Part shown: positions 1-64,000 of the stretch, one piece after another
Numbering within the stretch: the first letter of the stretch is position 1
Layout: every line of letters starts with the position of its first letter
From: Oscillospiraceae bacterium
GTDB lineage: Bacteria > Bacillota > Clostridia > Oscillospirales > Oscillospiraceae
Length of the DNA: 64,000 nucleotides
Direction of reading: 5' to 3'
Assembly (NCBI GenBank): GCA_017461585.1
Contig: JAFTYM010000037.1
Location: forward strand, 1 to 64,000
Notes under the pieces: generated by a model
What the model was told of the DNA's origin: nothing
The model's database searches: none
The model's input: only the letters and a program-made list of their open reading frames with translations
Program-made: the position numbers and the translations under genes

Positions 1-4
1 AAAA

Positions 5-286
5 TTATTTACTCTTATTTCTTTTAAGCAGACCTGCTGTCAGACCGAAAACAGCGCCTATAGCAACACCCCATACAACGGGAATGGGAACAAATGCATA
101 GCATAAGACCACACCAAGGACGATGCCGAGAAACAGAAATGTCTCCAACTGTCTTGGGTTGACCTGATTATTGGGATTTTCGGATTCACGGCGTCTGTTT
201 GCGTCAATAAGGTTCTGGTAAAAGCAGATTATAACGGTGACGGCGATAATACCACAGGGGAGATAGGTGTTTATAAAAGCTTCCAT
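5..286 (-). CDS. small membrane protein, unknown function
   Basis: A 93-residue protein with an N-terminal hydrophobic segment (about residues 10-22), a charged asparagine-rich linker (residues 28-47) and two more hydrophobic segments (about 49-68 and 70-86), ending in a basic tail. A GGAGG ribosome-binding site lies just upstream of the ATG on the minus strand. It is transcribed divergently from feoA. I recognise no family; the linker plus helical hairpin suggests only a small integral membrane protein. Confidence 0.7.
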   Translation of the reverse strand: MEAFINTYLPCGIIAVTVIICFYQNLIDANRRRESENPNNQVNPRQLETFLFLGIVLGVVLCYAFVPIPVVWGVAIGAVFGLTAGLLKRNKSK

Positions 287-425
287 GGGAAAACCTCCAA
301 ATATTTGCTGGAAACAATTATATCACAAAATCGCGTCAAGGCAAAGAACATATTCATCTGTGGCAGAAATAATGACCGGGGAATAGGATGTATCGGTAAA
401 AAACATATTTTGGGAGTGAGAAGAA

Positions 426-659
426 ATGACCGCTTTGGACAGTATATGCACGGGAGAGAGTGTCCGTGTGGTGAAAATATATTTGAATGACAGCATGCGC
501 GGCAGGCTTTTTGATATAGGCTTTACGGAGGGAACGGAAATTACGTGTGTGGGAAAAAGTCCTTCGGGTGATCCTTATGCGTTTCTTGTAAGAGGTTCTG
601 TGTTTGCTTTGAGAAAAAAAGATTGCAAGAGGATTTTTGTCAGCAGGGAAGGTGTATGA
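426..659 (+). CDS. feoA: FeoA ferrous iron transport accessory protein
   Basis: A 77-residue SH3-like FeoA protein, of normal family length. The typical pattern is visible: an early 'V.KI' strand, then a glycine-rich stretch containing RLFDIGFTEG, and a C-terminal 'R.SVFALRK..C' strand. FeoA proteins act in the cytoplasm with FeoB in Fe(II) uptake. The start is supported by a GGGAGTGAG ribosome-binding site. Its TGA stop overlaps the feoB ATG (ATGA), so the two are translationally coupled. Its partner FeoB is interrupted here, so its present use is uncertain. Confidence 0.9.
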   Translation: MTALDSICTGESVRVVKIYLNDSMRGRLFDIGFTEGTEITCVGKSPSGDPYAFLVRGSVFALRKKDCKRIFVSREGV

Positions 660-1843
660 AAATGGGTGAGAAGAAAAAGCTCACAGTATGTCTTGCGGGA
701 AATCCGAATGTGGGCAAAAGTACACTTTTCAATGCCCTTACAGGCGGAAAGCAGCATACGGGAAACTGGACGGGCAAGACGGTTTTAGCGGCGAAAGGCT
801 GCTGTGAAAGCGAAAAGTGTGAGTTTGAGATAGTTGACCTTCCCGGTACATACTCTCTTTCCCCGCGCTCAGCAGAGGAAGAGGTAACGAGGGACTATAT
901 CCTGAAGCAGAAGTATGACGGCGTTGTTGTGGTGTGTGATGCAGGTGCTCTTGAGAGAAACTTGAATCTTGTTTTGCAGATAGCTGAGATAACTGACAGA
1001 GTTATCGTGTGTGTCAATCTTTTGGATGAGGCGGAAAAGCGGGGAATAAGGGTTGATCTGCAAAAGCTGTCGCAGCTTTTGGGTGTGCCTGTTGTGGGGA
1101 CAGTCGCAAAGCGAAAGAAGAGCGTTAGCGGGCTTTTAAAAACCATGGAGCTTTTTGCGGAGAGGTGGAACGCGGAATCCGTCAAACCCGTATATCCCGT
1201 GCAGACCGAGATGTGTATTTCAGAACTTGAAATGAAGCTCGGAATTTGCAGATATACTGCGGTGCGTTATCTCACAGGGGAAATGGCGCCAAGTGATGAA
1301 AATGCAGAAGTGGTGGATGAAGCATACAAAAAGTGGGCGAATATGACGAAAAGTGGAGAATTGATGCAGGATGTGGTGGGGAAAACCATAACAAGTGCAG
1401 CAGAACGGATAATCGCGCAGGTGACGGACGGCGAGAAAAACGGATACGGTGCACGGGATAGAAAGCTCGACAGGATACTTACAAGTAAAGCAGCAGGATA
1501 TCCTGCTATGGTTGCATTTCTGGCGGTGATTCTGTGGATAACCATAGTGGGGGCAAATTACCCGTCACAGCTGCTTTCGATGATGTTTTCCGCTGTTGAG
1601 AGCAAGCTGACGGAGCTGCTTGTATATCTTGGCGCTCCCGATTGGTTGTACGGAGCGTTAGTTTTGGGAGTGTACCGGGTGCTGTCGTGGGTAGTATCAG
1701 TGATGCTGCCGCCCATGGCGATATTCTTTCCGCTTTTTACACTTCTGGAGGATGCAGGCTACTTACCGCGTATAGCGTATAACCTCGATAAACCCTTTCA
1801 GAAGTGCAGCGCCTGCGGCAAGCAGGCCCTTACCATGTGGTGA
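656..1843 (+). pseudogene. feoB: feoB 5' half (G domain and first membrane segments), interrupted by a mobile element
   Basis: The first 395 codons of a FeoB ferrous iron transporter. The G1 motif GNPNVGKST is at residues 15-23 and DLPG at 61-64; then come the helical spacer, the first membrane helices and the gate motif LPPMAIFFPLF. The start is the ATG overlapping the feoA stop, with an AGGGAAGG site upstream. The frame follows normal FeoB to KQALTM, then reads one foreign codon (TGG) and a TGA, because the element begins here. The missing half starts at 7361. Joining the halves at the shared CATGTG gives 670 residues in frame. A truncated G domain plus partial membrane domain could be made, but should not transport iron. 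Confidence 0.92.
1834..1839 (+). other. left attachment-site core (CATGTG) of the feoB element
   Basis: CATGTG occurs at the exact point where FeoB homology stops and again where it resumes (7360-7365). Left of the core is host feoB sequence. Right of it, after three bases, is the arm AGGGTTTA (1843-1850), the exact reverse complement of the arm next to the right core. The six-base identity and the centred symmetry fit a serine-recombinase crossover site, with TG as the probable central dinucleotide. Confidence 0.85.
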
Positions 1844-1846
1844 GGG

Positions 1847-1876
1847 TTTACAGTATGAGAAAATACGTGATATACT
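1847..1876 (+). promoter_or_regulatory. promoter at the left end of the element, for the MFS-GH2 gene
   Basis: TTTACA (1847-1852) and TATACT (1871-1876) are separated by 18 bp, and AAGGGGG lies before the ATG at 1905. The -35 box overlaps the inverted arm of the attachment site, so promoter and recombination site share sequence. Predicted from consensus only. Confidence 0.5.
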
Positions 1877-1904
1877 GTTGATTAATGAAAAAGGGGGTCT
1901 GTTT

Positions 1905-4877
1905 ATGAAGACAAAGCTCTCGCCACGCTTTTGGTGTGCGCTTACGTTATTCAGCCTTATCGGACAGGTTGCATGGGTCGTTGAAAACATGTATTTCAAC
2001 GTGTTCATCTATAAAATGTTCAACGCCTCTGCAAGTGATATATCTGCCATGGTCGCTGCCAGCGCAGTTGCAGCAACGCTGACTACTGTGTTTATGGGCG
2101 CACTGTCCGACAGAGTGGGAAAGCGCAAGCTGTTTATTTGCGGCGGATATATTCTGTGGGGCATATCTATTTTCAGCTTTGTGCTTTTGCGCGTTGATGT
2201 TATAGAGAAAATGTTCCCCATGGCGGCATCTGCTGCGGCTGTGGGTGCTTCTCTTGTAATTATCATGGACTGCGTTATGACCTTTTTCGGCTCAACAGCC
2301 AATGATGCTGCCTTTAACGCATGGGTGACAGACTCTAGCGACAGCACAAACAGAGGCGCCGTTGAGGGCATAAACGCCATGATGCCATTGGTTGCCATAC
2401 TCGTCGTATTCGGCGGATTTATGGCGTTTGATTTGTCGGATTCTGACAGCTGGGTGTGGATATTCACCATTATCGGCATCGCCGTGTTTGCTGTTGGTAT
2501 TCTCGGCTGCTTCCTCATAAAAGACCCTGACATAAAGCCCACTCAGACAGGTTATTTCAAAAACATTTTCTACGGATTTTTGCCCTCCACAGTTAAGAAA
2601 AATCCTGTTTTTTACATAGCTTTAGGCGTTTTTGCCCTGTTTAACATCTCGATTCAGATTTTTATGCCGTACCTCATTTTGTACTATGAGGTGTCGCTTA
2701 AAATGACAAACTATGTATTTGTCATGGCGCCTGCCATAATCCTCGCCTCTGTTGTAACGGCATTCTGGGGCAAGGTATATGACAAAAAAGGCTTCGGTTT
2801 TTCATCCGCAATCTCCCTTTTGTGGCTGTGCCTCGGTTATATCGTTCTCTTTTTCACAAGAGCAACTGCCTTTGTATTTGTTGGCTCTCTGCTTATGATG
2901 TGCGGATACCTTGCAGGTATGGCTGTGTTCGGGGCGATGATACGTGACTATACTCCGAAAGGCAAGTCGGGAATGTTCCAGGGACTTAGAATTTTTGCTC
3001 AGGTGCTTATTCCCGGAGTTATCGGACCCTATATCGGTGCTGCGGTGCTCTCGGGAGCAGAGCAGATAACAAACAGCGACGGAACTGTATCTTTTGTGCC
3101 CAATGCCAATATTTTCCTTGCTGCACTTGTTGTGATCATTGTGCTCATTCCCTTTGCCGTATATCTTTCCAAAAAGAAAAAGCCCCGTACCGTGGAGCTT
3201 AAGACGCCTTGGGAAGAGAATATGGGTGAGATACCGTGGCAGGAATATCCCAGACCGTCTTTAGAGCGAGAGTCTTACCTGTGCTTAAACGGAGCGTGGG
3301 AACTGTTTGTTGTTAAAACAAACGGGGAAATGACAGGTTATGAGGTAACTGTTCCGTTCCCGCCTGAATCTCACGCATCCGGTATCGGACTTGAACTCAA
3401 AAAAGGCGAAAAGCTGATGTATCGCCTGAATGTCACATTGCCCGACGGATTCAAAAAGGACAGGCTCCTGCTGAACTTTGGTGCATGCGACCAGATAGCC
3501 GAGGTTTTTGTAAACAATAAGCACGTTGGAACCCATGAGGGCGGATATCTGCCCTTTACCTGCGATGTTACAGACAGCTTCGTCGAGGGCGAGAATATAA
3601 TAGGTGTCCTTGTGACAGATGATCTTGACACAGATTACCCCTACGGAAAACAGAGAGAAAAGCGCGGCGGAATGTGGTATACCCCCATAAGCGGTATCTG
3701 GCAGACTGTATGGATGGAGAGCGTCTGCGGGGAATATATCAAAAATATCCGCATAACTCCCGACCTTACAGGTGTGCTTGTTGAAGTTGAGGGCGGCGCT
3801 GATGAGAAATGTCTGACACTTGAAAACGGTGAAAGCTATACATTCACGGGAAATTCCTGCAGAATTGATATTGCGGAAGCCAAGCTATGGACGCCTGAAG
3901 AGCCGAATATTTACCGCTTTACACTAAAGAGCGGAGAGGATGCGGTAAAATCCTATTTTGCGCTCAGAACTGTTGAGACTAAGGGCGCGGATATTCTGCT
4001 GAACGGAAAGCCCTATTTCTTTAACGGACTATTAGACCAGGGATATTACAGCGACGGAATTTATCTGCCTGCATCTCCCGAAGGCTATAAATACGATATT
4101 CTGAAAATGAAAGAGCTGGGCTTCAATATGCTGCGAAAGCACATCAAGGTCGAGCCGGAGCTGTTTTACTACTACTGCGATATTTACGGTATGGCAGTAT
4201 TTCAGGATATGGTCAACAGCGGAAAGTACAGCTTTATGTTTGATACTGCGCTGCCGACTGTTGGTTTTAAAAAGGGAATTACCCACAAGGCAAGTGAAAA
4301 GCGCGCTGCTATATTTGCGGATAGTGTTAAAGAAACGCTGGAGTATCTGTACAATTTCCCGTGTATATGCTATTACACACTCTTTAACGAGGGGTGGGGG
4401 CAGTTTGATACGCAGAAAATGTACGAGCTTGCAAAGAGCGTTGACTCCACTCGTGTATGGGACACAGCATCGGGCTGGTTTGAAGGTGCGGAAAGTGATG
4501 TTATAAGTGAGCATGTATACTTTAAACCCGTTAAGCTTAAAAAGGGAGATAAACCCCTTGTGCTGTCTGAGTTCGGCGGATACTCCTGCAGAGTTGCAGA
4601 CCATATTTTCAATCTCGACAACAACTACGGCTACCGCCTGTTTAAAAGCTGCGATGAGCTGACAGATGCTCTTTGCAAGCTTTACAGGGATGAGATAATC
4701 CCGGCAATCAAAAATGACGGACTTTGTGCCGCTGTTTTAACACAGGTCAGCGATGTTGAGGACGAAACAAACGGACTTGTGACCTATGACAGACAGGTTC
4801 TCAAAGTGGATGCAGAGAAGATAAGCGAAGTTATGGCAGAAGTTTTTGATGCATTTGAGAAAAGAGGAGATATATGA
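1905..4877 (+). CDS. MFS transporter fused to a GH2-family glycoside hydrolase
   Basis: A 990-residue two-part protein. Residues 1 to about 420 form a major-facilitator carrier with about 12 membrane helices and a cytoplasmic GALSDRVGKRK loop. After a lysine-rich cytoplasmic boundary, residues from about 440 form a glycoside hydrolase family 2 enzyme with sugar-binding domain (LNGAWEL), immunoglobulin-like domain and TIM barrel. The acid/base is likely E829 (FNEGWGQ) and the nucleophile E889 (LSEFGG). The hydrolase would sit in the cytoplasm, cleaving sugar as it enters. The ATG at 1905 was chosen over 1878 because of the AAGGGGG site and the natural MFS N-terminus. The substrate cannot be named: beta-glucuronidase, beta-galactosidase and related GH2 activities are all possible. 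Confidence 0.85.
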   Translation: MKTKLSPRFWCALTLFSLIGQVAWVVENMYFNVFIYKMFNASASDISAMVAASAVAATLTTVFMGALSDRVGKRKLFICGGYILWGISIFSFVLLRVDVIEKMFPMAASAAAVGASLVIIMDCVMTFFGSTANDAAFNAWVTDSSDSTNRGAVEGINAMMPLVAILVVFGGFMAFDLSDSDSWVWIFTIIGIAVFAVGILGCFLIKDPDIKPTQTGYFKNIFYGFLPSTVKKNPVFYIALGVFALFNISIQIFMPYLILYYEVSLKMTNYVFVMAPAIILASVVTAFWGKVYDKKGFGFSSAISLLWLCLGYIVLFFTRATAFVFVGSLLMMCGYLAGMAVFGAMIRDYTPKGKSGMFQGLRIFAQVLIPGVIGPYIGAAVLSGAEQITNSDGTVSFVPNANIFLAALVVIIVLIPFAVYLSKKKKPRTVELKTPWEENMGEIPWQEYPRPSLERESYLCLNGAWELFVVKTNGEMTGYEVTVPFPPESHASGIGLELKKGEKLMYRLNVTLPDGFKKDRLLLNFGACDQIAEVFVNNKHVGTHEGGYLPFTCDVTDSFVEGENIIGVLVTDDLDTDYPYGKQREKRGGMWYTPISGIWQTVWMESVCGEYIKNIRITPDLTGVLVEVEGGADEKCLTLENGESYTFTGNSCRIDIAEAKLWTPEEPNIYRFTLKSGEDAVKSYFALRTVETKGADILLNGKPYFFNGLLDQGYYSDGIYLPASPEGYKYDILKMKELGFNMLRKHIKVEPELFYYYCDIYGMAVFQDMVNSGKYSFMFDTALPTVGFKKGITHKASEKRAAIFADSVKETLEYLYNFPCICYYTLFNEGWGQFDTQKMYELAKSVDSTRVWDTASGWFEGAESDVISEHVYFKPVKLKKGDKPLVLSEFGGYSCRVADHIFNLDNNYGYRLFKSCDELTDALCKLYRDEIIPAIKNDGLCAAVLTQVSDVEDETNGLVTYDRQVLKVDAEKISEVMAEVFDAFEKRGDI

Positions 4878-5158
4878 AGTGTCTCAGATGTGATGGAGAA
4901 ATGAAATTCATTGGCTCTGAAAAGCTGCAGCTTGGCAAAACCGGGTGGATACTGGGCGATTTGCCTAATCTGTTAAGTGGAGCTCTTGGAGTAGGAATAT
5001 ACTGCTGCGATAAGTGCGGGAAGTATGAGTTTTTCAGAACTGAGTCTGAGTGTGACGAAGAAGAGGAAAACTCAATGCCTCAAAAGAGCTGCCCGAAGTG
5101 CGGCAAGACATATGACATGGACTATTACAGGTGCCCGTTTTGCAAATATGAATACTAA
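4874..5158 (+). CDS. small double zinc-ribbon protein
   Basis: A 94-residue protein with two predicted metal-binding knuckle pairs: CLRC with CCDKC in the first half, and CPKC with CPFC in the last 25 residues, separated by an acidic linker. Its ATG overlaps the TGA of the MFS-GH2 gene (ATGA), so the two are co-translated. Function is unknown; zinc ribbons of this size often bind nucleic acid or partner proteins. It ends just before a strong terminator, closing the left-hand operon of the mobile element. Confidence 0.75.
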   Translation: MKCLRCDGEMKFIGSEKLQLGKTGWILGDLPNLLSGALGVGIYCCDKCGKYEFFRTESECDEEEENSMPQKSCPKCGKTYDMDYYRCPFCKYEY

Positions 5159-5162
5159 AACA

Positions 5163-5194
5163 AAAACACCTCGACTATTAAGTCGAGGTGTTTT
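5163..5194. terminator. bidirectional intrinsic terminator
   Basis: A perfect 14-bp stem (AAAACACCTCGACT, loop ATTA, then its complement) with A and T runs on both sides. It lies between the convergent zinc-ribbon and cupin genes and can terminate both. Confidence 0.9.
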
Positions 5195-5206
5195 AATTTT
5201 GTTTAC

Positions 5207-6307
5207 TTATTTAGGAAGATCTGTTCCCTTGTAGGTGTAGACGATTTCGCCGTTTTCCTTCATTTCCTGAACGATCTTGCCATAGTTTCCGCTGGGATAG
5301 AGCGGCATAAACTGAACAGGAGCACCGACGCGCTTGAATTTAACAGGACCGTGCCAGTATCCCTCGGGGATGCGGACTGCTGTGGGCTCTGTAATTGTGT
5401 AAGTATCCATCTTATCGGGAGATTCGCCGATGGAAATCTCGATTTCCGCATCGAACTCGAAGAAATGAGTGATGTCAGCACCTGTGAAGAAGTAATACTC
5501 TTCAGCGTTGTGGTGCATGTGTGTGCATCCTATCTCGCAAGCCTGCTGAACGATGTTGTTCAGGGTGTACATACGGGATTCGGGCATTACCTCGCGACCG
5601 CGGAAACCTGTTCTGGGGCTGAGGAAGCGAGGATCGTCATGATACTCGGGCTTATAGTAGTGTACATACTTGTCAAACTTGCCTGTTCTGGGTCTCTTGC
5701 CCATTTCATAGTAGGGAACAAGAATGTCGAGAGGATTCTTTTCCTGATCCTGCTCTGCTCGCTCTTTCATTTTCTCGGAGAAGCATGCGCCGCAGTAGAT
5801 ACATTCCTTTGTGCGGTCGTTTACGCAGCGGCGGATGCCTGCACCGTCATATCTGAAGTCTTCACGGCCTTCTTCGTTGATGAAGGGAGAGATCTTGGAC
5901 CAGTCGCCGTCAAGATAAATAGCCATGAAGAGAACGGGCTTGCCAACGCGGCGGAAGTTGATGGGACAGTGATAGAGTTTGGGAGGAATGCGTACGATAA
6001 CAGGCTCTGTAAATGTGAACTGCTCCATGTTCTCAGGGTCGTCACCAAGCCAGAAATCAATTTCTGCGTCAAATCCGTCATAGAAGTTGTTGAAGTCAGC
6101 GTTTGCAAGAACGATGTATTCATCAACTGCGTGGTGGACGTGGGGTACTTCCATAACCAGAGGCTTTACAATGGAAGTGTAGTCCATATATACCTTGGCC
6201 TTCTCCATCATTGTAGTTCCGCGGAAGAAACCACGGGGAGATGCGAAGCCGTACCAACTGTGAAATTCCTGAGGAATTTTGAATACCAGATCGTCATATT
6301 TGCCCAT
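5207..6307 (-). CDS. double-cupin domain protein, unknown function
   Basis: A 366-residue protein built from two similar cupin-like halves. Each has a histidine cluster followed by Glu-Tyr (HVHHAVDEY near residue 56 and HMHHNAEEYY near residue 260), and each ends in a 'RIP..YWHGP..FKRVG.PV.FM' type strand pair. The linker carries CIYCGAC, a possible Fe-S or zinc site. The second ATG (6307) fits the GGAG site better than the ATG at 6313. Cupins include sugar isomerases, dioxygenases and sensors; carriage on a sugar-uptake element suggests, but does not show, a role in the released sugar's metabolism. It is divergent from the recombinase gene. Confidence 0.75.
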   Translation of the reverse strand: MGKYDDLVFKIPQEFHSWYGFASPRGFFRGTTMMEKAKVYMDYTSIVKPLVMEVPHVHHAVDEYIVLANADFNNFYDGFDAEIDFWLGDDPENMEQFTFTEPVIVRIPPKLYHCPINFRRVGKPVLFMAIYLDGDWSKISPFINEEGREDFRYDGAGIRRCVNDRTKECIYCGACFSEKMKERAEQDQEKNPLDILVPYYEMGKRPRTGKFDKYVHYYKPEYHDDPRFLSPRTGFRGREVMPESRMYTLNNIVQQACEIGCTHMHHNAEEYYFFTGADITHFFEFDAEIEISIGESPDKMDTYTITEPTAVRIPEGYWHGPVKFKRVGAPVQFMPLYPSGNYGKIVQEMKENGEIVYTYKGTDLPK

Positions 6308-6390
6308 AACCATATCTCCTTTATTAAATATAATTTTGTAAATTTTATCAAATTACTTCTTTTGTTTCAATCAGCCAGATACATATTTGT

Positions 6391-6422
6391 GCAAATTAGG
6401 CAAAACGGTTTGTGTAATTTGC
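6391..6422. promoter_or_regulatory. inverted repeat between the cupin and recombinase genes
   Basis: GCAAATTA (6391-6398) and its exact complement TAATTTGC (6415-6422) flank a 16-bp spacer just upstream of the recombinase ribosome-binding site. The position suits an operator controlling the recombinase or both divergent genes. No protein can be assigned to it. Confidence 0.45.
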
Positions 6423-6448
6423 ATATAAATAATACGGAGGTGGTCAGA

Positions 6449-7351
6449 TTGAAAAAATACCGTGCGGGCATATACATGCGCCTTTCAAAAGATGACGGCT
6501 TTGGTGAAAGCGCCAGTATTTCCACTCAGCGCAGCATATTAAAAAGATATGCTGATGAAAACGGTATAGAAGTGGTGGAAGAATATGCCGATGACGGATA
6601 TTCGGGAACAGGGTTTGAAAGACCGCAGTTTAAAAAGCTTATTGAGGATATTGAAACCGGTGCTGTAAATATGGTGATAGTTAAAGACCTGTCCCGCTTG
6701 GGGAGAAACAGCGCAAGAACATCAGATTATATTGACGAGTATTTTCCGCGCAAAAAGGTGCGGTTTATATCAGTTACAGACGGATATGACTCAGATAAAC
6801 CGACGGGCGGAATTGCCGCTGCGATGCCGCTGATGATGGCGGTGCATGAGATGTATGCAAGAGATACGTCGAATAAGATACGCAGCGCATTTTATGAGAA
6901 AATGCGGGAGGGCAAGTATATCGGCAGCTTTGCTCCTTACGGATATCTTAAAAGTACGGATGATAAAAACAGGCTGATCGTTAACATGGAAACAGCATGG
7001 ATCGTGGCGGAGATTTTTAATATGGCGCTTGAGCTTACGCCCTCAGCCATAGCGGAAAAACTGAATGTCAGAGGAATCTCAACACCGATGGAATATCGAA
7101 GAACAGGGGAGACTACATCTGAAAAGCCATGCTGGACAGCGTCCTCGGTGAATAAAATATTGAGGAATCCCGTCTATACAGGAGATATGGCGCAGGGGAG
7201 AACAACAAAAATATCGTTTAAATCAAAGGCAGTACGGGAAAACCCGAAAGAATACTGGATAGTTGCGGAAAACACTCACCAATACATAGTCAGCCGTGAG
7301 CAGTTTGAAACCGTGCAGGAAATAAGGCATATGCGAAAAACAAAGCATTAA
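6449..7351 (+). CDS. compact serine recombinase (site-specific integrase/excisionase)
   Basis: A 300-residue recombinase starting at a TTG with a GGAGGT site 8 bp upstream. The resolvase domain opens with IYMRLSKDDG, with catalytic Ser13, and contains KDLSRLGRN; the 'recombinase' domain follows (PYGYL, W...SV.KIL.NP.Y.G). Large serine integrases of clostridial elements usually run to 500-700 residues with a zinc ribbon and coiled coil after this point; both are absent. The stop codon lies inside the right att arm. It is the obvious candidate for inserting and removing the element, unless loss of the C-terminal part has inactivated it. Confidence 0.9.
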   Translation: MKKYRAGIYMRLSKDDGFGESASISTQRSILKRYADENGIEVVEEYADDGYSGTGFERPQFKKLIEDIETGAVNMVIVKDLSRLGRNSARTSDYIDEYFPRKKVRFISVTDGYDSDKPTGGIAAAMPLMMAVHEMYARDTSNKIRSAFYEKMREGKYIGSFAPYGYLKSTDDKNRLIVNMETAWIVAEIFNMALELTPSAIAEKLNVRGISTPMEYRRTGETTSEKPCWTASSVNKILRNPVYTGDMAQGRTTKISFKSKAVRENPKEYWIVAENTHQYIVSREQFETVQEIRHMRKTKH

Positions 7352-7359
7352 ACCCTTTA

Positions 7360-7365
7360 CATGTG
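7360..7365 (+). other. right attachment-site core (CATGTG) of the feoB element
   Basis: Second copy of the core. Left of it, after three bases, is the element arm TAAACCCT (7349-7356), the reverse complement of the arm beside the left core. Right of it feoB resumes with TATGGGGTTC, encoding the conserved MGF after the junction cysteine. Confidence 0.85.
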
Positions 7366-8194
7366 TATGGGGTTCGGGTGCAATGCAGTAGGAGTAACTG
7401 GCTGCAGGATAATTGACTCACCGCGTGAGCGGCTGCTGGCGATACTTACCAATGCATTTGTGCCGTGCAACGGCAGATTTCCGGCAATGATAGCTGTCAT
7501 TACCATGTTTTTCGCGTTTGGTATGGCAGGCGTGCCTGCGCTTATTCTGACGCTTGTGCTGATATTCGGTGTGGTAATGACCTTTGCTGTGACACGGCTT
7601 TTGTCAAAGACACTACTTCGCGGCAAGGCGTCCTCTTTTATACTTGAGCTTCCGCCCTACAGAACGCCGCAGGTGGGGCAGGTGATAGTGCGTTCTCTTC
7701 TTGACAGGACATTGTTTGTTTTAGGAAGAGCGGTCTCTGTTGCTGCGCCTGCAGGACTTGTGATATGGATCATGGCGAATGTAACAATAGGAAATGTGAG
7801 CCTACTGAATATTTGTGCGGACTTTCTCAATCCATTTGCAAACCTGCTTGGACTTGACGGCATAATACTTATGGCGTTTATTCTCGGATTTCCAGCAAAT
7901 GAGATAGTCATACCTATTATAATAATGGCGTATACAGCATCAGGGACGGTTACTGACGTTGTATCGTTGGGGGAGATAAAAGAAATACTTGTGCAGAACG
8001 GCTGGACATGGATAACGGCGGTGAATATGGTGATATTTACACTTTTTCATTGGCCGTGTTCAACAACGCTTATCACGGTTAAAAAGGAGACGGGCAGCTT
8101 AAAGTGGACCGCACTTGCAGCGGCGCTGCCGACGGCTGCGGGCGTGATATTATGTTTTCTGTTTACAAGTGTCTGCAGAATTTTCGAAGTATAA
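7361..8194 (+). pseudogene. feoB: feoB 3' half (C-terminal membrane domain)
   Basis: Encodes the rest of FeoB: CMGFGCNAVGVTGCRII (the conserved second gate region), then about seven membrane helices to the C-terminus. An ATG happens to fall at the junction, so an ORF of 277 codons exists, but there is no ribosome-binding site before it (the upstream bases are the att arm). It is therefore probably silent while the element is present. With codons 1-394 of the 5' half it makes a FeoB of ordinary length, with no internal stop or frameshift, so the gene seems intact apart from the insertion. Confidence 0.92.
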
Positions 8195-8198
8195 AAAC

Positions 8199-8225
8199 AG
8201 CCTGAAACCATGTCGGTTTCAGGCT
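8199..8225. terminator. bidirectional intrinsic terminator after feoB and trmL
   Basis: An 11-bp stem (AGCCTGAAACC, five-base loop, complement) flanked by A and T runs, between the convergent feoB 3' end and trmL. Confidence 0.85.
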
Positions 8226-8231
8226 GAAATT

Positions 8232-8693
8232 TTATGTAAGGTCGGGAAATCCAGTTTGACGAAGCGCCTCATAGCACATTATTGCGACGGAATTTGAGAG
8301 GTTAAGACTTCTTGCATCCTCACGCATAGGAAGGCGGATGCAGTTATCGGCAAAGCGGTTTCTTAAATATTCGGGCAGACCTGCAGTCTCCTTGCCGAAG
8401 AGGAGATAGCAATTGTCTGTGAATACAGCTTCGGTATATGTCTTCTTTGCCTTGGTGGTGGCGAGCCAGTAAGTTCCGTCAGGGTTTTTCTCAAAAAACT
8501 CATCAACGTTTTCATATACGGAAATGTCCACCATGTGCCAGTAGTCAAGTCCTGCGCGCTTTACTGCTTTGTCCGAAATGTCAAAGCCCAAAGGCTTTAT
8601 AAGGTGGAGCCTTGAACGTGTGGCGGCACATGTGCGTGCAATATTTCCCGTATTTGCAGGGATCTCAGGTTCAACAAGTACGATGTTTATCAT
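8232..8693 (-). CDS. trmL: tRNA (cytidine(34)-2'-O)-methyltransferase TrmL
   Basis: A 153-residue SPOUT methyltransferase of the TrmL group, which methylates the 2'-OH of the wobble nucleotide of tRNA-Leu isoacceptors using SAM. All trefoil-knot motifs are visible: the N-terminal PEIPANTGNIARTC, the central LLFGKETAGLP, and the C-terminal RLPM...RSLNLSNSVAI. Length and sequence are typical for the minimal family member. It lies 18 bp downstream of the acyltransferase-like gene on the same strand and is probably co-transcribed with it. Confidence 0.92.
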   Translation of the reverse strand: MINIVLVEPEIPANTGNIARTCAATRSRLHLIKPLGFDISDKAVKRAGLDYWHMVDISVYENVDEFFEKNPDGTYWLATTKAKKTYTEAVFTDNCYLLFGKETAGLPEYLRNRFADNCIRLPMREDARSLNLSNSVAIMCYEALRQTGFPDLT

Positions 8694-8711
8694 AGGGTTC
8701 TCCGTGGAAAG

Positions 8712-9455
8712 TTAAAACTTCATGGTTCCGAGCTCATTGCATCTTGCGCAGAGCATGTCTGCAAGCTCTGTTCTTGAAAGACCGAGTGAGAGAAGCTCGT
8801 CTACTGTTTTTGGTGTATCAAAAATATACTGCCTTGTCTCTTTGTTCAGGTATGCAACGAACACAGGCGCGTTGATGCCGTGTTTCTGACAGTATTGCAG
8901 GAACATGACAGCACCGGGATAAAAGCCTGTCAGCACTTTGAAATAGCCGTTGTCGGACTTTTCGGGGAAGATGACTACTGTTGTTCCGCTTTCAAGAGTG
9001 GCAAGGCTTTCGGAAAGAGTCTTTCTGAAACGAACATCACCGTAAGAGGAGATGAGATTTATACCTTTATAATACATATATGTAAGCGGAGTTATAATAA
9101 GGCAGAGAACTTTTGCAAGATAAATGTTCCAATGCTTTTTCTGGTGATAATAAATTTCGGTCTGATACTTGTAAGCAGATTTGAAGCTTACATTCATCTC
9201 GTGCGCACCCCAAAGACGAACGGGCATGTCGCTGTAAAGCTCGTTTGTAATTGGAGCGGAGGGACCTACATGGTTTGTGAGGATAATAGAGCCCGCCTCT
9301 GCTTTGTCTCCGAGGAAAATGTAACGGGGCTCTTTTACAAAAAGGCGCAGGATTTTCTTGACGATCCTGAACCATGTCTTTCGTTCGTTATATAAATCGT
9401 TAAGCTTTTTACGGTCAGCCTGCGTATTTGGATTCTGTACGGTTGTGACGCTCAT
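8712..9455 (-). CDS. acyltransferase-like protein (PlsC-related)
   Basis: A 247-residue protein related to 1-acyl-glycerol-3-phosphate acyltransferases. It has a block-I-like TNHVGPSAP and a block-III-like VVIFPEKS, with a hydrophobic segment near residues 110-125. The usual HX4D is not seen: the Asp position reads Ala, so catalysis or assignment is uncertain. The ATG at 9455 is chosen because GGAGG stands six bases upstream; an in-frame extension to 9548 would read through the promoter and leader hairpin. Likely an inner-membrane lipid-related enzyme, but the substrate is unknown. Confidence 0.7.
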   Translation of the reverse strand: MSVTTVQNPNTQADRKKLNDLYNERKTWFRIVKKILRLFVKEPRYIFLGDKAEAGSIILTNHVGPSAPITNELYSDMPVRLWGAHEMNVSFKSAYKYQTEIYYHQKKHWNIYLAKVLCLIITPLTYMYYKGINLISSYGDVRFRKTLSESLATLESGTTVVIFPEKSDNGYFKVLTGFYPGAVMFLQYCQKHGINAPVFVAYLNKETRQYIFDTPKTVDELLSLGLSRTELADMLCARCNELGTMKF

Positions 9456-9474
9456 AAGAAGCCTCCTTGTATAT

Positions 9475-9500
9475 AAAAAGCTTTGCCATATTGGCAAAGC
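9475..9500 (-). terminator. terminator-like hairpin in the leader of the acyltransferase-like gene
   Basis: GCTTTGCCA and its complement (9480-9488, 9492-9500) form a 9-bp stem with a 3-base loop. On the minus strand it is followed by five U residues and then directly by the ribosome-binding site. It lies downstream of a good promoter, so it is placed as a leader attenuator rather than an end-of-gene terminator. Confidence 0.6.
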
Positions 9501-9519
9501 GTATAATCTTATATTTTTA

Positions 9520-9548
9520 ATTATAGCATGAAAGGTGTGTTTTGGCAA
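9520..9548 (-). promoter_or_regulatory. promoter for the acyltransferase-trmL operon
   Basis: On the minus strand TTGCCA (9548-9543) and TATAAT (9525-9520) stand 17 bp apart. Transcription would start just before the leader hairpin at 9475-9500. Confidence 0.7.
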
Positions 9549-9590
9549 TAATGGAACGGAACTGATGTGAGAGGGTGCTTTTGGAAAAAT

Positions 9591-9618
9591 AAAAACCCCG
9601 TTCGCTTGAACGAGGTTT
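9591..9618 (-). terminator. intrinsic terminator of the tRNA-Val transcript
   Basis: On the minus strand AACCTCGTTC pairs with GAACGGGGTT (one G-U pair, AAGC loop) and is followed by a T run. It begins directly after the encoded CCA of the tRNA. Confidence 0.8.
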
Positions 9619-9694
9619 TGGTGGACGATAACGGACTTGAACCGCTGACCCTTCGCACGTCAAGCGAATGCTCTACCAGCTGAGCTAATCGTCC
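9619..9694 (-). tRNA. tRNA-Val (anticodon GAC)
   Basis: A 76-nt tRNA on the minus strand including an encoded CCA end. The acceptor stem GGACGAT pairs with ATCGTCC. The anticodon stem TTCGC/GCGAA encloses the loop TTGACGT, giving anticodon GAC, which reads GUC and GUU. The T-arm GGTTCAAGTCC is canonical. It is a single-gene transcript followed at once by its own terminator. Confidence 0.93.
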
Positions 9695-9821
9695 TCATCA
9701 GCTAAGTTATAATACTACACCAATATGGATTTGTCAACTAAAACTTGAAGAAATTACATGAATAATGAAAAACCTCTCTCAAATAATAGAATTGTAAAGA
9801 AATTCAATCGGAGGTCAGATA

Positions 9822-9992
9822 ATGACAACAGCTGGTTTTATTAAAGGTATAGTTATCGGTGCGGCAGCAGGAGCATGTCTGGGTGCAGCTGTAACACCCA
9901 AGAAGAAAAAGATAGGGAAGAAGATGATGGGCAAGACTCTCAAAGCGGCAGGAGAGCTTGTAGAAAACTTTGCGGGCTCCATGTGGGGCTAA
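9822..9992 (+). CDS. 56-residue glycine-rich membrane peptide
   Basis: A short gene with a GGAGG site and ATG, and its own terminator. The peptide has one Gly/Ala-rich hydrophobic segment (about residues 5-25: FIKGIVIGAAAGACLGAAV) followed by a lysine-rich patch and an amphipathic tail. This resembles the N-terminal part of YtxH-type general-stress proteins, but it is too short to assign. Expression as a single gene is supported by the flanking terminators. Confidence 0.65.
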   Translation: MTTAGFIKGIVIGAAAGACLGAAVTPKKKKIGKKMMGKTLKAAGELVENFAGSMWG

Positions 9993-9996
9993 AAAG

Positions 9997-10029
9997 GAGC
10001 GGTTATTAGGGATATCCTAACAACCGCTC
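9997..10029. terminator. bidirectional intrinsic terminator
   Basis: GAGCGGTT and its complement, extended by ATTAGG/CCTAA around a GATAT loop, with T runs on both sides. It serves the 56-residue gene on the plus strand and the chromate-type transporter pair on the minus strand. Confidence 0.85.
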
Positions 10030-10047
10030 TTTTAATTATATGTACAT

Positions 10048-10623
10048 TTATACTCCTGCAAACTTGAGGACGATGCCGACTACGGCAGAACCTGCGAGGA
10101 TGAATATGGGGTGGGGATTCCACTTTTTGAGAACTATGAAAGCGACGACAGCAAGTATAAGTCCGGGAATACTGATAAGATCAAGGAAAGAACCTGTACT
10201 CTGATACTTCGCAAGATCAAAGAGGACGGACTCGCCGATCGCATTTACGGCAGCTGTACTGATAAGTGCAACGGATGCTGCACGCAGACCGTAAAACGCA
10301 CCCTTGACGATCTTGTTTTCATTGAACTTCTGAATGAACTTGGAGACAATGGTGATGATGATCACCGAGGGGATCATGAATCCCAACGTTGCAACTATAG
10401 AACCGAAAATTCCGCCTGTTGTAAAACCTGCGTAGGTTGCCATGTTGATTCCGATAGGTCCGGGGGTGGACTCGGAAATTGCGATCATGTCCGTAAGCTG
10501 TTCAACGGAGAACCAGCCTGTTTTAACTGCGATATCCTCAAGGAAGGGGAGGGCAGCCAAGCCGCCGCCGACGGTGAAAAGTCCCGCCTTAAAAAACTCA
10601 AACAATAAACGAAGGTAGATCAT
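10048..10623 (-). CDS. chromate transporter-type membrane protein, half-size subunit
   Basis: A 191-residue CHR-family half protein. It has the family signature FFKAGLFTVGGGLAALPFL near the N-terminus and ESTPGPIGINMATYAG, then about five membrane helices. Half-size CHR proteins work as pairs of unlike subunits. The real substrate in anaerobes is not established; chromate or sulfate-like anions are inferred from family name only. The ATG overlaps the stop of the upstream partner by four bases, so the two are translationally coupled. Confidence 0.88.
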   Translation of the reverse strand: MIYLRLLFEFFKAGLFTVGGGLAALPFLEDIAVKTGWFSVEQLTDMIAISESTPGPIGINMATYAGFTTGGIFGSIVATLGFMIPSVIIITIVSKFIQKFNENKIVKGAFYGLRAASVALISTAAVNAIGESVLFDLAKYQSTGSFLDLISIPGLILAVVAFIVLKKWNPHPIFILAGSAVVGIVLKFAGV

Positions 10624-11165
10624 TTTGCTTTCTTCTCCTTCCAGTTACTGATGAGTACACCGGCTATGCCTGCTGCAACAACAAATATGATAGGTGTAAT
10701 GTCGATGAACAGAGCACAGAGGAATACGACGATGAAGAGGATAAGAGTCCACTTATCTATAACAGCTTTTTTGAAGAGCTTGATAATTGAATTGATGATA
10801 AGTACACATACACCGACGCGGATACCTGCAAAGGCGTTCTGGACGGCAGGGTAGTGGGCAAATGCCTGAAGCACAGCGGCAATTATCATGATGATAACGA
10901 GTGAGGGGAATACAACGCCGAGTGCAGCGAAAATACCGCCTGCAACACCGTGAACTTTATTGCCGACGAATGTTGCTGTGTTTACTGCTATAACGCCGGG
11001 AGTGCATTGACCGACGGAATAGTAGTCCATCAGTTCGTTTTCAGTTACCCAACCTTTTTTCTCAACACACTCACGCTGGAGCATCGGCATCATTGCATAG
11101 CCGCCTCCAAATGTGAGTCCGCCGATACGGCAAAAGGTGAGGAACAAGTCAAACAATTCCTTCAT
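10620..11165 (-). CDS. chromate transporter-type membrane protein, half-size subunit
   Basis: A 181-residue CHR-family half protein, first gene of the pair. It carries the equivalent signatures FCRIGGLTFGGGYAMMPML and GQCTPGVIAVNTATFVG. The proline-glycine motif and glycine triplet are conserved with its neighbour, consistent with two homologous halves making one transporter. The promoter at 11204-11231 on the minus strand drives both. Confidence 0.88.
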   Translation of the reverse strand: MKELFDLFLTFCRIGGLTFGGGYAMMPMLQRECVEKKGWVTENELMDYYSVGQCTPGVIAVNTATFVGNKVHGVAGGIFAALGVVFPSLVIIMIIAAVLQAFAHYPAVQNAFAGIRVGVCVLIINSIIKLFKKAVIDKWTLILFIVVFLCALFIDITPIIFVVAAGIAGVLISNWKEKKAK

Positions 11166-11203
11166 ATTAAAGACTCCTTATTACATATCTCAGGATGATG
11201 TTA

Positions 11204-11231
11204 ATTTTAGCAAAAAACCCTGTAATGTCAA
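11204..11231 (-). promoter_or_regulatory. promoter for the chromate-type transporter pair
   Basis: On the minus strand TTGACA (11231-11226) and TAAAAT (11209-11204) are separated by 16 bp, about 40 bp upstream of the ATG. Confidence 0.6.
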
Positions 11232-11516
11232 ATATTAATGTATCGTATAAAAAATGAAAATTTGCGATATTTTTGAGCGTTTTGAAAGATTGATATTCAA
11301 AAAGTGCGTATATATGCATGAAAAACCATGAATATATATTAATTATCAAATAAAAATGCAAGCGACTTTTGGTTAAAATGTAGAAATATGCGAAAATGGC
11401 ATGATTTAACAAAGTAAAGTATTGAAAAGTTTGGCACAATGAGCTAAAATAAAGCTTAATTTATTGTTGGGGTACTATATACGGCTCCGATGTTCACATG
11501 TCGGGAGGCATCAAAC
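11232..11516. other. AT-rich intergenic region between the CHR pair and the peptide ABC operon
   Basis: The gene-free stretch runs from 11166 to 11516. Apart from the minus-strand promoter (11204-11231) and the plus-strand promoter (11422-11450) I see nothing coding; it is AT-rich and holds several short hairpin-forming runs only. Confidence 0.6.
11422..11450 (+). promoter_or_regulatory. promoter for the peptide ABC importer operon
   Basis: TTGAAA (11422-11427) and TAAAAT (11445-11450) with an exact 17-bp spacer, about 65 bp upstream of the first permease ATG. Confidence 0.6.
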
Positions 11517-12458
11517 ATGCGAAAATATGTTCTGAAAAGAATACTTATGATGCTGCTTTTGCTTTTAGGTATGACGTTCATCGTCTTCAGCAGCCTTTAC
11601 ATCGCTCCCGGTGACCCTGCACAGATGGTTGCAGGTCCCAGCGCATCTGAAGAGGACATCGAAAGAATAAGAGTGGCATTGGGTCTGGATAAGAGCTTTA
11701 TAGTTCAGTATCTCAGCTATCTGAAAAATCTGCTTTCTCTGGATCTTGGCACCAGCTATACCTCCAGACAGCCGATTATGGATGAGATCCTGGTAAGATT
11801 GCCCTTTACTATAAACCTTGCCTGCGCATCCATGCTGCTTTCTGTTGTAGTCGGTATTCCGCTTGGTATCCTTTCCGCTCTTAAGAAGGACAAACTGGCA
11901 GACAACATTATCACAACAGGTGCCCTTGTTGGTATATCCATACCAAACTTCCTGTTCGGTGTTTTGCTGATGTACGTTTTTGCGGTAAAGCTGCAGATAT
12001 TGCCTTCAGGCGGTATGACCCACTACTTCTGGACACCTACCGGATTTAAACAGGCTATCCTGCCTGCCATCGCGCTGGCTTCAAACTCCATCGCGACATT
12101 TATCCGTATCGGACGAAGCTCCATGCTGGACGTTCTTCAGTCTGACTACATCCGTACCGCAAAGTCCAAGGGTCTTAAGCAGAGAGTTATCGTATTTATC
12201 CATGCTCTGAGAAATGCGCTTATTCCCATTCTCACGCAGCTTGGTACTACTTTCGGCAGCCTTCTTGGCGGCGCCATGATCACAGAAAAGGTTTTCGTTA
12301 TCAATGGTATCGGTACATACATGATCGACGGTATTACAAAGTATAACTATCCTGTTGTTCAGAGTACAGTTCTCTTTGTTGCTGCAATGTTCATCATCAT
12401 CAACCTGATCGTCGACCTCGTTTACTGCGTAGTCGATCCCAGAATCAGATACGAATAA
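11517..12458 (+). CDS. oligopeptide/dipeptide ABC transporter permease (OppB/DppB type)
   Basis: A 313-residue permease with six membrane helices and the family's long first periplasmic-type loop (SLYIAPGDPAQMVAGP...). The cytoplasmic EAA-type loop is DYIRTAKSKGLKQRVIVFIHALRNAL, which docks onto the ATPases, and the C-terminus ends VDPRIRYE as usual. The start at 11517 follows a GGGAGG site. First gene of a six-gene operon that also holds OppC-type permease, lipoprotein, two ATPases and gamma-glutamyltransferase. Confidence 0.92.
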   Translation: MRKYVLKRILMMLLLLLGMTFIVFSSLYIAPGDPAQMVAGPSASEEDIERIRVALGLDKSFIVQYLSYLKNLLSLDLGTSYTSRQPIMDEILVRLPFTINLACASMLLSVVVGIPLGILSALKKDKLADNIITTGALVGISIPNFLFGVLLMYVFAVKLQILPSGGMTHYFWTPTGFKQAILPAIALASNSIATFIRIGRSSMLDVLQSDYIRTAKSKGLKQRVIVFIHALRNALIPILTQLGTTFGSLLGGAMITEKVFVINGIGTYMIDGITKYNYPVVQSTVLFVAAMFIIINLIVDLVYCVVDPRIRYE

Positions 12459-12473
12459 GGGGGTGTGCTTGTA

Positions 12474-13370
12474 ATGGAAAACGTAAAACGCAAAAATCCT
12501 TTTATAACTGCTTTCCGCAAGCTTACCCAGAACAAGCTTGCAACGGTTTGCTTCTTTATTCTGCTGATCGAGATAATCCTTGTTGTATTTGCACCTGTTT
12601 TCACAGACTACGGCTATGAGGAGCAGGATCCTACAATAAGACTTCGCCCCGGATTCTGGGCGGGTACAGATGATCCCGACCCGAAAGAACAGTATGTAGA
12701 GGGACATTGGCTGGGCACAGATGATTTCGGACGTGATGTTTGGTCAAGACTTCTGTACGGCGGAAGAGTTTCCCTTATGGTTGGTTTTGTATCTACAGCT
12801 ATGGGTCTTGTGATCGGTGTTATCTGCGGACTTTTGGCAGGCTTCTATAAAAAGCTTGATAATATAATCATGCGTATTATGGATATCCTGTTTACATTCC
12901 CCGGCACACTTCTCGCTATGCTCATTATTGCCATGCTGGGTAACAGCACATTCAATGCTATGCTTGCTATCAGCATCTGGTCCATTCCCAGCTTTGCACG
13001 AATGGTCCGAGGCAAGGTTCTGCAGATAAAGGAAGAGGACTATATCATGGCAACCAGATCTCTCGGTGCCAAGGATACAAGAATCATCTTTATCCATATT
13101 CTTAAAAACTGTCTGCCCACCATCATTGTTATTGCAACGATGCGTATGGCAACATCCATTATCTCTATTTCCACCCTTAGCTACCTCGGTCTTGGTATCA
13201 CACCTCCCATGCCCGAATGGGGCGGTATGATCTCCGCAGGTAAGGCATTTATGTGGCAGCGTCCCAGTCTTATATTTATTCCCGGTATTGCAGTTATGAT
13301 AACTGTTATCTGCTTCAATATTCTGGGCGATAAGCTGAGAGACATCTTAGACCCCAGTCTCCGTGACTAA
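12474..13370 (+). CDS. oligopeptide/dipeptide ABC transporter permease (OppC/DppC type)
   Basis: A 298-residue permease, partner of the preceding gene. It has the typical N-terminal helix, the extracytoplasmic HWLGTDDFGRDVWSRLLYG motif, and the EAA loop DYIMATRSLGAKDTRIIFIHILKN. It ends LGDKLRDILDPSLRD. The ATG at 12474 lies 11 bp after AAGGGGG; an upstream in-frame GTG is less well placed. Together with the first permease it forms the membrane channel of the importer. Confidence 0.92.
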   Translation: MENVKRKNPFITAFRKLTQNKLATVCFFILLIEIILVVFAPVFTDYGYEEQDPTIRLRPGFWAGTDDPDPKEQYVEGHWLGTDDFGRDVWSRLLYGGRVSLMVGFVSTAMGLVIGVICGLLAGFYKKLDNIIMRIMDILFTFPGTLLAMLIIAMLGNSTFNAMLAISIWSIPSFARMVRGKVLQIKEEDYIMATRSLGAKDTRIIFIHILKNCLPTIIVIATMRMATSIISISTLSYLGLGITPPMPEWGGMISAGKAFMWQRPSLIFIPGIAVMITVICFNILGDKLRDILDPSLRD

Positions 13371-13439
13371 TTACTTATTTTTGGTTTGTATGCCCAAAGC
13401 GGCATTCAAATAGATTTCTTAGAAGAGAGGAAAATAACC

Positions 13440-15101
13440 ATGAACGCAATGAAGAAAATCCTTTGTATCGTTCTCGCACTCGTTATGTGCGTTGGCATGC
13501 TTGCAGGCTGCGGCGGTGGCGGTTCCATCGGCGGCAGCGATGACGGCGGCGCTATCAGCGGCGGCGACACATCCACAGGCGGCGATACATCCACAGATGG
13601 CGGCAGCGACGAAGGTACTGCTTCCACAAACCCCGAAGTCGGAACAACATTTGAAATTGCTCTGACAGCAGCTTGGACAGGTTTCGATCCCCTGCGTACA
13701 AACGACAGTGCTTCCACATACGTTAACGCACAGATCTACGAGACACTCTACCGTATCGATCCCGAAACAGGCGCTTACAACCCCCTCCTTGCAGCAGAGC
13801 TTCCCAGCTTCTCCGAAGACGGTCTGACAGTTACTGTTAAGCTCCGTGAAGGCATCACATTCCACGATGGCACACCCTTCAACTCTGAGGCTGTTAAGCA
13901 CACATTCATGCTCATCAAGGATCCTGAGTTCGGTTCTGCTCGTGCTTCCATCGCAAACTCCATTGATTCTATCGAGTGCCCCGATGAGTACACAGTAGTA
14001 TTCCACCTGACATACGAAGACGGTGTTATCACAGCTAAGTTTGCTCACACAAACTCTGCTATCGTTTCTCCCACAGCTCAGGCTAACCAGGATCTTATGA
14101 TCAACCCCGTAGGTACAGGTCCTTACAAGTTCGTAAGCTCTGTTTCCGGTTCTGAGGTTGTTCTCACATCCAACGAAGAGTACTGGGGCGGCGCTCCTGA
14201 GATCAAGAATGTCAAAATGACAATCATCACAGAAGAGTCCACAGCTATCGCTCGTATGGAGACAGGCGAGGCTGACTTCATGCCCGGTCTTTCTGTTGAG
14301 CAGATCTCCCGCGTAGAAGCTATCTCCGGTGTTGCTGTTGACACATCCGAAGCAGCTAACATTTACTACTTGGCTCTTCGTCCCGAATCTTACGTTAACC
14401 CCATCATGGCTGAGCCTGAGTTCAGAAAGGCTATCGCTATGGCTATCGACAAGGAAGGCTTTGTAACTTACACAATGGAAGGTTACGCATCTGTAGCCAA
14501 CTCCGTTCTCGGTCCCAAAATCTACGGCTATTCTCCCGAGTGTGAGGATGTAAACATCGACTATGATCCCGAAGGCGCAAAGGCTATCCTCGATGCACAT
14601 CCCGGCTGGGCTGAAGAAGAGATCGTCTTCCTTTGCCCCTCCACACCTGCATACGCAAAGATGGGTGAGTACTTCCAGGCTAACCTGCTTGCTGCAGGCT
14701 TCAACGTAAAGCTCGAGTCCATCGAGTGGTCCGCATGGCTCACAGAGTCCAAGACAGAGAACCGCTTCGACATCACTCTTGCTGCTTGGTCCAACGTTAC
14801 ACGTGACGGTTCCGAGCTCATGGAGCCCAACTTCCACTCTGTAAACGGCGCTAAGAGAATTCTCTTCCCCGCTGATGTTGCTGCTGAGATCGATGGTTAC
14901 ATCGAGGCTTCCAAGATGACATCCGACGAGGCTACACGTAAGGACAACCTCCAGAAGGTTAACGCACTCCTCCAGGAAAACGCTTACATCCAGCCCATCT
15001 ACAACGGCACAAACATCTTCTGCTACAACGAGCTTTACACCGGTGTAACACGTGACGTTAGCGGCGTGTTCTACGTTGTTGACTTCGGCTACGCTGAATA
15101 A
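13440..15101 (+). CDS. extracellular peptide-binding lipoprotein (SBP family 5)
   Basis: A 553-residue substrate-binding lipoprotein. It has an N-terminal signal peptide with lipobox LAGC (Cys about residue 22), a Gly/Ser/Thr/Asp-rich flexible linker (about residues 23-60) and a family-5 binding domain (LRE.ITFHDGTPFNSEAVKHTF, N.VGTGPYKF). It delivers peptides to the permeases. Codon choice is strongly biased (CTC, GTT, AAC, TCC), more than in neighbouring genes, which indicates very high expression. The start has GAGAGGA upstream. Confidence 0.92.
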   Translation: MNAMKKILCIVLALVMCVGMLAGCGGGGSIGGSDDGGAISGGDTSTGGDTSTDGGSDEGTASTNPEVGTTFEIALTAAWTGFDPLRTNDSASTYVNAQIYETLYRIDPETGAYNPLLAAELPSFSEDGLTVTVKLREGITFHDGTPFNSEAVKHTFMLIKDPEFGSARASIANSIDSIECPDEYTVVFHLTYEDGVITAKFAHTNSAIVSPTAQANQDLMINPVGTGPYKFVSSVSGSEVVLTSNEEYWGGAPEIKNVKMTIITEESTAIARMETGEADFMPGLSVEQISRVEAISGVAVDTSEAANIYYLALRPESYVNPIMAEPEFRKAIAMAIDKEGFVTYTMEGYASVANSVLGPKIYGYSPECEDVNIDYDPEGAKAILDAHPGWAEEEIVFLCPSTPAYAKMGEYFQANLLAAGFNVKLESIEWSAWLTESKTENRFDITLAAWSNVTRDGSELMEPNFHSVNGAKRILFPADVAAEIDGYIEASKMTSDEATRKDNLQKVNALLQENAYIQPIYNGTNIFCYNELYTGVTRDVSGVFYVVDFGYAE

Positions 15102-15135
15102 TTAAAACTTAATTCCGATACTTTTATCGGGTTTG

Positions 15136-15198
15136 GAATACACATCATGTGTATTCTAAGCTGTGCTCTTCTCTTTACGAGGAGGGCACACCTTAGAA
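15136..15198 (+). repeat. two consecutive hairpins between the binding protein and ATPase genes
   Basis: First hairpin: GAATACAC, loop ATCAT, GTGTATTC (15136-15156 including flanking bases). Second: TTCTAAG (15154-15160) pairs with CTTAGAA (15192-15198), with further internal pairing. Neither ends in a T run. They are well placed to protect the upstream lipoprotein mRNA from decay or to cut read-through, giving more binding protein than ATPase. Confidence 0.5.
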
Positions 15199-15230
15199 CA
15201 TACATCACCCAAAATTAGGAGGATGCTTCC

Positions 15231-16211
15231 ATGGGTAACAATAAAGTCCTTGAAGTGAAGGATCTGGTAACGACCTTCAGAATCGAGAAAAAAGAATATG
15301 AAGTTTTGCGAGGAGTTTCTTTTGACCTCCACGAAAACGAAACGCTGTGCATGGTTGGTGAGTCAGGCTGCGGTAAGAGCGTTACAACTCTTGCTATTAT
15401 GGATCTTCTCCCCAACAATGGCCGTATCGTTTCCGGCAGCATCAAGTTAAACGGTCAGGAGCTCACAGAGATGTCCAAGAAGGAGCGCAATGCTCTTCGC
15501 GGTAAACAGATGGGTATGATCTTCCAGGAACCCATGACCGCATTAAACCCCCTTCTCACCATCGGACGTCAGATGACAGAGAGCCTTATGCTCCACAAGG
15601 GTATGAGCAAGAAGGAAGCAAAGCAGACTGCTATAGACTATCTTGAAAAGGTTGGTATAGCAAACCCTGAGGACCGTTTAAAGCAGTATCCCTTCCAGCT
15701 CTCGGGCGGACTCCGACAGCGTATTATGATCGCCATGGTCATGGCTGTTCAGCCCAGCCTTCTTATTGCTGACGAGCCCACAACAGCTCTGGACGTTACC
15801 ATTCAGAAGCAGGTTCTGGTTCTCCTCAATAAGCTGAAAAAAGACGTAAGCACAGGTATCCTGTTTATTACACATGACCTCGGTGTTGTTGCTGAGATCG
15901 CAGACCGCGTTATTGTTCTCTATTCAGGACGTAAGGTTGAAGAGGGAACGATTGAGATGATTTTTGCGAAGCCTCAGCATCCTTACACTATCGGCCTTAT
16001 GAATGCCGTACCCAATGTTGAGCTTGATGACTTTGACATCCAGCCAATTCCCGGTACATTCCCCAACATTACAGAGGATATCGGCGGCTGCCGTTTCCAT
16101 CCCAGATGTCCTTATGCAACAGAGCGCTGCAAGGCTGAAATTCCTCAGGAAATCGAAATCGAGCCGGGACACTTTGTCTGCTGTCATAAAGTAGAGGAGG
16201 AGCGCAGATAA
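15231..16211 (+). CDS. oligopeptide/dipeptide ABC transporter ATPase (OppD/DppD type)
   Basis: A 326-residue ATPase with Walker A GESGCGKS, Q-loop MIFQEPMTALNP, signature LSGGLRQR, Walker B LLIADEPTTALD and H-loop ITHDLG. The C-terminal extension holds the Cys-rich CRFHPRCPYATERC region; in this family such a cluster binds an Fe-S centre or oligopeptide regulatory domain. Its TAA overlaps the next ATG (TAATG), so the two ATPases are coupled and form a heterodimer. Confidence 0.93.
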   Translation: MGNNKVLEVKDLVTTFRIEKKEYEVLRGVSFDLHENETLCMVGESGCGKSVTTLAIMDLLPNNGRIVSGSIKLNGQELTEMSKKERNALRGKQMGMIFQEPMTALNPLLTIGRQMTESLMLHKGMSKKEAKQTAIDYLEKVGIANPEDRLKQYPFQLSGGLRQRIMIAMVMAVQPSLLIADEPTTALDVTIQKQVLVLLNKLKKDVSTGILFITHDLGVVAEIADRVIVLYSGRKVEEGTIEMIFAKPQHPYTIGLMNAVPNVELDDFDIQPIPGTFPNITEDIGGCRFHPRCPYATERCKAEIPQEIEIEPGHFVCCHKVEEERR

Positions 16212-17779
16212 TGAGCGATAAAAAGGTTCTTCTTGAGCTGAAAAAGCTCAAAAAATACTTCCCCGTACGCCGCGGTGTCAACATCAAGGCGCTGGAGGAC
16301 GTTTCGATCTCCATCTACGAGGGCGAAAAGTTCGGCGTTGTAGGTGAGTCAGGCTGCGGTAAGTCTACTCTCGGCCGTGTTATCCTGCAGCTTTATCCCC
16401 AGACCAGCGGTGCTACAATTTACTACGGACGCACATTTGATGATATGTGCCCCAAATACTTTGCAAAAGAAGTTGCAAGGCTTTTGGATTATCAGAAAAA
16501 AGCAACTGAGTTCTTCCAGAAGTCTCTTGAGATAGACAAGAAGGCAGAAATGCTTGAAAATGAAATAGATGCACTTTCTGCCCGCGGAACAGATTCCGAG
16601 GTAAGAAAGGAAGCCAAGCTTGCAAAAAAGCTCAGCATGCTCCAGTTTAAGTCCAAGGAACTGAAAAAGGATGCTTCCCGTCAGCTTCGTGAGGGTTCAC
16701 GTACTGTCGGTTCGCTGATCCTCTGCAAGGATCTGCCCGCTGTTCAGGAGCTTTTCACAAAGGCTCATAAGGAGACAGCAGAGGCTGCTGCTGTAAATAA
16801 GAAATATCATGAGCTTGAGCTTTTATACGCTCAGTCCTGTGTTAACGGGACACCAGATGAGAGCGTTAAGGCTCAGATGGATGCTGTAAAAGAGCAGGTC
16901 GAAGACCATGTTGCAAAGGCAAGAGCGTTCCGTCAGGAAGCGTGGGATAAGTACCACGGAAAGGATATCCTTCCCATCACAGAGCGCACTCTTGATCCTG
17001 CTTATCAGAAAAAGCTGGACGGCAACTATGAGACAGGTATCAACCTCGGTAAGCTGACAAACAATGAAATGCGTGAGCTTCGCCGTGAGATGCAGATGAT
17101 TTTCCAGGATCCCGCAGCTTCTCTTGACCCCCGTCAGTCTGTTGGTAAGTCCATCGAGGAAGTTTTTGTTATCAATACAGATTATCCACCTTCAGTCCGC
17201 AAGGAAAAAGTCATGGAGCTTCTGGAGCAGGTTGGTCTTAAGCGTGAGCACTATTATTCTTACCCCCACGCTCTGTCAGGCGGACAGAAACAGCGTGTCG
17301 GTATTGCCCGTGCTATCGCTCTTGATACAAAGTTTGTTGTTCTTGATGAGTCTGTTTCCGCTCTGGACGTTTCTGTTCAGGCTCAGATCCTCCAGCTTCT
17401 CAACGAGCTTTCCGAGAAGAAGCAGCTTACATATTTCTTCATCACCCACGACCTCGGTGTTGTAAAGCACTTCTGTGACAGAATTCTTGTTATGTACCTT
17501 GGCTGTGTATGTGAGATCGCAGACAGCGATAAGCTGTTCAAAAATCAGCTTCATCCCTATACAGAGTCTCTGCTTGCTTCTGTTCCCAGACTTAAGATCA
17601 ATCAGGAGCACTCTACAGAGTCTGTTCTTGAAGGTGACGTTCCCAGCGCAATGAACCCGCCCAAGGGCTGTCCTTTCCACACAAGATGTAATAAGTGCAT
17701 GGACATCTGCATGAAGGAAAAGCCGCCCATCATTGAGCAGGAGCCCGGACATTTCGTAGCCTGCCACCTGTATAAGTAG
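16211..17779 (+). CDS. oligopeptide/dipeptide ABC transporter ATPase (OppF/DppF type) with a large internal insertion
   Basis: A 522-residue ATPase, about 200 residues longer than a normal OppF (roughly 320). Walker A GESGCGKST is at residues 45-53 and the Q-loop MIFQDPAASLDP near residue 295; between them lies a charged, Lys/Glu-rich, largely helical insert (about residues 75-285) likely to form a coiled-coil arm. Signature LSGGQKQRV, Walker B VVLDESVSALD and the Cys-rich C-terminal region are normal. Note that Walker B reads DES instead of DEP. Probably a working partner of the preceding ATPase with an extra docking or regulatory domain. Confidence 0.9.
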   Translation: MSDKKVLLELKKLKKYFPVRRGVNIKALEDVSISIYEGEKFGVVGESGCGKSTLGRVILQLYPQTSGATIYYGRTFDDMCPKYFAKEVARLLDYQKKATEFFQKSLEIDKKAEMLENEIDALSARGTDSEVRKEAKLAKKLSMLQFKSKELKKDASRQLREGSRTVGSLILCKDLPAVQELFTKAHKETAEAAAVNKKYHELELLYAQSCVNGTPDESVKAQMDAVKEQVEDHVAKARAFRQEAWDKYHGKDILPITERTLDPAYQKKLDGNYETGINLGKLTNNEMRELRREMQMIFQDPAASLDPRQSVGKSIEEVFVINTDYPPSVRKEKVMELLEQVGLKREHYYSYPHALSGGQKQRVGIARAIALDTKFVVLDESVSALDVSVQAQILQLLNELSEKKQLTYFFITHDLGVVKHFCDRILVMYLGCVCEIADSDKLFKNQLHPYTESLLASVPRLKINQEHSTESVLEGDVPSAMNPPKGCPFHTRCNKCMDICMKEKPPIIEQEPGHFVACHLYK

Positions 17780-17780
17780 T

Positions 17781-17806
17781 CAAACAAAATACAAGTATTT
17801 TGTTTG
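17781..17806 (+). repeat. perfect hairpin after the OppF-type gene
   Basis: CAAACAAAATAC, loop AA, and its exact complement. It lies one base after the stop codon and is AT-rich with no following T run, so it is more likely an mRNA 3'-end or processing structure than a strong terminator. Confidence 0.55.
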
Positions 17807-17861
17807 AGAAGGTTTGCAGCCTGCGGCAGCGCACAGCTGTAAAATATATAAATCGTAATTA

Positions 17862-17895
17862 AAGTTTAGTGTGAAAAGATTTTCACACTAAACTT
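17862..17895 (+). repeat. perfect 16-bp hairpin upstream of ggt
   Basis: A 16-base arm starting AAGTTTAGTGTG, a GA loop and the exact complement, ending 38 bp before the ggt start. No T run follows. Possible operator, processing site or partial attenuator separating ggt from the transporter genes. Confidence 0.55.
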
Positions 17896-17933
17896 GTTTG
17901 TGAACAGAAAATTTTTGAACGGAGGAAATTGAA

Positions 17934-19562
17934 ATGGAAACCTCTTTTAACCCCACATATCAGAAATATCCTTCCCAGCGCTATCCCATTTACGCACAAC
18001 ACGGTATGGTAAACGCATCCAGCCCTCAGGCTGCAGCTGCAGGTCTTGAAGTTTTAAGACGCGGCGGCAACGCAATGGACGCAGCTGTTGCAACTGCAGC
18101 AGCTCTCACAGTAGTAGAACCCACAGCAAACGGCATCGGTTCTGATGCTTTTGCTCTTGTCTGGTCTGCAAAGGATCAGAAGCTCTATGGACTTAACTCC
18201 AGCGGTCCTGCTCCCATGGGCATCTCTATCGACGCCATCAAGGAAGCAGGCAAGGACAACAACGGAAAAATGCCCGTATACGGCTGGACTCCCGTAACTG
18301 TTCCCGGTGCGGTCAAGGCATGGAAAGAGCTGAACAACCGCTTCGGCAAGCTCTCTCTGGCTGACGATCTTGCTCCCGCAGTTGCTTACGCACGTGACGG
18401 CTACCCCTGCTCTCCCAACCTCGCTCTTATGTGGCAGAGAGCCTACAGCAAGTATAAGCAGACCTGCACAACACCTGAGTTTGACGAGTGGTACAAGACC
18501 TTTGTTCCCGATGGAAGAGCCTACGAGGCAGGCGACATTATCAAGCTGCCCAACCACGCAAAGACACTTGAAGAGATCGGCGCAACAAACGCAGAGAGCT
18601 TCTATAAGGGCGATATCGCAAAGAAAATCGACGCAGACAGCCGTGAGTTTGGCGGCTACCTGAGATATGAGGACCTTGCAGCATTCGAAGCTAAGTGGGT
18701 AGAGCCTATCCGTGTAAACTACCGCGGCTATGAGATCTGCGAAATTCCCCCCAACGGACAGGGCATTGTAGCTCTTATGGCGCTCAACATCCTCAAGGAG
18801 TTTGAGTTCAAAGAGAAGGACTGCGTAGAGACATATCACCGCCAGCTTGAGGCTATCAAGATGGCATTTGCAGATGCATTCCACTATGTAACAGACCCTG
18901 ACCACATGGCTATCGACTATCAGACTCTCCTTGACCCCGCTTACGGCGCTCAGAGAGCAAAAGATATGACCGACAGGGCACAGGTACATACAAACGGAAT
19001 CCCTCCCAAGAGCGGCACAGTTTACCTCTGCTGCGCAGACGGAGAGGGCAATATGGTATCCTTCATCCAGTCCAACTACATGGGCTTCGGCTCCGGCATC
19101 GTAGTCCGCGACACCGGCGTTTCCCTCCAGAACCGCGGCAGCGACTTCTCTCTTGACCCCGAGGCAACAAACTGCCTGAAACCCGGCAAGAGATCTTACC
19201 ACACAATCATCCCCGGATTTATCCTTAAGGATGGCAAGGCAGTAGGCCCCTTCGGCGTTATGGGCGGCTATATGCAGCCTCAGGGACACCTGCAGGTGGC
19301 TATGAACTTCATAGACTTTGGGTTGGATCCCCAGCAGGCGTTGGATGCTCCCAGATGGCAGTGGAACCGTGACAACACAGTAACTGTTGAGACACGTTTT
19401 GACATGGAAATGGCAAGACTTCTCCAGCAGAGAGGTCACGATATCCGTCCCGATCTGTCCACTCCCAGCTTCGGCAGAGGACAGATGATCGTCCGTCTTG
19501 ACAACGGCATCCTCGTGGGCGGCACAGAGTCCAGAACAGACAGCAATATCGCTTGCTACTAA
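17934..19562 (+). CDS. ggt: gamma-glutamyltransferase/gamma-glutamyl hydrolase, cytoplasmic type
   Basis: A 542-residue Ntn-hydrolase of the gamma-glutamyltransferase family. Such proteins self-cleave before a threonine that becomes the nucleophile; here it is predicted at T362 in SGTVYLCC, aligned with the TTHYS-type motif of classical enzymes (second Thr replaced by Val). MGGYMQPQGHLQV and the early GGNAMDAAVA motif are conserved. There is no signal peptide, unlike periplasmic GGTs, so it should act inside the cell on imported gamma-glutamyl compounds such as glutathione. Codon bias suggests high expression. It follows the peptide importer in the same direction. Confidence 0.9.
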   Translation: METSFNPTYQKYPSQRYPIYAQHGMVNASSPQAAAAGLEVLRRGGNAMDAAVATAAALTVVEPTANGIGSDAFALVWSAKDQKLYGLNSSGPAPMGISIDAIKEAGKDNNGKMPVYGWTPVTVPGAVKAWKELNNRFGKLSLADDLAPAVAYARDGYPCSPNLALMWQRAYSKYKQTCTTPEFDEWYKTFVPDGRAYEAGDIIKLPNHAKTLEEIGATNAESFYKGDIAKKIDADSREFGGYLRYEDLAAFEAKWVEPIRVNYRGYEICEIPPNGQGIVALMALNILKEFEFKEKDCVETYHRQLEAIKMAFADAFHYVTDPDHMAIDYQTLLDPAYGAQRAKDMTDRAQVHTNGIPPKSGTVYLCCADGEGNMVSFIQSNYMGFGSGIVVRDTGVSLQNRGSDFSLDPEATNCLKPGKRSYHTIIPGFILKDGKAVGPFGVMGGYMQPQGHLQVAMNFIDFGLDPQQALDAPRWQWNRDNTVTVETRFDMEMARLLQQRGHDIRPDLSTPSFGRGQMIVRLDNGILVGGTESRTDSNIACY

Positions 19563-19570
19563 AAGACAGA

Positions 19571-19600
19571 AACTCCCGTACCTCACAGTACGGGAGTTTT
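19571..19600 (+). terminator. intrinsic terminator of ggt
   Basis: AACTCCCGTAC, loop CTCACA, complement, then TTTTATT. The stem is nearly the same as that of the terminator at 26204-26232. Confidence 0.9.
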
Positions 19601-19736
19601 TATTGTGCAAATACCACAAAATCACCTGCATGGATTTATGCATCTGTCCAAATATGAAAAATATTGAAAATAAATGTCACCTTTTGCCCTTTTCGCGACA
19701 TAAATAAGTATAGAATGAAATTGCGGAGGTGCTGAT

Positions 19737-22700
19737 ATGAGACCGAAACTGTCGCTTAAAACTCTATACCGAAGCCCTGTAAGGACAGTTCTGACCTTTA
19801 TTCTCCTCGTTGCTGTCACGTTTTCTTTTGTGTCGCAGGTATTGGAGTATAGCGTTGCCAAGCGCGAAATGGAGAAAATGGTTGCGCTGTATGACGGAGT
19901 TTTGAATGTGTCGCAAAAAACGTTTTCGTCAGGCGAAAGAGATAACCCAGGGTATATTTATGCAGACGAAAGAGTAGAGCAGGGGATGCTGCCTGATGAG
20001 ATATACCATGAATATACGGCATTAGGCTATGCCCCTATGACAGGGAAAGACATAGAACAGATTTCGTCGCTTCCTTATGTTTCCTATATTAACACGCGTT
20101 ATACAACCGCGGCTGTCAGCGATTTTCCCAGAATGGACGAGGGGCTTAAATATTATGATTATACAAATATTTGTGTAATAGAGGCTGATGTTAAATTTTT
20201 TAATGAAACAAGTAAAATGCTTGTTGTAAGCAATCCTACACTTGTGGGAGGAGAGCCGATAGCTAACAGCAGTTTCGGAGAAGCCGATATTTATATAGCA
20301 GGTGAGCCGTCGTTTGTAATTCAAGATAATAGTACAATATTCTATTGGCGCGTGAATGGACGAGCCGTAAGTGCTGCCACCACAGACAGCGTATATACCC
20401 GTGAGTATTTGCAGTCTTTAAATGTTGGGGAGCGCTATGTTTTCGTGCTGCGATATGAGGATGAACTGCCAAACCACCCCGATACTTTTACATATTATTT
20501 GACAGACCCCTTTATTTACGGACAGTGTGAAGCTATATATCCCTTAAAGGGAGAGCTTGAAAACTATCTTGAAACAGAGAAGTTTGCGCCTTTAAAAGAG
20601 TATATCAATATTATAGAAACCGACCAATATACGCTTGATGCGGTCTACACCAAAAATATGAACGCGATCCGTCATTTTGCGGACAAGACCATAGGCATCA
20701 CGGAAGGCAGAGCGTTAACCGCTGAAGATACGGAAAACGGAAACAACGTCTGCGTAATAAGTCACACTTTGGCAAAGGAATATGAGCTTAAAGTCGGCGA
20801 CAAAATAACTGTTGATCTTGGAAATAAGCTGTTTTCGTATAACAAGGCTGTTGGCAGCGTTTCGGCTGTCAAGGGCAGACAATCCACCGAATATACAAAA
20901 ACAGAGCTTGAGATTGTCGGTATATACAAGGATACAAGAAACAAGTATTCAAACTTAGGTGCTACTGAAGATGCGTGGTCATACACCATAAACACAATAT
21001 TTGTTCCTCAGCATCTTTTGAATGTTGACAAAGCGGAACTCGAAAATCAAAAATACCACTATGGCGAAGTTAGCTTTGTGGTTGAGGATGCATGGAATAC
21101 TCCGGCTTTCAAAGAAGAGGTAGTACCCGTTTTAAAGGAAATGGGCTATACGGTATATTTTGAAAACGGAAACTTTGAGGATTTTATTCCCGATATACTG
21201 GAAATAGAGCGTATTGCATTTATCAAAATCGGCGTTCTTGTGCTGGCTGTACTTGTTGTAACGTGGTTTGTATGTATGCTCTATGTGACGGGCAGAAAAC
21301 GCGACTACGCAATAATGCGCCTTTTGGGTACAACAAAGGCAAAGAGTGCAGGAACCCTGCTGTTGCCCCTTCTTGTCGTAGCGATAGCTGCGGTAGCTTT
21401 GGGAAGTGTTGCCGCGTATATCTACACAACACAAAATATTGCCGACAGCCAATATCTGAAAGCTCTTGGAGATTTCGAGGCTGATACAACTGTTTCGGTA
21501 TCGGGTATTATTATCTGTGTAATCGGGGAAATCGTTTTGACGCTTATTCTTGCCATGACATTTATCGGCAATATGGGCAGAAAATCTCCCCTTGCTTTAA
21601 TGCAGGCAAACACTCAAAAACGCCGCAGGCAGAGAAAGAAGAAAAACTGTGCACCCGAACCGTCTGAGCCTGTTGTTCTGGGTGAATGGGAGAGCATAGA
21701 ACGCCTCATACCCGACGGCAAAAAGCGCACAGGGGAATTTATTTTCCGCTATGTCATAAGACATATCCGCAGAACGACTGGTAAAGCGCTGCTGTTTATA
21801 CTTATTGCTATTGTACTTATAAATCTTTTGGGACAGCTTCTCATAATGAAAAAATCCTATGAGGAGGTTTTTGTAAATACCAAAGTAGTTTCAAATTTTG
21901 CGGGATGCTTGAATTTGGAATATATTGAAAGTCTGCAGGAGTCGGAATACGTAACCGATGTGTATTATCGTCAACGAACCCTTTTGGATATAGACAGAGT
22001 TGCAGCTACGGGATTGCCTGCAACAATCAGCAATGATATTTATCTGTATGCCGCGGAGCAAAACATAAGCGGTATGGAGATAACATGGCTCGATGGATAT
22101 GATGAAACTTCCACTCATAAGCTCGGAAACATTGTGATTATGGGTGAAATGCTTATGGAAGAACGCGGCTGGAAGCTGGGAGATACCATTGAAATTGCAG
22201 ATTATGGCTACTATGGCAGTGTGGTTTATGATGCGGTTTTTATTTTCCGAAGGGAAACTTTAAATGGAAGTCAATATACAGAGGAAGAAATTATAGAAAT
22301 TAAGAAGGACGAGATAAATGACAGATATATAAAACACAGCGACGAAATGGTCATTGTAGGCTGCGCTACAGCTGACAACGGTGCGTTTGACAAGCTTATA
22401 TTCATGCCCGGAAGTCCAAGTCTGGAATTTGGTTACGGCGCACTTTTTATTCCGCCCTCTGTATCGGCAGTACTTGTGGATAACTACAAAGCGGAAGAAT
22501 ACCGCGAGTTTGCACTTGAGCTGTCGGATAACGGAACAGGTGAAGTTGCCTTCATCATGGACACCTCAAAAATAGAAAACGTCCGCAACAATATCGAGCT
22601 TATGAACACGCTGTACCCCATAATGATAGCTGCGGTAATGATAATCGGTGCGTTTCTGTGCGGCATGCTCATAGTGCAGAATTCCAAGGACATCGCCATA

Positions 22701-22937
22701 ATGCGAGTTCTGGGAACATCAAAACGCAGGGTAAGGTCAATAATGGTAGTTGAGCACATGATTTTGTGCGTTATCGGCGTTATGGCAGCATCGGCTGTTC
22801 TTGCCGCACGCGGAGTTTTGACGGATATGCTGTGGGTAGCAATACTTTACGTCGTGGTGGTGTTCTTTGCATCACTTATCGCATCCTCAATGGCTTCGCG
22901 CAAGAATGTACTTGAACTGCTGCAGACAAAAGAATGA
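19737..22937 (+). CDS. large FtsX/MacB-type ABC transporter permease, no ATPase nearby
   Basis: A 1066-residue membrane protein. One N-terminal helix (about residues 17-35) is followed by a long extracytoplasmic domain, then helices near residues 490-620, a Lys/Arg-rich cytoplasmic loop (KRRRQRKKK), a second single helix near 680 with another extracytoplasmic domain, and three C-terminal helices ending in NVLELLQTKE. Two FtsX domains carry the family motif D.AIMR.LGT (residues about 518 and 985). Such permeases normally pair with a MacB/LolD-like ATPase; none lies within this window. GCGGAGGTG precedes the ATG. Role unknown (antimicrobial-peptide resistance or export are common for the family). 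Confidence 0.85.
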   Translation: MRPKLSLKTLYRSPVRTVLTFILLVAVTFSFVSQVLEYSVAKREMEKMVALYDGVLNVSQKTFSSGERDNPGYIYADERVEQGMLPDEIYHEYTALGYAPMTGKDIEQISSLPYVSYINTRYTTAAVSDFPRMDEGLKYYDYTNICVIEADVKFFNETSKMLVVSNPTLVGGEPIANSSFGEADIYIAGEPSFVIQDNSTIFYWRVNGRAVSAATTDSVYTREYLQSLNVGERYVFVLRYEDELPNHPDTFTYYLTDPFIYGQCEAIYPLKGELENYLETEKFAPLKEYINIIETDQYTLDAVYTKNMNAIRHFADKTIGITEGRALTAEDTENGNNVCVISHTLAKEYELKVGDKITVDLGNKLFSYNKAVGSVSAVKGRQSTEYTKTELEIVGIYKDTRNKYSNLGATEDAWSYTINTIFVPQHLLNVDKAELENQKYHYGEVSFVVEDAWNTPAFKEEVVPVLKEMGYTVYFENGNFEDFIPDILEIERIAFIKIGVLVLAVLVVTWFVCMLYVTGRKRDYAIMRLLGTTKAKSAGTLLLPLLVVAIAAVALGSVAAYIYTTQNIADSQYLKALGDFEADTTVSVSGIIICVIGEIVLTLILAMTFIGNMGRKSPLALMQANTQKRRRQRKKKNCAPEPSEPVVLGEWESIERLIPDGKKRTGEFIFRYVIRHIRRTTGKALLFILIAIVLINLLGQLLIMKKSYEEVFVNTKVVSNFAGCLNLEYIESLQESEYVTDVYYRQRTLLDIDRVAATGLPATISNDIYLYAAEQNISGMEITWLDGYDETSTHKLGNIVIMGEMLMEERGWKLGDTIEIADYGYYGSVVYDAVFIFRRETLNGSQYTEEEIIEIKKDEINDRYIKHSDEMVIVGCATADNGAFDKLIFMPGSPSLEFGYGALFIPPSVSAVLVDNYKAEEYREFALELSDNGTGEVAFIMDTSKIENVRNNIELMNTLYPIMIAAVMIIGAFLCGMLIVQNSKDIAIMRVLGTSKRRVRSIMVVEHMILCVIGVMAASAVLAARGVLTDMLWVAILYVVVVFFASLIASSMASRKNVLELLQTKE

Positions 22938-23003
22938 TAAACAAATCTTAAAAATTTCAAAGTTATTTCTTAAACAACAAATAATCCCCTGTTAAAACAA
23001 AAA

Positions 23004-23047
23004 ATGTCGTATCTTGGTATAATTTTTACCGTAGATACGGCATTTTT
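23004..23047 (+). terminator. terminator-like hairpin with an embedded -10 element upstream of vanG
   Basis: ATGTCGTATCT (23004-23014) pairs with AGATACGGCAT (23033-23043), with an inner GGTA/TACC, and is followed by TTTTT. The top of the hairpin holds TATAAT (23018-23023). It may end transcripts of the permease gene while supplying the -10 element for vanG; no convincing -35 is seen. Confidence 0.55.
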
Positions 23048-23070
23048 GCGTTATGAAAGGATCTGATTTT

Positions 23071-24120
23071 TTGCAAAAGAAAACAGTTGCAGTAGTCTTC
23101 GGCGGGTGCTCTCCCGAGTACGGAGTTTCATTGCAGTCTTCATATTCCATTCTTACAAATCTTGACAGGGAGAAATACACCGTCATCCCCGTGGGCATAA
23201 CACAGGAGGGTGAGTGGTACCGTTACGACGGCGACCTTGAGAATATTTTGAACGACACATGGTCAAAGGACAAGGAAAATTTAACAAGTGTCGTTATTTC
23301 TCAGAACCGAAGCATCCACGGTATGCTGGAGTTTCGCTGCGGTGTGACCTTTGCGGTCCGCATTGACCTTGCTTTTCCCGTACTCCACGGCAAAAACGGT
23401 GAGGACGGAACTGTGCAGGGCGTATTTGAAACCGCGGGAATACCTGTTGTGGGCTGCGGAATATTGGCATCCGCTCTCTGCATGGACAAGGACAGAGCGC
23501 ACAAGCTGGCAGAAAGTGCAGGTGCTGCTGTTCCAAAAGCGGTAACGATTCGATCTTTTGAGGAAACGGATGTAAAAAAACTTACGGAGGGTCTTAAATA
23601 TCCCCTGTTTGTAAAGCCTGTCAAAGCGGGTTCATCCTTCGGAATAACAAAGGTCTTTGAGGAAAGTGAACTTGAAGACGCGGTGACCTTTGCGTTTTAC
23701 TATGACGATACGGTCATCGTCGAGGAAAATATTGACGGCTTTGAGGTTGGCTGTGCTGTTTTGGGAACAGATGAGCTGACAATTGGCCGCGTTGACGAAA
23801 TAGAGCTTCAAAGCGGATTTTTCGATTTTAAGGAGAAATACACCCTTGAGACATCGAAGATCCACATGCCCGCGCGAATAGATGCCGAAACTGAACAGAG
23901 AATAAGGGATACAGCCGCGGTTATTTACAGAGCTCTCGGCTGCTCAGGCTTTGCTAGGGTTGATATGTTCTTAACGCCCGACGGGGAGATAGTGTTCAAC
24001 GAGGTCAACACCATTCCCGGATGTACATCGCATAGCCGTTACCCCAACATGATGAAGGGGATAGGCATTGAGTTCGGTGAGCTTCTGGACAGACTTTTAG
24101 GATCGTATGCCGATGAATGA
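23071..24120 (+). CDS. vanG: VanG-like D-alanine-D-serine ligase
   Basis: A 349-residue ATP-grasp ligase of the D-Ala-D-X family. Visible features are the N-terminal VVFGG.SPEY.VSLQS, the ATP-binding KPVKAGSSFGI, the omega-loop FFDFKEKYTLETSKI, and FNEVNTIPGCTSHSRYP. The EKYxL..xKI omega loop is the type seen in VanC/VanE/VanG enzymes that join D-Ala to D-Ser, rather than in VanA/VanB. I prefer the TTG at 23071, which has an AAAGGA site nine bases upstream; an ATG at 23053 lacks one. The following serine racemase supports the D-Ser assignment. No vanXY or vanRS is adjacent. Confidence 0.85.
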   Translation: MQKKTVAVVFGGCSPEYGVSLQSSYSILTNLDREKYTVIPVGITQEGEWYRYDGDLENILNDTWSKDKENLTSVVISQNRSIHGMLEFRCGVTFAVRIDLAFPVLHGKNGEDGTVQGVFETAGIPVVGCGILASALCMDKDRAHKLAESAGAAVPKAVTIRSFEETDVKKLTEGLKYPLFVKPVKAGSSFGITKVFEESELEDAVTFAFYYDDTVIVEENIDGFEVGCAVLGTDELTIGRVDEIELQSGFFDFKEKYTLETSKIHMPARIDAETEQRIRDTAAVIYRALGCSGFARVDMFLTPDGEIVFNEVNTIPGCTSHSRYPNMMKGIGIEFGELLDRLLGSYADE

Positions 24121-26197
24121 GCGAAAAGATTTCGGGCGGATAGACATATTCCGCATTGCGGCGGCTGTCATGGTGGTGGCGATACACACCTACCCCTTTG
24201 CGGACGTGAGCAGAACTCTTGATTTTGTGTTTACCCATGTGATCTGCCGTGTGGCTGTGCCGTTTTTCTTTATGACCTCGGGCTTTTTTCTGATTTCACA
24301 TTATGCGGAAAATGGAAAAAAACTGACGGAATTCGTTAAAAAGACACTTATTATCTATGCTGTGTCCATAGCTGTATATATTCCGATAAACATTTACAGC
24401 GGATATTTCGGTGGCGATACAAACTTCCTGCAGGACATTATTTTTAACGGAACGATGTATCACCTGTGGTATCTGCCTGCATCTGTAATGGGCGCCTGCA
24501 TCGCATGGTTTTTGGTGAGAAGGCTTGACTACGGATGGGCGATAGCCATATCTGCGGTTTTGTATGCTCTAGGTCTTCTCGGCGACAGCTACTATGGCGT
24601 TGCAGAAAGTGTCGGCGTTTTGAAAACTGTGTATGATGCTCTTTTCCGCGTGTTTGAGTACACACGAAATGGTCTGTTTTTCGCCCCGATTTTCTTCGTC
24701 CTCGGCGGCTTTGCCGCTGAAAAACGCTGCTACGGCAAGGGTGCGGAAAAGCTGCTGTTTGTGCTGTTTTTGGATCTGATGATCGGTGAGGGACTTCTGC
24801 TTAATATGTTCGGAAATCAGCGCCATGACAGTATGTACATTTTCCTTGTGCCGGCGGTTTGGTATCTGTTCATGCTGCTTTTAAAGGGAGAAAGCAGACG
24901 CAGAAAGACTTTGACCAGGGCAGCGCTTGTGATGTACATAGTTCATCCGATGGTAATAGTGGGTGTTCGGCTTGCTGGAAAAATATTCGGACTTGAAGGT
25001 CTGCTTGTTGAGAATAATCTTGTGCACTTTTTAGCCGTTACGGTAATATCTGCGATATTTGCAATCTTGTGGGCTGAGCTTATACCTTCACGCAGAAAAG
25101 AAAAGCATCTTCGCGCGTGGAAGGAGATAGACTTATCGGCGCTGCGGCATAATGCGCAGGCGCTGCAGGGAATGTGCAGAAGCGGATGTGAGCTTATGGC
25201 TGTGGTGAAGGCAGATGCCTATGGGCACGGAGCTTATGATGTGTCCGTTTGCCTTGAAAAAAGCGGAGTAAATGCGTTTGCGGTGGCGACCATAGATGAG
25301 GGCATCGACCTTCGTAAATCCGGCATACGCAGTGACATTCTCATTTTGGGATATACGGAGCATAAAAGGGCAGGGGAGCTTCGCAAATACAGACTCACCC
25401 AGACCGTTGTCAGCTATGAGCATGCGAAAGCACTTGACAATGAAAATAAGGCGATAGACGTGCACATAAAAATAGACACGGGTATGCACCGCCTGGGATT
25501 TGACGCCGGCGACATTGAGGGCATAATGAAGTGCTTTGAGATGAAAAATCTCAATGTGACGGGAGTTTTCAGCCATCTCTGCGTATCGGATGAATCAAGC
25601 GTTGAAAGCGACAGCTTTACAAGAGGGCAGATAAGCGCCTTTAAACGTGTAGTCGGTGAGATAAAGAAAAATAACGCGACTGATATTAAAACGCATCTCC
25701 AGAGCAGCTACGGGCTGTTAAACTACCCGGACATTGAGTGTGACTATGTGAGAGCAGGTATCGCCCTGTACGGAGTGTACAGCAGCGAACATGATATGCC
25801 TCGCCATGAGGCGGATATTCTGCCCGTTTTGAAGCTGAAAGCGAAAGTGGTACAGCTGAAATCTCTCGCATCGGGGGAGACTGCAGGCTACGGCAGGTGC
25901 TACAGAGCGGAAAAACCTGTGACAATAGCAGATGTGTCCATCGGCTATGCAGACGGCGTTCCGAGAAATTTCTGCGGAGATGTGATGATAAACGGCAAAG
26001 CAGCACCGGTTGTTGGCCGCATCTGCATGGATCAGCTGTCTGTGGACGTGACGGATATTCCCGATGCCTCTGTCGGCGATACGGTAACGCTCATAGGAGA
26101 CGGCGTGACCGCGGAAATGATGGCGGAAAATACCGCAACTATTACAAACGAGCTCTTGAGCCGCATGGGCAAAAGACTTGAAACTGTTATCAAATAA
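24107..26197 (+). CDS. vanT: VanT-like membrane-bound serine racemase
   Basis: A 696-residue two-domain protein. The first 330 residues form an acyltransferase-3-type domain with about ten membrane helices (starting DIFRIAAAVMVVAIH), proposed in VanT to take up L-serine. The rest is a PLP-dependent alanine-racemase fold with the lysine in MAVVKADAYGHG, the catalytic tyrosine region (AGYGRCY) and GRICMDQ. It would supply D-serine to the ligase. The start overlaps the vanG stop; ATG 24107 or 24113 are both possible, the latter better spaced from AGGAT. Confidence 0.9.
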   Translation: MPMNERKDFGRIDIFRIAAAVMVVAIHTYPFADVSRTLDFVFTHVICRVAVPFFFMTSGFFLISHYAENGKKLTEFVKKTLIIYAVSIAVYIPINIYSGYFGGDTNFLQDIIFNGTMYHLWYLPASVMGACIAWFLVRRLDYGWAIAISAVLYALGLLGDSYYGVAESVGVLKTVYDALFRVFEYTRNGLFFAPIFFVLGGFAAEKRCYGKGAEKLLFVLFLDLMIGEGLLLNMFGNQRHDSMYIFLVPAVWYLFMLLLKGESRRRKTLTRAALVMYIVHPMVIVGVRLAGKIFGLEGLLVENNLVHFLAVTVISAIFAILWAELIPSRRKEKHLRAWKEIDLSALRHNAQALQGMCRSGCELMAVVKADAYGHGAYDVSVCLEKSGVNAFAVATIDEGIDLRKSGIRSDILILGYTEHKRAGELRKYRLTQTVVSYEHAKALDNENKAIDVHIKIDTGMHRLGFDAGDIEGIMKCFEMKNLNVTGVFSHLCVSDESSVESDSFTRGQISAFKRVVGEIKKNNATDIKTHLQSSYGLLNYPDIECDYVRAGIALYGVYSSEHDMPRHEADILPVLKLKAKVVQLKSLASGETAGYGRCYRAEKPVTIADVSIGYADGVPRNFCGDVMINGKAAPVVGRICMDQLSVDVTDIPDASVGDTVTLIGDGVTAEMMAENTATITNELLSRMGKRLETVIK

Positions 26198-26203
26198 CGA
26201 AAG

Positions 26204-26232
26204 CTCCCGTACTGCGAAGTACGGGAGTTTTT
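26204..26232 (+). terminator. intrinsic terminator of the vanG-vanT operon
   Basis: CTCCCGTACT, loop GCGA, AGTACGGGAG, then TTTTT. It shares the 15 bases AGTACGGGAGTTTTT with the ggt terminator. Confidence 0.9.
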
Positions 26233-26280
26233 GCATAACAGGGAATTAAAGCAATATAAATTTACCGTGAGGTGATTTAT

Positions 26281-26745
26281 ATGAAAATCAAGTGGAAAAA
26301 GCTTCTGATATGTATTGCTGTACCTATCACTGTTGGGGCGCTGTCGGCGCTTTTGACCCGTGACAGCATGAGTATGTTTGAAGCGATAAACAAGCCGAAG
26401 CTGTCGCCGCAGGGATGGCTTTTTCCTGTTGTGTGGACGATTTTATATGTTTTTATGGGAATAGCGTCATACATAGTGTTGCAGTCTGACGACCCGTTAA
26501 AAAGAAATGCCCTTGGTTTTTACGCGCTGCAGCTGGTTTTCAATTTCTTTTGGTCCATAATATTTTTTAATCTGGAAACATACCTGCTTGCTTTTATATG
26601 GCTTTTAATACTGTGGGTTTTGATACTTGTGACCATGCTGAAATTTTACAGAATCAGCGAAAGGGCAGGAGACCTTATGCTGCCGTATCTGTTGTGGGTG
26701 ACTTTTGCGGCATATCTCAATTACGGGATTTATCTTTTGAACTGA
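26281..26745 (+). CDS. tspO: TspO/MBR family membrane protein
   Basis: A 154-residue five-helix protein. The family features are present: NKPKLSPQGWLFPVVWTILY early, WSIIFFN in the middle and WVTFAAYLNYGIY at the end. TspO proteins bind tetrapyrroles and steroids and act in stress responses; the ligand here is unknown. The ATG at 26281 follows GAGGTG. Single-gene transcript ending in its own terminator. Confidence 0.92.
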   Translation: MKIKWKKLLICIAVPITVGALSALLTRDSMSMFEAINKPKLSPQGWLFPVVWTILYVFMGIASYIVLQSDDPLKRNALGFYALQLVFNFFWSIIFFNLETYLLAFIWLLILWVLILVTMLKFYRISERAGDLMLPYLLWVTFAAYLNYGIYLLN

Positions 26746-26773
26746 AAAAGCATCCCATAGGGGATGCTTTTTT
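26745..26773. terminator. bidirectional intrinsic terminator
   Basis: AAAAAGCATCCC, loop ATAG, exact complement, T run. It lies between tspO and the convergent helical protein gene and overlaps the last bases of both. Confidence 0.9.
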
Positions 26774-27206
26774 ACAGAAACTGGCGCATATCCTTTGAAA
26801 GCTGCTCTTCAAGTCCGATAAGACGCTTTGTGATGTCCTTTGAGTTTTCATCGGCGGCTTTGTACTGGTTTAAATATTTGCTCAGGGATTTAACGCCCAT
26901 GTCGCAGCCGTCTATCATAAGGTCTGCGATAGTCTTGTCGGAATAGTTAAGAGACATTTTTACGTTTGTCTTTACCCATGACATGCCCTTTGCCATGGGA
27001 CTGGGTTCTTTGCCGTCGTCGTGATATTTGTCAAGAAAAGACTGTATCTCATATTTAAGCTTCAGATGCTCGTTTTTGCAGTCTGTCAGATATTTTGAAA
27101 GGCGCTTGCTGTCGGCATATTCAAGTACGTCATCGATGGAGGTGACGCCCATTTTAATGCCTGCGTCACATTCACGGTAAAGCTTTATGGTATCCTGCTC
27201 GATCAT
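26772..27206 (-). CDS. predicted helical-bundle protein, unknown function
   Basis: A 144-residue, almost entirely helical, cytoplasmic protein. It resembles the loose group of ferritin-like four-helix-bundle proteins of Clostridia (a repeated 'I.LYRECDAGIKMGV' and 'IDGCDMGVKSLSKYL' pattern suggests two related helical hairpins), but I cannot see a clear metal site beyond scattered Asp, Glu and His residues. GAGGAG precedes the ATG. Function unknown. Confidence 0.65.
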   Translation of the reverse strand: MIEQDTIKLYRECDAGIKMGVTSIDDVLEYADSKRLSKYLTDCKNEHLKLKYEIQSFLDKYHDDGKEPSPMAKGMSWVKTNVKMSLNYSDKTIADLMIDGCDMGVKSLSKYLNQYKAADENSKDITKRLIGLEEQLSKDMRQFL

Positions 27207-27286
27207 TTTATCATCTCCTCACAGGTGAGTGTTCCCGAAAAACATCGAAATATCCAAACTGCGCATGTATTCATAACGATATTGAA

Positions 27287-27368
27287 TTGGCAAAATTTTA
27301 GGGCACGTGATATAATTTAAAATACCAAAAAGTATTTGACTTTGAAAAAAATACTGGTATTCTATAAT
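27287..27368 (+). promoter_or_regulatory. promoter region of the glycyl radical enzyme operon with two operator-like inverted repeats
   Basis: A likely promoter is TTGGCA (27287-27292), 18 bp, TATAAT (27311-27316). A second TATAAT lies at 27363-27368. AAATAC-N6-GTATTT (27320-27337) sits at the first promoter's start region, and AATAC-TG-GTATT (27350-27361) directly before the second -10. Shared half-sites suggest one regulator binding twice. The leader from there to the ATG at 27432 is about 60 bp. Confidence 0.55.
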
Positions 27369-27431
27369 ATAGGTAATTGCGTAAAAATTAAGTAATTATT
27401 AAATGCAAATTTTGAAAGGAGCATACACATA

Positions 27432-29861
27432 ATGTTTGAACTTAAGCCCGTATCTGACAGAGTTCAGAAGATCCGTCAGAAGTATCGTACAACAAGACCC
27501 CGTATCGATATCAACCGTTACCGTCTTGTTACTGAGTTCTACATGAACAACCCCCAGCTCACAGGTATTCTGAAGAGAGCTAAGAACCTCCGCAACATCT
27601 TCGAGAACCTTCCCGTTCTTATCAACGAGGATGAAGTTATCGTTGGTTGGGTAGGTACTTCCTACCGCTGCTGCGCTCTCTACCCCGAGACATCCTTCAA
27701 CTGGTTTATGAAGGAGCTTCGCGCAGGTACTATTCCTCTCCGTGAGCAGGATCCCTATGACATCGATCCCGAAGACGAAAAGTACGTTCTCGAGACAGGT
27801 GATTTCTGGGATAAGAACCAGATGTCCGCTATCGTTGACGAGTACATGCCCCGTTATCACCGTGACAACATGATCGGCAACGGCGTTCTCTTCTTCGGCG
27901 CTAAGGACAACTGCCAGTCTCCTGTTGGTCACTTCGTTGCTAACTTCTGGAACGCAACACAGAAGGGCTTCGGCGCTATCCGTGACGAGGCAAGAGATTA
28001 CATGGCAAAGCTTGAAGAGGAAGGCCTCCAGGGCGACACAATCTTCAAGTACAACTTCTACCGTGCAATCGACATCGTTTGCCAGGGTATCATCAACTGG
28101 TCCAAGAGATACGCACGTGAGGCAGAGCGCCTTGCTGCTATCGAAGAGAACCCCGAGCGTAAGGCTGAGCTTCTCCGCATGGCCGACACTCTCGACTGGA
28201 TCATGGAGCACCCCTGCCGTAACTTCCACGACGCAGTACAGTGCATCTACCTCTATCAGATGGGTATGATCCTTGACGGTCAGCTCCACGGTATCTCCTA
28301 CGGCCGTGTTGACCAGTACCTCGGTCACTACTATGAGCAGGATATTGCTAACGGCACAATCACTCCCGAGTACGCTCAGGAAATCCTTGACCTCTTCTAC
28401 CTCAAGGTCGCAGAGTGCAACAAGGTTTGGTCCGAAGGCGCAACAAAGTCCGGTCCGGGCTACACATCCGGTCAGCTTATGACTCTCGGCGGCGTAGATG
28501 CAGAAGGCAACGATGCAACTAACCCCGTAACATACATGATGCTCCAGTCCTCTGCTCGTCTCGTTCTCCACGATCCTCCGCAGGCTCTCCGTATCCACGA
28601 GGGTACACCCGACGAGCTGTGGGAAGCAGCTATCGAGTGCACAAAGAAGGCAGGCGGCGTTCCCACATTCGAGTCTGACCGCGTAATCATTCCCGCTCTC
28701 ATGAAGAGAGGTCTGCCCCTTGAAGTTGCTCGTAACTACTGCCTCCACGGCTGTGTTGAGCCCGGCGTAGGCGGCTACGAGTGGTGCCAGCCCGGCGGTA
28801 CAGGTACAGAGTCTTACCTCAACATCGCTAACGCATTCCTCCTCGCTATCAACAATGGTATCAACCCCATGAGATGGCCCGGCATGGAAGAAGCACCCTC
28901 CAAGCAGACAGGTCCTGCAACAGGTTACCTCTATGAGATGACAAGCATGGATCAGGTTCTCGAGGCTGTTAAGACACAATTCGACTTCTTCTGTAAGTGG
29001 CAGTGCGCTTGCATCAACGCTTGGGAATCCATGAGCTCCTTCCACATGAACCTGCCCATGATCTCCGCTACAATGGACGGCTGCATGGACAACGGTAAGG
29101 ACGTACAGTGCGGCGGCGCTCGTTACAACTCCACAGGTAACTCCTGCATCGGTCTTGGTAACGTTGCTGACTCCCTCAACATCATCAACTACCTCTGCTT
29201 CGAGACAAAGAAGTGCACAACACGTGAGCTCTATGATGCTATCATGAACAACTGGGAAGGCTACGAAGAGCTTCGCCAGATCATCAACGGTGAAGTTCCC
29301 CGTTACGGCAACGGCATCGCTTCCGCTGACCAGTTCGTTGAGTTCACAGCTCATACATACGCTGAAGCTATCAACAGACACACAGGTCCCAGAGGCGGCT
29401 TCTCTGCAGGCTGCTACCCTGTAACAGCTAACGTTATCTTCGGTTGGTTCACATGGACAACACCCGACGGACGTAAGGTCGGCGATCCTCTGACAGACGG
29501 TATCTCCAACGTTCAGGGTATGGACAAGAACGGTCCTGTTTCCTTCCTGAACTCTGTTCTGAACTTCGACCAGTCTCTGTATGGCAACGGCACACTGTGC
29601 AACATGAAGTTCCACCCCACATCCCTCCGCGGTGCAGAAGGCAACATGAAGCTTCGCTCCATCATGGAGACATACTTCGAAGAGGGCGGCATGGAGCTCC
29701 AGCTCAACATCGTTTCCAGCGACACTCTGAGAGACGCTCAGAAGCATCCTGAAAACTACAAGGATCTCGTTGTCCGTGTTGCAGGCTTCTCCGCTTACTT
29801 CGTAGAAGTATTCAAGGGCTGCCAGGACGACCTTATCGCAAGAACTGAGCTTGCTCTGTAA
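27432..29861 (+). CDS. glycyl radical enzyme of the dehydratase/lyase type, substrate unassigned
   Basis: An 809-residue glycyl radical enzyme. The thiyl cysteine and base are C441 and E443 in HGCVEPG, and the radical glycine is G785 in VRVAGFSAYF. The C-x-E motif is that of the dehydratase/C-N/C-S lyase branch (glycerol and propanediol dehydratases, choline lyase, hydroxyproline dehydratase, isethionate lyase) and not of pyruvate formate-lyase, which has two adjacent cysteines. The residues after it (GVGGYEW) match none of the subclasses I can recall. Codon use is extremely biased towards CTC, GTT, ATC and AAC, so it is among the most expressed genes here. The activase follows at once. No microcompartment genes are present. 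Confidence 0.88.
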   Translation: MFELKPVSDRVQKIRQKYRTTRPRIDINRYRLVTEFYMNNPQLTGILKRAKNLRNIFENLPVLINEDEVIVGWVGTSYRCCALYPETSFNWFMKELRAGTIPLREQDPYDIDPEDEKYVLETGDFWDKNQMSAIVDEYMPRYHRDNMIGNGVLFFGAKDNCQSPVGHFVANFWNATQKGFGAIRDEARDYMAKLEEEGLQGDTIFKYNFYRAIDIVCQGIINWSKRYAREAERLAAIEENPERKAELLRMADTLDWIMEHPCRNFHDAVQCIYLYQMGMILDGQLHGISYGRVDQYLGHYYEQDIANGTITPEYAQEILDLFYLKVAECNKVWSEGATKSGPGYTSGQLMTLGGVDAEGNDATNPVTYMMLQSSARLVLHDPPQALRIHEGTPDELWEAAIECTKKAGGVPTFESDRVIIPALMKRGLPLEVARNYCLHGCVEPGVGGYEWCQPGGTGTESYLNIANAFLLAINNGINPMRWPGMEEAPSKQTGPATGYLYEMTSMDQVLEAVKTQFDFFCKWQCACINAWESMSSFHMNLPMISATMDGCMDNGKDVQCGGARYNSTGNSCIGLGNVADSLNIINYLCFETKKCTTRELYDAIMNNWEGYEELRQIINGEVPRYGNGIASADQFVEFTAHTYAEAINRHTGPRGGFSAGCYPVTANVIFGWFTWTTPDGRKVGDPLTDGISNVQGMDKNGPVSFLNSVLNFDQSLYGNGTLCNMKFHPTSLRGAEGNMKLRSIMETYFEEGGMELQLNIVSSDTLRDAQKHPENYKDLVVRVAGFSAYFVEVFKGCQDDLIARTELAL

Positions 29862-29886
29862 AATTCCCCAAAGAGAGAGTTTTAAC

Positions 29887-30843
29887 ATGGAAGAAAAAGT
29901 ATTAACCGGTAAATTATACGATATCCAGGGCTTTTCCGTTCAGGACGGCCCTGGTATCAGAACAACAGCATTTCTGAAGGGATGTCCCTTAAGATGCCCC
30001 TGGTGCCACAGCCCTGAGTCCCAGTCTTATGAGGATCAGCTCAGCTGGATCAGCATGAGATGTCAGGGTGTAGACGCTTGCGACTCCAGATGCATCAAGG
30101 CTTGTCCCAAGGGTGCTATTGAGCTGGGCGGCACAAGACTTGACGCAAAGACCATGGAAGAGCTGCAGATCATCCACGTTAACCGTGATCTCTGCGACAA
30201 CTGCGGTAAGTGCGCTGAAGTCTGCCATCCTCAGGCTCTCTACATCTGCGGCAAGGACTACACAGTTGAAGAGCTGGTACAGCGCCTTCTTCAGGACAGA
30301 AAGTTCTTCAAGATGGGCGGCGGTGTAACCATCTCCGGCGGCGAATGTCTCACTCAGCCTGAGTTTACATATCAGGTTTTGAAGAGACTTAAGGAAGAGG
30401 GCATCAATACTGCTGTTGATACAACGGGTTTCTGCAAGTGGGAGATCATCGAGAGAATCCTTCCTTACACAGACCTGTTCCTGTATGACCTCAAGCACAT
30501 GGACAGCGAAAAGCACAAGGCTGTTGTAGCTGTTCCCAACGAACCTATTCTTGAAAACGCAAGAAAGATCGCCGCAGCAGGCGGAAAGATGCAGGTAAGA
30601 ATCCCTGTTATCCCCATGTTCAACCACGATGAGGAGAACATCCGCAAGACTGCAGAGTTCTGTAAGGAGCTTGGAGATGCTGTTACAGTTATCCAGCTGC
30701 TGCCTTACCACAACATGGGCGTATCCAAGTACATGCGTATCAGCGATAAGCCCGTTGCTGAGGCAACACCTCCTTCCGATGCTTATATGCAGAAGCTGAA
30801 GGGCATTATGGAAGAGTACGGCCTGCCCGTAACAATTCACTAA
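29887..30843 (+). CDS. glycyl radical enzyme activating enzyme (radical SAM)
   Basis: A 318-residue activase. The radical SAM cluster motif is CPLRCPWC (CxxxCxxC), preceded by the family's QDGPGIRTTAFLKG. A ferredoxin-like insert holds two more cluster motifs (CDSRCIKACP and CDNCGKCAEVCHP), as in activases of the dehydratase/lyase branch. GGGVTISGGE binds SAM. It makes the G785 radical of the enzyme encoded just upstream (25-bp gap). The start at 29887 is the methionine that begins the normal fold. Terminator directly after. Confidence 0.93.
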   Translation: MEEKVLTGKLYDIQGFSVQDGPGIRTTAFLKGCPLRCPWCHSPESQSYEDQLSWISMRCQGVDACDSRCIKACPKGAIELGGTRLDAKTMEELQIIHVNRDLCDNCGKCAEVCHPQALYICGKDYTVEELVQRLLQDRKFFKMGGGVTISGGECLTQPEFTYQVLKRLKEEGINTAVDTTGFCKWEIIERILPYTDLFLYDLKHMDSEKHKAVVAVPNEPILENARKIAAAGGKMQVRIPVIPMFNHDEENIRKTAEFCKELGDAVTVIQLLPYHNMGVSKYMRISDKPVAEATPPSDAYMQKLKGIMEEYGLPVTIH

Positions 30844-30848
30844 ATATG

Positions 30849-30880
30849 AAAAACTGCGATGCTGATGCATCGCAGTTTTT
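30849..30880 (+). terminator. intrinsic terminator of the glycyl radical operon
   Basis: AAAAACTGCGATGC, loop TGAT, exact complement, T run. Confidence 0.92.
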
Positions 30881-30892
30881 TGTTTGTAATGC

Positions 30893-31281
30893 GGGCGGAT
30901 ATTGAATCCGCCCCTACGAACTGTCAGTACAGTTTTGCGGAATTATTGTAGGGGACGGTGTCTCGACGTCCCGTGTATAAATTCGGGCAACCATGCGGCG
31001 TGTTTGTAGGGAACGGATTTATCCGTTCCGCATAGCGGCGTGGATAAATCCACGCCCTACGGCGGTGAAATGAGGTGTTGCGGCGTGTTTGTAGGGACAG
31101 ACGTCCTCGACTGTCCGCGCTGAGAAATCATCGACGCATTTAAACGGGCGACCACAGGTCGCCCCTACGAACTGTCAGCACGTTTTGCAGCGAATTTGTA
31201 GGGGACGATGCCTACATCGTCCCGTGTATAAATTCGGGCAACCATGCGGCGTGGTTGTAGGGAACGGATTTATCCGTTCCG
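30893..31281. repeat. cluster of GTAGGG-type palindromic intergenic repeats
   Basis: The gene-free stretch 30881-31294 is filled with short palindromes, most of them bounded by GTAGGG or CCCTAC: GGGCGGAT/ATCCGCCC at 30893-30913, GGGGACG.../CGTCCC from 30948 and 31198, GGAACGGAT/ATCCGTTCC near 31009 and 31261, GCGTGGAT/ATCCACGC near 31035, a GGACAG/CTGTCC unit near 31095, and GGGCGACC/GGTCGCCC near 31145. A composite unit of about 117 bp (30914-31030) recurs as 31165-31281 with few differences. No coding potential. Same families occur at 57083-57187 and 62824-62900. Confidence 0.85.
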
Positions 31282-31294
31282 TCGTTGTCAGCAA

Positions 31295-31540
31295 TCAACC
31301 GCCAAACATCATGTGACCTGCAATTTTGCCTGTCATTGTTAATATTACAACAATTACGGCGACGATTAGTGTGATTATCCAATTTTTATAGAATTGTGTA
31401 TGTTTCCTATGGAAGAAACCGTATATGAGCATAGCGACAGCAAGGATAACAAGAAGCCAACTGCCAATCAGCAATATGTTATAAACAAACTGAGGAACTT
31501 TAATCCAATTCATGCGAAATATATATGATATATCTTTCAT
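31295..31540 (-). CDS. small two-helix membrane protein
   Basis: An 81-residue protein with two membrane helices (about residues 19-42 and 53-70) separated by a short basic loop (FHRKHTQF). A GGAG site precedes the ATG. It is the last gene of the ECF sigma operon, 16 bp after the anti-sigma-like gene. No family recognised; the position suggests a target or accessory of the sigma system. Confidence 0.65.
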   Translation of the reverse strand: MKDISYIFRMNWIKVPQFVYNILLIGSWLLVILAVAMLIYGFFHRKHTQFYKNWIITLIVAVIVVILTMTGKIAGHMMFGG

Positions 31541-31556
31541 GAGAGTTCTCCTGTCA

Positions 31557-33077
31557 CTATTCCGTTACCTTTTTCCTTATTTCCATCCAATAATGGGGCG
31601 TGTTAAGATCCAGCGTTACGCTGTCAATGCCGAGATCTATATCAAATCCGAAATTCTGCGCCAGAATCTCGATTTCTCCGTAGTTTGAGATACTTGCGGT
31701 CTGTGATGTGAAAGTCAGATTTGAGCCGAGCAACGTTGCCATGTCATATCCGTCACGACCTTTGTCATCGCCGACATAGTCGATGCTTGCGGAAACGGGC
31801 ATGACTGCACTGACGGTAACGCTTTCACCTGCAGGGATTGTGACGTCAAACTCGAAATAAATAACTCTGCCGTGGTTTTTAACCTCTGCGATAATGAGGT
31901 CGAGGTCACACCAATCGTAACGGGATACGTTCTCTCCCAAAGGTCCGTATGTGGTTATAAGCTCTGCGGTGAGATTCAGCAGAAGCTGGGTATCATAGTC
32001 TGCGCTGTCCTCGCTGAGGATACCATACAGAAATTCGCCCAAGGTAGTCTCGTAGCGTGTTATGGTGCAGCCGAGGTCGTCAAGTTCTTCGCCCTTGTCG
32101 CATCCACCGTCTTTGTAGCCCTGAATTGTGTACACGCCTATGTCATCACCAACGACAACGAGGTATGCATCCTGCGGATGCTGGAATCTTGGATCTGCGT
32201 TAGGACGGTACTCGATAGCGCCGTTGTGATGGGCAGAGTACCCTGTCTCGGTGTCTCTTGTTCCGCCGTTAAAACCGTAAGAGAGAACCGAGGTCTTGTC
32301 ATAATCAATGTAGAATGACATCTGCAGCGTGGGATTTTCTGCATCTTCATTTGTTGTATAGACATAGTCATGCATTTTATACACAACAACGGGAATGTCC
32401 AAAGAGGGGAAGCTGTCAAAAGCGCATTTTTGATATGTTCCGTCGGAAAGGCGCTGTGCAACGCCCTCAAATGAGTCCAGAGGACGGAGGTTGTCGGTGC
32501 CGTATTCCTGATTTTCTCCGCCCCAAACGCCCATGAAACCGCCAATGTAGGGACCTGCGTTTATAGTGGCGTCAATTATTTCTCCATCAACAGAAATCTC
32601 GGGGTAATCTTCAGAACGGCTTATTGTGCCCATAAAGGGGTAATAGGCTTTTACGGTGACATCTTCGCTTGTGTGGTTTGTCAGAACATAGCTGTCTGTG
32701 ACTATTGCTTTGCTGTCGTAATGTGTATAGGTGTAGATTTCGCCTGTGCCGTCGTCAAAGCTCTCCTCGTAGGGGATATAGGGTGAAAAGTCAAAATCCA
32801 CATTTCGCTCTGCTGTGATGCTGCTGTTTTCCTCGGCGAGGGTGAGGGGAAGGCGCGGACCCTCGTAAGCCATGTAAACAAGATCGTGGTCAGCTCCGCC
32901 GCCGGCTTTACCGCCCATGCCCATATTTCTGAAAAAGCCGATGCCGATGATGAGAATTATGCAGGCTGCCGTGAGAGCCTTTGCCCATGCGGGAAATCTT
33001 ACGACCTTGCTCTTTGCGTCTTTTACAAATTTGTCCTCGGTGCTGCCGATTACGTCAAGAATATCGTCGGAATTCAT
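31557..33077 (-). CDS. membrane-anchored anti-sigma-like protein
   Basis: A 506-residue protein with a short N-terminal cytoplasmic part (about 30 residues), one membrane helix (about 33-50), then a Gly-rich linker (MGMGGKAGGGAD) and a large extracytoplasmic domain rich in Asp, Tyr and Thr. It is encoded directly after an ECF sigma factor; its ATG overlaps the sigma stop (TGATG) and has AAGGAGGG upstream. That gene order and topology are typical of a cognate anti-sigma sensor, as in clostridial DUF4179-like proteins, but the sequence itself is not one I recognise. Confidence 0.7.
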   Translation of the reverse strand: MNSDDILDVIGSTEDKFVKDAKSKVVRFPAWAKALTAACIILIIGIGFFRNMGMGGKAGGGADHDLVYMAYEGPRLPLTLAEENSSITAERNVDFDFSPYIPYEESFDDGTGEIYTYTHYDSKAIVTDSYVLTNHTSEDVTVKAYYPFMGTISRSEDYPEISVDGEIIDATINAGPYIGGFMGVWGGENQEYGTDNLRPLDSFEGVAQRLSDGTYQKCAFDSFPSLDIPVVVYKMHDYVYTTNEDAENPTLQMSFYIDYDKTSVLSYGFNGGTRDTETGYSAHHNGAIEYRPNADPRFQHPQDAYLVVVGDDIGVYTIQGYKDGGCDKGEELDDLGCTITRYETTLGEFLYGILSEDSADYDTQLLLNLTAELITTYGPLGENVSRYDWCDLDLIIAEVKNHGRVIYFEFDVTIPAGESVTVSAVMPVSASIDYVGDDKGRDGYDMATLLGSNLTFTSQTASISNYGEIEILAQNFGFDIDLGIDSVTLDLNTPHYWMEIRKKVTE

Positions 33078-33631
33078 CAAAAACCCTCCTTTTCAAGGTG
33101 CGCTTTAAGGCGCTGTCTTGTGCGGTAGAGCATGGAGCGCACTTTGCTCTCGGTGAAGTGCGTTGATTTTGCAATTGAAGATATGGGCTCTAAGTACCAG
33201 TACCGCAGCAGGAAAACTCTGCGCTCTGTGGTGGTAAGGGTGTAGACAAAGCGGTCATAGCACTCCTGTAATTCATGGAGCTCTGCCATCCTCTCAGGGT
33301 CAGAGCCTGCGGGGATACAGTCTTTAAGCTCATCAAGACATGGCTCAAGCTGTCCGCCGCCGCGTTTTTCCGCTGTCTTATACCGCCAGCGGTCAATTGA
33401 AAGGCGGCGTGTTATCTTGCCCAAAAATATCTGCAGAGCATTTGGTCTGTGAGGCGGCATACTGTTCCACGCGCCCATGTATGTGTCGTTTACGCACTCG
33501 TCCGCATCTTCGTTGTTTGTGAGAATGTTATATGCGATGCTGCGGCAGTAAGTGCCGTATTTTTTGTCTGTCTCGGAAATCGCCTGCTCATTTCTCGCCC
33601 AATACAGGTCGATTATGCTGTTGTCTTCCAT
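33077..33631 (-). CDS. ECF-type RNA polymerase sigma factor
   Basis: A 184-residue sigma-70 family factor with region 2 (Y..CRSIAYNILTNNEDADECVNDTYMGAW, then ITRRLSIDRWR) and region 4 (LTTTERRVFLLRYWYLEPISSIAKSTHFTESKVRSMLYRTRQRLKAHL is split here as region 4.1 and the 4.2 helix-turn-helix). The ATG at 33631 has GGGAGG upstream. It is followed by an overlapping anti-sigma-like gene, and a TGCAAC-N16-CGAC motif lies 26 bp upstream, suggesting it transcribes its own operon. Confidence 0.92.
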   Translation of the reverse strand: MEDNSIIDLYWARNEQAISETDKKYGTYCRSIAYNILTNNEDADECVNDTYMGAWNSMPPHRPNALQIFLGKITRRLSIDRWRYKTAEKRGGGQLEPCLDELKDCIPAGSDPERMAELHELQECYDRFVYTLTTTERRVFLLRYWYLEPISSIAKSTHFTESKVRSMLYRTRQRLKAHLEKEGF

Positions 33632-33656
33632 GTCAGAACCTCCCTTCACCTATATA

Positions 33657-33682
33657 GTCGTAAAATTTTAAGGTTTGTTGCA
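33657..33682 (-). promoter_or_regulatory. predicted autoregulatory ECF promoter
   Basis: On the minus strand TGCAAC (33682-33677), a 16-bp spacer, then CGAC (33660-33657). This fits the TGAAAC-N16-CGTC-type promoters recognised by ECF sigma factors and lies directly upstream of the sigma gene. Confidence 0.6.
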
Positions 33683-33750
33683 CATTTTTAACAAAAATCG
33701 GAAATAAATTTCTACATGTAGTCATGTTTCGCGTGAAGTATGCTGTCTGC

Positions 33751-33756
33751 TATAAT
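33751..33756 (+). promoter_or_regulatory. -10 element upstream of the SLC13-type carrier gene
   Basis: TATAAT, 36 bp before the ATG at 33792; the -35 region (TTTCGC near 33727) is poor, so an activator may be needed. Confidence 0.4.
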
Positions 33757-33791
33757 TATAACATATAAATACTTAGAAAGGAGCGTTGTCG

Positions 33792-35069
33792 ATGACTCAG
33801 AGCACGATAGCCATTGGAATTATTATTTGTTTGTTTATACTGTACCTTGTTGATGTTTTCCCTGTCGCCGTTACTACCATGCTTGGTATGGTTGCTATGG
33901 TGTTTGCCGGAGTGCTCAGCTTTTCTGAGGCGTTTAACAGCTTTGCGAATTCCTCGGTCATGCTGGTTATTGGCATGATCATAATCGTTGACGCGCTTTT
34001 AGAGTCTGGCATTGGTGGTAAGTTCGGACGTGTGCTGTCGCGAATGGTTGGAAGTCATGAGCGCACATTTGTTATTGTTATGTTCCTTTCTGCGGCTGTT
34101 ATATCAGGCTTTATGACCAATGCGCCGCTGGTGGCTATGTATATGTCATTCATCGCTGCAATTGCAGATGCGTCAGACGGGCAGCTTACAAAGAAAAACA
34201 GCTATATGCCTGTTGCCATGGGTGCGTTGATTGGCGGTACCGGTACTCTTATCGGAAGTACTGCACCGCTGCTGGCAAATAATGTTCTGCAGCAGTATGG
34301 TGTAAAGACGATGAATTTCTTTACCCCTATGCCTATAGCGCTTAGTATAATCGTTGTGGTGGCGATATGCTACCGTCTGTTCCTGTATAAGAAGCAGGCA
34401 AAATGGTTTGATTTTGAAGAGGTCAAGGATGAGGATGAAAAGGCGATAAACGATGTGCCGTTGGATAAGCGCAGAGCCGTGATTTCCGGCGCTGTATTTG
34501 TTATCTGTGTTCTGCTGTTTATCATTGATCCATTCGGATGGGATGTCGGACTTGTTGCTGTGTCGGGTGCGCTGGTGCTTATCATGACAAAGTGTATAGA
34601 CGGCAAAAAGGCACTTAAAAATATGCAATGGTCAGCTGTAGTCACGTTGGGCGCAGCTCTTGCTATCGCAACAGGTTTTGTTAAGTCGGGGGCAGGTGAG
34701 GTCATAATCAACTGGCTTATCAATGTGCTTGGAACATGGGTGACAAATCCCGTTGTACTCGTGACTGTATTTCTGCTCGCAGGTTATATTCTGTCCCTTT
34801 TTATGGCGAATGGATCGCTGGTTTCCATGCTGGCAGCTATAGCCGTCCCCCTTGCCATGGAATCAGGTTGTGATCCTATGCCTGTTGCTCTTTCGTGTGT
34901 TTTTGGCGCGAGCCTTGCCATGGCGACGCCTGTAGCATCCACCTCCATTACCATGGTTGAGGTGGCAGGTTACCGATTTAAAGACTATTTCCGCGTCGGC
35001 GGTCTTGTGGGGGTTATCGGACTTATCACAACATGGGTAGCGCTTGTGCTGATATACGGACTAATATAA
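33792..35069 (+). CDS. SLC13/ArsB-type anion permease
   Basis: A 425-residue membrane protein of the ion-transporter superfamily with about 11 helices. Two inverted halves are visible, each with a re-entrant hairpin motif: NAPLVAMYMSF...GGTGTLIGSTAPL in the first and NGSLVSMLAAIAVPL...ASTSITMVEVAGY in the second. A charged loop (residues about 205-230) joins them. Homologues carry di- and tricarboxylates, sulfate or related anions with Na+ or H+; the substrate here is unknown. The ATG at 33792 has AAGGAG eight bases upstream. Confidence 0.85.
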   Translation: MTQSTIAIGIIICLFILYLVDVFPVAVTTMLGMVAMVFAGVLSFSEAFNSFANSSVMLVIGMIIIVDALLESGIGGKFGRVLSRMVGSHERTFVIVMFLSAAVISGFMTNAPLVAMYMSFIAAIADASDGQLTKKNSYMPVAMGALIGGTGTLIGSTAPLLANNVLQQYGVKTMNFFTPMPIALSIIVVVAICYRLFLYKKQAKWFDFEEVKDEDEKAINDVPLDKRRAVISGAVFVICVLLFIIDPFGWDVGLVAVSGALVLIMTKCIDGKKALKNMQWSAVVTLGAALAIATGFVKSGAGEVIINWLINVLGTWVTNPVVLVTVFLLAGYILSLFMANGSLVSMLAAIAVPLAMESGCDPMPVALSCVFGASLAMATPVASTSITMVEVAGYRFKDYFRVGGLVGVIGLITTWVALVLIYGLI

Positions 35070-35075
35070 AACTAA

Positions 35076-35105
35076 ACGCCGAAGTGGAAACACTTCGGCG
35101 TCTTT
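35076..35105 (+). terminator. intrinsic terminator of the SLC13-type gene
   Basis: ACGCCGAAGTG, loop GAAA, exact complement, then CTTTT. Confidence 0.9.
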
Positions 35106-35115
35106 TATCAGTCCA

Positions 35116-35187
35116 TCAAAGCTTTATAAGTGCATCGGTGGCGTCTTCAATGTAGTTTTCCTGCCACTTTTCAATTACGGCTCTCAT
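35116..35187 (-). pseudogene. possible gene remnant (23 codons)
   Basis: An open stretch on the minus strand reading MRAVIEKWQENYIEDATDAL, open upstream to about 35250 but without a ribosome-binding site. The amphipathic composition looks protein-like rather than random, and it lies just beyond the stop of the FmdE-like gene in another frame. It could be a 3' remnant of a deleted gene or a frameshifted tail. Weak evidence. Confidence 0.25.
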
Positions 35188-35261
35188 CACTTTTTGATGA
35201 GCAGCCGCAAAGCAGAAGGCAAAGGATAAGAAGTAAACTAAAAGCCTATTTATATTGCACC

Positions 35262-35774
35262 TCAATCCAAAAATCTTGAATAGCCCTCGAAGCAGTCGAG
35301 ACAGAGCTTTTTGCCGCCCTGAAGGCGAATAAAGTTTTCGGAGGTCTTTTCACCGCAGTTTTCGCAGTAAACTGAGTTGAAAATCTTTGCTTTTACGGGC
35401 AGAACATCAACTGTCTCCTTGACGTCAAACAGCTCATGATAGTCGCCGTGCATCAGCTTCTCCATGCGTTCTTCACGGGATAATTCGGGCATCTCACGCA
35501 GCACGAGACGGACAGATTTTCCGCTTTTGCGGTTAAAAATGCTGAAAGCCTGTTTGCCGCGCATTTTTATAAGAAGATTGCCTTTTCCCAAAGAGCAGCC
35601 CAGCATGACCTGAATGGCGTCAACTCCGCAGGCGTCGTTTTCCGTTATGCAGACGATGTCTTCGTCCTGTGATTTTTCAATATTCAAAAGCTCACGGGCG
35701 TAAAGGGCAGCCTGATAGCCGATTGCAAGTCCGCCGCACTCATGTCCGTGAAATTCAACGCATTTTTTCCACAT
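35262..35774 (-). CDS. FmdE-like protein with C-terminal zinc ribbon
   Basis: A 170-residue protein related to the FmdE/FwdE subunit family of formylmethanofuran dehydrogenase, which in non-methanogens occurs as a stand-alone protein thought to bind metal. The hallmark FHGHECGGLAIGYQAA is at the N-terminus, with ENDACGVDAIQ in the middle and a treble-clef-like C..C...C..C (YCENCGEK and LCLDCF) at the C-terminus. The ATG at 35774 is preceded by AGAGGTGAT. Single gene. Function in this organism unknown; molybdenum or tungsten enzyme maturation is often suggested for the family. Confidence 0.85.
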   Translation of the reverse strand: MWKKCVEFHGHECGGLAIGYQAALYARELLNIEKSQDEDIVCITENDACGVDAIQVMLGCSLGKGNLLIKMRGKQAFSIFNRKSGKSVRLVLREMPELSREERMEKLMHGDYHELFDVKETVDVLPVKAKIFNSVYCENCGEKTSENFIRLQGGKKLCLDCFEGYSRFLD

Positions 35775-35886
35775 AAATATCACCTCTTGGAATTAATTAT
35801 AAGTTCACAAAATGCTTATTTCAAGTTCAAAATTGTTGATTATAGTGCACCGTAACAGGGAATACTGATTGCGGAGGGATTTTAGA

Positions 35887-35946
35887 ATGAAGATTACTGA
35901 GTTTTTCGGAAAATTGCTGCGAAGGTTATTTATACAGCTGTTTTAG
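35887..35946 (+). CDS. 19-residue amphipathic peptide, possible leader
   Basis: ATG with a GGAGG site 9 bases upstream, then 19 codons (MKITEFFGKLLRRLFIQLF) and TAG. The peptide is cationic and strongly amphipathic. The stop lies eight bases before a hairpin that covers the ribosome-binding site of the nitroreductase gene, so ribosomes on this ORF could influence that hairpin. Could also be a small toxin-like or membrane-active peptide. Short, so coding status rests on the ribosome-binding site and position. Confidence 0.45.
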   Translation: MKITEFFGKLLRRLFIQLF

Positions 35947-35953
35947 TGGACAT

Positions 35954-36001
35954 CTCCTGTAAGATAGTGTACAATCAGTATATACATGAATCTTACAGGA
36001 G
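35954..36001 (+). promoter_or_regulatory. inverted repeat sequestering the nitroreductase ribosome-binding site
   Basis: CTCCTGTAAGAT (35954-35965) and its exact 12-base complement (35990-36001) enclose a 24-base loop. The right arm contains AGGAG of the AGGAGG ribosome-binding site (35997-36002) for the ATG at 36012. As RNA the hairpin would block translation; as DNA the repeat could be an operator. Confidence 0.6.
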
Positions 36002-36011
36002 GTTAAACAAA

Positions 36012-36542
36012 ATGGCAGAGCTTATTAAAAATGACGTTATAAATGCTATTATGGAAAGACGCAGCGTGAGAGGCTATACAAGCGAACCCCTTACCGAGGA
36101 TGAGCTTTACACTCTCTTACAATGCGGTCTTTGGGCACCTTCGGGAAGAAATGACCAGACAACAATGTTTTCCGTTGTACAGGACGATGAGCTGATGCAG
36201 AGACTTCACAACGAGGCTCTTGGTGATGCTCCCTTCAAGTGCTTCTACTACGGCGCTCCCTGCGTTATCTTCCTTTTCGACAAGGCAGGCAACAAGTGGT
36301 CCGTTGCCAATGCATCTCTCGCTATTGAGAATATGCATATAGCGGCTCACTCTCTCGGACTTGCTTCCATTATTCTCGGCTGTATCAAGGATTATATGCT
36401 CTCTGAAAAGGGAGAAGAGTGGAAGAAGATTCTGGGAATCCCCGAGGATTACGATTTTGTCCTCGCCCTTGCGGTAGGACATCCCACCGATGACGGCAAG
36501 GTATTCCCCAGAGACGAAAAGAATATCGTATACGTAAAATAA
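36012..36542 (+). CDS. nitroreductase family FMN-dependent oxidoreductase
   Basis: A 176-residue nitroreductase. FMN-binding motif RRSVRGYT near residue 17, then GLWAPSGRNDQTT, the central ASLAIENMHIAAHSLGL and the C-terminal AVGHP. Length is typical of the compact single-domain form that works as a homodimer with FMN and NAD(P)H. The ATG at 36012 is nine bases after AGGAGG; this site lies in an inverted repeat arm. Physiological substrate unknown (quinones, flavins or nitro compounds in the family). Confidence 0.9.
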   Translation: MAELIKNDVINAIMERRSVRGYTSEPLTEDELYTLLQCGLWAPSGRNDQTTMFSVVQDDELMQRLHNEALGDAPFKCFYYGAPCVIFLFDKAGNKWSVANASLAIENMHIAAHSLGLASIILGCIKDYMLSEKGEEWKKILGIPEDYDFVLALAVGHPTDDGKVFPRDEKNIVYVK

Positions 36543-36545
36543 AGC

Positions 36546-36576
36546 AAAAATGCGAGGCTGATGCCTCGCATTTTTT
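36546..36576. terminator. bidirectional intrinsic terminator
   Basis: AAAAATGCGAGGC, loop TGAT, exact complement, T run; between the convergent nitroreductase and HAD genes. Confidence 0.92.
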
Positions 36577-37141
36577 ATGCCTGAAACTGTTCTGTAAAGG
36601 ATTTTAAGTCTGTGTATATCCAACCGTCTATACCTGCGTTTTTTGCACCCTCGATGTTCTTGGGGTTGTCGTCAATCATAACGCAGTTATCGGCTGTCTC
36701 GCCAAGTCTTTGAAGCATGATGTTATATATCTCCGTACCCGGCTTTGCGGTTTTTACATCAGAGGAGATGACGATATGCTCAAAATACTTGTAAAGATCG
36801 TGCTTTGCGAGAAGTCTGTGCAGAAACTCCGCAGGAGCGTTTGAGAGGAGCACCACGCGATGTTTTGTGCGCAGGTCTTCTATGACGGGGATGATGTTCT
36901 TGTCAATCACAGCGAGCTCCAGCCAGCCATTCAGCGCTTCCTGAGCTGTGGTGCCTGTTGCAGCAGCAAGGCACTCAAACATTTCACTCTCGGAAATATC
37001 ACCCACGTCTGCTTTGCCCACAATGTCTGCCTTGACGGCGACGGATTCTTCGGCGGTGAAATAGCGCTCAAGCCAAAACGGCGCTATCTCGGAGCAGATG
37101 ACACCGAAAAAGTCAAAAATCAGTACTTTTTTGTTTTTCAT
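36575..37141 (-). CDS. HAD-superfamily phosphatase (YihX-like)
   Basis: A 188-residue HAD subfamily IA hydrolase. Motif I is IFDFFGV, in which the second Asp of DxD is replaced by Phe; motif II LLSNAP, motif III KP in KTAKPGTEIY, and motif IV IDDNPKN are clear. The missing general acid is also seen in YihX-type sugar-phosphate phosphatases, so activity is still plausible. ATG 37141 has GAGGTGA upstream. It follows the TIR-DeoR gene by 10 bp on the same strand, so the two are almost certainly one operon; a nucleotide or sugar phosphate would be a natural shared metabolite. Confidence 0.88.
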   Translation of the reverse strand: MKNKKVLIFDFFGVICSEIAPFWLERYFTAEESVAVKADIVGKADVGDISESEMFECLAAATGTTAQEALNGWLELAVIDKNIIPVIEDLRTKHRVVLLSNAPAEFLHRLLAKHDLYKYFEHIVISSDVKTAKPGTEIYNIMLQRLGETADNCVMIDDNPKNIEGAKNAGIDGWIYTDLKSFTEQFQA

Positions 37142-37151
37142 GGCTGTCACC

Positions 37152-38480
37152 TCAGACTAACAGGATCTTGCCGGGATAGCGTGTCTGCATATCCTCAAGA
37201 ATGGGATTTTTGTTGGAAATAAGAGTGAAGTCGTCTGCAAAAGAGGCGATCTGGTGGTCGAGGACAATGTTTACCTTTGAGTCGTCGCATATCATGATAC
37301 GCTTTTTTGAGTTGTCAAATGCAAGCTTTTTGCCGATGATCTCTGTGTTTGCATGAGTGGTAAGACCTGCAGCTTCGGATATTCCGTTTGCACCGATGAT
37401 TGCAAGATCATAGCCGCCCAGTACTTTGGGAAGCTCTTCGAGGTCATTGTGCTCATCGCTGTAGGGGATTATAGCCTGAGTTGCAGGGCGGACATAGCCG
37501 CCGGGGATGTAGAGATGTACGGCGGAGGAGTCATCGTCAAAGCCCATGTGAACGCAGCAGGCGGAGATAAGGTCTGCGTGGTTAACGGAAGGGGTAACGA
37601 GTGTCAGGTTTGTAAGTGTGTGCATCTTGATGCGCTTGCACAGGATGTTTATGACCTGCTCTGAGGTGGAGCCTGCGTCTATGTACACCTTCATGCCGCT
37701 TTTAACATGGCTTGCCGCTTTTCTGGCGATGTTTATCTTCTCCTCACGGTTGAGCTCGGCTTTCCATTGAGAGTGCTCCTCTACAAGATAGAGCTCATAG
37801 CCGTCGTAAGACAGACCGGGGATCATGTTGCGCTGAATAATGTGTCCCAAAAGCTCTTCAAACTCATCGGGAGAGTTTATGTCATTTGACTGGATGAATA
37901 CCTTTTCATAAAGCTCGTCGATGGAGATGGGGTTCTCTTTTCTATGGGGGAAGATTGTTGTGCGGACGATTGAGGCGATAGAGGTGATAAGCTCCTCTGC
38001 CTTGCTGATGGTCTGCGTGATATTTACAGGGGCAGGAGTCTGCATGCGGCTTAAGTCCTCGCAGATAAGGGAGAAAAGATTTGCCGTAAGCTGATCTGCG
38101 GCGGTTTTAAGACCGAACTCCGTGTAGTCGTAGACCTGAATGTTTTTGCGGTCCACAAGGTCAGGAAAGTATGAGAACACATCGTCTCCTTCAGAGCGCA
38201 GGAACACGGGCAGAACAAAGCTTCTCTTCAGCTCGCGCTCGTGCTCGAGCGCCCAGCGAAGCTCGTTCTGAACCCAGGGAGAGCGCCCAGCGAGCTCATT
38301 TATGAAAACTACAACGTAGTCCACTTCTGTTTTGATGGCTGTTTCAAAGGTGGGGGTAAGCTTGTCTCCCCAGATAAGGTTGCCCTCGTCCAGCCATGTG
38401 GATATGTTGGCGGGGAGATATTTGATAAGGTTTTTTACTGTGGGTTTAAACTGGCTTGCGTGACTTAAGAAGATCTTCAA
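37152..38480 (-). CDS. TIR domain fused to a DeoR-type sensor domain
   Basis: A 442-residue protein. Residues 1-150 are a TIR domain: MKIFLSHAS, STWLDEGNLIWGD, and RSPWVQNELRWALE with the predicted catalytic Glu73. Residues about 150-225 are helical, ending in what may be a winged helix. Residues about 230-435 match the C-terminal sensor of DeoR repressors (ARKAASHVKSGMKVYIDAGST, LYIPGGYVRP, YDLAIIGANGI, ICDDSK), a sugar-phosphate-binding fold. True DeoR proteins have an N-terminal DNA-binding domain, which TIR replaces. Start is a TTG with GGAGGA upstream; MKIFLSHAS at the very N-terminus supports it. The HAD phosphatase gene follows. Signalling or defence is inferred, not shown. Confidence 0.85.
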   Translation of the reverse strand: MKIFLSHASQFKPTVKNLIKYLPANISTWLDEGNLIWGDKLTPTFETAIKTEVDYVVVFINELAGRSPWVQNELRWALEHERELKRSFVLPVFLRSEGDDVFSYFPDLVDRKNIQVYDYTEFGLKTAADQLTANLFSLICEDLSRMQTPAPVNITQTISKAEELITSIASIVRTTIFPHRKENPISIDELYEKVFIQSNDINSPDEFEELLGHIIQRNMIPGLSYDGYELYLVEEHSQWKAELNREEKINIARKAASHVKSGMKVYIDAGSTSEQVINILCKRIKMHTLTNLTLVTPSVNHADLISACCVHMGFDDDSSAVHLYIPGGYVRPATQAIIPYSDEHNDLEELPKVLGGYDLAIIGANGISEAAGLTTHANTEIIGKKLAFDNSKKRIMICDDSKVNIVLDHQIASFADDFTLISNKNPILEDMQTRYPGKILLV

Positions 38481-38506
38481 AACGGTGTCCTCCTGTCTAT
38501 AGTATT

Positions 38507-38580
38507 ACGCCGCCTATAATACAGACTTGGTGAGATAAGCATACATATACTTTCTTATCTCACCGTACCTAAGGCGGCGT
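38507..38580. repeat. nested inverted repeats upstream of the TIR-DeoR gene
   Basis: Outer arms ACGCCGCCT (38507-38515) and AGGCGGCGT (38572-38580); inner arms GGTGAGATAAG (38529-38539) and CTTATCTCACC (38554-38564), both exact. Together they fill the space between the flavodoxin stop and the TIR gene. As RNA this is a long two-storey hairpin in the TIR leader or in the flavodoxin 3' end; there is no T run after the outer arm. Confidence 0.65.
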
Positions 38581-38588
38581 TTTGATAT

Positions 38589-39344
38589 TTAAAGCTTGAT
38601 TCTGGGATTTATATATCTGCCCTTGCCCTGAGTTTTGTTCTTGTAGTTTATCGCCTCGTTGGGGCAGCGGTGGAGACAGCCAAAGCACAGGTCGCAATTC
38701 TGCTCTGTCCACACAGCTTTTCCGTCAATGACCTTTACGGAAGAAGTGGGGCAGATACTCTCGCAAAGACCGCAGCCGACGCACTTGTCGTTTGAGGAGA
38801 AATCAGAGGTGGGACGGCGGTTTGCGTAGCCCTTGCCTGCGATAAGGGAGATGAATTTACTGCCCTTGCCCTCATAACGGTTTAAGTCTCCGCTCTGTCT
38901 GTGGGAGAGGTTGTAAATAATATCGTCCAATATTATATCGGAGTTTGACAGTATCTCCTCGGCTTCGCTTTCTGTTGGAACGGCATCGAGGAAGGGAATG
39001 TAGTTATCTACCATGGGCAGACCGAACATAGCCGACACAGGGAAGAGCTTGTTAAATGTCCTCAGAGCACTGCCTGTTGTTGCACCGCATGTGGCGACGG
39101 CAAAGGAGTATACTTCGCGGTCGGTGTTTATCTTAAGCTTACGGGCAAAGTCCTGAACGGTCATGGGAACTGTGTAGCAGTATACGGGGAATACAAAACC
39201 GACTATCTCGCCAACTGCAGGTGTAAACTCAAAGGTCTCGTTTTTTACGCAATCTGCAATTGAGACGAGTTCTCCTCCTGCCACTGCGAGAAGCTTTTCG
39301 GCAGCATATTTGCTGTTGCCGGTACCTGAATAATAAAATACCAT
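38589..39344 (-). CDS. EFR1-type flavodoxin-ferredoxin fusion protein
   Basis: A 251-residue cytoplasmic electron carrier. The N-terminal flavodoxin-like domain starts MVFYYSGTGNSKYAAEKL (FMN phosphate loop). The C-terminal part carries two [4Fe-4S] motifs, CVGCGLCESICP and CDLCFGCLHRCP. This is the EFR1 arrangement common in Clostridia. GGAGG precedes the ATG. It is the upstream neighbour of the TIR-DeoR gene on the same strand, separated by a 108-bp gap filled with nested hairpins. Redox partner unknown. Confidence 0.9.
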   Translation of the reverse strand: MVFYYSGTGNSKYAAEKLLAVAGGELVSIADCVKNETFEFTPAVGEIVGFVFPVYCYTVPMTVQDFARKLKINTDREVYSFAVATCGATTGSALRTFNKLFPVSAMFGLPMVDNYIPFLDAVPTESEAEEILSNSDIILDDIIYNLSHRQSGDLNRYEGKGSKFISLIAGKGYANRRPTSDFSSNDKCVGCGLCESICPTSSVKVIDGKAVWTEQNCDLCFGCLHRCPNEAINYKNKTQGKGRYINPRIKL

Positions 39345-39418
39345 AATTTCCTCCGAAAATCTGTATCTGTATTAAGAACAATATAAACCCAAATTCTATG
39401 CGTGTCTACAAAAATACG

Positions 39419-41212
39419 TCAGTTCTCTGTTTTTATGCGCATAGCCTCCACAAGTGCTGCATATCTGCCTGACTTTGCCATGAGCTCATCGTGGGTGCCT
39501 CGCTCGACGATTTTACCGTGGTCTACGACTAAAATCATATCTGCATGGCGGATGGTTGACAGACGGTGGGCAATGATGAAGGATGTTCTTCCTTCAAGAA
39601 TGTGAGAAATTGCATTCTGAATAAGAAGCTCTGTCTCGGTGTCGATACTGGAGGTCGCCTCGTCAAGAACGAAAATAGGCGGATCTGCAATAACTGCACG
39701 GGCGAAGGAGACAAGCTGCTTTTCACCTGTTGAAAGTCTGTCGCCGCCCTCACCGACGTGGGCGCTGTATCCGCCGGGGAGGTGTGAGGCAACGGTATCT
39801 GCAGATACCATTTTTGCCGCTCTTTCAACATCCTCACCCGTTGCATCAAGTCTGCCGTAGCGGATATTCTCTGCAAGTGTGCCCGAGAAAAGGTGAGGAT
39901 CCTGCAGAACATAGCCTAAAGAGGAGTGGAGCCAAAGCTGGCTTCGCTCTTTTGCGTCTCGACCGTCTATGAGTATCTGACCTTGAGTAGGCTCATAGAA
40001 GCGGCAGGCAAGGTTTACAAGAGTTGATTTGCCTGCGCCTGTCTCACCGACAATAGCGACGGTAGTTCCTGCGGGGACATGGAGATTGAAGTCCTCAAGA
40101 ACATATTCATCGCTGTCTGGATATCTGAACCATACATTCTTAAACTCGACTTCGCCGCGAACAGGCTCCCAGTTTTCTCTCTTGGGCTCAAAGGATGTGC
40201 CGTATTTCTCAATCACTTCGGGAGTGTCTGTAACTGTGCAGGGCTCGTTTAACAGGTTATTTACGCGCTCGACGCAAACCTGGGCTGTGTTAAGGTCTGT
40301 AAATACGTGAGCTACCTCGACGATGGGGTTGACTATGGCAACGGCGTAGGTTATGAATGCGGAAAGTGTTGAATATTCCATGCCGCCGAAAATAACGTCG
40401 CGTCCGCCGATGTCCAGAACTGCCGCAACGGCGATAGAGCCGACAAAAGTAACAAGGGGCAGCATAACAGCCGTGAGGGTGGAGGAGCGGATGGATTGCT
40501 TATACATATCGGCTGTATAGCCTGAAAACTCTGCGCAGTTCTGATCTTCAATAACAAGAGTTTTGGAAGCCTTTGCGCCTGTGATTCCCTCGTTATATGC
40601 GCCTGTGATCTGAGAGTTTATGTGGCGAACCTTGCGGTTTACCACAAGGATCTTGCTCTGGAAATACCATGTGGCAACTCCGACGATTGGTATGAGCAGA
40701 AGAAGTATTGCTGCAAGCTTCGGAGCTAAGATGAACATGCTGATGTAAGCGGATATGATATAGATAAAGTTCCAAAGGAAGTTCAGAATACCCCATGCGA
40801 TAACACCGCTTATACGGTCCGTGTCGGACATGACACGGGCGAGAAGATAGCCGACGGATGAATTTGAGAAGAAGGAGAGGGAGAGCTTCTGCAGATGTAC
40901 AAAGCAGTCTCTCTTCATAAAGCAGCCAAGCTTTATTTCTAAAACAAGGGCATTGCGGCAGTAGATGATAACTGCGATGCCGCCGATGATGATTGCTGCG
41001 GCGTATGCGAATATGAACCAGCCGATGCCCTCTACCGTTCCGTCCGTTACAAAGTGCTTTACGGCATAGTTTGTAAACAGGGGATAGATAGACTCCGAAA
41101 CAGAGGAGACTATCATGAACAGAAGAACGATGACAGCCAGCTTTTTTGTGTCTTTAAGATAGGGGAGAACTATCTTCCATGCACGCAGATTGAACTTGGT
41201 TTTTTCTTCCAC
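39419..41212 (-). CDS. heterodimeric ABC exporter subunit (consensus Walker B, divergent signature)
   Basis: A 597-residue half-transporter: six membrane helices (about residues 20-330), then an ATPase domain with Walker A GETGAGKST, Walker B IFVLDEATSSID with the catalytic Glu, and H-loop IAHRLST. The signature reads LSTGEKQ instead of LSGGQ. Paired with the upstream gene, which has the opposite set of changes, it makes one full and one impaired ATP site, as in BmrCD/LmrCD/TM287-288 exporters. GTG start with GGAGGAG upstream, two bases after the partner's stop. Substrate unknown; multidrug or peptide export is typical. Confidence 0.92.
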   Translation of the reverse strand: MEEKTKFNLRAWKIVLPYLKDTKKLAVIVLLFMIVSSVSESIYPLFTNYAVKHFVTDGTVEGIGWFIFAYAAAIIIGGIAVIIYCRNALVLEIKLGCFMKRDCFVHLQKLSLSFFSNSSVGYLLARVMSDTDRISGVIAWGILNFLWNFIYIISAYISMFILAPKLAAILLLLIPIVGVATWYFQSKILVVNRKVRHINSQITGAYNEGITGAKASKTLVIEDQNCAEFSGYTADMYKQSIRSSTLTAVMLPLVTFVGSIAVAAVLDIGGRDVIFGGMEYSTLSAFITYAVAIVNPIVEVAHVFTDLNTAQVCVERVNNLLNEPCTVTDTPEVIEKYGTSFEPKRENWEPVRGEVEFKNVWFRYPDSDEYVLEDFNLHVPAGTTVAIVGETGAGKSTLVNLACRFYEPTQGQILIDGRDAKERSQLWLHSSLGYVLQDPHLFSGTLAENIRYGRLDATGEDVERAAKMVSADTVASHLPGGYSAHVGEGGDRLSTGEKQLVSFARAVIADPPIFVLDEATSSIDTETELLIQNAISHILEGRTSFIIAHRLSTIRHADMILVVDHGKIVERGTHDELMAKSGRYAALVEAMRIKTEN

Positions 41213-41214
41213 GG

Positions 41215-43023
41215 TCAGTTCTCCTCCTTTCTGTCAAGTCCTGCCTGTATCTCGTAAATGCGGCGGTAGATGCTGTCCTTTTCCATAAGCTCGTGGTGAG
41301 AGCCCAGCTCCGCACACTTGCCGTCTTCAAGGACCAGTATCTTGTCCGCCTGCATAAGGGTGCTTATGCGGTGAGATATGATGATAACTGTGGAATTGCC
41401 TGTGCCCTCACGAAGGGCAGAACGTATCTGAGCGTCTGTCTCCATATCGAGGTTTGACATGGAGTCGTCAAATACCATGATGGGACTTTTGAGCATAAGG
41501 GTTCTCGCCATGGCAACGCGCTGCTTCTGACCGCCTGAGAGTGTTACGCCGCGCTCACCGACTATTGTGTCGTAGCCTTCTGTGAAGGATATGATGTCCT
41601 TGTCTACTGCGGCAATTTTTGCGCTTTCGCGTACTTTTTCAAGGTCTCCTGTTTTGGAGGCAATGTCAATATTTTCCATAATGGTCTTGGAGAAGAGGAA
41701 GGGCTCCTGCAGGACAAGACCGACATTTTTGCGAAGGTGGGGAAGGCTTATCTCTTTAATATCAACACCGCCAATCTCAATGCTGCCGCCGTTTTCGGGG
41801 AGATCGTAAAGACGGTTGAGAACATAGGTGAGGGTGGATTTGCCGCTTCCCGTGCCGCCTAAGATGCCGAAGGTGGAGCCTGCCGGAATAGTGAAGGATA
41901 AGTCTTTCAAAACGTTTCGTCCGTCATAAGAGAAGGTGACGTTTTTAAAGGTGATATCGCGGTCCATGGGAGGAGTTTTTGCGCCTTCGGGCTCTTTCTC
42001 GGGCTCTGCGTCAAAAATCTCATTGATACGCTGGAGGGCAACGCCTGTTTTACTCATATCGGATACGACTCTGCCCAACTGGCGCACAGGGCCTGCGATG
42101 GTCTGAGTGTAGCTTATGAAAATGAGCATGTCGCCTAAAGTTATCTCGCCTTTTGCCGCGAAAAATGCGCCTGCAGAGACAACGGCAAGGAGCTGGAGCG
42201 CGGATACGATATCGCCCAGACCCCAGTAGATGCCCATGGTGTAGCCGAGGCTTGTCCAGCTGTTGGAGTAAATGTCGCACTTTTCATCAAAGGTATCTAT
42301 CTCATATCTCTCGCGGCCGAATGCACGGACAACGCGGACACCTGTAAGGTTTTCCTGTACCTTTACCATAAGGTCGCCCTCTGCCTCGTCGCAATGGAGG
42401 AACTTTTTGGCGATCTGTCTGAAGAAAACCATGGTGTAGCCTAAAATGATGGGGACAAAGATGCCGCAGACAACAGCCATTTTCACATCGAGACGGAACA
42501 TCATGATAAATGCGATGATGAGGAGAACTACAGTTCTTACGACCTCGATAAGCTGCTGGGAGACGAATCGCTTTGTTGTCTCAACGTCAGAGGTGCAGCG
42601 CTGAATTATATCGCCTGTCTGCGTCTCTGTGTGCCATGAGAAGGGGAGATGCTGAACATGGGCAAAGAGGCTGTCTCTCAGTTTTCGTGTAAAGCGCTCT
42701 GTTCCGTGGGCAAGAGTTTTACGGGAGATAAAGTTGAATACTCCCGAGATAACTGCGCAGATACCTACGGCAATGGCACAGATGATGAAGTTTTTCAGAA
42801 GTCCGTCTCTGCCGCCGAGAGAGTCAACCAGATTCTGCAGAATGTCAGGAATGACTTTTTCGTGGGTGCCGATGACAGAGTCAACGGTGTAGCCCACGAC
42901 CTGGGGCAGCAGGAAGCTGAAAAGTATGCTTACAGCCGATGTTATAAGCGCAATAACAAACAGACCGTAAGAGCCGCGCATGGTGCGCAGCAGAAGCTTT
43001 GTCAGAGTGTTTTTCTTTTTCAT
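41215..43023 (-). CDS. heterodimeric ABC exporter subunit (degenerate Walker B)
   Basis: A 602-residue half-transporter with six membrane helices and an ATPase domain: Walker A GGTGSGKST, consensus signature LSGGQKQRVAMART, Walker B IMVFDDSMSNLD in which the catalytic Glu is Asp, H-loop ISHRIST. The Glu-to-Asp change together with the altered signature of the partner predicts one ATP site with low hydrolysis. First gene of the pair. Upstream on the minus strand a TATAAT is at 43065-43060. Confidence 0.92.
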   Translation of the reverse strand: MKKKNTLTKLLLRTMRGSYGLFVIALITSAVSILFSFLLPQVVGYTVDSVIGTHEKVIPDILQNLVDSLGGRDGLLKNFIICAIAVGICAVISGVFNFISRKTLAHGTERFTRKLRDSLFAHVQHLPFSWHTETQTGDIIQRCTSDVETTKRFVSQQLIEVVRTVVLLIIAFIMMFRLDVKMAVVCGIFVPIILGYTMVFFRQIAKKFLHCDEAEGDLMVKVQENLTGVRVVRAFGRERYEIDTFDEKCDIYSNSWTSLGYTMGIYWGLGDIVSALQLLAVVSAGAFFAAKGEITLGDMLIFISYTQTIAGPVRQLGRVVSDMSKTGVALQRINEIFDAEPEKEPEGAKTPPMDRDITFKNVTFSYDGRNVLKDLSFTIPAGSTFGILGGTGSGKSTLTYVLNRLYDLPENGGSIEIGGVDIKEISLPHLRKNVGLVLQEPFLFSKTIMENIDIASKTGDLEKVRESAKIAAVDKDIISFTEGYDTIVGERGVTLSGGQKQRVAMARTLMLKSPIMVFDDSMSNLDMETDAQIRSALREGTGNSTVIIISHRISTLMQADKILVLEDGKCAELGSHHELMEKDSIYRRIYEIQAGLDRKEEN

Positions 43024-43146
43024 GTTTTCCTCCGCGGAAAGTTTTAATTTTTAAACAACATTATACCATCTAATTTACATTATTTAAATATAAATTTATG
43101 CAACTGAGGCTTAAAGCGGTGCAATTACGTGTAAAAACAGAGCGTT

Positions 43147-43175
43147 TTGACAGCTTGGCATATTAAAACTATTAT
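43147..43175 (+). promoter_or_regulatory. strong consensus promoter for the phage-tail-type gene pair
   Basis: TTGACA (43147-43152), 17-bp spacer, TATTAT (43170-43175). One of the best promoter matches in the window. Confidence 0.7.
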
Positions 43176-43183
43176 AGAAGGTG

Positions 43184-43213
43184 AGGTTTTGGATATTTTC
43201 CAAACCTTATTTT
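43184..43213 (+). terminator. leader hairpin before the phage-tail-type genes
   Basis: AGGTTTTGG pairs (one bulge) with CCAAACCT around an ATATTTT loop, followed by TATTTTG. It begins at about the predicted transcription start, so it is either a 5' stabilising stem-loop or an attenuator. Confidence 0.4.
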
Positions 43214-43237
43214 GTTATATGAAAGGAGATTTGCTCT

Positions 43238-44041
43238 ATGAGCTATACACAGATCGGCGTAAAGGTCGAAGATCAGACGCTGAAAGTGACAAACGTGCCG
43301 AAGCTGGCATCAGGCGGAGTTGATGTGGTGCAGGTGTGCGCTGAGTTTGATGCCATGTGGGACGGTTTTGAGAAGACTGCGGTGTTTTATAAAAAGCTCG
43401 GCGCGGTTTACCATGTGGCAATGGATGAGAATAACTGCGCGGTTGTGCCCTGTGAAGTGATGAAGACCAAGGGCGCATTTTATTTTGGTATTTTCGGTGA
43501 AAACGGTGACGGTGCAGTACGCACAACAGAGGTTGCCGCCATTGATGTTGTACAGGGGGCTGCCATCGAGAACGAGGCGGGATATGAGCCCACACCTGAT
43601 ATTTACGCGGAAATACTGGCTGCTGCGAAAAATGCGGAAAAAATCGCACAGAGCGTGCGTGATGATGCTGACGCCGGAATGTTCGGCGGAGGCACGGGAA
43701 AGCTGCCGACAGCTCTTCCCAATCCCAATGAACTGACGATCAACAGAATAAGCTATGACGGCTCAAAAGCGGTAAATATTGACCTGATGAACTGGAGAGG
43801 TGAATGGGACACCAATACAGGATATAACACAGGTGATGTGGTGAGATATCTTGAAGCCCTGTATATTTGTCTTGATAAAAATACTCCCACAGGTGAGATC
43901 CCCGGCATAAGCGAAAGCTGGGAGCTGCTCACAGAGAAGTGCGGCTTTGACGCATCTGTATACTACACCAAACCTGAGATTGATGTCATCATGGGCAGCT
44001 ACATAAACGATATTGACGCCCTTGTTGGAGGTGACAGCTAA
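43238..44041 (+). CDS. phage baseplate/tail-type protein with a carbohydrate-binding-like segment
   Basis: A 267-residue protein. Residues 1-115 have the beta-rich layout of phage baseplate upper-protein N-terminal domains (MSYTQIGVKVEDQTLKV..., FDAMWDGFEKTAVFYK). A helical connector follows (residues about 120-150). Residues about 185-235 look like a small CBM5/12-type module: WRGEWDTNTGYNTGDVV and YICL..NTPTG..., W..L. GAAAGGAG precedes the ATG. Related proteins sit at the end of tail operons in Firmicutes prophages. No head, portal, terminase or lysis gene is nearby. Confidence 0.7.
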   Translation: MSYTQIGVKVEDQTLKVTNVPKLASGGVDVVQVCAEFDAMWDGFEKTAVFYKKLGAVYHVAMDENNCAVVPCEVMKTKGAFYFGIFGENGDGAVRTTEVAAIDVVQGAAIENEAGYEPTPDIYAEILAAAKNAEKIAQSVRDDADAGMFGGGTGKLPTALPNPNELTINRISYDGSKAVNIDLMNWRGEWDTNTGYNTGDVVRYLEALYICLDKNTPTGEIPGISESWELLTEKCGFDASVYYTKPEIDVIMGSYINDIDALVGGDS

Positions 44042-44574
44042 TGGCAACTGCTGAAAGTGTAAAGTCAAAAATACAGGGACTTATTGATACAGCAAACGAA
44101 GCAACAGGCGGTACGGATACCGATTTGACAGCGGCTGTAAAAACGCTTGTTGCGGGATTTGGACAAGGCGGCAGCGGTGCTTTTGAGGTTACAGAGGGAA
44201 CTATAACACCAACAAGCAACACACAGACCTTGAGAATACCTTGGGATAAGGACACACTACCTCTGTTCTATGTGTGCATCCGCCCTGACCTTGACACCTA
44301 TGTTACACCCGACAATCCTGCTACGACCATCATACTCGGCGGTATAGTGAACTTCTGCTGCGGATATACAAGAAACTCAGCTTCTGTGACAACTCAAAAT
44401 ATTGCTCTGAAATTTACTGCGACTACAGATTATACAGGATATACCGCGTCCCATTCATCTTTCAGCTATGAGATATTGGATGCTGAAGGACTGCTGGCAT
44501 ACAGCAACAGTGCCAGCTACAAATGGAGTGCTGACACGACCTATAAATACTATATCGTTGACAGAGCTGTTTGA
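44041..44574 (+). CDS. phage tail-associated protein
   Basis: A 177-residue protein whose first 45 residues (ESVKSKIQGLIDTANEATG..DTDLTAAVKTLVAGFG) match a segment repeatedly found in tail-region proteins of Firmicutes phages. The rest is beta-rich and Thr/Ser/Tyr-rich, as in fibres or receptor-binding tips. The ATG overlaps the previous stop (TAATG). Exact role unknown; it is coupled to the upstream tail-type protein. Confidence 0.65.
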   Translation: MATAESVKSKIQGLIDTANEATGGTDTDLTAAVKTLVAGFGQGGSGAFEVTEGTITPTSNTQTLRIPWDKDTLPLFYVCIRPDLDTYVTPDNPATTIILGGIVNFCCGYTRNSASVTTQNIALKFTATTDYTGYTASHSSFSYEILDAEGLLAYSNSASYKWSADTTYKYYIVDRAV

Positions 44575-44685
44575 GGAGGTTAATTAATACATAAATAAAG
44601 TATAAAATTAATGAATTATAAATGTTCTTTTTTGATTGATTGTGGTATAATTTCCTCTAAATGAAATTTATGGAGGTAATTTGCT

Positions 44686-47112
44686 TTGGCAAAGGTTTTC
44701 AAAACAAGTGAAAACAGCCTGAACAGAGTTCTCCCGAGAATAGAGGCAGCGCCGGAGGTCGGCCTTACATCCGTCGAGGCGAGGGAGAGATTTGAAAACG
44801 GCTATGCAAATGAAATGCCCGAGACCGCCACAAAAACGGTTGGACAGATCATTATCAGCAATCTTTTTACTTACTTTAACCTTATATTCTGCGTTCTTGC
44901 GGTGTTCATACTTCTTGTTGGCTCATACAATGACCTTATGTTCCTGCCCGTTGTGTTTATAAATGCGGCAATCGGTATCATACAGGAGCTGCGTTCAAAA
45001 AGAGTTACGGACAAGCTGTCGCTGGTTAATGCACCGAAGGCAACCCTCGTGCGCGACGGTCAGCTTGTGACACTTCCCACAAATGAGGCTGTCCGTGATG
45101 ATATCGCTTACTTTACGGCAGGCAACCAGATCTATGCCGATGCTATGGTAGTAGAGGGCACCGTACAGGTAAATGAGGCACTTGTAACAGGTGAGCAGGA
45201 CGAGATAACAAAGCTTCCCGGAGACACACTTTTATCTGGCAGCTTTGTGGTTTCGGGAGAATGTGCTGCGCGCCTTGAAAAGGTGGGCGCTGAGTCCTTT
45301 GTTGCTCAGCTTACAAACGAGGCAAAAAAGCGCAAGAGCAAAAAATCCTCAGAGATGCTTGCCGCGCTCAACCGCCTTTTGAAAATCATAGGCATACTTA
45401 TCATCCCGCTTGGTATAATCATGTTCATTCAGCAGACACAGATCCTGCAGCGAACAGTTAAAGAAAGCGTAGTGTCCACAGTCGGCGCCCTTATCGGTAT
45501 GATACCTGAAGGACTGTTCCTTCTTGTCAGCGTTGCCCTTGTTGTGAGCATAATGCGCCTTGCGCAGAAGAAAACACTGGTTCATGAGATGGGCTGTATC
45601 GAGACCCTTGCCCGTGTTGATGTCCTCTGTGTAGACAAGACAGGCACTATAACCGAAAGTGAAATGAACGTCCGTGGCATAGTTCCTGTTGACGAGACCT
45701 TTGACGAAGAGAAAATCGGTGCAATTATGGCTGATTACATCGGCTGCATGGGCGGAGACAATGACACCATGGCTGCTCTGCGCCGCTACTTCACAGGTGA
45801 GCCCAAGCGAAAGGCACAGACGGTCATGCAGTTTTCCTCCTCCGTCAAATACGGCGGCGTAAGCTTTGCAGGGGGAGAGACTTATCTTCTCGGCGCTCCC
45901 GAGATGATTCTTCTGGGAGACTATGACACTTACAGAGAGACTATTGAAAAGTATTCTTCCGAAGGCTGCCGAGTTCTGCTTCTTGCCAGATATTACGGCG
46001 ACCTTGAGAAAAAGGGCATAAACGGCAGGGCAAAGCCTGTATCTCTCATACTTTTGACAAACCGCATAAGACCTGATGCTCCGCCGACCTTCGCCTTCTT
46101 CAAAAAGCAGGGCGTTAAGATAATGGTCATTTCGGGTGATAATCCCGTAACCGTTTCCCGCGTTGCCATGGAGGCAGGCATTGACGATGCGGACAAGTAT
46201 ATCGATGCAAACCTCCTTACAACGGAGCGAAAGATAAAGAAAGCCATTAATGAATATACGGTTTTCGGCAGAGTTACTCCCGAGAAAAAGCGCAAGCTTG
46301 TGCAGGCACTTAAAAAGGCAGGACACACGGTTGCCATGACAGGTGACGGCGTAAACGATATTCTCGCCATGAAGGACGCGGATTGCAGTATCGCAATGGC
46401 ATCCGGCAGCGAGGTGGCATCTCAGGTTGCGCAGCTTGTTCTGATGGACTCCAAATTCTCGTCCATGCCCGCTGTCGTTATGGAGGGACGCCGCGTTATA
46501 AATAACATTGAGCGAAGCGCATCACTGTTTCTGGTAAAAAATATGTTCTCGTTCCTGCTGTCTATCGTGACACTCATTTTCGCGCTGACATATCCTCTTG
46601 CGCCCTCCCAGCTTACCCTTGTAAACATGACAACCATTGGAATCCCGTCCTTTATTCTGGCGATGGAGTTTAACAAGGATATTGTCCGAGGAAAATTTTT
46701 GAGAAGCGTTTTATCCCGAGCGATGCCTGCAGGCGTTACGGACTTTATTGTGATTCTGGCTGCTGTGCTTATCTGCACAAAGGTGGGTATCTCCGAGGCG
46801 GAGCTTTCCACAATGTCTGCTCTTATCATGGGCTTTGTAGGCTTTATGATGGTATTCCAGACCTGCAGACCCTTTAACCTTATAAGACGTCTGCTGTTCG
46901 GTGCAGTTGTGGTGATATTTATCCTTGGCAGCATTATTTTTCCCGGCCTGTTCAGCATTTCGCCTCTGACGGGTAAGGCATGGCTCATTACGGCAGGTCT
47001 GATGGCAGCATCTGTTCCTATTATGATACTGCTGACACAGTTGTCTTATCTGCTTGGAGTCAAGCGTCCGCCTTCGCTGTTTCGCCGCGCAAAGAAAGAA
47101 ACACACTCTTGA
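44686..47112 (+). CDS. cation-translocating P-type ATPase
   Basis: An 808-residue P-type ATPase. Actuator motif VTGEQDEITK, helix-4 motif IGMIPEGLF, phosphorylation site D317 in DKTGTITESE, and hinge MTGDGVNDILAMKDAD. There is no N-terminal heavy-metal domain and no CPx motif, so it belongs to the P2/P3-like cation pumps. Overall layout recalls mycobacterial CtpE, a Ca2+ pump, but the ion is not certain. TTG start with GGAGGT eight bases upstream; a TATAAT at 44646-44651 is the likely -10. Confidence 0.88.
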   Translation: MAKVFKTSENSLNRVLPRIEAAPEVGLTSVEARERFENGYANEMPETATKTVGQIIISNLFTYFNLIFCVLAVFILLVGSYNDLMFLPVVFINAAIGIIQELRSKRVTDKLSLVNAPKATLVRDGQLVTLPTNEAVRDDIAYFTAGNQIYADAMVVEGTVQVNEALVTGEQDEITKLPGDTLLSGSFVVSGECAARLEKVGAESFVAQLTNEAKKRKSKKSSEMLAALNRLLKIIGILIIPLGIIMFIQQTQILQRTVKESVVSTVGALIGMIPEGLFLLVSVALVVSIMRLAQKKTLVHEMGCIETLARVDVLCVDKTGTITESEMNVRGIVPVDETFDEEKIGAIMADYIGCMGGDNDTMAALRRYFTGEPKRKAQTVMQFSSSVKYGGVSFAGGETYLLGAPEMILLGDYDTYRETIEKYSSEGCRVLLLARYYGDLEKKGINGRAKPVSLILLTNRIRPDAPPTFAFFKKQGVKIMVISGDNPVTVSRVAMEAGIDDADKYIDANLLTTERKIKKAINEYTVFGRVTPEKKRKLVQALKKAGHTVAMTGDGVNDILAMKDADCSIAMASGSEVASQVAQLVLMDSKFSSMPAVVMEGRRVINNIERSASLFLVKNMFSFLLSIVTLIFALTYPLAPSQLTLVNMTTIGIPSFILAMEFNKDIVRGKFLRSVLSRAMPAGVTDFIVILAAVLICTKVGISEAELSTMSALIMGFVGFMMVFQTCRPFNLIRRLLFGAVVVIFILGSIIFPGLFSISPLTGKAWLITAGLMAASVPIMILLTQLSYLLGVKRPPSLFRRAKKETHS

Positions 47113-47179
47113 TTTTGCGTGCGTAATATGATACTTTGTCTATAGTTAATTATATTGCTCAGGCTAAGGAGAAAGAAAA

Positions 47180-47629
47180 ATGGCAAAGAAAAATAAAGAG
47201 TACTCACCCAGCGATAAAGCGCGTCAGTTTACTTTGGGCTCCATCGCCCGTGTGGGTGCATGTGCTTATCTTGTATACATCATCATAAGCCTTATAAAAG
47301 GTGCAATGTCAGGCGATGCAGGCATGCCCATCCCCGTGCTCATAATAATTATTGCGATCTTCACACTTGTGGGCGCATATCTTATGGTTGCGATTATCAA
47401 AGAGGTTATCCGAGGTATCAAAAATAAAGATTACAGTATGCATAAGTACTATGAAGAAGAGCTGACAGCTCAGGGACTTAAGTATAACTCCAAGGGTGAG
47501 CTTGTTCCCATCGACACTCCTGATGATGACGATGACGACGAGGATGAAGAGACTGAGGAAGAATACGAAGAAGAGTTCGAGGAAGAGTATTCCGACGAAG
47601 AGGAAGAGTCTGCTTCCGACGAAGAATAA
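47180..47629 (+). CDS. membrane protein with a highly acidic C-terminal tail
   Basis: A 149-residue protein: basic N-terminus, two membrane helices (about residues 22-40 and 50-75), a charged middle part, and a last 38 residues made almost wholly of Asp, Glu and Ser. AAGGAG precedes the ATG. Such tails bind cations or basic proteins. No family recognised. It stands between the P-type ATPase and a strong terminator and may be co-transcribed with the pump (67-bp gap). Confidence 0.7.
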   Translation: MAKKNKEYSPSDKARQFTLGSIARVGACAYLVYIIISLIKGAMSGDAGMPIPVLIIIIAIFTLVGAYLMVAIIKEVIRGIKNKDYSMHKYYEEELTAQGLKYNSKGELVPIDTPDDDDDDEDEETEEEYEEEFEEEYSDEEEESASDEE

Positions 47630-47638
47630 TCACAATTG

Positions 47639-47670
47639 ATGCGGTGACCCCTGCGGTCACCGCATTTTTG
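47639..47670 (+). terminator. intrinsic terminator
   Basis: ATGCGGTGACC, loop CCTGC, exact complement, then a T run. It ends 13 bp before the next gene start, whose ribosome-binding site (GAGGTAGAG) follows directly. Confidence 0.85.
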
Positions 47671-47682
47671 AGGTAGAGACTT

Positions 47683-49041
47683 ATGGCAGAGCTTAAGAAA
47701 AATGAAATACACAGAGCGGTTATAACAGGCTATTCCTCTGAAGGCGCAGGCGTATGCAGAATTGACGGACGTGCTGTCTTTGTCAAGGGCGCGCTATCGG
47801 GTGAGGAGATAGATGTGCGCATTTTGAAGGCAACTAAAACCGCAGTTTACGGAAAGATTGAAAATATCGTCACCGCTTCTCCCGAGAGATGTGTACCCGA
47901 GTGCGGAACCTTTGCAAAGTGCGGCGGATGCGCTCTTATGCACATGACTTATGAAGAGGAGCTGCGTTTTAAGAAGGAAAAGGTCGATGCAGCCATAAAG
48001 CGCATCGGCGGGATCGATATGCCCACAGAGTGCATTAACGGAGCGCCAAGTGTGTGTGGTTACCGCAACAAGGCTATCTATGCCGTTTCAGATGTATCGG
48101 GAAAGCCCGTTACAGGTTTTTTCCGCCAGCACACTCATGATGTTATTGAGACAGAGCGGTGCCTTATCCAGTCAGAATATTCCGACAGAGCAGCTTTGGC
48201 TGTAAGGCAGTGGATGGCGGAGTGCCGCGTTCCCGCTTACAACGAAAAGACAGGCAGCGGTGCTGTACGCCATGTGTTCTCCCGCTATGCCTTCGGTACG
48301 CATCAGGGACAGGTCACGGTTGTTTCCGCAAAAAACAAGCTGCCCGACACTGAAAGGGTTATTGCCCTTATTTTAGAAAGCTGCCCCGAGACAAAGAGCA
48401 TTGTTCTCAACGTGAACAAGACCCGCGGCAACACAGTTTTGGCAGGTGAATTTTTCACAATATGGGGCGAGGGTTATATCGAGGAGATCCTGTGCGGACT
48501 TAAATTCCGCTTGTCTCCCAGATCTTTCCTGCAGATAAACCCCGTGCAGGCTGAAAAGCTGTACGACAAGGCGATTGAATATGCCGAGCTTACGGGTAGT
48601 GAGACGGTTATTGACCTGTACTGCGGAACAGGTACGATCACGCTGTGTTTAGCAAAAAAAGCGGGCAGAGTAATCGGAGCTGAAATCGTGGATGCAGCCA
48701 TTGTTGACGCAAAGGAAAACGCAAAGCGAAACGAAGTAAACAATGCTGAGTTTATCTGCGCAGACGCATCCGAGGCGGCAAAGTATCTTAAGGACAGCGG
48801 CATAAAGCCCGATGTTTTAGTCGTTGACCCGCCGAGAAAGGGACTTGCACCTGATGTTATAGACTCTATAGCGGAGATGAGCCCCAAGAGAGTAGTTTAT
48901 GTATCCTGTGACCCGTCAACACTTGCGCGGGATCTAAAAATTTTTGCGGAAAAGGGATACATTATGCAAAGGGGCGAGGCTTTTGATCTCTTCCCGAGAA
49001 CGTACCATGTTGAGACAGTATGTCAGCTTTTGAGGGTGTAA
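47683..49041 (+). CDS. rlmD: 23S rRNA (uracil-C5)-methyltransferase, RlmD/RlmCD type, with TRAM domain
   Basis: A 452-residue SAM-dependent RNA methyltransferase. The N-terminal TRAM domain covers about residues 7-62 (GEEIDVRILK). Cys residues for a [4Fe-4S] cluster are in CVPECGTFAKCGGC (and C160 region). The Rossmann motif is VIDLYCGTGTITL, the catalytic region VVDPPRKGL and the nucleophile Cys is in VYVSCDPSTLARDL. It methylates U1939 and/or U747-type sites in 23S rRNA. Normal length. A second, TRAM-less member lies at 54122. Confidence 0.9.
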   Translation: MAELKKNEIHRAVITGYSSEGAGVCRIDGRAVFVKGALSGEEIDVRILKATKTAVYGKIENIVTASPERCVPECGTFAKCGGCALMHMTYEEELRFKKEKVDAAIKRIGGIDMPTECINGAPSVCGYRNKAIYAVSDVSGKPVTGFFRQHTHDVIETERCLIQSEYSDRAALAVRQWMAECRVPAYNEKTGSGAVRHVFSRYAFGTHQGQVTVVSAKNKLPDTERVIALILESCPETKSIVLNVNKTRGNTVLAGEFFTIWGEGYIEEILCGLKFRLSPRSFLQINPVQAEKLYDKAIEYAELTGSETVIDLYCGTGTITLCLAKKAGRVIGAEIVDAAIVDAKENAKRNEVNNAEFICADASEAAKYLKDSGIKPDVLVVDPPRKGLAPDVIDSIAEMSPKRVVYVSCDPSTLARDLKIFAEKGYIMQRGEAFDLFPRTYHVETVCQLLRV

Positions 49042-49056
49042 GAAAGGACTGTAAAT

Positions 49057-50217
49057 ATGGGATGGTTTTTCTCTAATTTTCATGTCTGCAAAACAGCAGA
49101 GTTTTCAAAAGCAGATTTTGAAGCTTACCTTACGGAGCTTTTTGAGAAGCAAGGATTTGTCTCCGTAGGAACTTCTGAAGATGCAGATTTATCTGTTTCT
49201 GTTTTTGATATTGACAGAAAGTGGATTTCTGTGTGTTCTGACGGAGTTGATTTTTATACAAAAGAATCCGTTAGAGACATTTGCGAGCCAATTTCGAAGC
49301 GCTTCAATACCGATGTTTTGACAGTTTCGTGTTTTGATAGCGATTGCCTGTTGCTTAACCTTATTAATCACCGTGATGGAGTCAAGGCGTGTGCAAAAGT
49401 CGGTCGTTATCCTGAAATAAAGCAGCGTTCAACTCCAGCAAAATGGAAGGGAATCGTTGAGAATATTCCAAAGTTTAAAAGTGTGCTTAGTAAGGATTAT
49501 GTTTTTGCGGAAGAGGCGTTGGAAGAGATTTCTCCGATGTTGGAGCTTGCTTCAAAGCAGGGGTATTTTTGCACTGAACTGATATTGGAAAATGAATTTG
49601 CGGAAGGGGTAAACACATTTTATTTCACCGTTCCCGATACAGTGCAAAAGGCTGAGCCGCCACTACTCACAATGCCAACGTATGACCTTATGCCATGTGA
49701 GATTGGCAAAAACAGTTTTATTAGTGCGGTAAATAAAGGCGGGAAATCCTGTGGTGTTGCCATTGCTTTCTCCGGAAACTATGTTGAAAATGAAGATATA
49801 TATTTCCGTGATGTACAATTTGAATACTTTTTTGATCGCCATCCAAGAGCTACAATTCCTCTTCAGCTTGAAAAACGGCAGACACAAGACGGACAGTGGA
49901 TATATTACGCAGAGATTCCGCAGTTTCAAATTCCGGGAAAGGTAAAGGACGGACTTCCGTTTCGTAAGGCTCTTGTGGAAGAATTTAAACGAAAATTTGG
50001 AATTCGATTTACGCCTGAAGGAGACAGTAGGAAACTGTTGGATATTACGCTCCATTTTATACCGCTGAAAAACCCTAATGGGCAATGTACTTGGTGCGTT
50101 TGGTTTCCCCGTGGAAGCAAAAAAGCGTTTATTGAAAAATATAACCAAACATGGAGTAAACGTGGAAGCAGTAGTGTCAAGTTGCTGAAATTTGAAGATT
50201 TTGATATCGATGAATAG
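49057..50217 (+). CDS. protein of unknown function
   Basis: A 386-residue, apparently soluble protein without signal peptide or membrane segment. It has a mixed alpha/beta composition and aromatic-rich C-terminal part (IYYAEIPQFQIPGKV, WCVWFPRGSKKAFIEKYNQTW). Codon use is more AT-rich and less biased than in neighbours, which suggests later acquisition. It begins 15 bp after the rlmD gene with AAGGA upstream. I recognise no family. Confidence 0.7.
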   Translation: MGWFFSNFHVCKTAEFSKADFEAYLTELFEKQGFVSVGTSEDADLSVSVFDIDRKWISVCSDGVDFYTKESVRDICEPISKRFNTDVLTVSCFDSDCLLLNLINHRDGVKACAKVGRYPEIKQRSTPAKWKGIVENIPKFKSVLSKDYVFAEEALEEISPMLELASKQGYFCTELILENEFAEGVNTFYFTVPDTVQKAEPPLLTMPTYDLMPCEIGKNSFISAVNKGGKSCGVAIAFSGNYVENEDIYFRDVQFEYFFDRHPRATIPLQLEKRQTQDGQWIYYAEIPQFQIPGKVKDGLPFRKALVEEFKRKFGIRFTPEGDSRKLLDITLHFIPLKNPNGQCTWCVWFPRGSKKAFIEKYNQTWSKRGSSSVKLLKFEDFDIDE

Positions 50218-50261
50218 CAGAGAAGTGAATGTAAGTGGTTAAATCATAAAAAGGAGAAACC

Positions 50262-50705
50262 ATGGGATATTATGGTATAAACAGTTTTAGTTATTCACTC
50301 ATACTTCCCTATAAGAAGCGGGTGAGAAACCAGCTTATCTTATTCAAGCGGGGTGCCGAGGCAGGGGAAAAGATTAATGTAGATTCAGATGCTTTGGCGC
50401 AGCTTTTTCTGATAGACGCGGACAATATCGACGGCGAGTTTTACACCGAAGAGGATCTTTTGATAGTAAATCCCATTCTGGATGCATATTACAGCGGCGA
50501 AAATATGTACATTGAGTTGAGTGCAGACGATGCTGAGGTGTTCATTGACCTTGCCATGAAGAGAAGACTCACTCTTGAGCAAAATGAGAAACTGGCAGTA
50601 AAGCTTGCGGAGCATTACAACAAAACTACAAATAATGAGCTTCTGCTTATTCGGATAGACCATTTTCGCGAGGTCTGCAGAAGTATTGATACACCTGCGC
50701 AATGA
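50262..50705 (+). CDS. protein of unknown function
   Basis: A 147-residue soluble protein, acidic in the middle (VDSDALAQLFLIDADNIDGE) and helical towards the end. AAGGAG precedes the ATG. It is followed after nine bases by the methyltransferase gene, so likely in one transcript with it. I recognise no family; the look is of a small adaptor or immunity-like protein. Confidence 0.65.
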   Translation: MGYYGINSFSYSLILPYKKRVRNQLILFKRGAEAGEKINVDSDALAQLFLIDADNIDGEFYTEEDLLIVNPILDAYYSGENMYIELSADDAEVFIDLAMKRRLTLEQNEKLAVKLAEHYNKTTNNELLLIRIDHFREVCRSIDTPAQ

Positions 50706-50714
50706 GGTATTGAT

Positions 50715-51437
50715 GTGAAAAACATTTACGACAACAAAGGCTTTTTTGAAGCTTATGCGAATATGCCCCGAAGCCGTGACGGACTTACACAGGCTGGGGA
50801 ATGGGAGCTGTTAAAATCCCTGTTTCCCGATGTGAGCGGCAAAAAGCTCCTTGACTTAGGCTGTGGCTACGGCTGGCATTGCAAATATGCTGCACAGCAG
50901 GGGGCAGAGGCTGTACTTGGCATCGACCAAAGCGAAAACATGATAGCTGAGGCAAAGCACAGACACCCAGATGAAAGAATTACATATCGCGTGTGCGCTC
51001 TGCAGGATTATGAATACCCCGCGGATGATTTCGATGTTGTGGTTTCAAACCTCGTTTTGCACTATGTTGAAGATTTAAGCTCGGTGTACAAAAATGTGCA
51101 CAAAACCCTCAAAAAAGACGGAGTGTTCCTCGTTAACATCGAACACCCTGTTTTTACGGCAGGTGTAAATCAAAGCTGGATAATGAAGGACGATGCGCCC
51201 CTTTATTGGCCTGTGGATAATTATTACTATCCCGGTGAGCGAGTGACAGACTTTTTGGGGCATGCTGTGACCAAACAGCACCACACGCTGACGCAGATTT
51301 TAAACGGACTTATCGAAAGTGGATTTGCTATCGAAGCGGTACATGAGGTGGAGCCGCCCATTGAGTGGCGTGATGTAATGCCGGAGGAAATGCGCCGACC
51401 TATGATGCTCATAGTAAAGGCGAGAAAGCAGGCGTAA
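50715..51437 (+). CDS. class I SAM-dependent methyltransferase
   Basis: A 240-residue small-molecule-type methyltransferase of the Methyltransf_11/25 group. Motif I is KLLDLGCGYGWHCKYAA, with the acidic residue of motif II in VLGIDQSENM, and motif IV in DVVVSNLVLHYV. The N-terminal AYANMPRSRDGL and the C-terminal half form the substrate lid. GTG start after GAGGTA. Next gene follows after one base, so it is coupled to the acetyltransferase. Substrate unknown. Confidence 0.88.
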   Translation: MKNIYDNKGFFEAYANMPRSRDGLTQAGEWELLKSLFPDVSGKKLLDLGCGYGWHCKYAAQQGAEAVLGIDQSENMIAEAKHRHPDERITYRVCALQDYEYPADDFDVVVSNLVLHYVEDLSSVYKNVHKTLKKDGVFLVNIEHPVFTAGVNQSWIMKDDAPLYWPVDNYYYPGERVTDFLGHAVTKQHHTLTQILNGLIESGFAIEAVHEVEPPIEWRDVMPEEMRRPMMLIVKARKQA

Positions 51438-51438
51438 T

Positions 51439-51969
51439 ATGGCGGAAATTCAGATCAGATTGATTTCGAAAGAAAACGCAGCTGATATAAATATTAAAAA
51501 CGAGCCTTTTGCCATTTTCGGACGGATGGTGCCGTCTTACAAAAACGGTGAGTGGAGTTACTCTGTTCGGAAAAGCGGAACTGTGGGCAGCGATGTTTTC
51601 CCTGATGAAAACTACGATTTTGACGAAATGGAAAATGAATATATTTTCATCGGCGCTTATGAAGACGAAAGATGCATTGGTCTGGCGATTTTGCAGAAAC
51701 AATGGTACAAATACGTCTACCTGCACGATCTGAAAGTGAACAGCGCATTCCGCGGACAGCACATCGGAACAATGCTTATAGATAAAGCCTGTGAATGTGC
51801 AAAGGAAATGGGATACAGCGGCGTGTGGACCATAGGACAGGACAACAATCTCGGTGCGTGTCTGTTTTATATTAAAAGCGGATTTCGTATCGGCGGTTTG
51901 GACACAGAAGGTTATAACGGCACGAAGCTCGAGGGCACTTCTGACATCCGTTTTTATAAAGATATATAA
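51439..51969 (+). CDS. GNAT-family acetyltransferase, streptothricin acetyltransferase-like
   Basis: A 176-residue GNAT enzyme. The acetyl-CoA loop is VNSAFRGQHIGTMLI and the C-terminal motif NLGACLFYIKSGFRIGGLDTEGYNG resembles the end of streptothricin N-acetyltransferases (SatA/YyaR type). Whether it modifies an antibiotic or another amine is unknown. It starts one base after the methyltransferase stop, so both are probably made together. Confidence 0.8.
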   Translation: MAEIQIRLISKENAADINIKNEPFAIFGRMVPSYKNGEWSYSVRKSGTVGSDVFPDENYDFDEMENEYIFIGAYEDERCIGLAILQKQWYKYVYLHDLKVNSAFRGQHIGTMLIDKACECAKEMGYSGVWTIGQDNNLGACLFYIKSGFRIGGLDTEGYNGTKLEGTSDIRFYKDI

Positions 51970-51978
51970 GGTGAAAAT

Positions 51979-52257
51979 ATGAAAAAGAGATTACTTGCGG
52001 TAAGACCCATAAGCAGAAACTACATAGACAGCTATCATGTTACATTTGCAGGCTCTTTTGCCGAGGCGGAGAGAATGATGAACGTTGAATATTTTGATGT
52101 GCTCGACCTGCCTGCCGACAATGAAAAGCGGCTTTTTGACTTTTTGAAAAAATACAAGGGCAGATTTGCCGTCTGCATCCACGGCGAGGATGATACAGAA
52201 AGGTTTATTGAATTAAGAGACAAAATCCATGACATGGGATTTGAGTTCCTATTATAA
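51979..52257 (+). CDS. small receiver-like protein of unknown function
   Basis: A 92-residue alpha/beta protein (KKRLLAVRPISRNY, YFDVLDLPADN, FAVCIHGEDD) whose strand-helix alternation recalls half of a receiver or Rossmann-like fold, but no phosphoacceptor pattern is convincing. AAGGTG precedes the ATG. Last gene of the row that starts with the methyltransferase. Confidence 0.6.
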   Translation: MKKRLLAVRPISRNYIDSYHVTFAGSFAEAERMMNVEYFDVLDLPADNEKRLFDFLKKYKGRFAVCIHGEDDTERFIELRDKIHDMGFEFLL

Positions 52258-52268
52258 GCATAAAAGGC

Positions 52269-52302
52269 AAAATGCGGCGGAATGTTTATTCTGCCGCATT
52301 TT
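52269..52302. terminator. intrinsic terminator
   Basis: A 15-bp stem: AAAATGCGGC plus five more pairs (one G-T), loop GTTT, ending GCCGCATTTT. Confidence 0.85.
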
Positions 52303-52368
52303 ATTATATTTTGTTATCGCTATTTGAAAGAAGCTGTGGTATGATAAAAACTGGAAAAATAGGTTTGA

Positions 52369-53025
52369 GTGGTGAATGCCTTGAAAGCTGTAATTTTTGA
52401 TATGGACGGCGTAATTTTTGACTCCGAAAGAGCAGTTTACGACGGCTGGCGTGAACTTGCGGAAAAATATGGCTTTGAAAACCTTGATACGCCGTACTGT
52501 AAGTGCGTCGGCGTAAATTACGAGACCACAAGACAGATATTTCTGGACTTCTACGGCGAGAATTTTCCTTTTGAGAGGTACAGCCGTGAGCAGTCTGAAA
52601 ATTACCACAAAAAGTATGACGGCGGCAGGCTGCCCTTAAAAGCGGGAGTTTTTGAGCTGCTGGAATACTTAAAAGGCGAGGGGTACTTTACCGCCGTGGC
52701 ATCCTCCACAAGAAGCGCGGTTGTTGTGCGGCAGATAAAGGATGCGGGTCTTTCAAAATATTTCGAACGCATAATCGGCGGCGATATGGTGCAAAAAAGC
52801 AAACCCGAGCCCGATATTTTTATTAAAGCGGTTGAAGGGCTTGAGTTTGAGAATATTTACGTTATTGAAGATTCTTTCAATGGCATACGGGCAGCCGATG
52901 CGGCGGGATTTATTCCCATAATGGTGCCCGACATGATAGAGCCTGACGATGAGATGAAGCATAAGGCGAGGGTAATTCTACCCGACCTTTTGGCTGTTAT
53001 AGAATTTTTACGAGGTGCAAAATGA
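52369..53025 (+). CDS. HAD-superfamily phosphatase/beta-phosphoglucomutase-like
   Basis: A 218-residue HAD subfamily IA protein with canonical motif I VIFDMDGVIFDSE, cap domain, motif II ASSTRS, motif III K in KSKPEPDIF and motif IV IEDSFNGIRAA. It belongs to the beta-phosphoglucomutase/sugar-phosphate phosphatase branch; the exact substrate is not predictable. The start is GTG at 52369 or TTG at 52381. Its stop overlaps the next ATG (ATGA), coupling it to the M24 peptidase. Confidence 0.88.
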   Translation: MVNALKAVIFDMDGVIFDSERAVYDGWRELAEKYGFENLDTPYCKCVGVNYETTRQIFLDFYGENFPFERYSREQSENYHKKYDGGRLPLKAGVFELLEYLKGEGYFTAVASSTRSAVVVRQIKDAGLSKYFERIIGGDMVQKSKPEPDIFIKAVEGLEFENIYVIEDSFNGIRAADAAGFIPIMVPDMIEPDDEMKHKARVILPDLLAVIEFLRGAK

Positions 53026-54101
53026 AACAGAACAGAGTTGAAAAAGTACTTTCAAATATGCAGGAAATGGGTCTTGAGCAGATTCTCATAACAGACCCCG
53101 TGTCCATATTTTATCTTACGGGAAGTCTCACAGATCCGGGAGAGCGTTTTTACGCGCTGAATATGGACAAAAACGGTGAGTGCCGCCTTTTTGCCAACAA
53201 TCTGTTCTCCATTCCTGAGATTGACGGTCTTGAGGTTATTTATCACTCCGACGCGGTCAGCTTTATGCCTCAGCTGGAGAAGTATATCGACAAGACAAAG
53301 CCCCTTGGCGTTGACAAAAATTTAAATGCAAAATTTCTCATTCCCATGATGGAATGCTCCTTTGCGGAAAGCTTTAAACTGGCGTCCACCTGCGTTGACA
53401 GCGCAAGAGCTGCCAAAGATGAGGAAGAGCGTGAGCTTATGCGCGCAGCTTCACGCATAAACGACGCCGCCATGGCGCGCTTTCGCGGACTTATAAAAGA
53501 GGGGATAACCGAGCGGGAGCTGGCTTCACAGATAGAGGGCATTTACAAAGAGCTGGGTGCTGACGGCTGCTCCTTTGAGCCTATCGTAGGCTTCGGTGCA
53601 AACACCATTGACGGTCATCACGTGCCCGATGACACGGTTTTGAAAGAGGGCGATGCGGTGCTTCTGGATGTGGGCTGCAAAAAGGACATGTACTGCGCCG
53701 ATATGACCCGTGTTTTCTTCTATAAGCGGGAGCCTGACGACGAGGTAAAGAAGATATATGCCCTTGCTAAAGAGGCAACGGAGACGGCAGAGAGCGTATG
53801 CGCACCGGGCGCAGTTTTTGCGGACATTGACAGAGCTGCCAGAAGCATAATCGAAAACGCAGGCTACGGACACACATTTGTCCATAGAGCGGGACACTTT
53901 ATCGGTCTTGAAGTCCACGATTTCGGTGATGTCTCCGCATTAAACCACACACAGGCGGTTCCTGGAAATATTTTCTCCATTGAGCCCAGTATTTTTGCTG
54001 CAGGCAAGGCAAAGGTCTATATTGAGGACCTTGTTCTCATAACCGAGAACGGAAAAGAGATTCTGAACAAGTACAGCCACGACCTCGACGTGGTTGAGTG
54101 A
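53022..54101 (+). CDS. Xaa-Pro aminopeptidase (M24 family)
   Basis: A 359-residue metallopeptidase with the creatinase/prolidase N-terminal domain (about residues 1-125) and the pita-bread catalytic domain. Metal ligands are visible: two Asp in LLDVGCKKDMYCADMTRVF, His in RAGHFIGLEVHD, Glu in FSIEPS and Glu in VYIEDL. It should remove N-terminal residues before proline from peptides in the cytoplasm, in keeping with the peptide importer elsewhere in the window. Overlaps the upstream HAD gene. Confidence 0.93.
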   Translation: MKQNRVEKVLSNMQEMGLEQILITDPVSIFYLTGSLTDPGERFYALNMDKNGECRLFANNLFSIPEIDGLEVIYHSDAVSFMPQLEKYIDKTKPLGVDKNLNAKFLIPMMECSFAESFKLASTCVDSARAAKDEEERELMRAASRINDAAMARFRGLIKEGITERELASQIEGIYKELGADGCSFEPIVGFGANTIDGHHVPDDTVLKEGDAVLLDVGCKKDMYCADMTRVFFYKREPDDEVKKIYALAKEATETAESVCAPGAVFADIDRAARSIIENAGYGHTFVHRAGHFIGLEVHDFGDVSALNHTQAVPGNIFSIEPSIFAAGKAKVYIEDLVLITENGKEILNKYSHDLDVVE

Positions 54102-54121
54102 TTTTCGAAAGGATAGATATT

Positions 54122-55288
54122 ATGGCAAAGAATGCTGCCATGGGCAACGGTTGTACCGTATATAAAAAATGCGGAGGCTGTCAGCTGCAGAATATGACTT
54201 ATGAAGATCAACTGCGCTATAAGCAGTCCAAGATGATTGGACTTTTGGGCAAGTTCGGTCATGTAAACAATATAATCGGCATGGAAAATCCTCTCCACTA
54301 TCGCTGTAAGGTGCAGGCTGCCTTTTCAAGAGACAGAAGCGGCATAATTTCGGGCGTTTACCAGTCATCATCCCACCGCATTGTGCCTATCGACTCCTGT
54401 ATGATCGAGGATGAGAATGCCGATGCAATTATCGTAACTATCAGAAAGCTTATGACCTCTTTCAAGATGAAACCCTTTGACGAGGTTTCAATGAAGGGGT
54501 TTCTGCGCCATGTGCTCATCCGAAAGGGTTATTACACAGGGCAGATTATGGTTGTCATGGTCACGGGAACAGAGGAATTTCCCAACTGCCGCAGCTTTAT
54601 AAATGCCCTTGTGGGAAGACACCCCGAGATTACAACTATTGTCCAGAACGTAAACGGCAAGTTTACAAGCCTTGTTTTAGGTGAAAAGAGCATTGTTTTA
54701 TACGGCGACGGCAATATTGAAGATGAGATTTTAGATTGCACCTTCCGCATTTCTCCCAAATCTTTTTATCAGGTAAATCCCCAGATGACAACGGTGCTTT
54801 ACTCAAAGGCTGTTGAGTATATGGGGCTTACAGGCAAGGAAACCGTTGTGGACACCTATTGCGGAACGGGTACTATCGGCATTATCGCATCAAAAAAGGC
54901 GAAGAATGTTATCGGTGTTGAGCTGAACGCCGATGCTGTAAAGGATGCCAAGTGGAACGCAAAGCGCAACAATGCGGAAAATACATCCTTCTATACAGGT
55001 GACGCCAGCGAGTTTATGGTGGACATGGCAAGAGCCGGCATGCGTGCCGATGTTGTCATCATGGACCCGCCGCGAGCAGGTAGTGATCTTCGCTTTATGC
55101 GCTCTGCCGTGAAGCTCAATCCCAACAAAATCGTTTACGTCTCCTGCAACCCCGAGACGCTGGCGAGAGATCTCGGCTATTTCACAAAGCACGGCTACCG
55201 CGCAAAGCGCATCCAGCCTGTTGATATGTTCCCTCACACAAACCATTGCGAATGCGTCGTTCAGCTTGTGAGAGTTAAGGAGCGGTAA
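54122..55288 (+). CDS. 23S rRNA (uracil-C5)-methyltransferase paralogue without TRAM domain
   Basis: A 388-residue RlmD/RlmCD-type enzyme. It starts directly at the cluster-binding region (CTVYKKCGGCQLQNMTYEDQLRYK) and so lacks the TRAM domain of the paralogue at 47683. SAM motif VVDTYCGTGTIGI, catalytic region VIMDPPRAGS and nucleophile in VYVSCNPETLARDL are intact. ATG 54122 is preceded by GAAAGGAT. Which uridine it methylates, or whether it acts on tRNA or rRNA, is open. Confidence 0.9.
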   Translation: MAKNAAMGNGCTVYKKCGGCQLQNMTYEDQLRYKQSKMIGLLGKFGHVNNIIGMENPLHYRCKVQAAFSRDRSGIISGVYQSSSHRIVPIDSCMIEDENADAIIVTIRKLMTSFKMKPFDEVSMKGFLRHVLIRKGYYTGQIMVVMVTGTEEFPNCRSFINALVGRHPEITTIVQNVNGKFTSLVLGEKSIVLYGDGNIEDEILDCTFRISPKSFYQVNPQMTTVLYSKAVEYMGLTGKETVVDTYCGTGTIGIIASKKAKNVIGVELNADAVKDAKWNAKRNNAENTSFYTGDASEFMVDMARAGMRADVVIMDPPRAGSDLRFMRSAVKLNPNKIVYVSCNPETLARDLGYFTKHGYRAKRIQPVDMFPHTNHCECVVQLVRVKER

Positions 55289-55320
55289 TTATTACTTCAG
55301 AAGAAGAAAAGAGGATGAAT

Positions 55321-55851
55321 ATGACAGAGGGCGAGCTTCAGAAGTTTAAAGAAAGACTGATAAGCCTTCGTGAGAATATCGTGGGATATGAAAACGTATT
55401 TGGGTTCGTATTGCGTGAATATCATGAGGTCATTGGCAACGATCCTTTTGCATTTTCTGATTTTTTGCACAAAAGCTCGGGAAGAGTGCTTGCGTGGTAT
55501 GAGAATGTACGGGAAATGCTGGTGTCGGGCATGGCTGAACATATGAAATACGTCGATACAATGCATGTTTGCATTGGCTCTGTGGAGAAGTTTGACGGAT
55601 ATATCCGAAATACCGACAAGCAAATGGAAGAGCTGCACAGAGCAGTTCTGTCTGCCTGTGATAAATTTGAAAATGCAAATGCCCACGGAAATGCTGTGAG
55701 AATTGAAGCTGAAGCAGACTGGGAAAATGTGTTTATGGGTATCTTCACGGCTGTCGGTGAAGATTGCAGACAGATTTGCGGATGTATTTCGGCGTGCATA
55801 GACGAATATACAAAGGTAATTGCACAGATTAAAAATTTAAATATAGGGTGA
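55321..55851 (+). CDS. helical protein of unknown function
   Basis: A 176-residue, predicted all-helical soluble protein with several cysteines near the C-terminus ([17 protein letters not shown]). AAGAGGA precedes ATG 55321. The dCTP deaminase gene follows after four bases, so it is probably in the same transcript. No family recognised. Confidence 0.6.
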
Positions 55852-55855
55852 TATT

Positions 55856-56389
55856 ATGATTTTATCAGATAAGACCATAAAGAAAATGCTTGAGGAAAAG
55901 ACACTTGTTGTAACTCCCGTAACGGAAGATCAGATACAGCCTGCAAGTGTGGACATTCGTCTCGGAAAAACCTTCAGCGTTGTTGAGGACTCATCCACAG
56001 GCATAATAACCATGGAAAACGAAATAGGCTATAAGCGCATCGAGACAGATACATATCTGCTTTTACCGGGTCAGTTTGTTCTGGCAACCACCATGGAGTA
56101 TTTTGAACTGCCCGATGACCTTACCGCTTTTGTTGAAGGACGCAGTTCCTTAGGCAGAATGGGTCTTTTTATTCAGAACGCAGGCTGGGTAGACCCCGGC
56201 TTTAAGGGCGAAATTACCCTTGAACTGTACAATGCCAACAGATGTGCCATTGAGCTTAAGGCGGGCAGGCGTGTAGGTCAGCTTGTATTTGCAAAGATGG
56301 ACGATGCAGCAGAAAATCCCTATAACGGCAAATATCAGGGACAGACAGGTGCAACAGGCTCAAGAGTTTATATGGATACAGACGTGTAA
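55856..56389 (+). CDS. dcd: dCTP deaminase
   Basis: A 177-residue trimeric dCTP deaminase/dUTPase-fold protein. It has [10 protein letters not shown], the nucleotide-binding [12 protein letters not shown], the catalytic Glu in [18 protein letters not shown] and the C-terminal lid GQTGATGSR. It converts dCTP to dUTP (or to dUMP in the bifunctional type) for thymidylate synthesis. GGTGAT precedes the ATG. Length is typical. Confidence 0.93.
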
Positions 56390-56445
56390 ATTGCACTTGT
56401 TTGAAAATTTAAAATTATATTAGTAATAACGAAGGGGGATAAATT

Positions 56446-57081
56446 ATGTTATTCGGTAACCGGGAGTTTGCTGCGGCTGCGCAGGCGGCACAGGAAGCTG
56501 TCCGGGATCCGTCCAATTTCCATTGGGCGATACTTACATTGTTCGCACTTGTTCTCATTACATACTGCAACGAGATAAAAGCAAAAAACTACGCTGCCGT
56601 TGCCTGTGCGCTGGGACTTTACAGCATCCATTGGCTGTATGAAATCGCAAATGCGGTTATCTGCCACCTGACAGGCTACGCACTCTGGACAGTTTCGCCC
56701 GAGAGCACAAGCTTTATCCTGCTCATCGGCGTAAGTGCGGAGCTTTCTCTCATGTTCTCCGTTGCGGGCTTTACCTGCAAGCTTCTGCCTGAGGATAAGA
56801 ACAAGAAGATACTGGGCATCAACAACCGCTGGTTCTTCGGCGTTGGATTTGCGCTGTTTTGCTCCGTGTTTGAGATTTTCCTTGCATGGACTCCTGCTTT
56901 TATCTGGGTTTACCCCTGGTGGGGCGCAATACCCGTATTCATAACAACCTACATTCCGTTCTTCGTGGGCGCATATAAAATCTACGACCTTGAGCCGAAA
57001 AAGCAGATCAAGGTCGTGGGAACTCTTATGGCGATAAATATCCTGCTGCTGGTAGTTCTGATACCGCTGGGGGTTATTTAA
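56446..57081 (+). CDS. multi-pass membrane protein of unknown function
   Basis: A 211-residue protein with about six membrane helices and conserved-looking polar residues inside helices (LYSIHWLYEIANAVI, WVYPWWGAIPVFITTYIPFF). AGGGGG precedes the ATG. It has its own short AT-rich upstream region (56390-56445) with TATATT near 56415 as a weak -10. No family recognised. Confidence 0.65.
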   Translation: MLFGNREFAAAAQAAQEAVRDPSNFHWAILTLFALVLITYCNEIKAKNYAAVACALGLYSIHWLYEIANAVICHLTGYALWTVSPESTSFILLIGVSAELSLMFSVAGFTCKLLPEDKNKKILGINNRWFFGVGFALFCSVFEIFLAWTPAFIWVYPWWGAIPVFITTYIPFFVGAYKIYDLEPKKQIKVVGTLMAINILLLVVLIPLGVI

Positions 57082-57082
57082 T

Positions 57083-57187
57083 CGGGACGTCGAGGCGCCG
57101 TCCCCTACGAGCGTTGATGCGTGAAGTTACAAATCTGTCGTAGGGGCGACCTGTGATCGCCCGCGGGCGGATAATATCCGCCCCTAC
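57083..57187. repeat. three GTAGGG-type palindromic repeats
   Basis: CGGGACG...CGTCCCCTAC (57083-57108), GTAGGGGCGA...TCGCCCG (57140-57163) and CGGGCGGAT...ATCCGCCCCTAC (57163-57187). Same families as at 30893-31281. The middle and right units are directly abutted with opposite orientation. Confidence 0.8.
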
Positions 57188-57212
57188 AAAGGTAATTGAA
57201 AGGCAGACTGAA

Positions 57213-57548
57213 ATGAGAAAATATAATAATAACCTATTTTGGACCGGTGTCCTGATGAATATATTTGCAAATGTAATTTTCTTTGTGGCGGTTGTACTTT
57301 GTATCGCAGGTATTTGGAATAAAAACTCTCTGTATATAGGCTTGGTTCTGTTGGTAGTCGACGTTATTGCTGCGTTTATTAAACAGCTGCGCATAAAGAA
57401 TACCGTAGAAACAAGTACAAATCCCAACTTCGAGAAATGGGCTGAAATCATGTCGAAGGATAATTGGAGAGAAGAAATGGGCAATGCTGTTGACAACAAG
57501 ATAAAGGAACGCCAAGAAAAAGAAGATACGGATGATTGTGAGCAATAA
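57213..57548 (+). CDS. small membrane protein with charged tail
   Basis: A 111-residue protein with two membrane helices (about residues 8-32 and 38-57) and a hydrophilic Glu/Lys-rich tail of about 50 residues. ATG 57213 has GAAAGG upstream; an in-frame extension would run into the palindromic repeats and is rejected. It lies just after the repeats, 30 bp before the MFS gene. No family recognised. Confidence 0.65.
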   Translation: MRKYNNNLFWTGVLMNIFANVIFFVAVVLCIAGIWNKNSLYIGLVLLVVDVIAAFIKQLRIKNTVETSTNPNFEKWAEIMSKDNWREEMGNAVDNKIKERQEKEDTDDCEQ

Positions 57549-57578
57549 TCAAAAATACACGCAAAGCGGTGATACCCT

Positions 57579-58778
57579 ATGAAAAAATTCAAAGAAATAT
57601 TTCAGGACAACAAAATAGTAAAAATGTTCCTGCTGTCCATTCTTGTGACAGGTCTGTCTTACGGACTTTACAAGGGCATGCTGGATAACTTCCTTGCAGA
57701 AGTTGTAATGATGGGCGAAATGGACAGGGGCGTAACGGAATTTTTCCGTGAGCTGCCGGGAATTCTGCTGGTGTTCATACTGGCTGTGTTCTATATGCTC
57801 TCAGCGGAGACGATGTACAAAGCGGGTGCTGTTATCATGCTTATCGGTATGGCGATGCACGCAGCCCTGCCGCCCACAAAGGTGCTGACAACTCTCGCTA
57901 TATGTATGTACTCTCTCGGTGAGCACATACAGCTGGGCATGAAGAGCGCAATCACTCTCAAGCTTGCACAGCCGGGACGAGGCGGTGAGGCACAGGGCTT
58001 AAACGGCTCTGTAAATCAGGTAGGTATGCTGGTCGGCTATTTTGCCATCGTTATCGTTTTCTCCTTCTTTGCAGGGGAGCGGGCATACAACACATTCTTT
58101 TGGATCGCAACAGGTCTTGCAGCTGTAAGTATGATATTCTCCCTGAGAATCAGCGGAAAGAGTGAGACAGACAAGCACGGCAGACGCTTCTATTTCCACA
58201 AAAAGTACACCAAGTACTACATGCTGGAGATGTTTTACGGTGCAAGAAAGCAGGTTTTCCTGACCTTCGGTCCTTATGTTCTCATCCTGTTTTACGGTGC
58301 CAATGCCGCAACGATCAGCCTGCTGTTTGCGGTTTCTGCAATTGCCTGCTTCTTCCTGTCTCCCGTTGTGGGACGGATTATCGACAAACTTGGCTATAAA
58401 GTTGTCATGGTTTCCGATACAATCATCCTTGTGGCAGTCTGCGGCCTTTACGGCTTTGCACACCACATTTTCCCCAAGGATATTGCATTTATCGTCTGCT
58501 GTGTAAACTACATACTGGACGCGATTATCTCCATGGCTTCTATGGCTTCCAACGTATATGTACAGGATCTGGCTGACAACGAGGAAGAGGTCAAGGCGAC
58601 CATTTCCACGGGTGTTTCCATTAACCACGTTATAACCATTTTCATCGCCCTTTTCGGCGGCTGGATATGGCAGAGCCTGGGCATTGAGCTGCTGTTCATT
58701 ATTTCCGCTATCCTCGGTCTGTGCAACAGCGCATACGCCGCAAGCATAAAGACGAAAAAACAAGTTGAGGCAAAGTAA
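57579..58778 (+). CDS. MFS transporter
   Basis: A 399-residue major-facilitator protein with about 12 helices. A cytoplasmic loop in the middle (ISGKSETDKHGRRFYFHKKYTKYY) divides the halves, and helix 8-9 carries the loop GRIIDKLGYK. The start has AAGCGGTG upstream. The substrate cannot be told from sequence. It is followed closely by the Fe-S aldo/keto reductase. Confidence 0.85.
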   Translation: MKKFKEIFQDNKIVKMFLLSILVTGLSYGLYKGMLDNFLAEVVMMGEMDRGVTEFFRELPGILLVFILAVFYMLSAETMYKAGAVIMLIGMAMHAALPPTKVLTTLAICMYSLGEHIQLGMKSAITLKLAQPGRGGEAQGLNGSVNQVGMLVGYFAIVIVFSFFAGERAYNTFFWIATGLAAVSMIFSLRISGKSETDKHGRRFYFHKKYTKYYMLEMFYGARKQVFLTFGPYVLILFYGANAATISLLFAVSAIACFFLSPVVGRIIDKLGYKVVMVSDTIILVAVCGLYGFAHHIFPKDIAFIVCCVNYILDAIISMASMASNVYVQDLADNEEEVKATISTGVSINHVITIFIALFGGWIWQSLGIELLFIISAILGLCNSAYAASIKTKKQVEAK

Positions 58779-58799
58779 AAAACGTAAAGGAGAATGTAT

Positions 58800-59933
58800 A
58801 TGAGCAACAAATTTTTCAGCGAGATCAAGAAGAATTTCGGCTTCGGCTGCATGAGATTTCCCATGAAGGGAGAAGAGGTCGATCTAGAAGAGCTTTCCAA
58901 GATGGTTGACTGCTTTATCGAAAACGGCTTTAACTATTTTGACACAGCTAAACCCTACATCGGCGGCAGAAGTGAGCCTGCGCTTAAGGCAGCCCTCGTT
59001 GACCGCTATCCCAGAGATGCATACATCCTTGTAGATAAGCTCACAAGCTCCCAGTTTGAAAAGGAAGAGGAGATCCTGCCCCTTTTCGAGCTTCAGCTTG
59101 AGCGCTGCGGAGTTGACTACTTCGATTTCTATCTGATGCACTCCATGAATAAGGCATTTTTTGAAAAATACAAGAAGTGCCACGCCTTTGAGATAGCATT
59201 TGACCTTAAAAAGCAGGGCAAGGTAAAGCACGTAGGAATGTCTTTCCATGACAGCGCAGAGGTTCTGGAGGAGATTCTGACCACATACCCCGAGGTTGAA
59301 TGTGTACAGCTTCAGTTTAACTACGCAGACTACGAGGATAAGGCAATTCAGGCACGTCGTTGCTATGAGGTATGCGAAAAGCACGGAAAGCCTGTTATTG
59401 TCATGGAGCCTGTTAAGGGCGGCGCTCTTGCAAATCTTCCGGAAGATGCAAGAGTTCCCTTGGATGAGCTTGGAGACGGCAACAGCAGCGCAAGCTATGC
59501 TATCCGCTATGCCGCAGGCTTTGACAACATAATGATGGTTCTCTCCGGTATGAGCGATATGGCTCAGATGGAGGACAACGTCAAGCACATGAAGGACTTT
59601 AAACCTCTTGACGAGCGCGAAATGGCTGCTGTAAACAAGGTTTGCGAGATTTTGAAGACCTACGAAACAGTTCCCTGTACAGCATGCCGTTACTGCGTTG
59701 ACGGATGTCCTCAGAATATTCTCATCCCCGACCTGTTTGCCGATTACAATATTACAAAGTCCAAGCTGGGCGGCGGCGGAGACTGGTACTACATGATCCA
59801 CACAATGCAGGGCGGAAAGGCTTCCGACTGTGTAAAGTGCGGTGCCTGTGAGGATATCTGTCCTCAGCATCTGAAGATCCGCGACCTTTTAGAGGATGTT
59901 GCGGCTACATTTGAGAAGAAGGAAGAGAAGTAA
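58800..59933 (+). CDS. aldo/keto reductase with C-terminal [4Fe-4S] ferredoxin domain
   Basis: A 377-residue protein: AKR barrel (residues about 10-280; FGFGCMRFP, FDTAKPYIGG with Tyr, VDKL with Lys) followed by a ferredoxin-like part with CTACRYCVDGCP and CVKCGACEDICP. This fusion is common in Clostridia and is thought to use Fe-S electron transfer besides NAD(P)H. ATG 58800 is nine bases after AAAGGAG. The HD gene starts directly at its stop. Confidence 0.9.
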   Translation: MSNKFFSEIKKNFGFGCMRFPMKGEEVDLEELSKMVDCFIENGFNYFDTAKPYIGGRSEPALKAALVDRYPRDAYILVDKLTSSQFEKEEEILPLFELQLERCGVDYFDFYLMHSMNKAFFEKYKKCHAFEIAFDLKKQGKVKHVGMSFHDSAEVLEEILTTYPEVECVQLQFNYADYEDKAIQARRCYEVCEKHGKPVIVMEPVKGGALANLPEDARVPLDELGDGNSSASYAIRYAAGFDNIMMVLSGMSDMAQMEDNVKHMKDFKPLDEREMAAVNKVCEILKTYETVPCTACRYCVDGCPQNILIPDLFADYNITKSKLGGGGDWYYMIHTMQGGKASDCVKCGACEDICPQHLKIRDLLEDVAATFEKKEEK

Positions 59934-60365
59934 GTGATATACACACCTCTCACGAAAAAAGCGTATAAGGTAGCCTTTGAAGCACATCGCGACCAGACAG
60001 ATAAGACGGGACTTCCGTATATCCACCATCCTCTGCACTTAGCTGCGCAGATGACCGACGAGGTCACGACCTGCGTTGCTCTCCTTCACGATGTGGTGGA
60101 GGATTCGGATATGACCTTTGAGAAGCTGGAAGAGCTTGGCTTCGGCGGTGAGATTGTTGCGGCGCTGCGACTTTTAACACACGATGGCGCTGTGCCCTAT
60201 ATGGACTATGTCCGTGAGATAAAGAAAAACCCCACGGCAGCCAAGGTCAAAAGGGCAGACCTTATGCACAACAGCGATATGACACGGCTTGATGTTGTCA
60301 CCGAGCGCGACCTTGAAAGAGCGGAGAAGTACAGAAAAGCGCTGGAGATACTTGATAAAGAGTAA
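59934..60365 (+). CDS. small HD-domain phosphohydrolase (SpoT/MESH1-like)
   Basis: A 143-residue single-domain HD hydrolase. Metal-binding residues are visible: HH in PYIHHPLHLA, HD in ALLHDVVEDSD, and D in RADLMHNSD; this matches the hydrolase half of RelA/SpoT enzymes (bifunctional synthetase half absent). It may hydrolyse (p)ppGpp or a related nucleotide. GTG start directly after the reductase stop. Confidence 0.85.
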   Translation: MIYTPLTKKAYKVAFEAHRDQTDKTGLPYIHHPLHLAAQMTDEVTTCVALLHDVVEDSDMTFEKLEELGFGGEIVAALRLLTHDGAVPYMDYVREIKKNPTAAKVKRADLMHNSDMTRLDVVTERDLERAEKYRKALEILDKE

Positions 60366-60378
60366 ATAATACATCACA

Positions 60379-60412
60379 AAAAGACAGCAGATGTTCTCTC
60401 TGCTGTCTTTTT
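60379..60412 (+). terminator. intrinsic terminator
   Basis: AAAAGACAGCAGA, seven-base loop, exact complement ending in a T run. Confidence 0.88.
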
Positions 60413-60468
60413 CATGTATTTATGATTATAAAAATGATAATATAATTAGGAAAAATTTGTAATTTGAG

Positions 60469-60496
60469 TTGATTTTTGTAAAAATAGTGATACAAT
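60469..60496 (+). promoter_or_regulatory. promoter for nfnAB
   Basis: TTGATT (60469-60474), 16-bp spacer, TACAAT (60491-60496), 37 bp before the ATG. Confidence 0.55.
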
Positions 60497-60532
60497 TCTG
60501 TGTGGATATTATTAGAAAGTGGAGCTTTTGTT

Positions 60533-61387
60533 ATGTATAAAATAATTAGTAAGCGTTTCCTTAATAAAGCGGCTACCACTATGGAAATGGTAGTGGAGGC
60601 ACCGCTTGTTTCCCGCAAGTGCAAAGCGGGTCAGTTTATTATTTTCCGCCTTGATGAGTTCGGCGAAAGAGTTCCCCTTACAATCGCAGATTATGACCGT
60701 GAAAAAGGTACGGTCACAATTATGTTCCAGCCTGTAGGCCGCAGCACACAGATGCTCGCAGAGCTTGAAGCAGGCGACAGCATTTTAGACTTTGTTGGTC
60801 CTCTCGGAAAGCCCACAGAGGTGGAGGGATTAAAGCGCGTTGCAGTTTTAGGCGGCGGCGTTGGCTGTGCTATCGCTTATCCCGTTGCAAAGGCTATGTT
60901 TGAAAACGGCGTTGAGGTAGACATGATCGCAGGCTTCAGAAACGAGGATATCGTAATCCTTGAGGATGAGATGAAGAAAAGCTGCACAAACCTCTACATC
61001 ACAACAGACGACGGCTCTTATGGAGAAAAGGGCTTTGTCACAGACAAGCTCAAGAGTCTTATAGAAGCAGGTCGTGAATATGACGAGGTTTTTGCAATCG
61101 GTCCTGCAATGATGATGAAGTTTGCATGCCTTGCAACAAAGCCTTACGGCATCAAGACCATTGTCTCTCTTAACCCCATTATGATAGACGGCACAGGAAT
61201 GTGCGGCGGCTGTCGTGTTACTGTCGGCGGCAAGACAAAGTTTGCCTGCGTAGACGGCCCTGAGTTTGACGGTCATCAGGTTGATTGGGACGAGCTTATC
61301 CGCAGAAATGCGTTTTATAAGGAAGAAGAGGCAGCGGAAGTTAATCACGTCTGCCATTTAACAGGAGGTGTACGTCGCCATGGCTGA
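60533..61387 (+). CDS. nfnA: NfnA, NADH-dependent reduced ferredoxin:NADP+ oxidoreductase subunit A
   Basis: A 284-residue flavin/[2Fe-2S] subunit: N-terminal FAD-binding domain (GQFIIFRLDEFGERVPLTIAD), NAD-binding domain (AVLGGGVGCAIAYPVAK) and C-terminal cluster motif in MCGGCRVTVGG...FACVDGPEF. With NfnB it couples NADP+ reduction by NADH and reduced ferredoxin (electron bifurcation). ATG 60533 has GTGGAG upstream. Its end overlaps the NfnB start. Confidence 0.92.
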   Translation: MYKIISKRFLNKAATTMEMVVEAPLVSRKCKAGQFIIFRLDEFGERVPLTIADYDREKGTVTIMFQPVGRSTQMLAELEAGDSILDFVGPLGKPTEVEGLKRVAVLGGGVGCAIAYPVAKAMFENGVEVDMIAGFRNEDIVILEDEMKKSCTNLYITTDDGSYGEKGFVTDKLKSLIEAGREYDEVFAIGPAMMMKFACLATKPYGIKTIVSLNPIMIDGTGMCGGCRVTVGGKTKFACVDGPEFDGHQVDWDELIRRNAFYKEEEAAEVNHVCHLTGGVRRHG

Positions 61388-62780
61388 TATGTCACTTAAA
61401 AAGCATCCCATGCCGGAGCAGGATCCGCTGGTTCGAAACAAGAACTTTGACGAAGTCGCTCTCGGTTATTCCGAGGAAGAGGCAATTGCTGAGGCAAAGC
61501 GCTGCCTGAACTGTAAGAACAAGCCCTGCGTATCAGGCTGTCCCGTTAACGTACATATCCCCGAATTTATCGAAAAGGTAGCCGAGGGTAAGTTCAACGA
61601 GGCTTATTATATCGTCACAAAGACAAACTCCCTTTCCGCGATCTGCGGAAGAGTTTGCCCTCAGGAAACTCAGTGTGAGGGCAAGTGCATCCGCGGCATT
61701 AAGGGCGAGAGCGTCGCTATCGGTCGTCTTGAGCGCTTTGTAGCCGACTGGCACAGAATTTACGGTCATGAGGGTGAGATCCCCACAAAGCCTGAGTGCA
61801 CAAAGGGGAAGGTAGCCGTTGTAGGCAGCGGCCCTGCTGGCCTTAGCTGTGCTAACGCTCTTGCGTGGAGAGGCTATGACGTAACTGTTTTTGAGGCATT
61901 CCACAAGCCCGGCGGAGTTCTGGTTTACGGTATTCCCGAGTTCCGTCTTCCCAAGGACATTGTCGCTTACGAGATAGGCAAGCTGCAGTATAACGGCGTT
62001 AAAATCGTAACCAATGCAGTTATCGGCAGAGCTATGAGCATTGATGAGCTGTTTGAAGAGGGCTTTGAAGCTGTTTTCGTAGGCTCGGGCGCAGGTCTTC
62101 CCAAGTTTATGAACATCCCCGGCGAGAACCTTCTGGGCGTATACTCCGCTAACGAGTATCTTACACGCATAAACCTTATGAAGGCATATCTCGACGAGTA
62201 CGATACACCCATAAAGCACGCAAAGAAGGTTGCTGTTGTCGGCGGCGGTAACGTTGCCATGGACGCAGCCAGATGCGCAAAGCGTATGGGCGCGGAAGTA
62301 TGTGTTATCTACAGAAGATCCATGGAAGAGCTTCCCGCAAGAGCAGAGGAAGTCCACCATGCAATCGAGGAGGAGATCGACTTTAAGCTGCTCAACAATC
62401 CTGTTGAGATCATCGGCGATGAAAACGGCAAGGTTTGCGGCATAAAGTGCATCAAAATGGAGCTGGGCGAGCCTGATGAGAGCGGCAGACGCAGACCCGT
62501 TGAAGTTGAGGGCAGCGAATTTGTTATCGATGTAGACGCAGTTATCATGTCTATCGGTACGAGTCCCAACCCTCTTATCGCATCCACCACAGAAGGTCTG
62601 GATACAAACAAGTGGGGCTGCATCATGGCTAACGATGAGCTTGCCACAAGCCGCGAAGGCGTTTTCGCAGGCGGCGATGCCGTTACAGGCGCTGCAACAG
62701 TTATCCTCGCCATGGGCGCAGGACGCAAGGCAGCAGGCAGCATCGACGCATATATCACCGCTAAACACGCAAACGACTAA
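61380..62780 (+). CDS. nfnB: NfnB, glutamate synthase-like subunit with two [4Fe-4S] clusters
   Basis: A 466-residue subunit homologous to the small chain of glutamate synthase. N-terminal clusters: CLNCKNKPCVSGCP and CGRVCPQETQCEGKC. FAD- and NADP-binding motifs: VAVVGSGPAGLSCANAL and VAVVGGGNVAMDAARCA; end motif GVFAGGDAVTGAATVILAMGAGRKAA. ATG 61380 is ten bases after AGGAGGT and overlaps the nfnA stop by eight bases. The gene could also be named as GltD-like, but pairing with NfnA settles it. Confidence 0.92.
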   Translation: MADMSLKKHPMPEQDPLVRNKNFDEVALGYSEEEAIAEAKRCLNCKNKPCVSGCPVNVHIPEFIEKVAEGKFNEAYYIVTKTNSLSAICGRVCPQETQCEGKCIRGIKGESVAIGRLERFVADWHRIYGHEGEIPTKPECTKGKVAVVGSGPAGLSCANALAWRGYDVTVFEAFHKPGGVLVYGIPEFRLPKDIVAYEIGKLQYNGVKIVTNAVIGRAMSIDELFEEGFEAVFVGSGAGLPKFMNIPGENLLGVYSANEYLTRINLMKAYLDEYDTPIKHAKKVAVVGGGNVAMDAARCAKRMGAEVCVIYRRSMEELPARAEEVHHAIEEEIDFKLLNNPVEIIGDENGKVCGIKCIKMELGEPDESGRRRPVEVEGSEFVIDVDAVIMSIGTSPNPLIASTTEGLDTNKWGCIMANDELATSREGVFAGGDAVTGAATVILAMGAGRKAAGSIDAYITAKHAND

Positions 62781-62787
62781 AATATTT

Positions 62788-62816
62788 AAGGACGAGGTGC
62801 TGTACCTCGTCCTTTT
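62788..62816 (+). terminator. intrinsic terminator of nfnAB
   Basis: AAGGACGAGGT, loop GCTGT, exact complement, then a T run. Confidence 0.92.
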
Positions 62817-62823
62817 TTGTGTT

Positions 62824-62900
62824 GTAGGGAACGGCGCCTCGCTGGTTCGTTTTTGTATCGCGCTATCGGCGTGTCCGTAGGGGCGGATTCTATATCCGCC
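62824..62900. repeat. two GTAGGG-type palindromic repeats
   Basis: GTAGGGAAC...GTTC (from 62824) and GTAGGGGCGGAT...ATCCGCC (62877-62900). They share the GTAGGG start of the units at 30893-31281. Part of the gene-free stretch 62781-63088. Confidence 0.75.
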
Positions 62901-62917
62901 TGTGTATCGGTTTACAC

Positions 62918-63065
62918 AAGCCTTCCCCTTGAGGGGAAGGGGGACCGCTTTAGCGGTGGATGAGGTGTTGTCGCACTTGTAACGTCAGTATAATAACGCT
63001 TCCTACGGAAGCTACACCTCATCAGTCACCTAACGGTGACAGCTTCCCGCTCCTTGGGAAGCCTT
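62918..63065. repeat. MITE-like 148-bp element with long imperfect terminal inverted repeats
   Basis: Begins AAGCCTTCCCCTTG and ends with GGGAAGCCTT; reading inwards from each end, both arms run through a small hairpin (GACCGC-TTTA-GCGGT left, GTCACC-TAAC-GGTGAC right) to GATGAGGTGT. About 50 bp per arm is related, with about 45 bp between. No ORF. The layout fits a non-autonomous transposable or palindromic repeat element. Confidence 0.75.
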
Positions 63066-63088
63066 AGTGGGAGATGTAACATTTTAAC

Positions 63089-64000
63089 CTATTCCTTCGT
63101 CTGCAGAAGCTCCAATACCTTTTTGCGTGTTACCGCAACGGACGCGGCAAGAGAGGAGAGAACAACAGCGGCGAAATAGAGAATAATAACAAGGGTCATG
63201 TTGCTTATGGTGTGCTCAGATATACCGCGCATTGACAGCATGACAATTACAGACAGCACCGTGCTTACAAGATACAGAACAATGCGTTCTGTTACAATAA
63301 TCACTCTTGTTCTGCGTTTTGATGTGCCCAGAACACGCATTATGGCGATGTCCTTTGAGGTCTGAACGATGATGAGACATGTCATAAAGGCGCCGATTAT
63401 GAGCATGGCGATAATGGCAATGGGTGCTACAAGCTGCAAAAGTAATATTACACTCTTGAGATAATCTGCAACAGCTGTGTCCATGATAAATGCGACCTCG
63501 TAGGTGAGGTTTGCATCAGCCAAAGCTCTGCCGTATTCGCGGTACTCGTCGGCCTGCCAGTTGTCAATAAGTGTCGCCTCGGTCATTTCCATGATTACAA
63601 GCTTGCCATAGGCTGTATTTATGTCCGTGGTTCCGGGCAAATATGCAAATTTTGCATCTTCTTCGGTAAGCGTTGAATCTTCAGTAAACTCTGGCATTGG
63701 ACCTGTATCGATGCAGCCTACAATTATAAATTCGCCTGCTCTTTTCATGTACCAATCCACAACATCATCATAAAGCAGTTCCGTGACTTCATCATCGGAA
63801 AGTGCATATCCGTTGTTACTGTGGTAATTTTGAATGGAATTACGTAATTTATCGTTGAACTGACCGCCGTTTGTGACATATACGGTATCTCCTAAATTAT
63901 AACCGTGCTTTTCCATCAGGATTTTGTCCAGAATAATGATATTATCGTGAGTGTTCATTACGCTCTCGTCGTAGCCGTCCAGCCATGTTATATTGGGAGA
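63089..64000 (-). CDS. FtsX/MacB-type ABC permease, C-terminal part (continues past the window)
   Basis: The frame is open to the window end, so this is a partial gene of at least 303 codons. It is a paralogue of the permease at 19737: the same ITWLDGYDE segment, the same final membrane block (IIGAFMTCLIIVQTSKDIAIMRVLGTSKRRTR) and the same ending (KKVLELLQTKE). Sequence is similar but clearly diverged. An internal ATG at 63958 is not the start. Transcribed leftwards, with its 3' end 23 bp from the MITE-like repeat. Confidence 0.85.
   Translation of the reverse strand, partial: SPNITWLDGYDESVMNTHDNIIILDKILMEKHGYNLGDTVYVTNGGQFNDKLRNSIQNYHSNNGYALSDDEVTELLYDDVVDWYMKRAGEFIIVGCIDTGPMPEFTEDSTLTEEDAKFAYLPGTTDINTAYGKLVIMEMTEATLIDNWQADEYREYGRALADANLTYEVAFIMDTAVADYLKSVILLLQLVAPIAIIAMLIIGAFMTCLIIVQTSKDIAIMRVLGTSKRRTRVIIVTERIVLYLVSTVLSVIVMLSMRGISEHTISNMTLVIILYFAAVVLSSLAASVAVTRKKVLELLQTKE

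Follow-up and report, generated by a model that had tools for sequence, protein, structure and literature searches.

Results

An Element Splits feoB at a Single ATG Codon

The DNA analyzed here (the window, 64,000 nucleotides) lies within contig C22 of an Oscillospiraceae draft genome (2.07 Mb in 54 contigs, 79% complete). An element of about 5.5 kb (1834..7365) splits feoB at a single ATG codon (1835-1837), which sits in the conserved FeoB motif T-M-C-M-G-F-G-C-N. The features of the locus are as follows.

426..659, + strand: feoA-like gene upstream of feoB (by eye only)
656..1837, + strand: 5′ part of feoB, 394 codons, target ATG codon included (FeoB_N, E 1.4e-58; NCBIfam feoB, E 5e-76)
1834..1839, + strand: attL core CATGTG (sequence), with the inferred crossover dinucleotide TG at 1836-1837
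1843..1850, + strand: left attP arm AGGGTTTA (sequence, dyad analysis)
1905..4877, + strand: MFS transporter fused to a GH2 glycosidase, 990 aa (MFS_1 and Glyco_hydro_2 domains)
4874..5158, + strand: 94-aa protein with CxxC pairs by eye; no Pfam or NCBIfam match
5207..6313, − strand: 368-aa protein, two-copy cupin-like by eye only; no Pfam or NCBIfam match
6449..7351, + strand: serine recombinase, 300 aa, TTG start; Resolvase and Recombinase domains only
7349..7356, + strand: right attP arm TAAACCCT (sequence, dyad analysis); its first three bases are the recombinase stop TAA
7360..7365, + strand: attR core CATGTG (sequence), with TG at 7362-7363
7361..8194, + strand: 3′ part of feoB, 277 codons including the target ATG, plus stop; Gate and FeoB_C domains

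A preliminary description of this DNA had recognized a serine-recombinase element dividing feoB, and the domain matches bear this out: both outer parts match FeoB, and the enzyme encoded in the element carries Resolvase (PF00239, E 3.4e-28) and Recombinase (PF07508, E 5.5e-24) domains. The FeoB_N and NCBIfam feoB matches both start at base 659, and the 5′ part was also identified by alignment with the intact FeoB of relatives. The 5′ frame runs into the element and stops there at TGA (1841-1843). Joining the sequences outside the element restores feoB exactly, the 394 codons from the ATG at 656 to the target ATG being followed by 276 codons (7364-8191); the codon count confirms the 670-codon frame, without a stop, that had been proposed. 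CATGTG is indeed found at both junctions, as the same description had it. The G+C content of the element is 45.5%, against 46.6-47.5% in the flanks.

The Element Ends Form a Symmetric attP Centered on TG

The proposed attP symmetry is also seen. The arms TAAACCCT and AGGGTTTA are exact complements over an 8-base run, and once the ends are joined, 11 of the 18 positions surrounding the target codon's TG form pairs. Random window pairs (20,000) give a mean pairing of 4.56 (sd 1.89) against the 11 observed, and among 100,000 such pairs 0.13% reach 11 and 0.017% show an 8-base run.

We rebuilt the ends of 12 elements in feoB, 10 of them with recombinases of the window clade, and tried 13 offsets. 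The dyad peaks at offset 0 in all 10 clade elements scanned, in support of TG as the crossover center. Scores out of 18 are 17 for Lacrimispora amygdalina, 16 for G129, 15 for G008, 14 for G243, 13 for G413, 12 for G031, 11 for the window, 10 each for G306 and G104, and 7 for G020 (G numbers denote genomes); the weak dyads of the last three count against the explanation that we favor below. G226 scores 12, at offset 0 only. In G373 and G026, the dyad lies two bases further on (15/18 and 13/18). The shared core is reduced to CCATG in G031 and to CATGA in G008, which fits TG as the crossover, and the attP arms vary between elements.

The Same Codon Is Split in Other Genomes

The C-terminal part of FeoB is found in 196 of 400 family genomes (E <= 1e-60), at least 18 of which are split at the target codon. 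Window-clade recombinases account for 14 (G000, G413, G104, G129, G306, G031, G243, G008, G020, G374, G342, G226, G398, and G340) and a distant recombinase type for four (G415, G373, G230, and, by its dyad alone, G026, where no recombinase was found within 20 kb); G374, G342, G398, G340, and G415 were judged from the right junction only. Eighteen is a minimum, drawn from 150 of the 196 matches, among which 15 with shorter frames were fetched besides earlier ones, and from the recombinase search; a long frame can hide a split, as G342 shows. G309 is not among the 18. The site is uninterrupted in G167, G122, G304, and G163, whose short frames are due to contig ends. Two cases outside the 400-genome set also have the target codon split: L. 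amygdalina and the IMG/VR contig L134. Empty sites, anticipated for relatives, do occur: 35 checked relatives of other species hold both halves in one frame across the codon. The four same-genus genomes have only a distant FeoB and so give no view of the ancestral state in the genus.

The three best non-self matches to the window recombinase among 60 relatives (G008, G031, and G020) all sit at the target codon of feoB; so does the top genome_contigs match, from L. amygdalina. At E <= 1e-115, related recombinases occur in 31 of the 400 family genomes, and feoB sequence lies beside the recombinase at 11 of the 30 loci fetched. In a first tree (49 rows), the 11 feoB-labelled recombinases (L048 inferred) form one group supported at 93/93, with the window outermost. 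A second tree (41 rows) comprises the feoB rows, eight first-tree loci, L134, and a subset of 17 from the 30 loci of the recombinase search; of the other 13, five were already present under other names, and eight, at which no feoB was found, were omitted along with three matches lacking a locus. Here the window clade has 18 rows, at 93/92; in both trees its support is just below the program's mark of 95. Fifteen of these rows adjoin feoB sequence; L048, from Lacrimispora sp., is placed in feoB by inference from its contig end, which falls on CATGTG, and G197 and G400 are not next to feoB. With these two exceptions, the feoB label needs three changes on the second tree, whose inner branching is only partly resolved. 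The window sits on a long branch (0.76 and 0.99 changes per column), and the trees do not fix its position within the clade. The G129 recombinase lies in two frames and is in neither tree. The window recombinase thus groups with recombinases lying in feoB.

We considered G197 as a free element, since its clade recombinase is followed by an apparent unrecombined two-armed site (L256 near 3013, G197:C55) and its feoB is intact. It was not counted as a circle because its contig ends do not overlap and, by eye, the genes on that contig look like ordinary metabolic ones. Furthermore, the two-armed site, whose dyad is weak, is absent from the six best of the contig dyad scan, which argues against the attP reading.

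feoB Has Further Insertion Sites

In L. amygdalina (L047, G423:C54, NZ_OAOF01000001), one feoB copy carries three serine-recombinase insertions, each at a conserved motif: 2.4 kb with a 464-aa serine recombinase between QHTG and NW, 4.9 kb at the ATG codon, and 25.5 kb at VPCNGRF. Another feoB in this genome is uninterrupted, with a 728-aa frame. In G230, a single contig (C1 about 1115481-1189360), feoB is interrupted twice, by 38.5 kb at the ATG codon and by 35.2 kb at VPCNGRF, and feoB also breaks off at VPCNGRF in L134, L261 (G398), and L262 (G340). The VPCNGRF site was seen interrupted only where the ATG codon of the same gene was split as well. At G041:C9 34011-36110 (L077), feoB breaks off at about residue 352, near a contig end; a distantly related serine recombinase is encoded nearby.

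The Window Recombinase Lacks Its C-Terminal Region

The window recombinase has 300 aa against 532-549 aa in eight clade relatives; in the alignment with these it ends at RKTK-H, so that about 240 C-terminal residues are missing, and nine bases separate its stop codon from the second target ATG. The preliminary description did not mention this truncation. Pfam found neither Zn_ribbon_recom nor DUF4368 in it, whereas the L073 and L047 recombinases have both (DUF4368 of L047 below cut-off). The region of the coiled coil that is inserted in the zinc ribbon is, by the alignment, likewise missing from the window enzyme. DNA binding is described as deficient in a Listeria phage serine integrase that lacks its zinc domain (PMC3783163). 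Judged from its sequence, excision of the window copy by its own recombinase is unlikely.

The missing part does not appear to be encoded elsewhere in the genome, where the only match (29%) lies inside a distant 466-aa recombinase. This recombinase is also the only other match to the window enzyme in the 79%-complete genome, in which no full-length relative was found; it is possible that one is encoded in the unassembled part, and the truncation itself could be an assembly fault of the draft. Broken recombinases also occur in G020, G129, and L048, and at least four of the 17 clade members in feoB (16 tree rows including L048, plus G129) have one.

Cargo Differs between Elements

Elements at the ATG codon range from 3.0 kb (G020) to 38.5 kb (G230). 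Their cargo varies: DsbD-redoxin and VanW-like genes in L. amygdalina, glutamate dehydrogenase in G306, an AAA ATPase in G129, and relaxase, TIR, and type III restriction genes in G031. Among the four window-element proteins scanned, Pfam gave no match to relaxase or transfer genes. The MFS-GH2 fusion or one of its halves has a match in 111 of 400 family genomes (E <= 1e-80). MFS and GH2, one frame in the window, are two adjacent genes in several relatives. We looked for the same cargo elsewhere: the closest fusion (G173, 65%) lies on a 17-kb contig without a match to the recombinase, the 94-aa gene, or the 368-aa gene. The 368-aa protein has a 76% identical homologue in the same-genus genome G004, and against PDB sequences it gave two matches only, at E 0.76 and 0.97. 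Another same-genus genome, G003, holds 24 matches to it, and in G001 a homologue lies 1.3 kb from the start of a distant feoB.

Most Split feoB Genes Are Undecayed

We scored decay by counting mismatches at those alignment columns that 95% or more of 35 intact FeoB share, leaving each intact gene out in turn. The window feoB has three mismatches in 204 conserved columns, and the 35 intact genes have a mean of 2.6 (range 0-12). Other split genes show 3 (G031), 1 (G413), 9 (G129), 3 (G306), 0 (G243), 0 (G104), and 6 (G373); G008 (13) and G020 (16) lie above the intact range, so that eight of the 10 split genes scored whole fall within it. L. amygdalina has eight mismatches with 83 columns lacking, and genes scored over the 3′ half only have 7 (G374), 0 (G415), and 1 (G026). 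These scores suggest that most insertions are young relative to the pace of gene decay, or that the gene is still used; the undecayed state of the window feoB indicates that its insertion is probably young. The window genome has a second, uninterrupted FeoB (G000:C32, 675-aa frame, 26% identity).

Discussion

Together, these observations make it probable that the window holds a defective, locked-in member of a family of feoB-targeting serine-recombinase elements. Integration by a feoB-targeting serine recombinase is well supported, whereas we infer the order of events and the immobility of the window copy. A clade element would have integrated by attP × attB recombination at the TG of the target ATG codon, bringing in the MFS-GH2 gene and two further genes. 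The recombinase would then, presumably after integration, have lost its C-terminal region by an internal deletion that spared the attP arm, so that the window copy is probably unable to leave, barring the action of a related enzyme in trans. feoB would be off, or at best present as two separate pieces, with loss of FeoB function, part of which the distant intact FeoB elsewhere in the genome may cover.

The preliminary description had also inferred that the element can leave and switch feoB back on, possibly as a reversible switch. Its site-specific integration into a coding gene stands, but exit is not supported for the window copy, given the absence of the C-terminal zinc-ribbon region. A reversible switch, in which the element's own recombinase would excise it and so restore feoB, either in some cells of the population or in response to a cue, as skin does for sigK, would draw on the exact restoration of the frame, on the lack of decay in eight of 10 split genes scored whole, and on the 532-549 aa recombinases of eight relatives; set against the truncated window enzyme and the differing cargo, it is improbable here. 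Excision in trans, once a related feoB-targeting recombinase enters the cell that holds this cis-immobile element, is a tentative possibility and rather unlikely on balance: both att sites of the window element are intact, and related enzymes are present in the family (the 31 of 400 genomes and 11 of 30 fetched loci above), but none was found in the window genome, and the differing arms make cross-recognition uncertain.

It is quite improbable that FeoB still functions as a pair of polypeptides, with the 3′ part translated from the target ATG, nine bases past the recombinase stop. Both halves are undecayed, and an ATG opens the 3′ part both in the window and in 14 clade relatives inspected at the right junction; this ATG is simply the target codon, however, no ribosome-binding site is visible by eye before 7361, and a recent insertion accounts for the absent decay. 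The draft state of the genome raises the prospect of an assembly join or chimera at 1834 or 7360, which we regard as extremely improbable because the same codon is split, with each element's own symmetric ends, in independent genomes, including the single-contig G104 and G230 and the isolate L. amygdalina. A locked-in element of a feoB-targeting family remains the reading that we favor; against it count the two clade members away from feoB, the long window branch, the modest clade support, the three weak dyads, a possible assembly fault behind the truncation, the incompleteness of the genome, and the lack of a close FeoB in the same-genus genomes.

The mechanism of such elements is already known, and it is feoB as a target hotspot that is newly seen here. 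In curated models, CcrB of SCCmec (107 bits) and XisF of the fdxN element (81.7 bits) match the window recombinase far below their cut-offs of 900 and 375. The G413 recombinase is 40% identical over 98% to plasmid records annotated as tndX, the recombinase gene of Tn5397; the window element, unlike Tn5397, has no relaxase or transfer gene. The targets of TndX differ from the feoB target. For site-specific recombinases, Durrant et al. (2022; PMC10083194) describe how serine recombinases from different lineages have come to target the same conserved site within a coding gene, for example that of a prolyl isomerase; the convergence is alike, but the target here is feoB. The same work ties DUF4368 to multi-targeting recombinases, yet the two clade members tested match DUF4368 (one below cut-off) and 15 of 18 clade members lie in one codon. 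skinCd of Clostridioides difficile is likewise a serine-recombinase element that splits a coding gene, and its excision restores the gene; as described, it has a working recombinase (CD1231), a directionality factor (CD1234), and developmental control, in contrast to the truncated window recombinase (PMC5025042). feoB has been listed as a gene in prophages (PMC13141850). Supplementary target lists (e.g., PMC10083194) aside, the literature searched did not contain the feoB target, two recombinase types two bases apart, or serial occupation.

A broader proposal is that feoB is a general docking gene in Clostridia, with several conserved-motif sites filled in turn, elements entering and leaving, and Fe(II) uptake silenced repeatedly and reversibly; we consider it doubtful. 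What the present data indicate is that feoB, which encodes the ferrous-iron importer, is a recurrent target of serine-recombinase elements in a large anaerobe family. This would be a predictable cause of losing an Fe(II) transporter and would give natural recombinase-att pairs sharing one conserved target. The elements, with recombinases from complete to broken, form a natural series for asking how gene-splitting elements become fixed.
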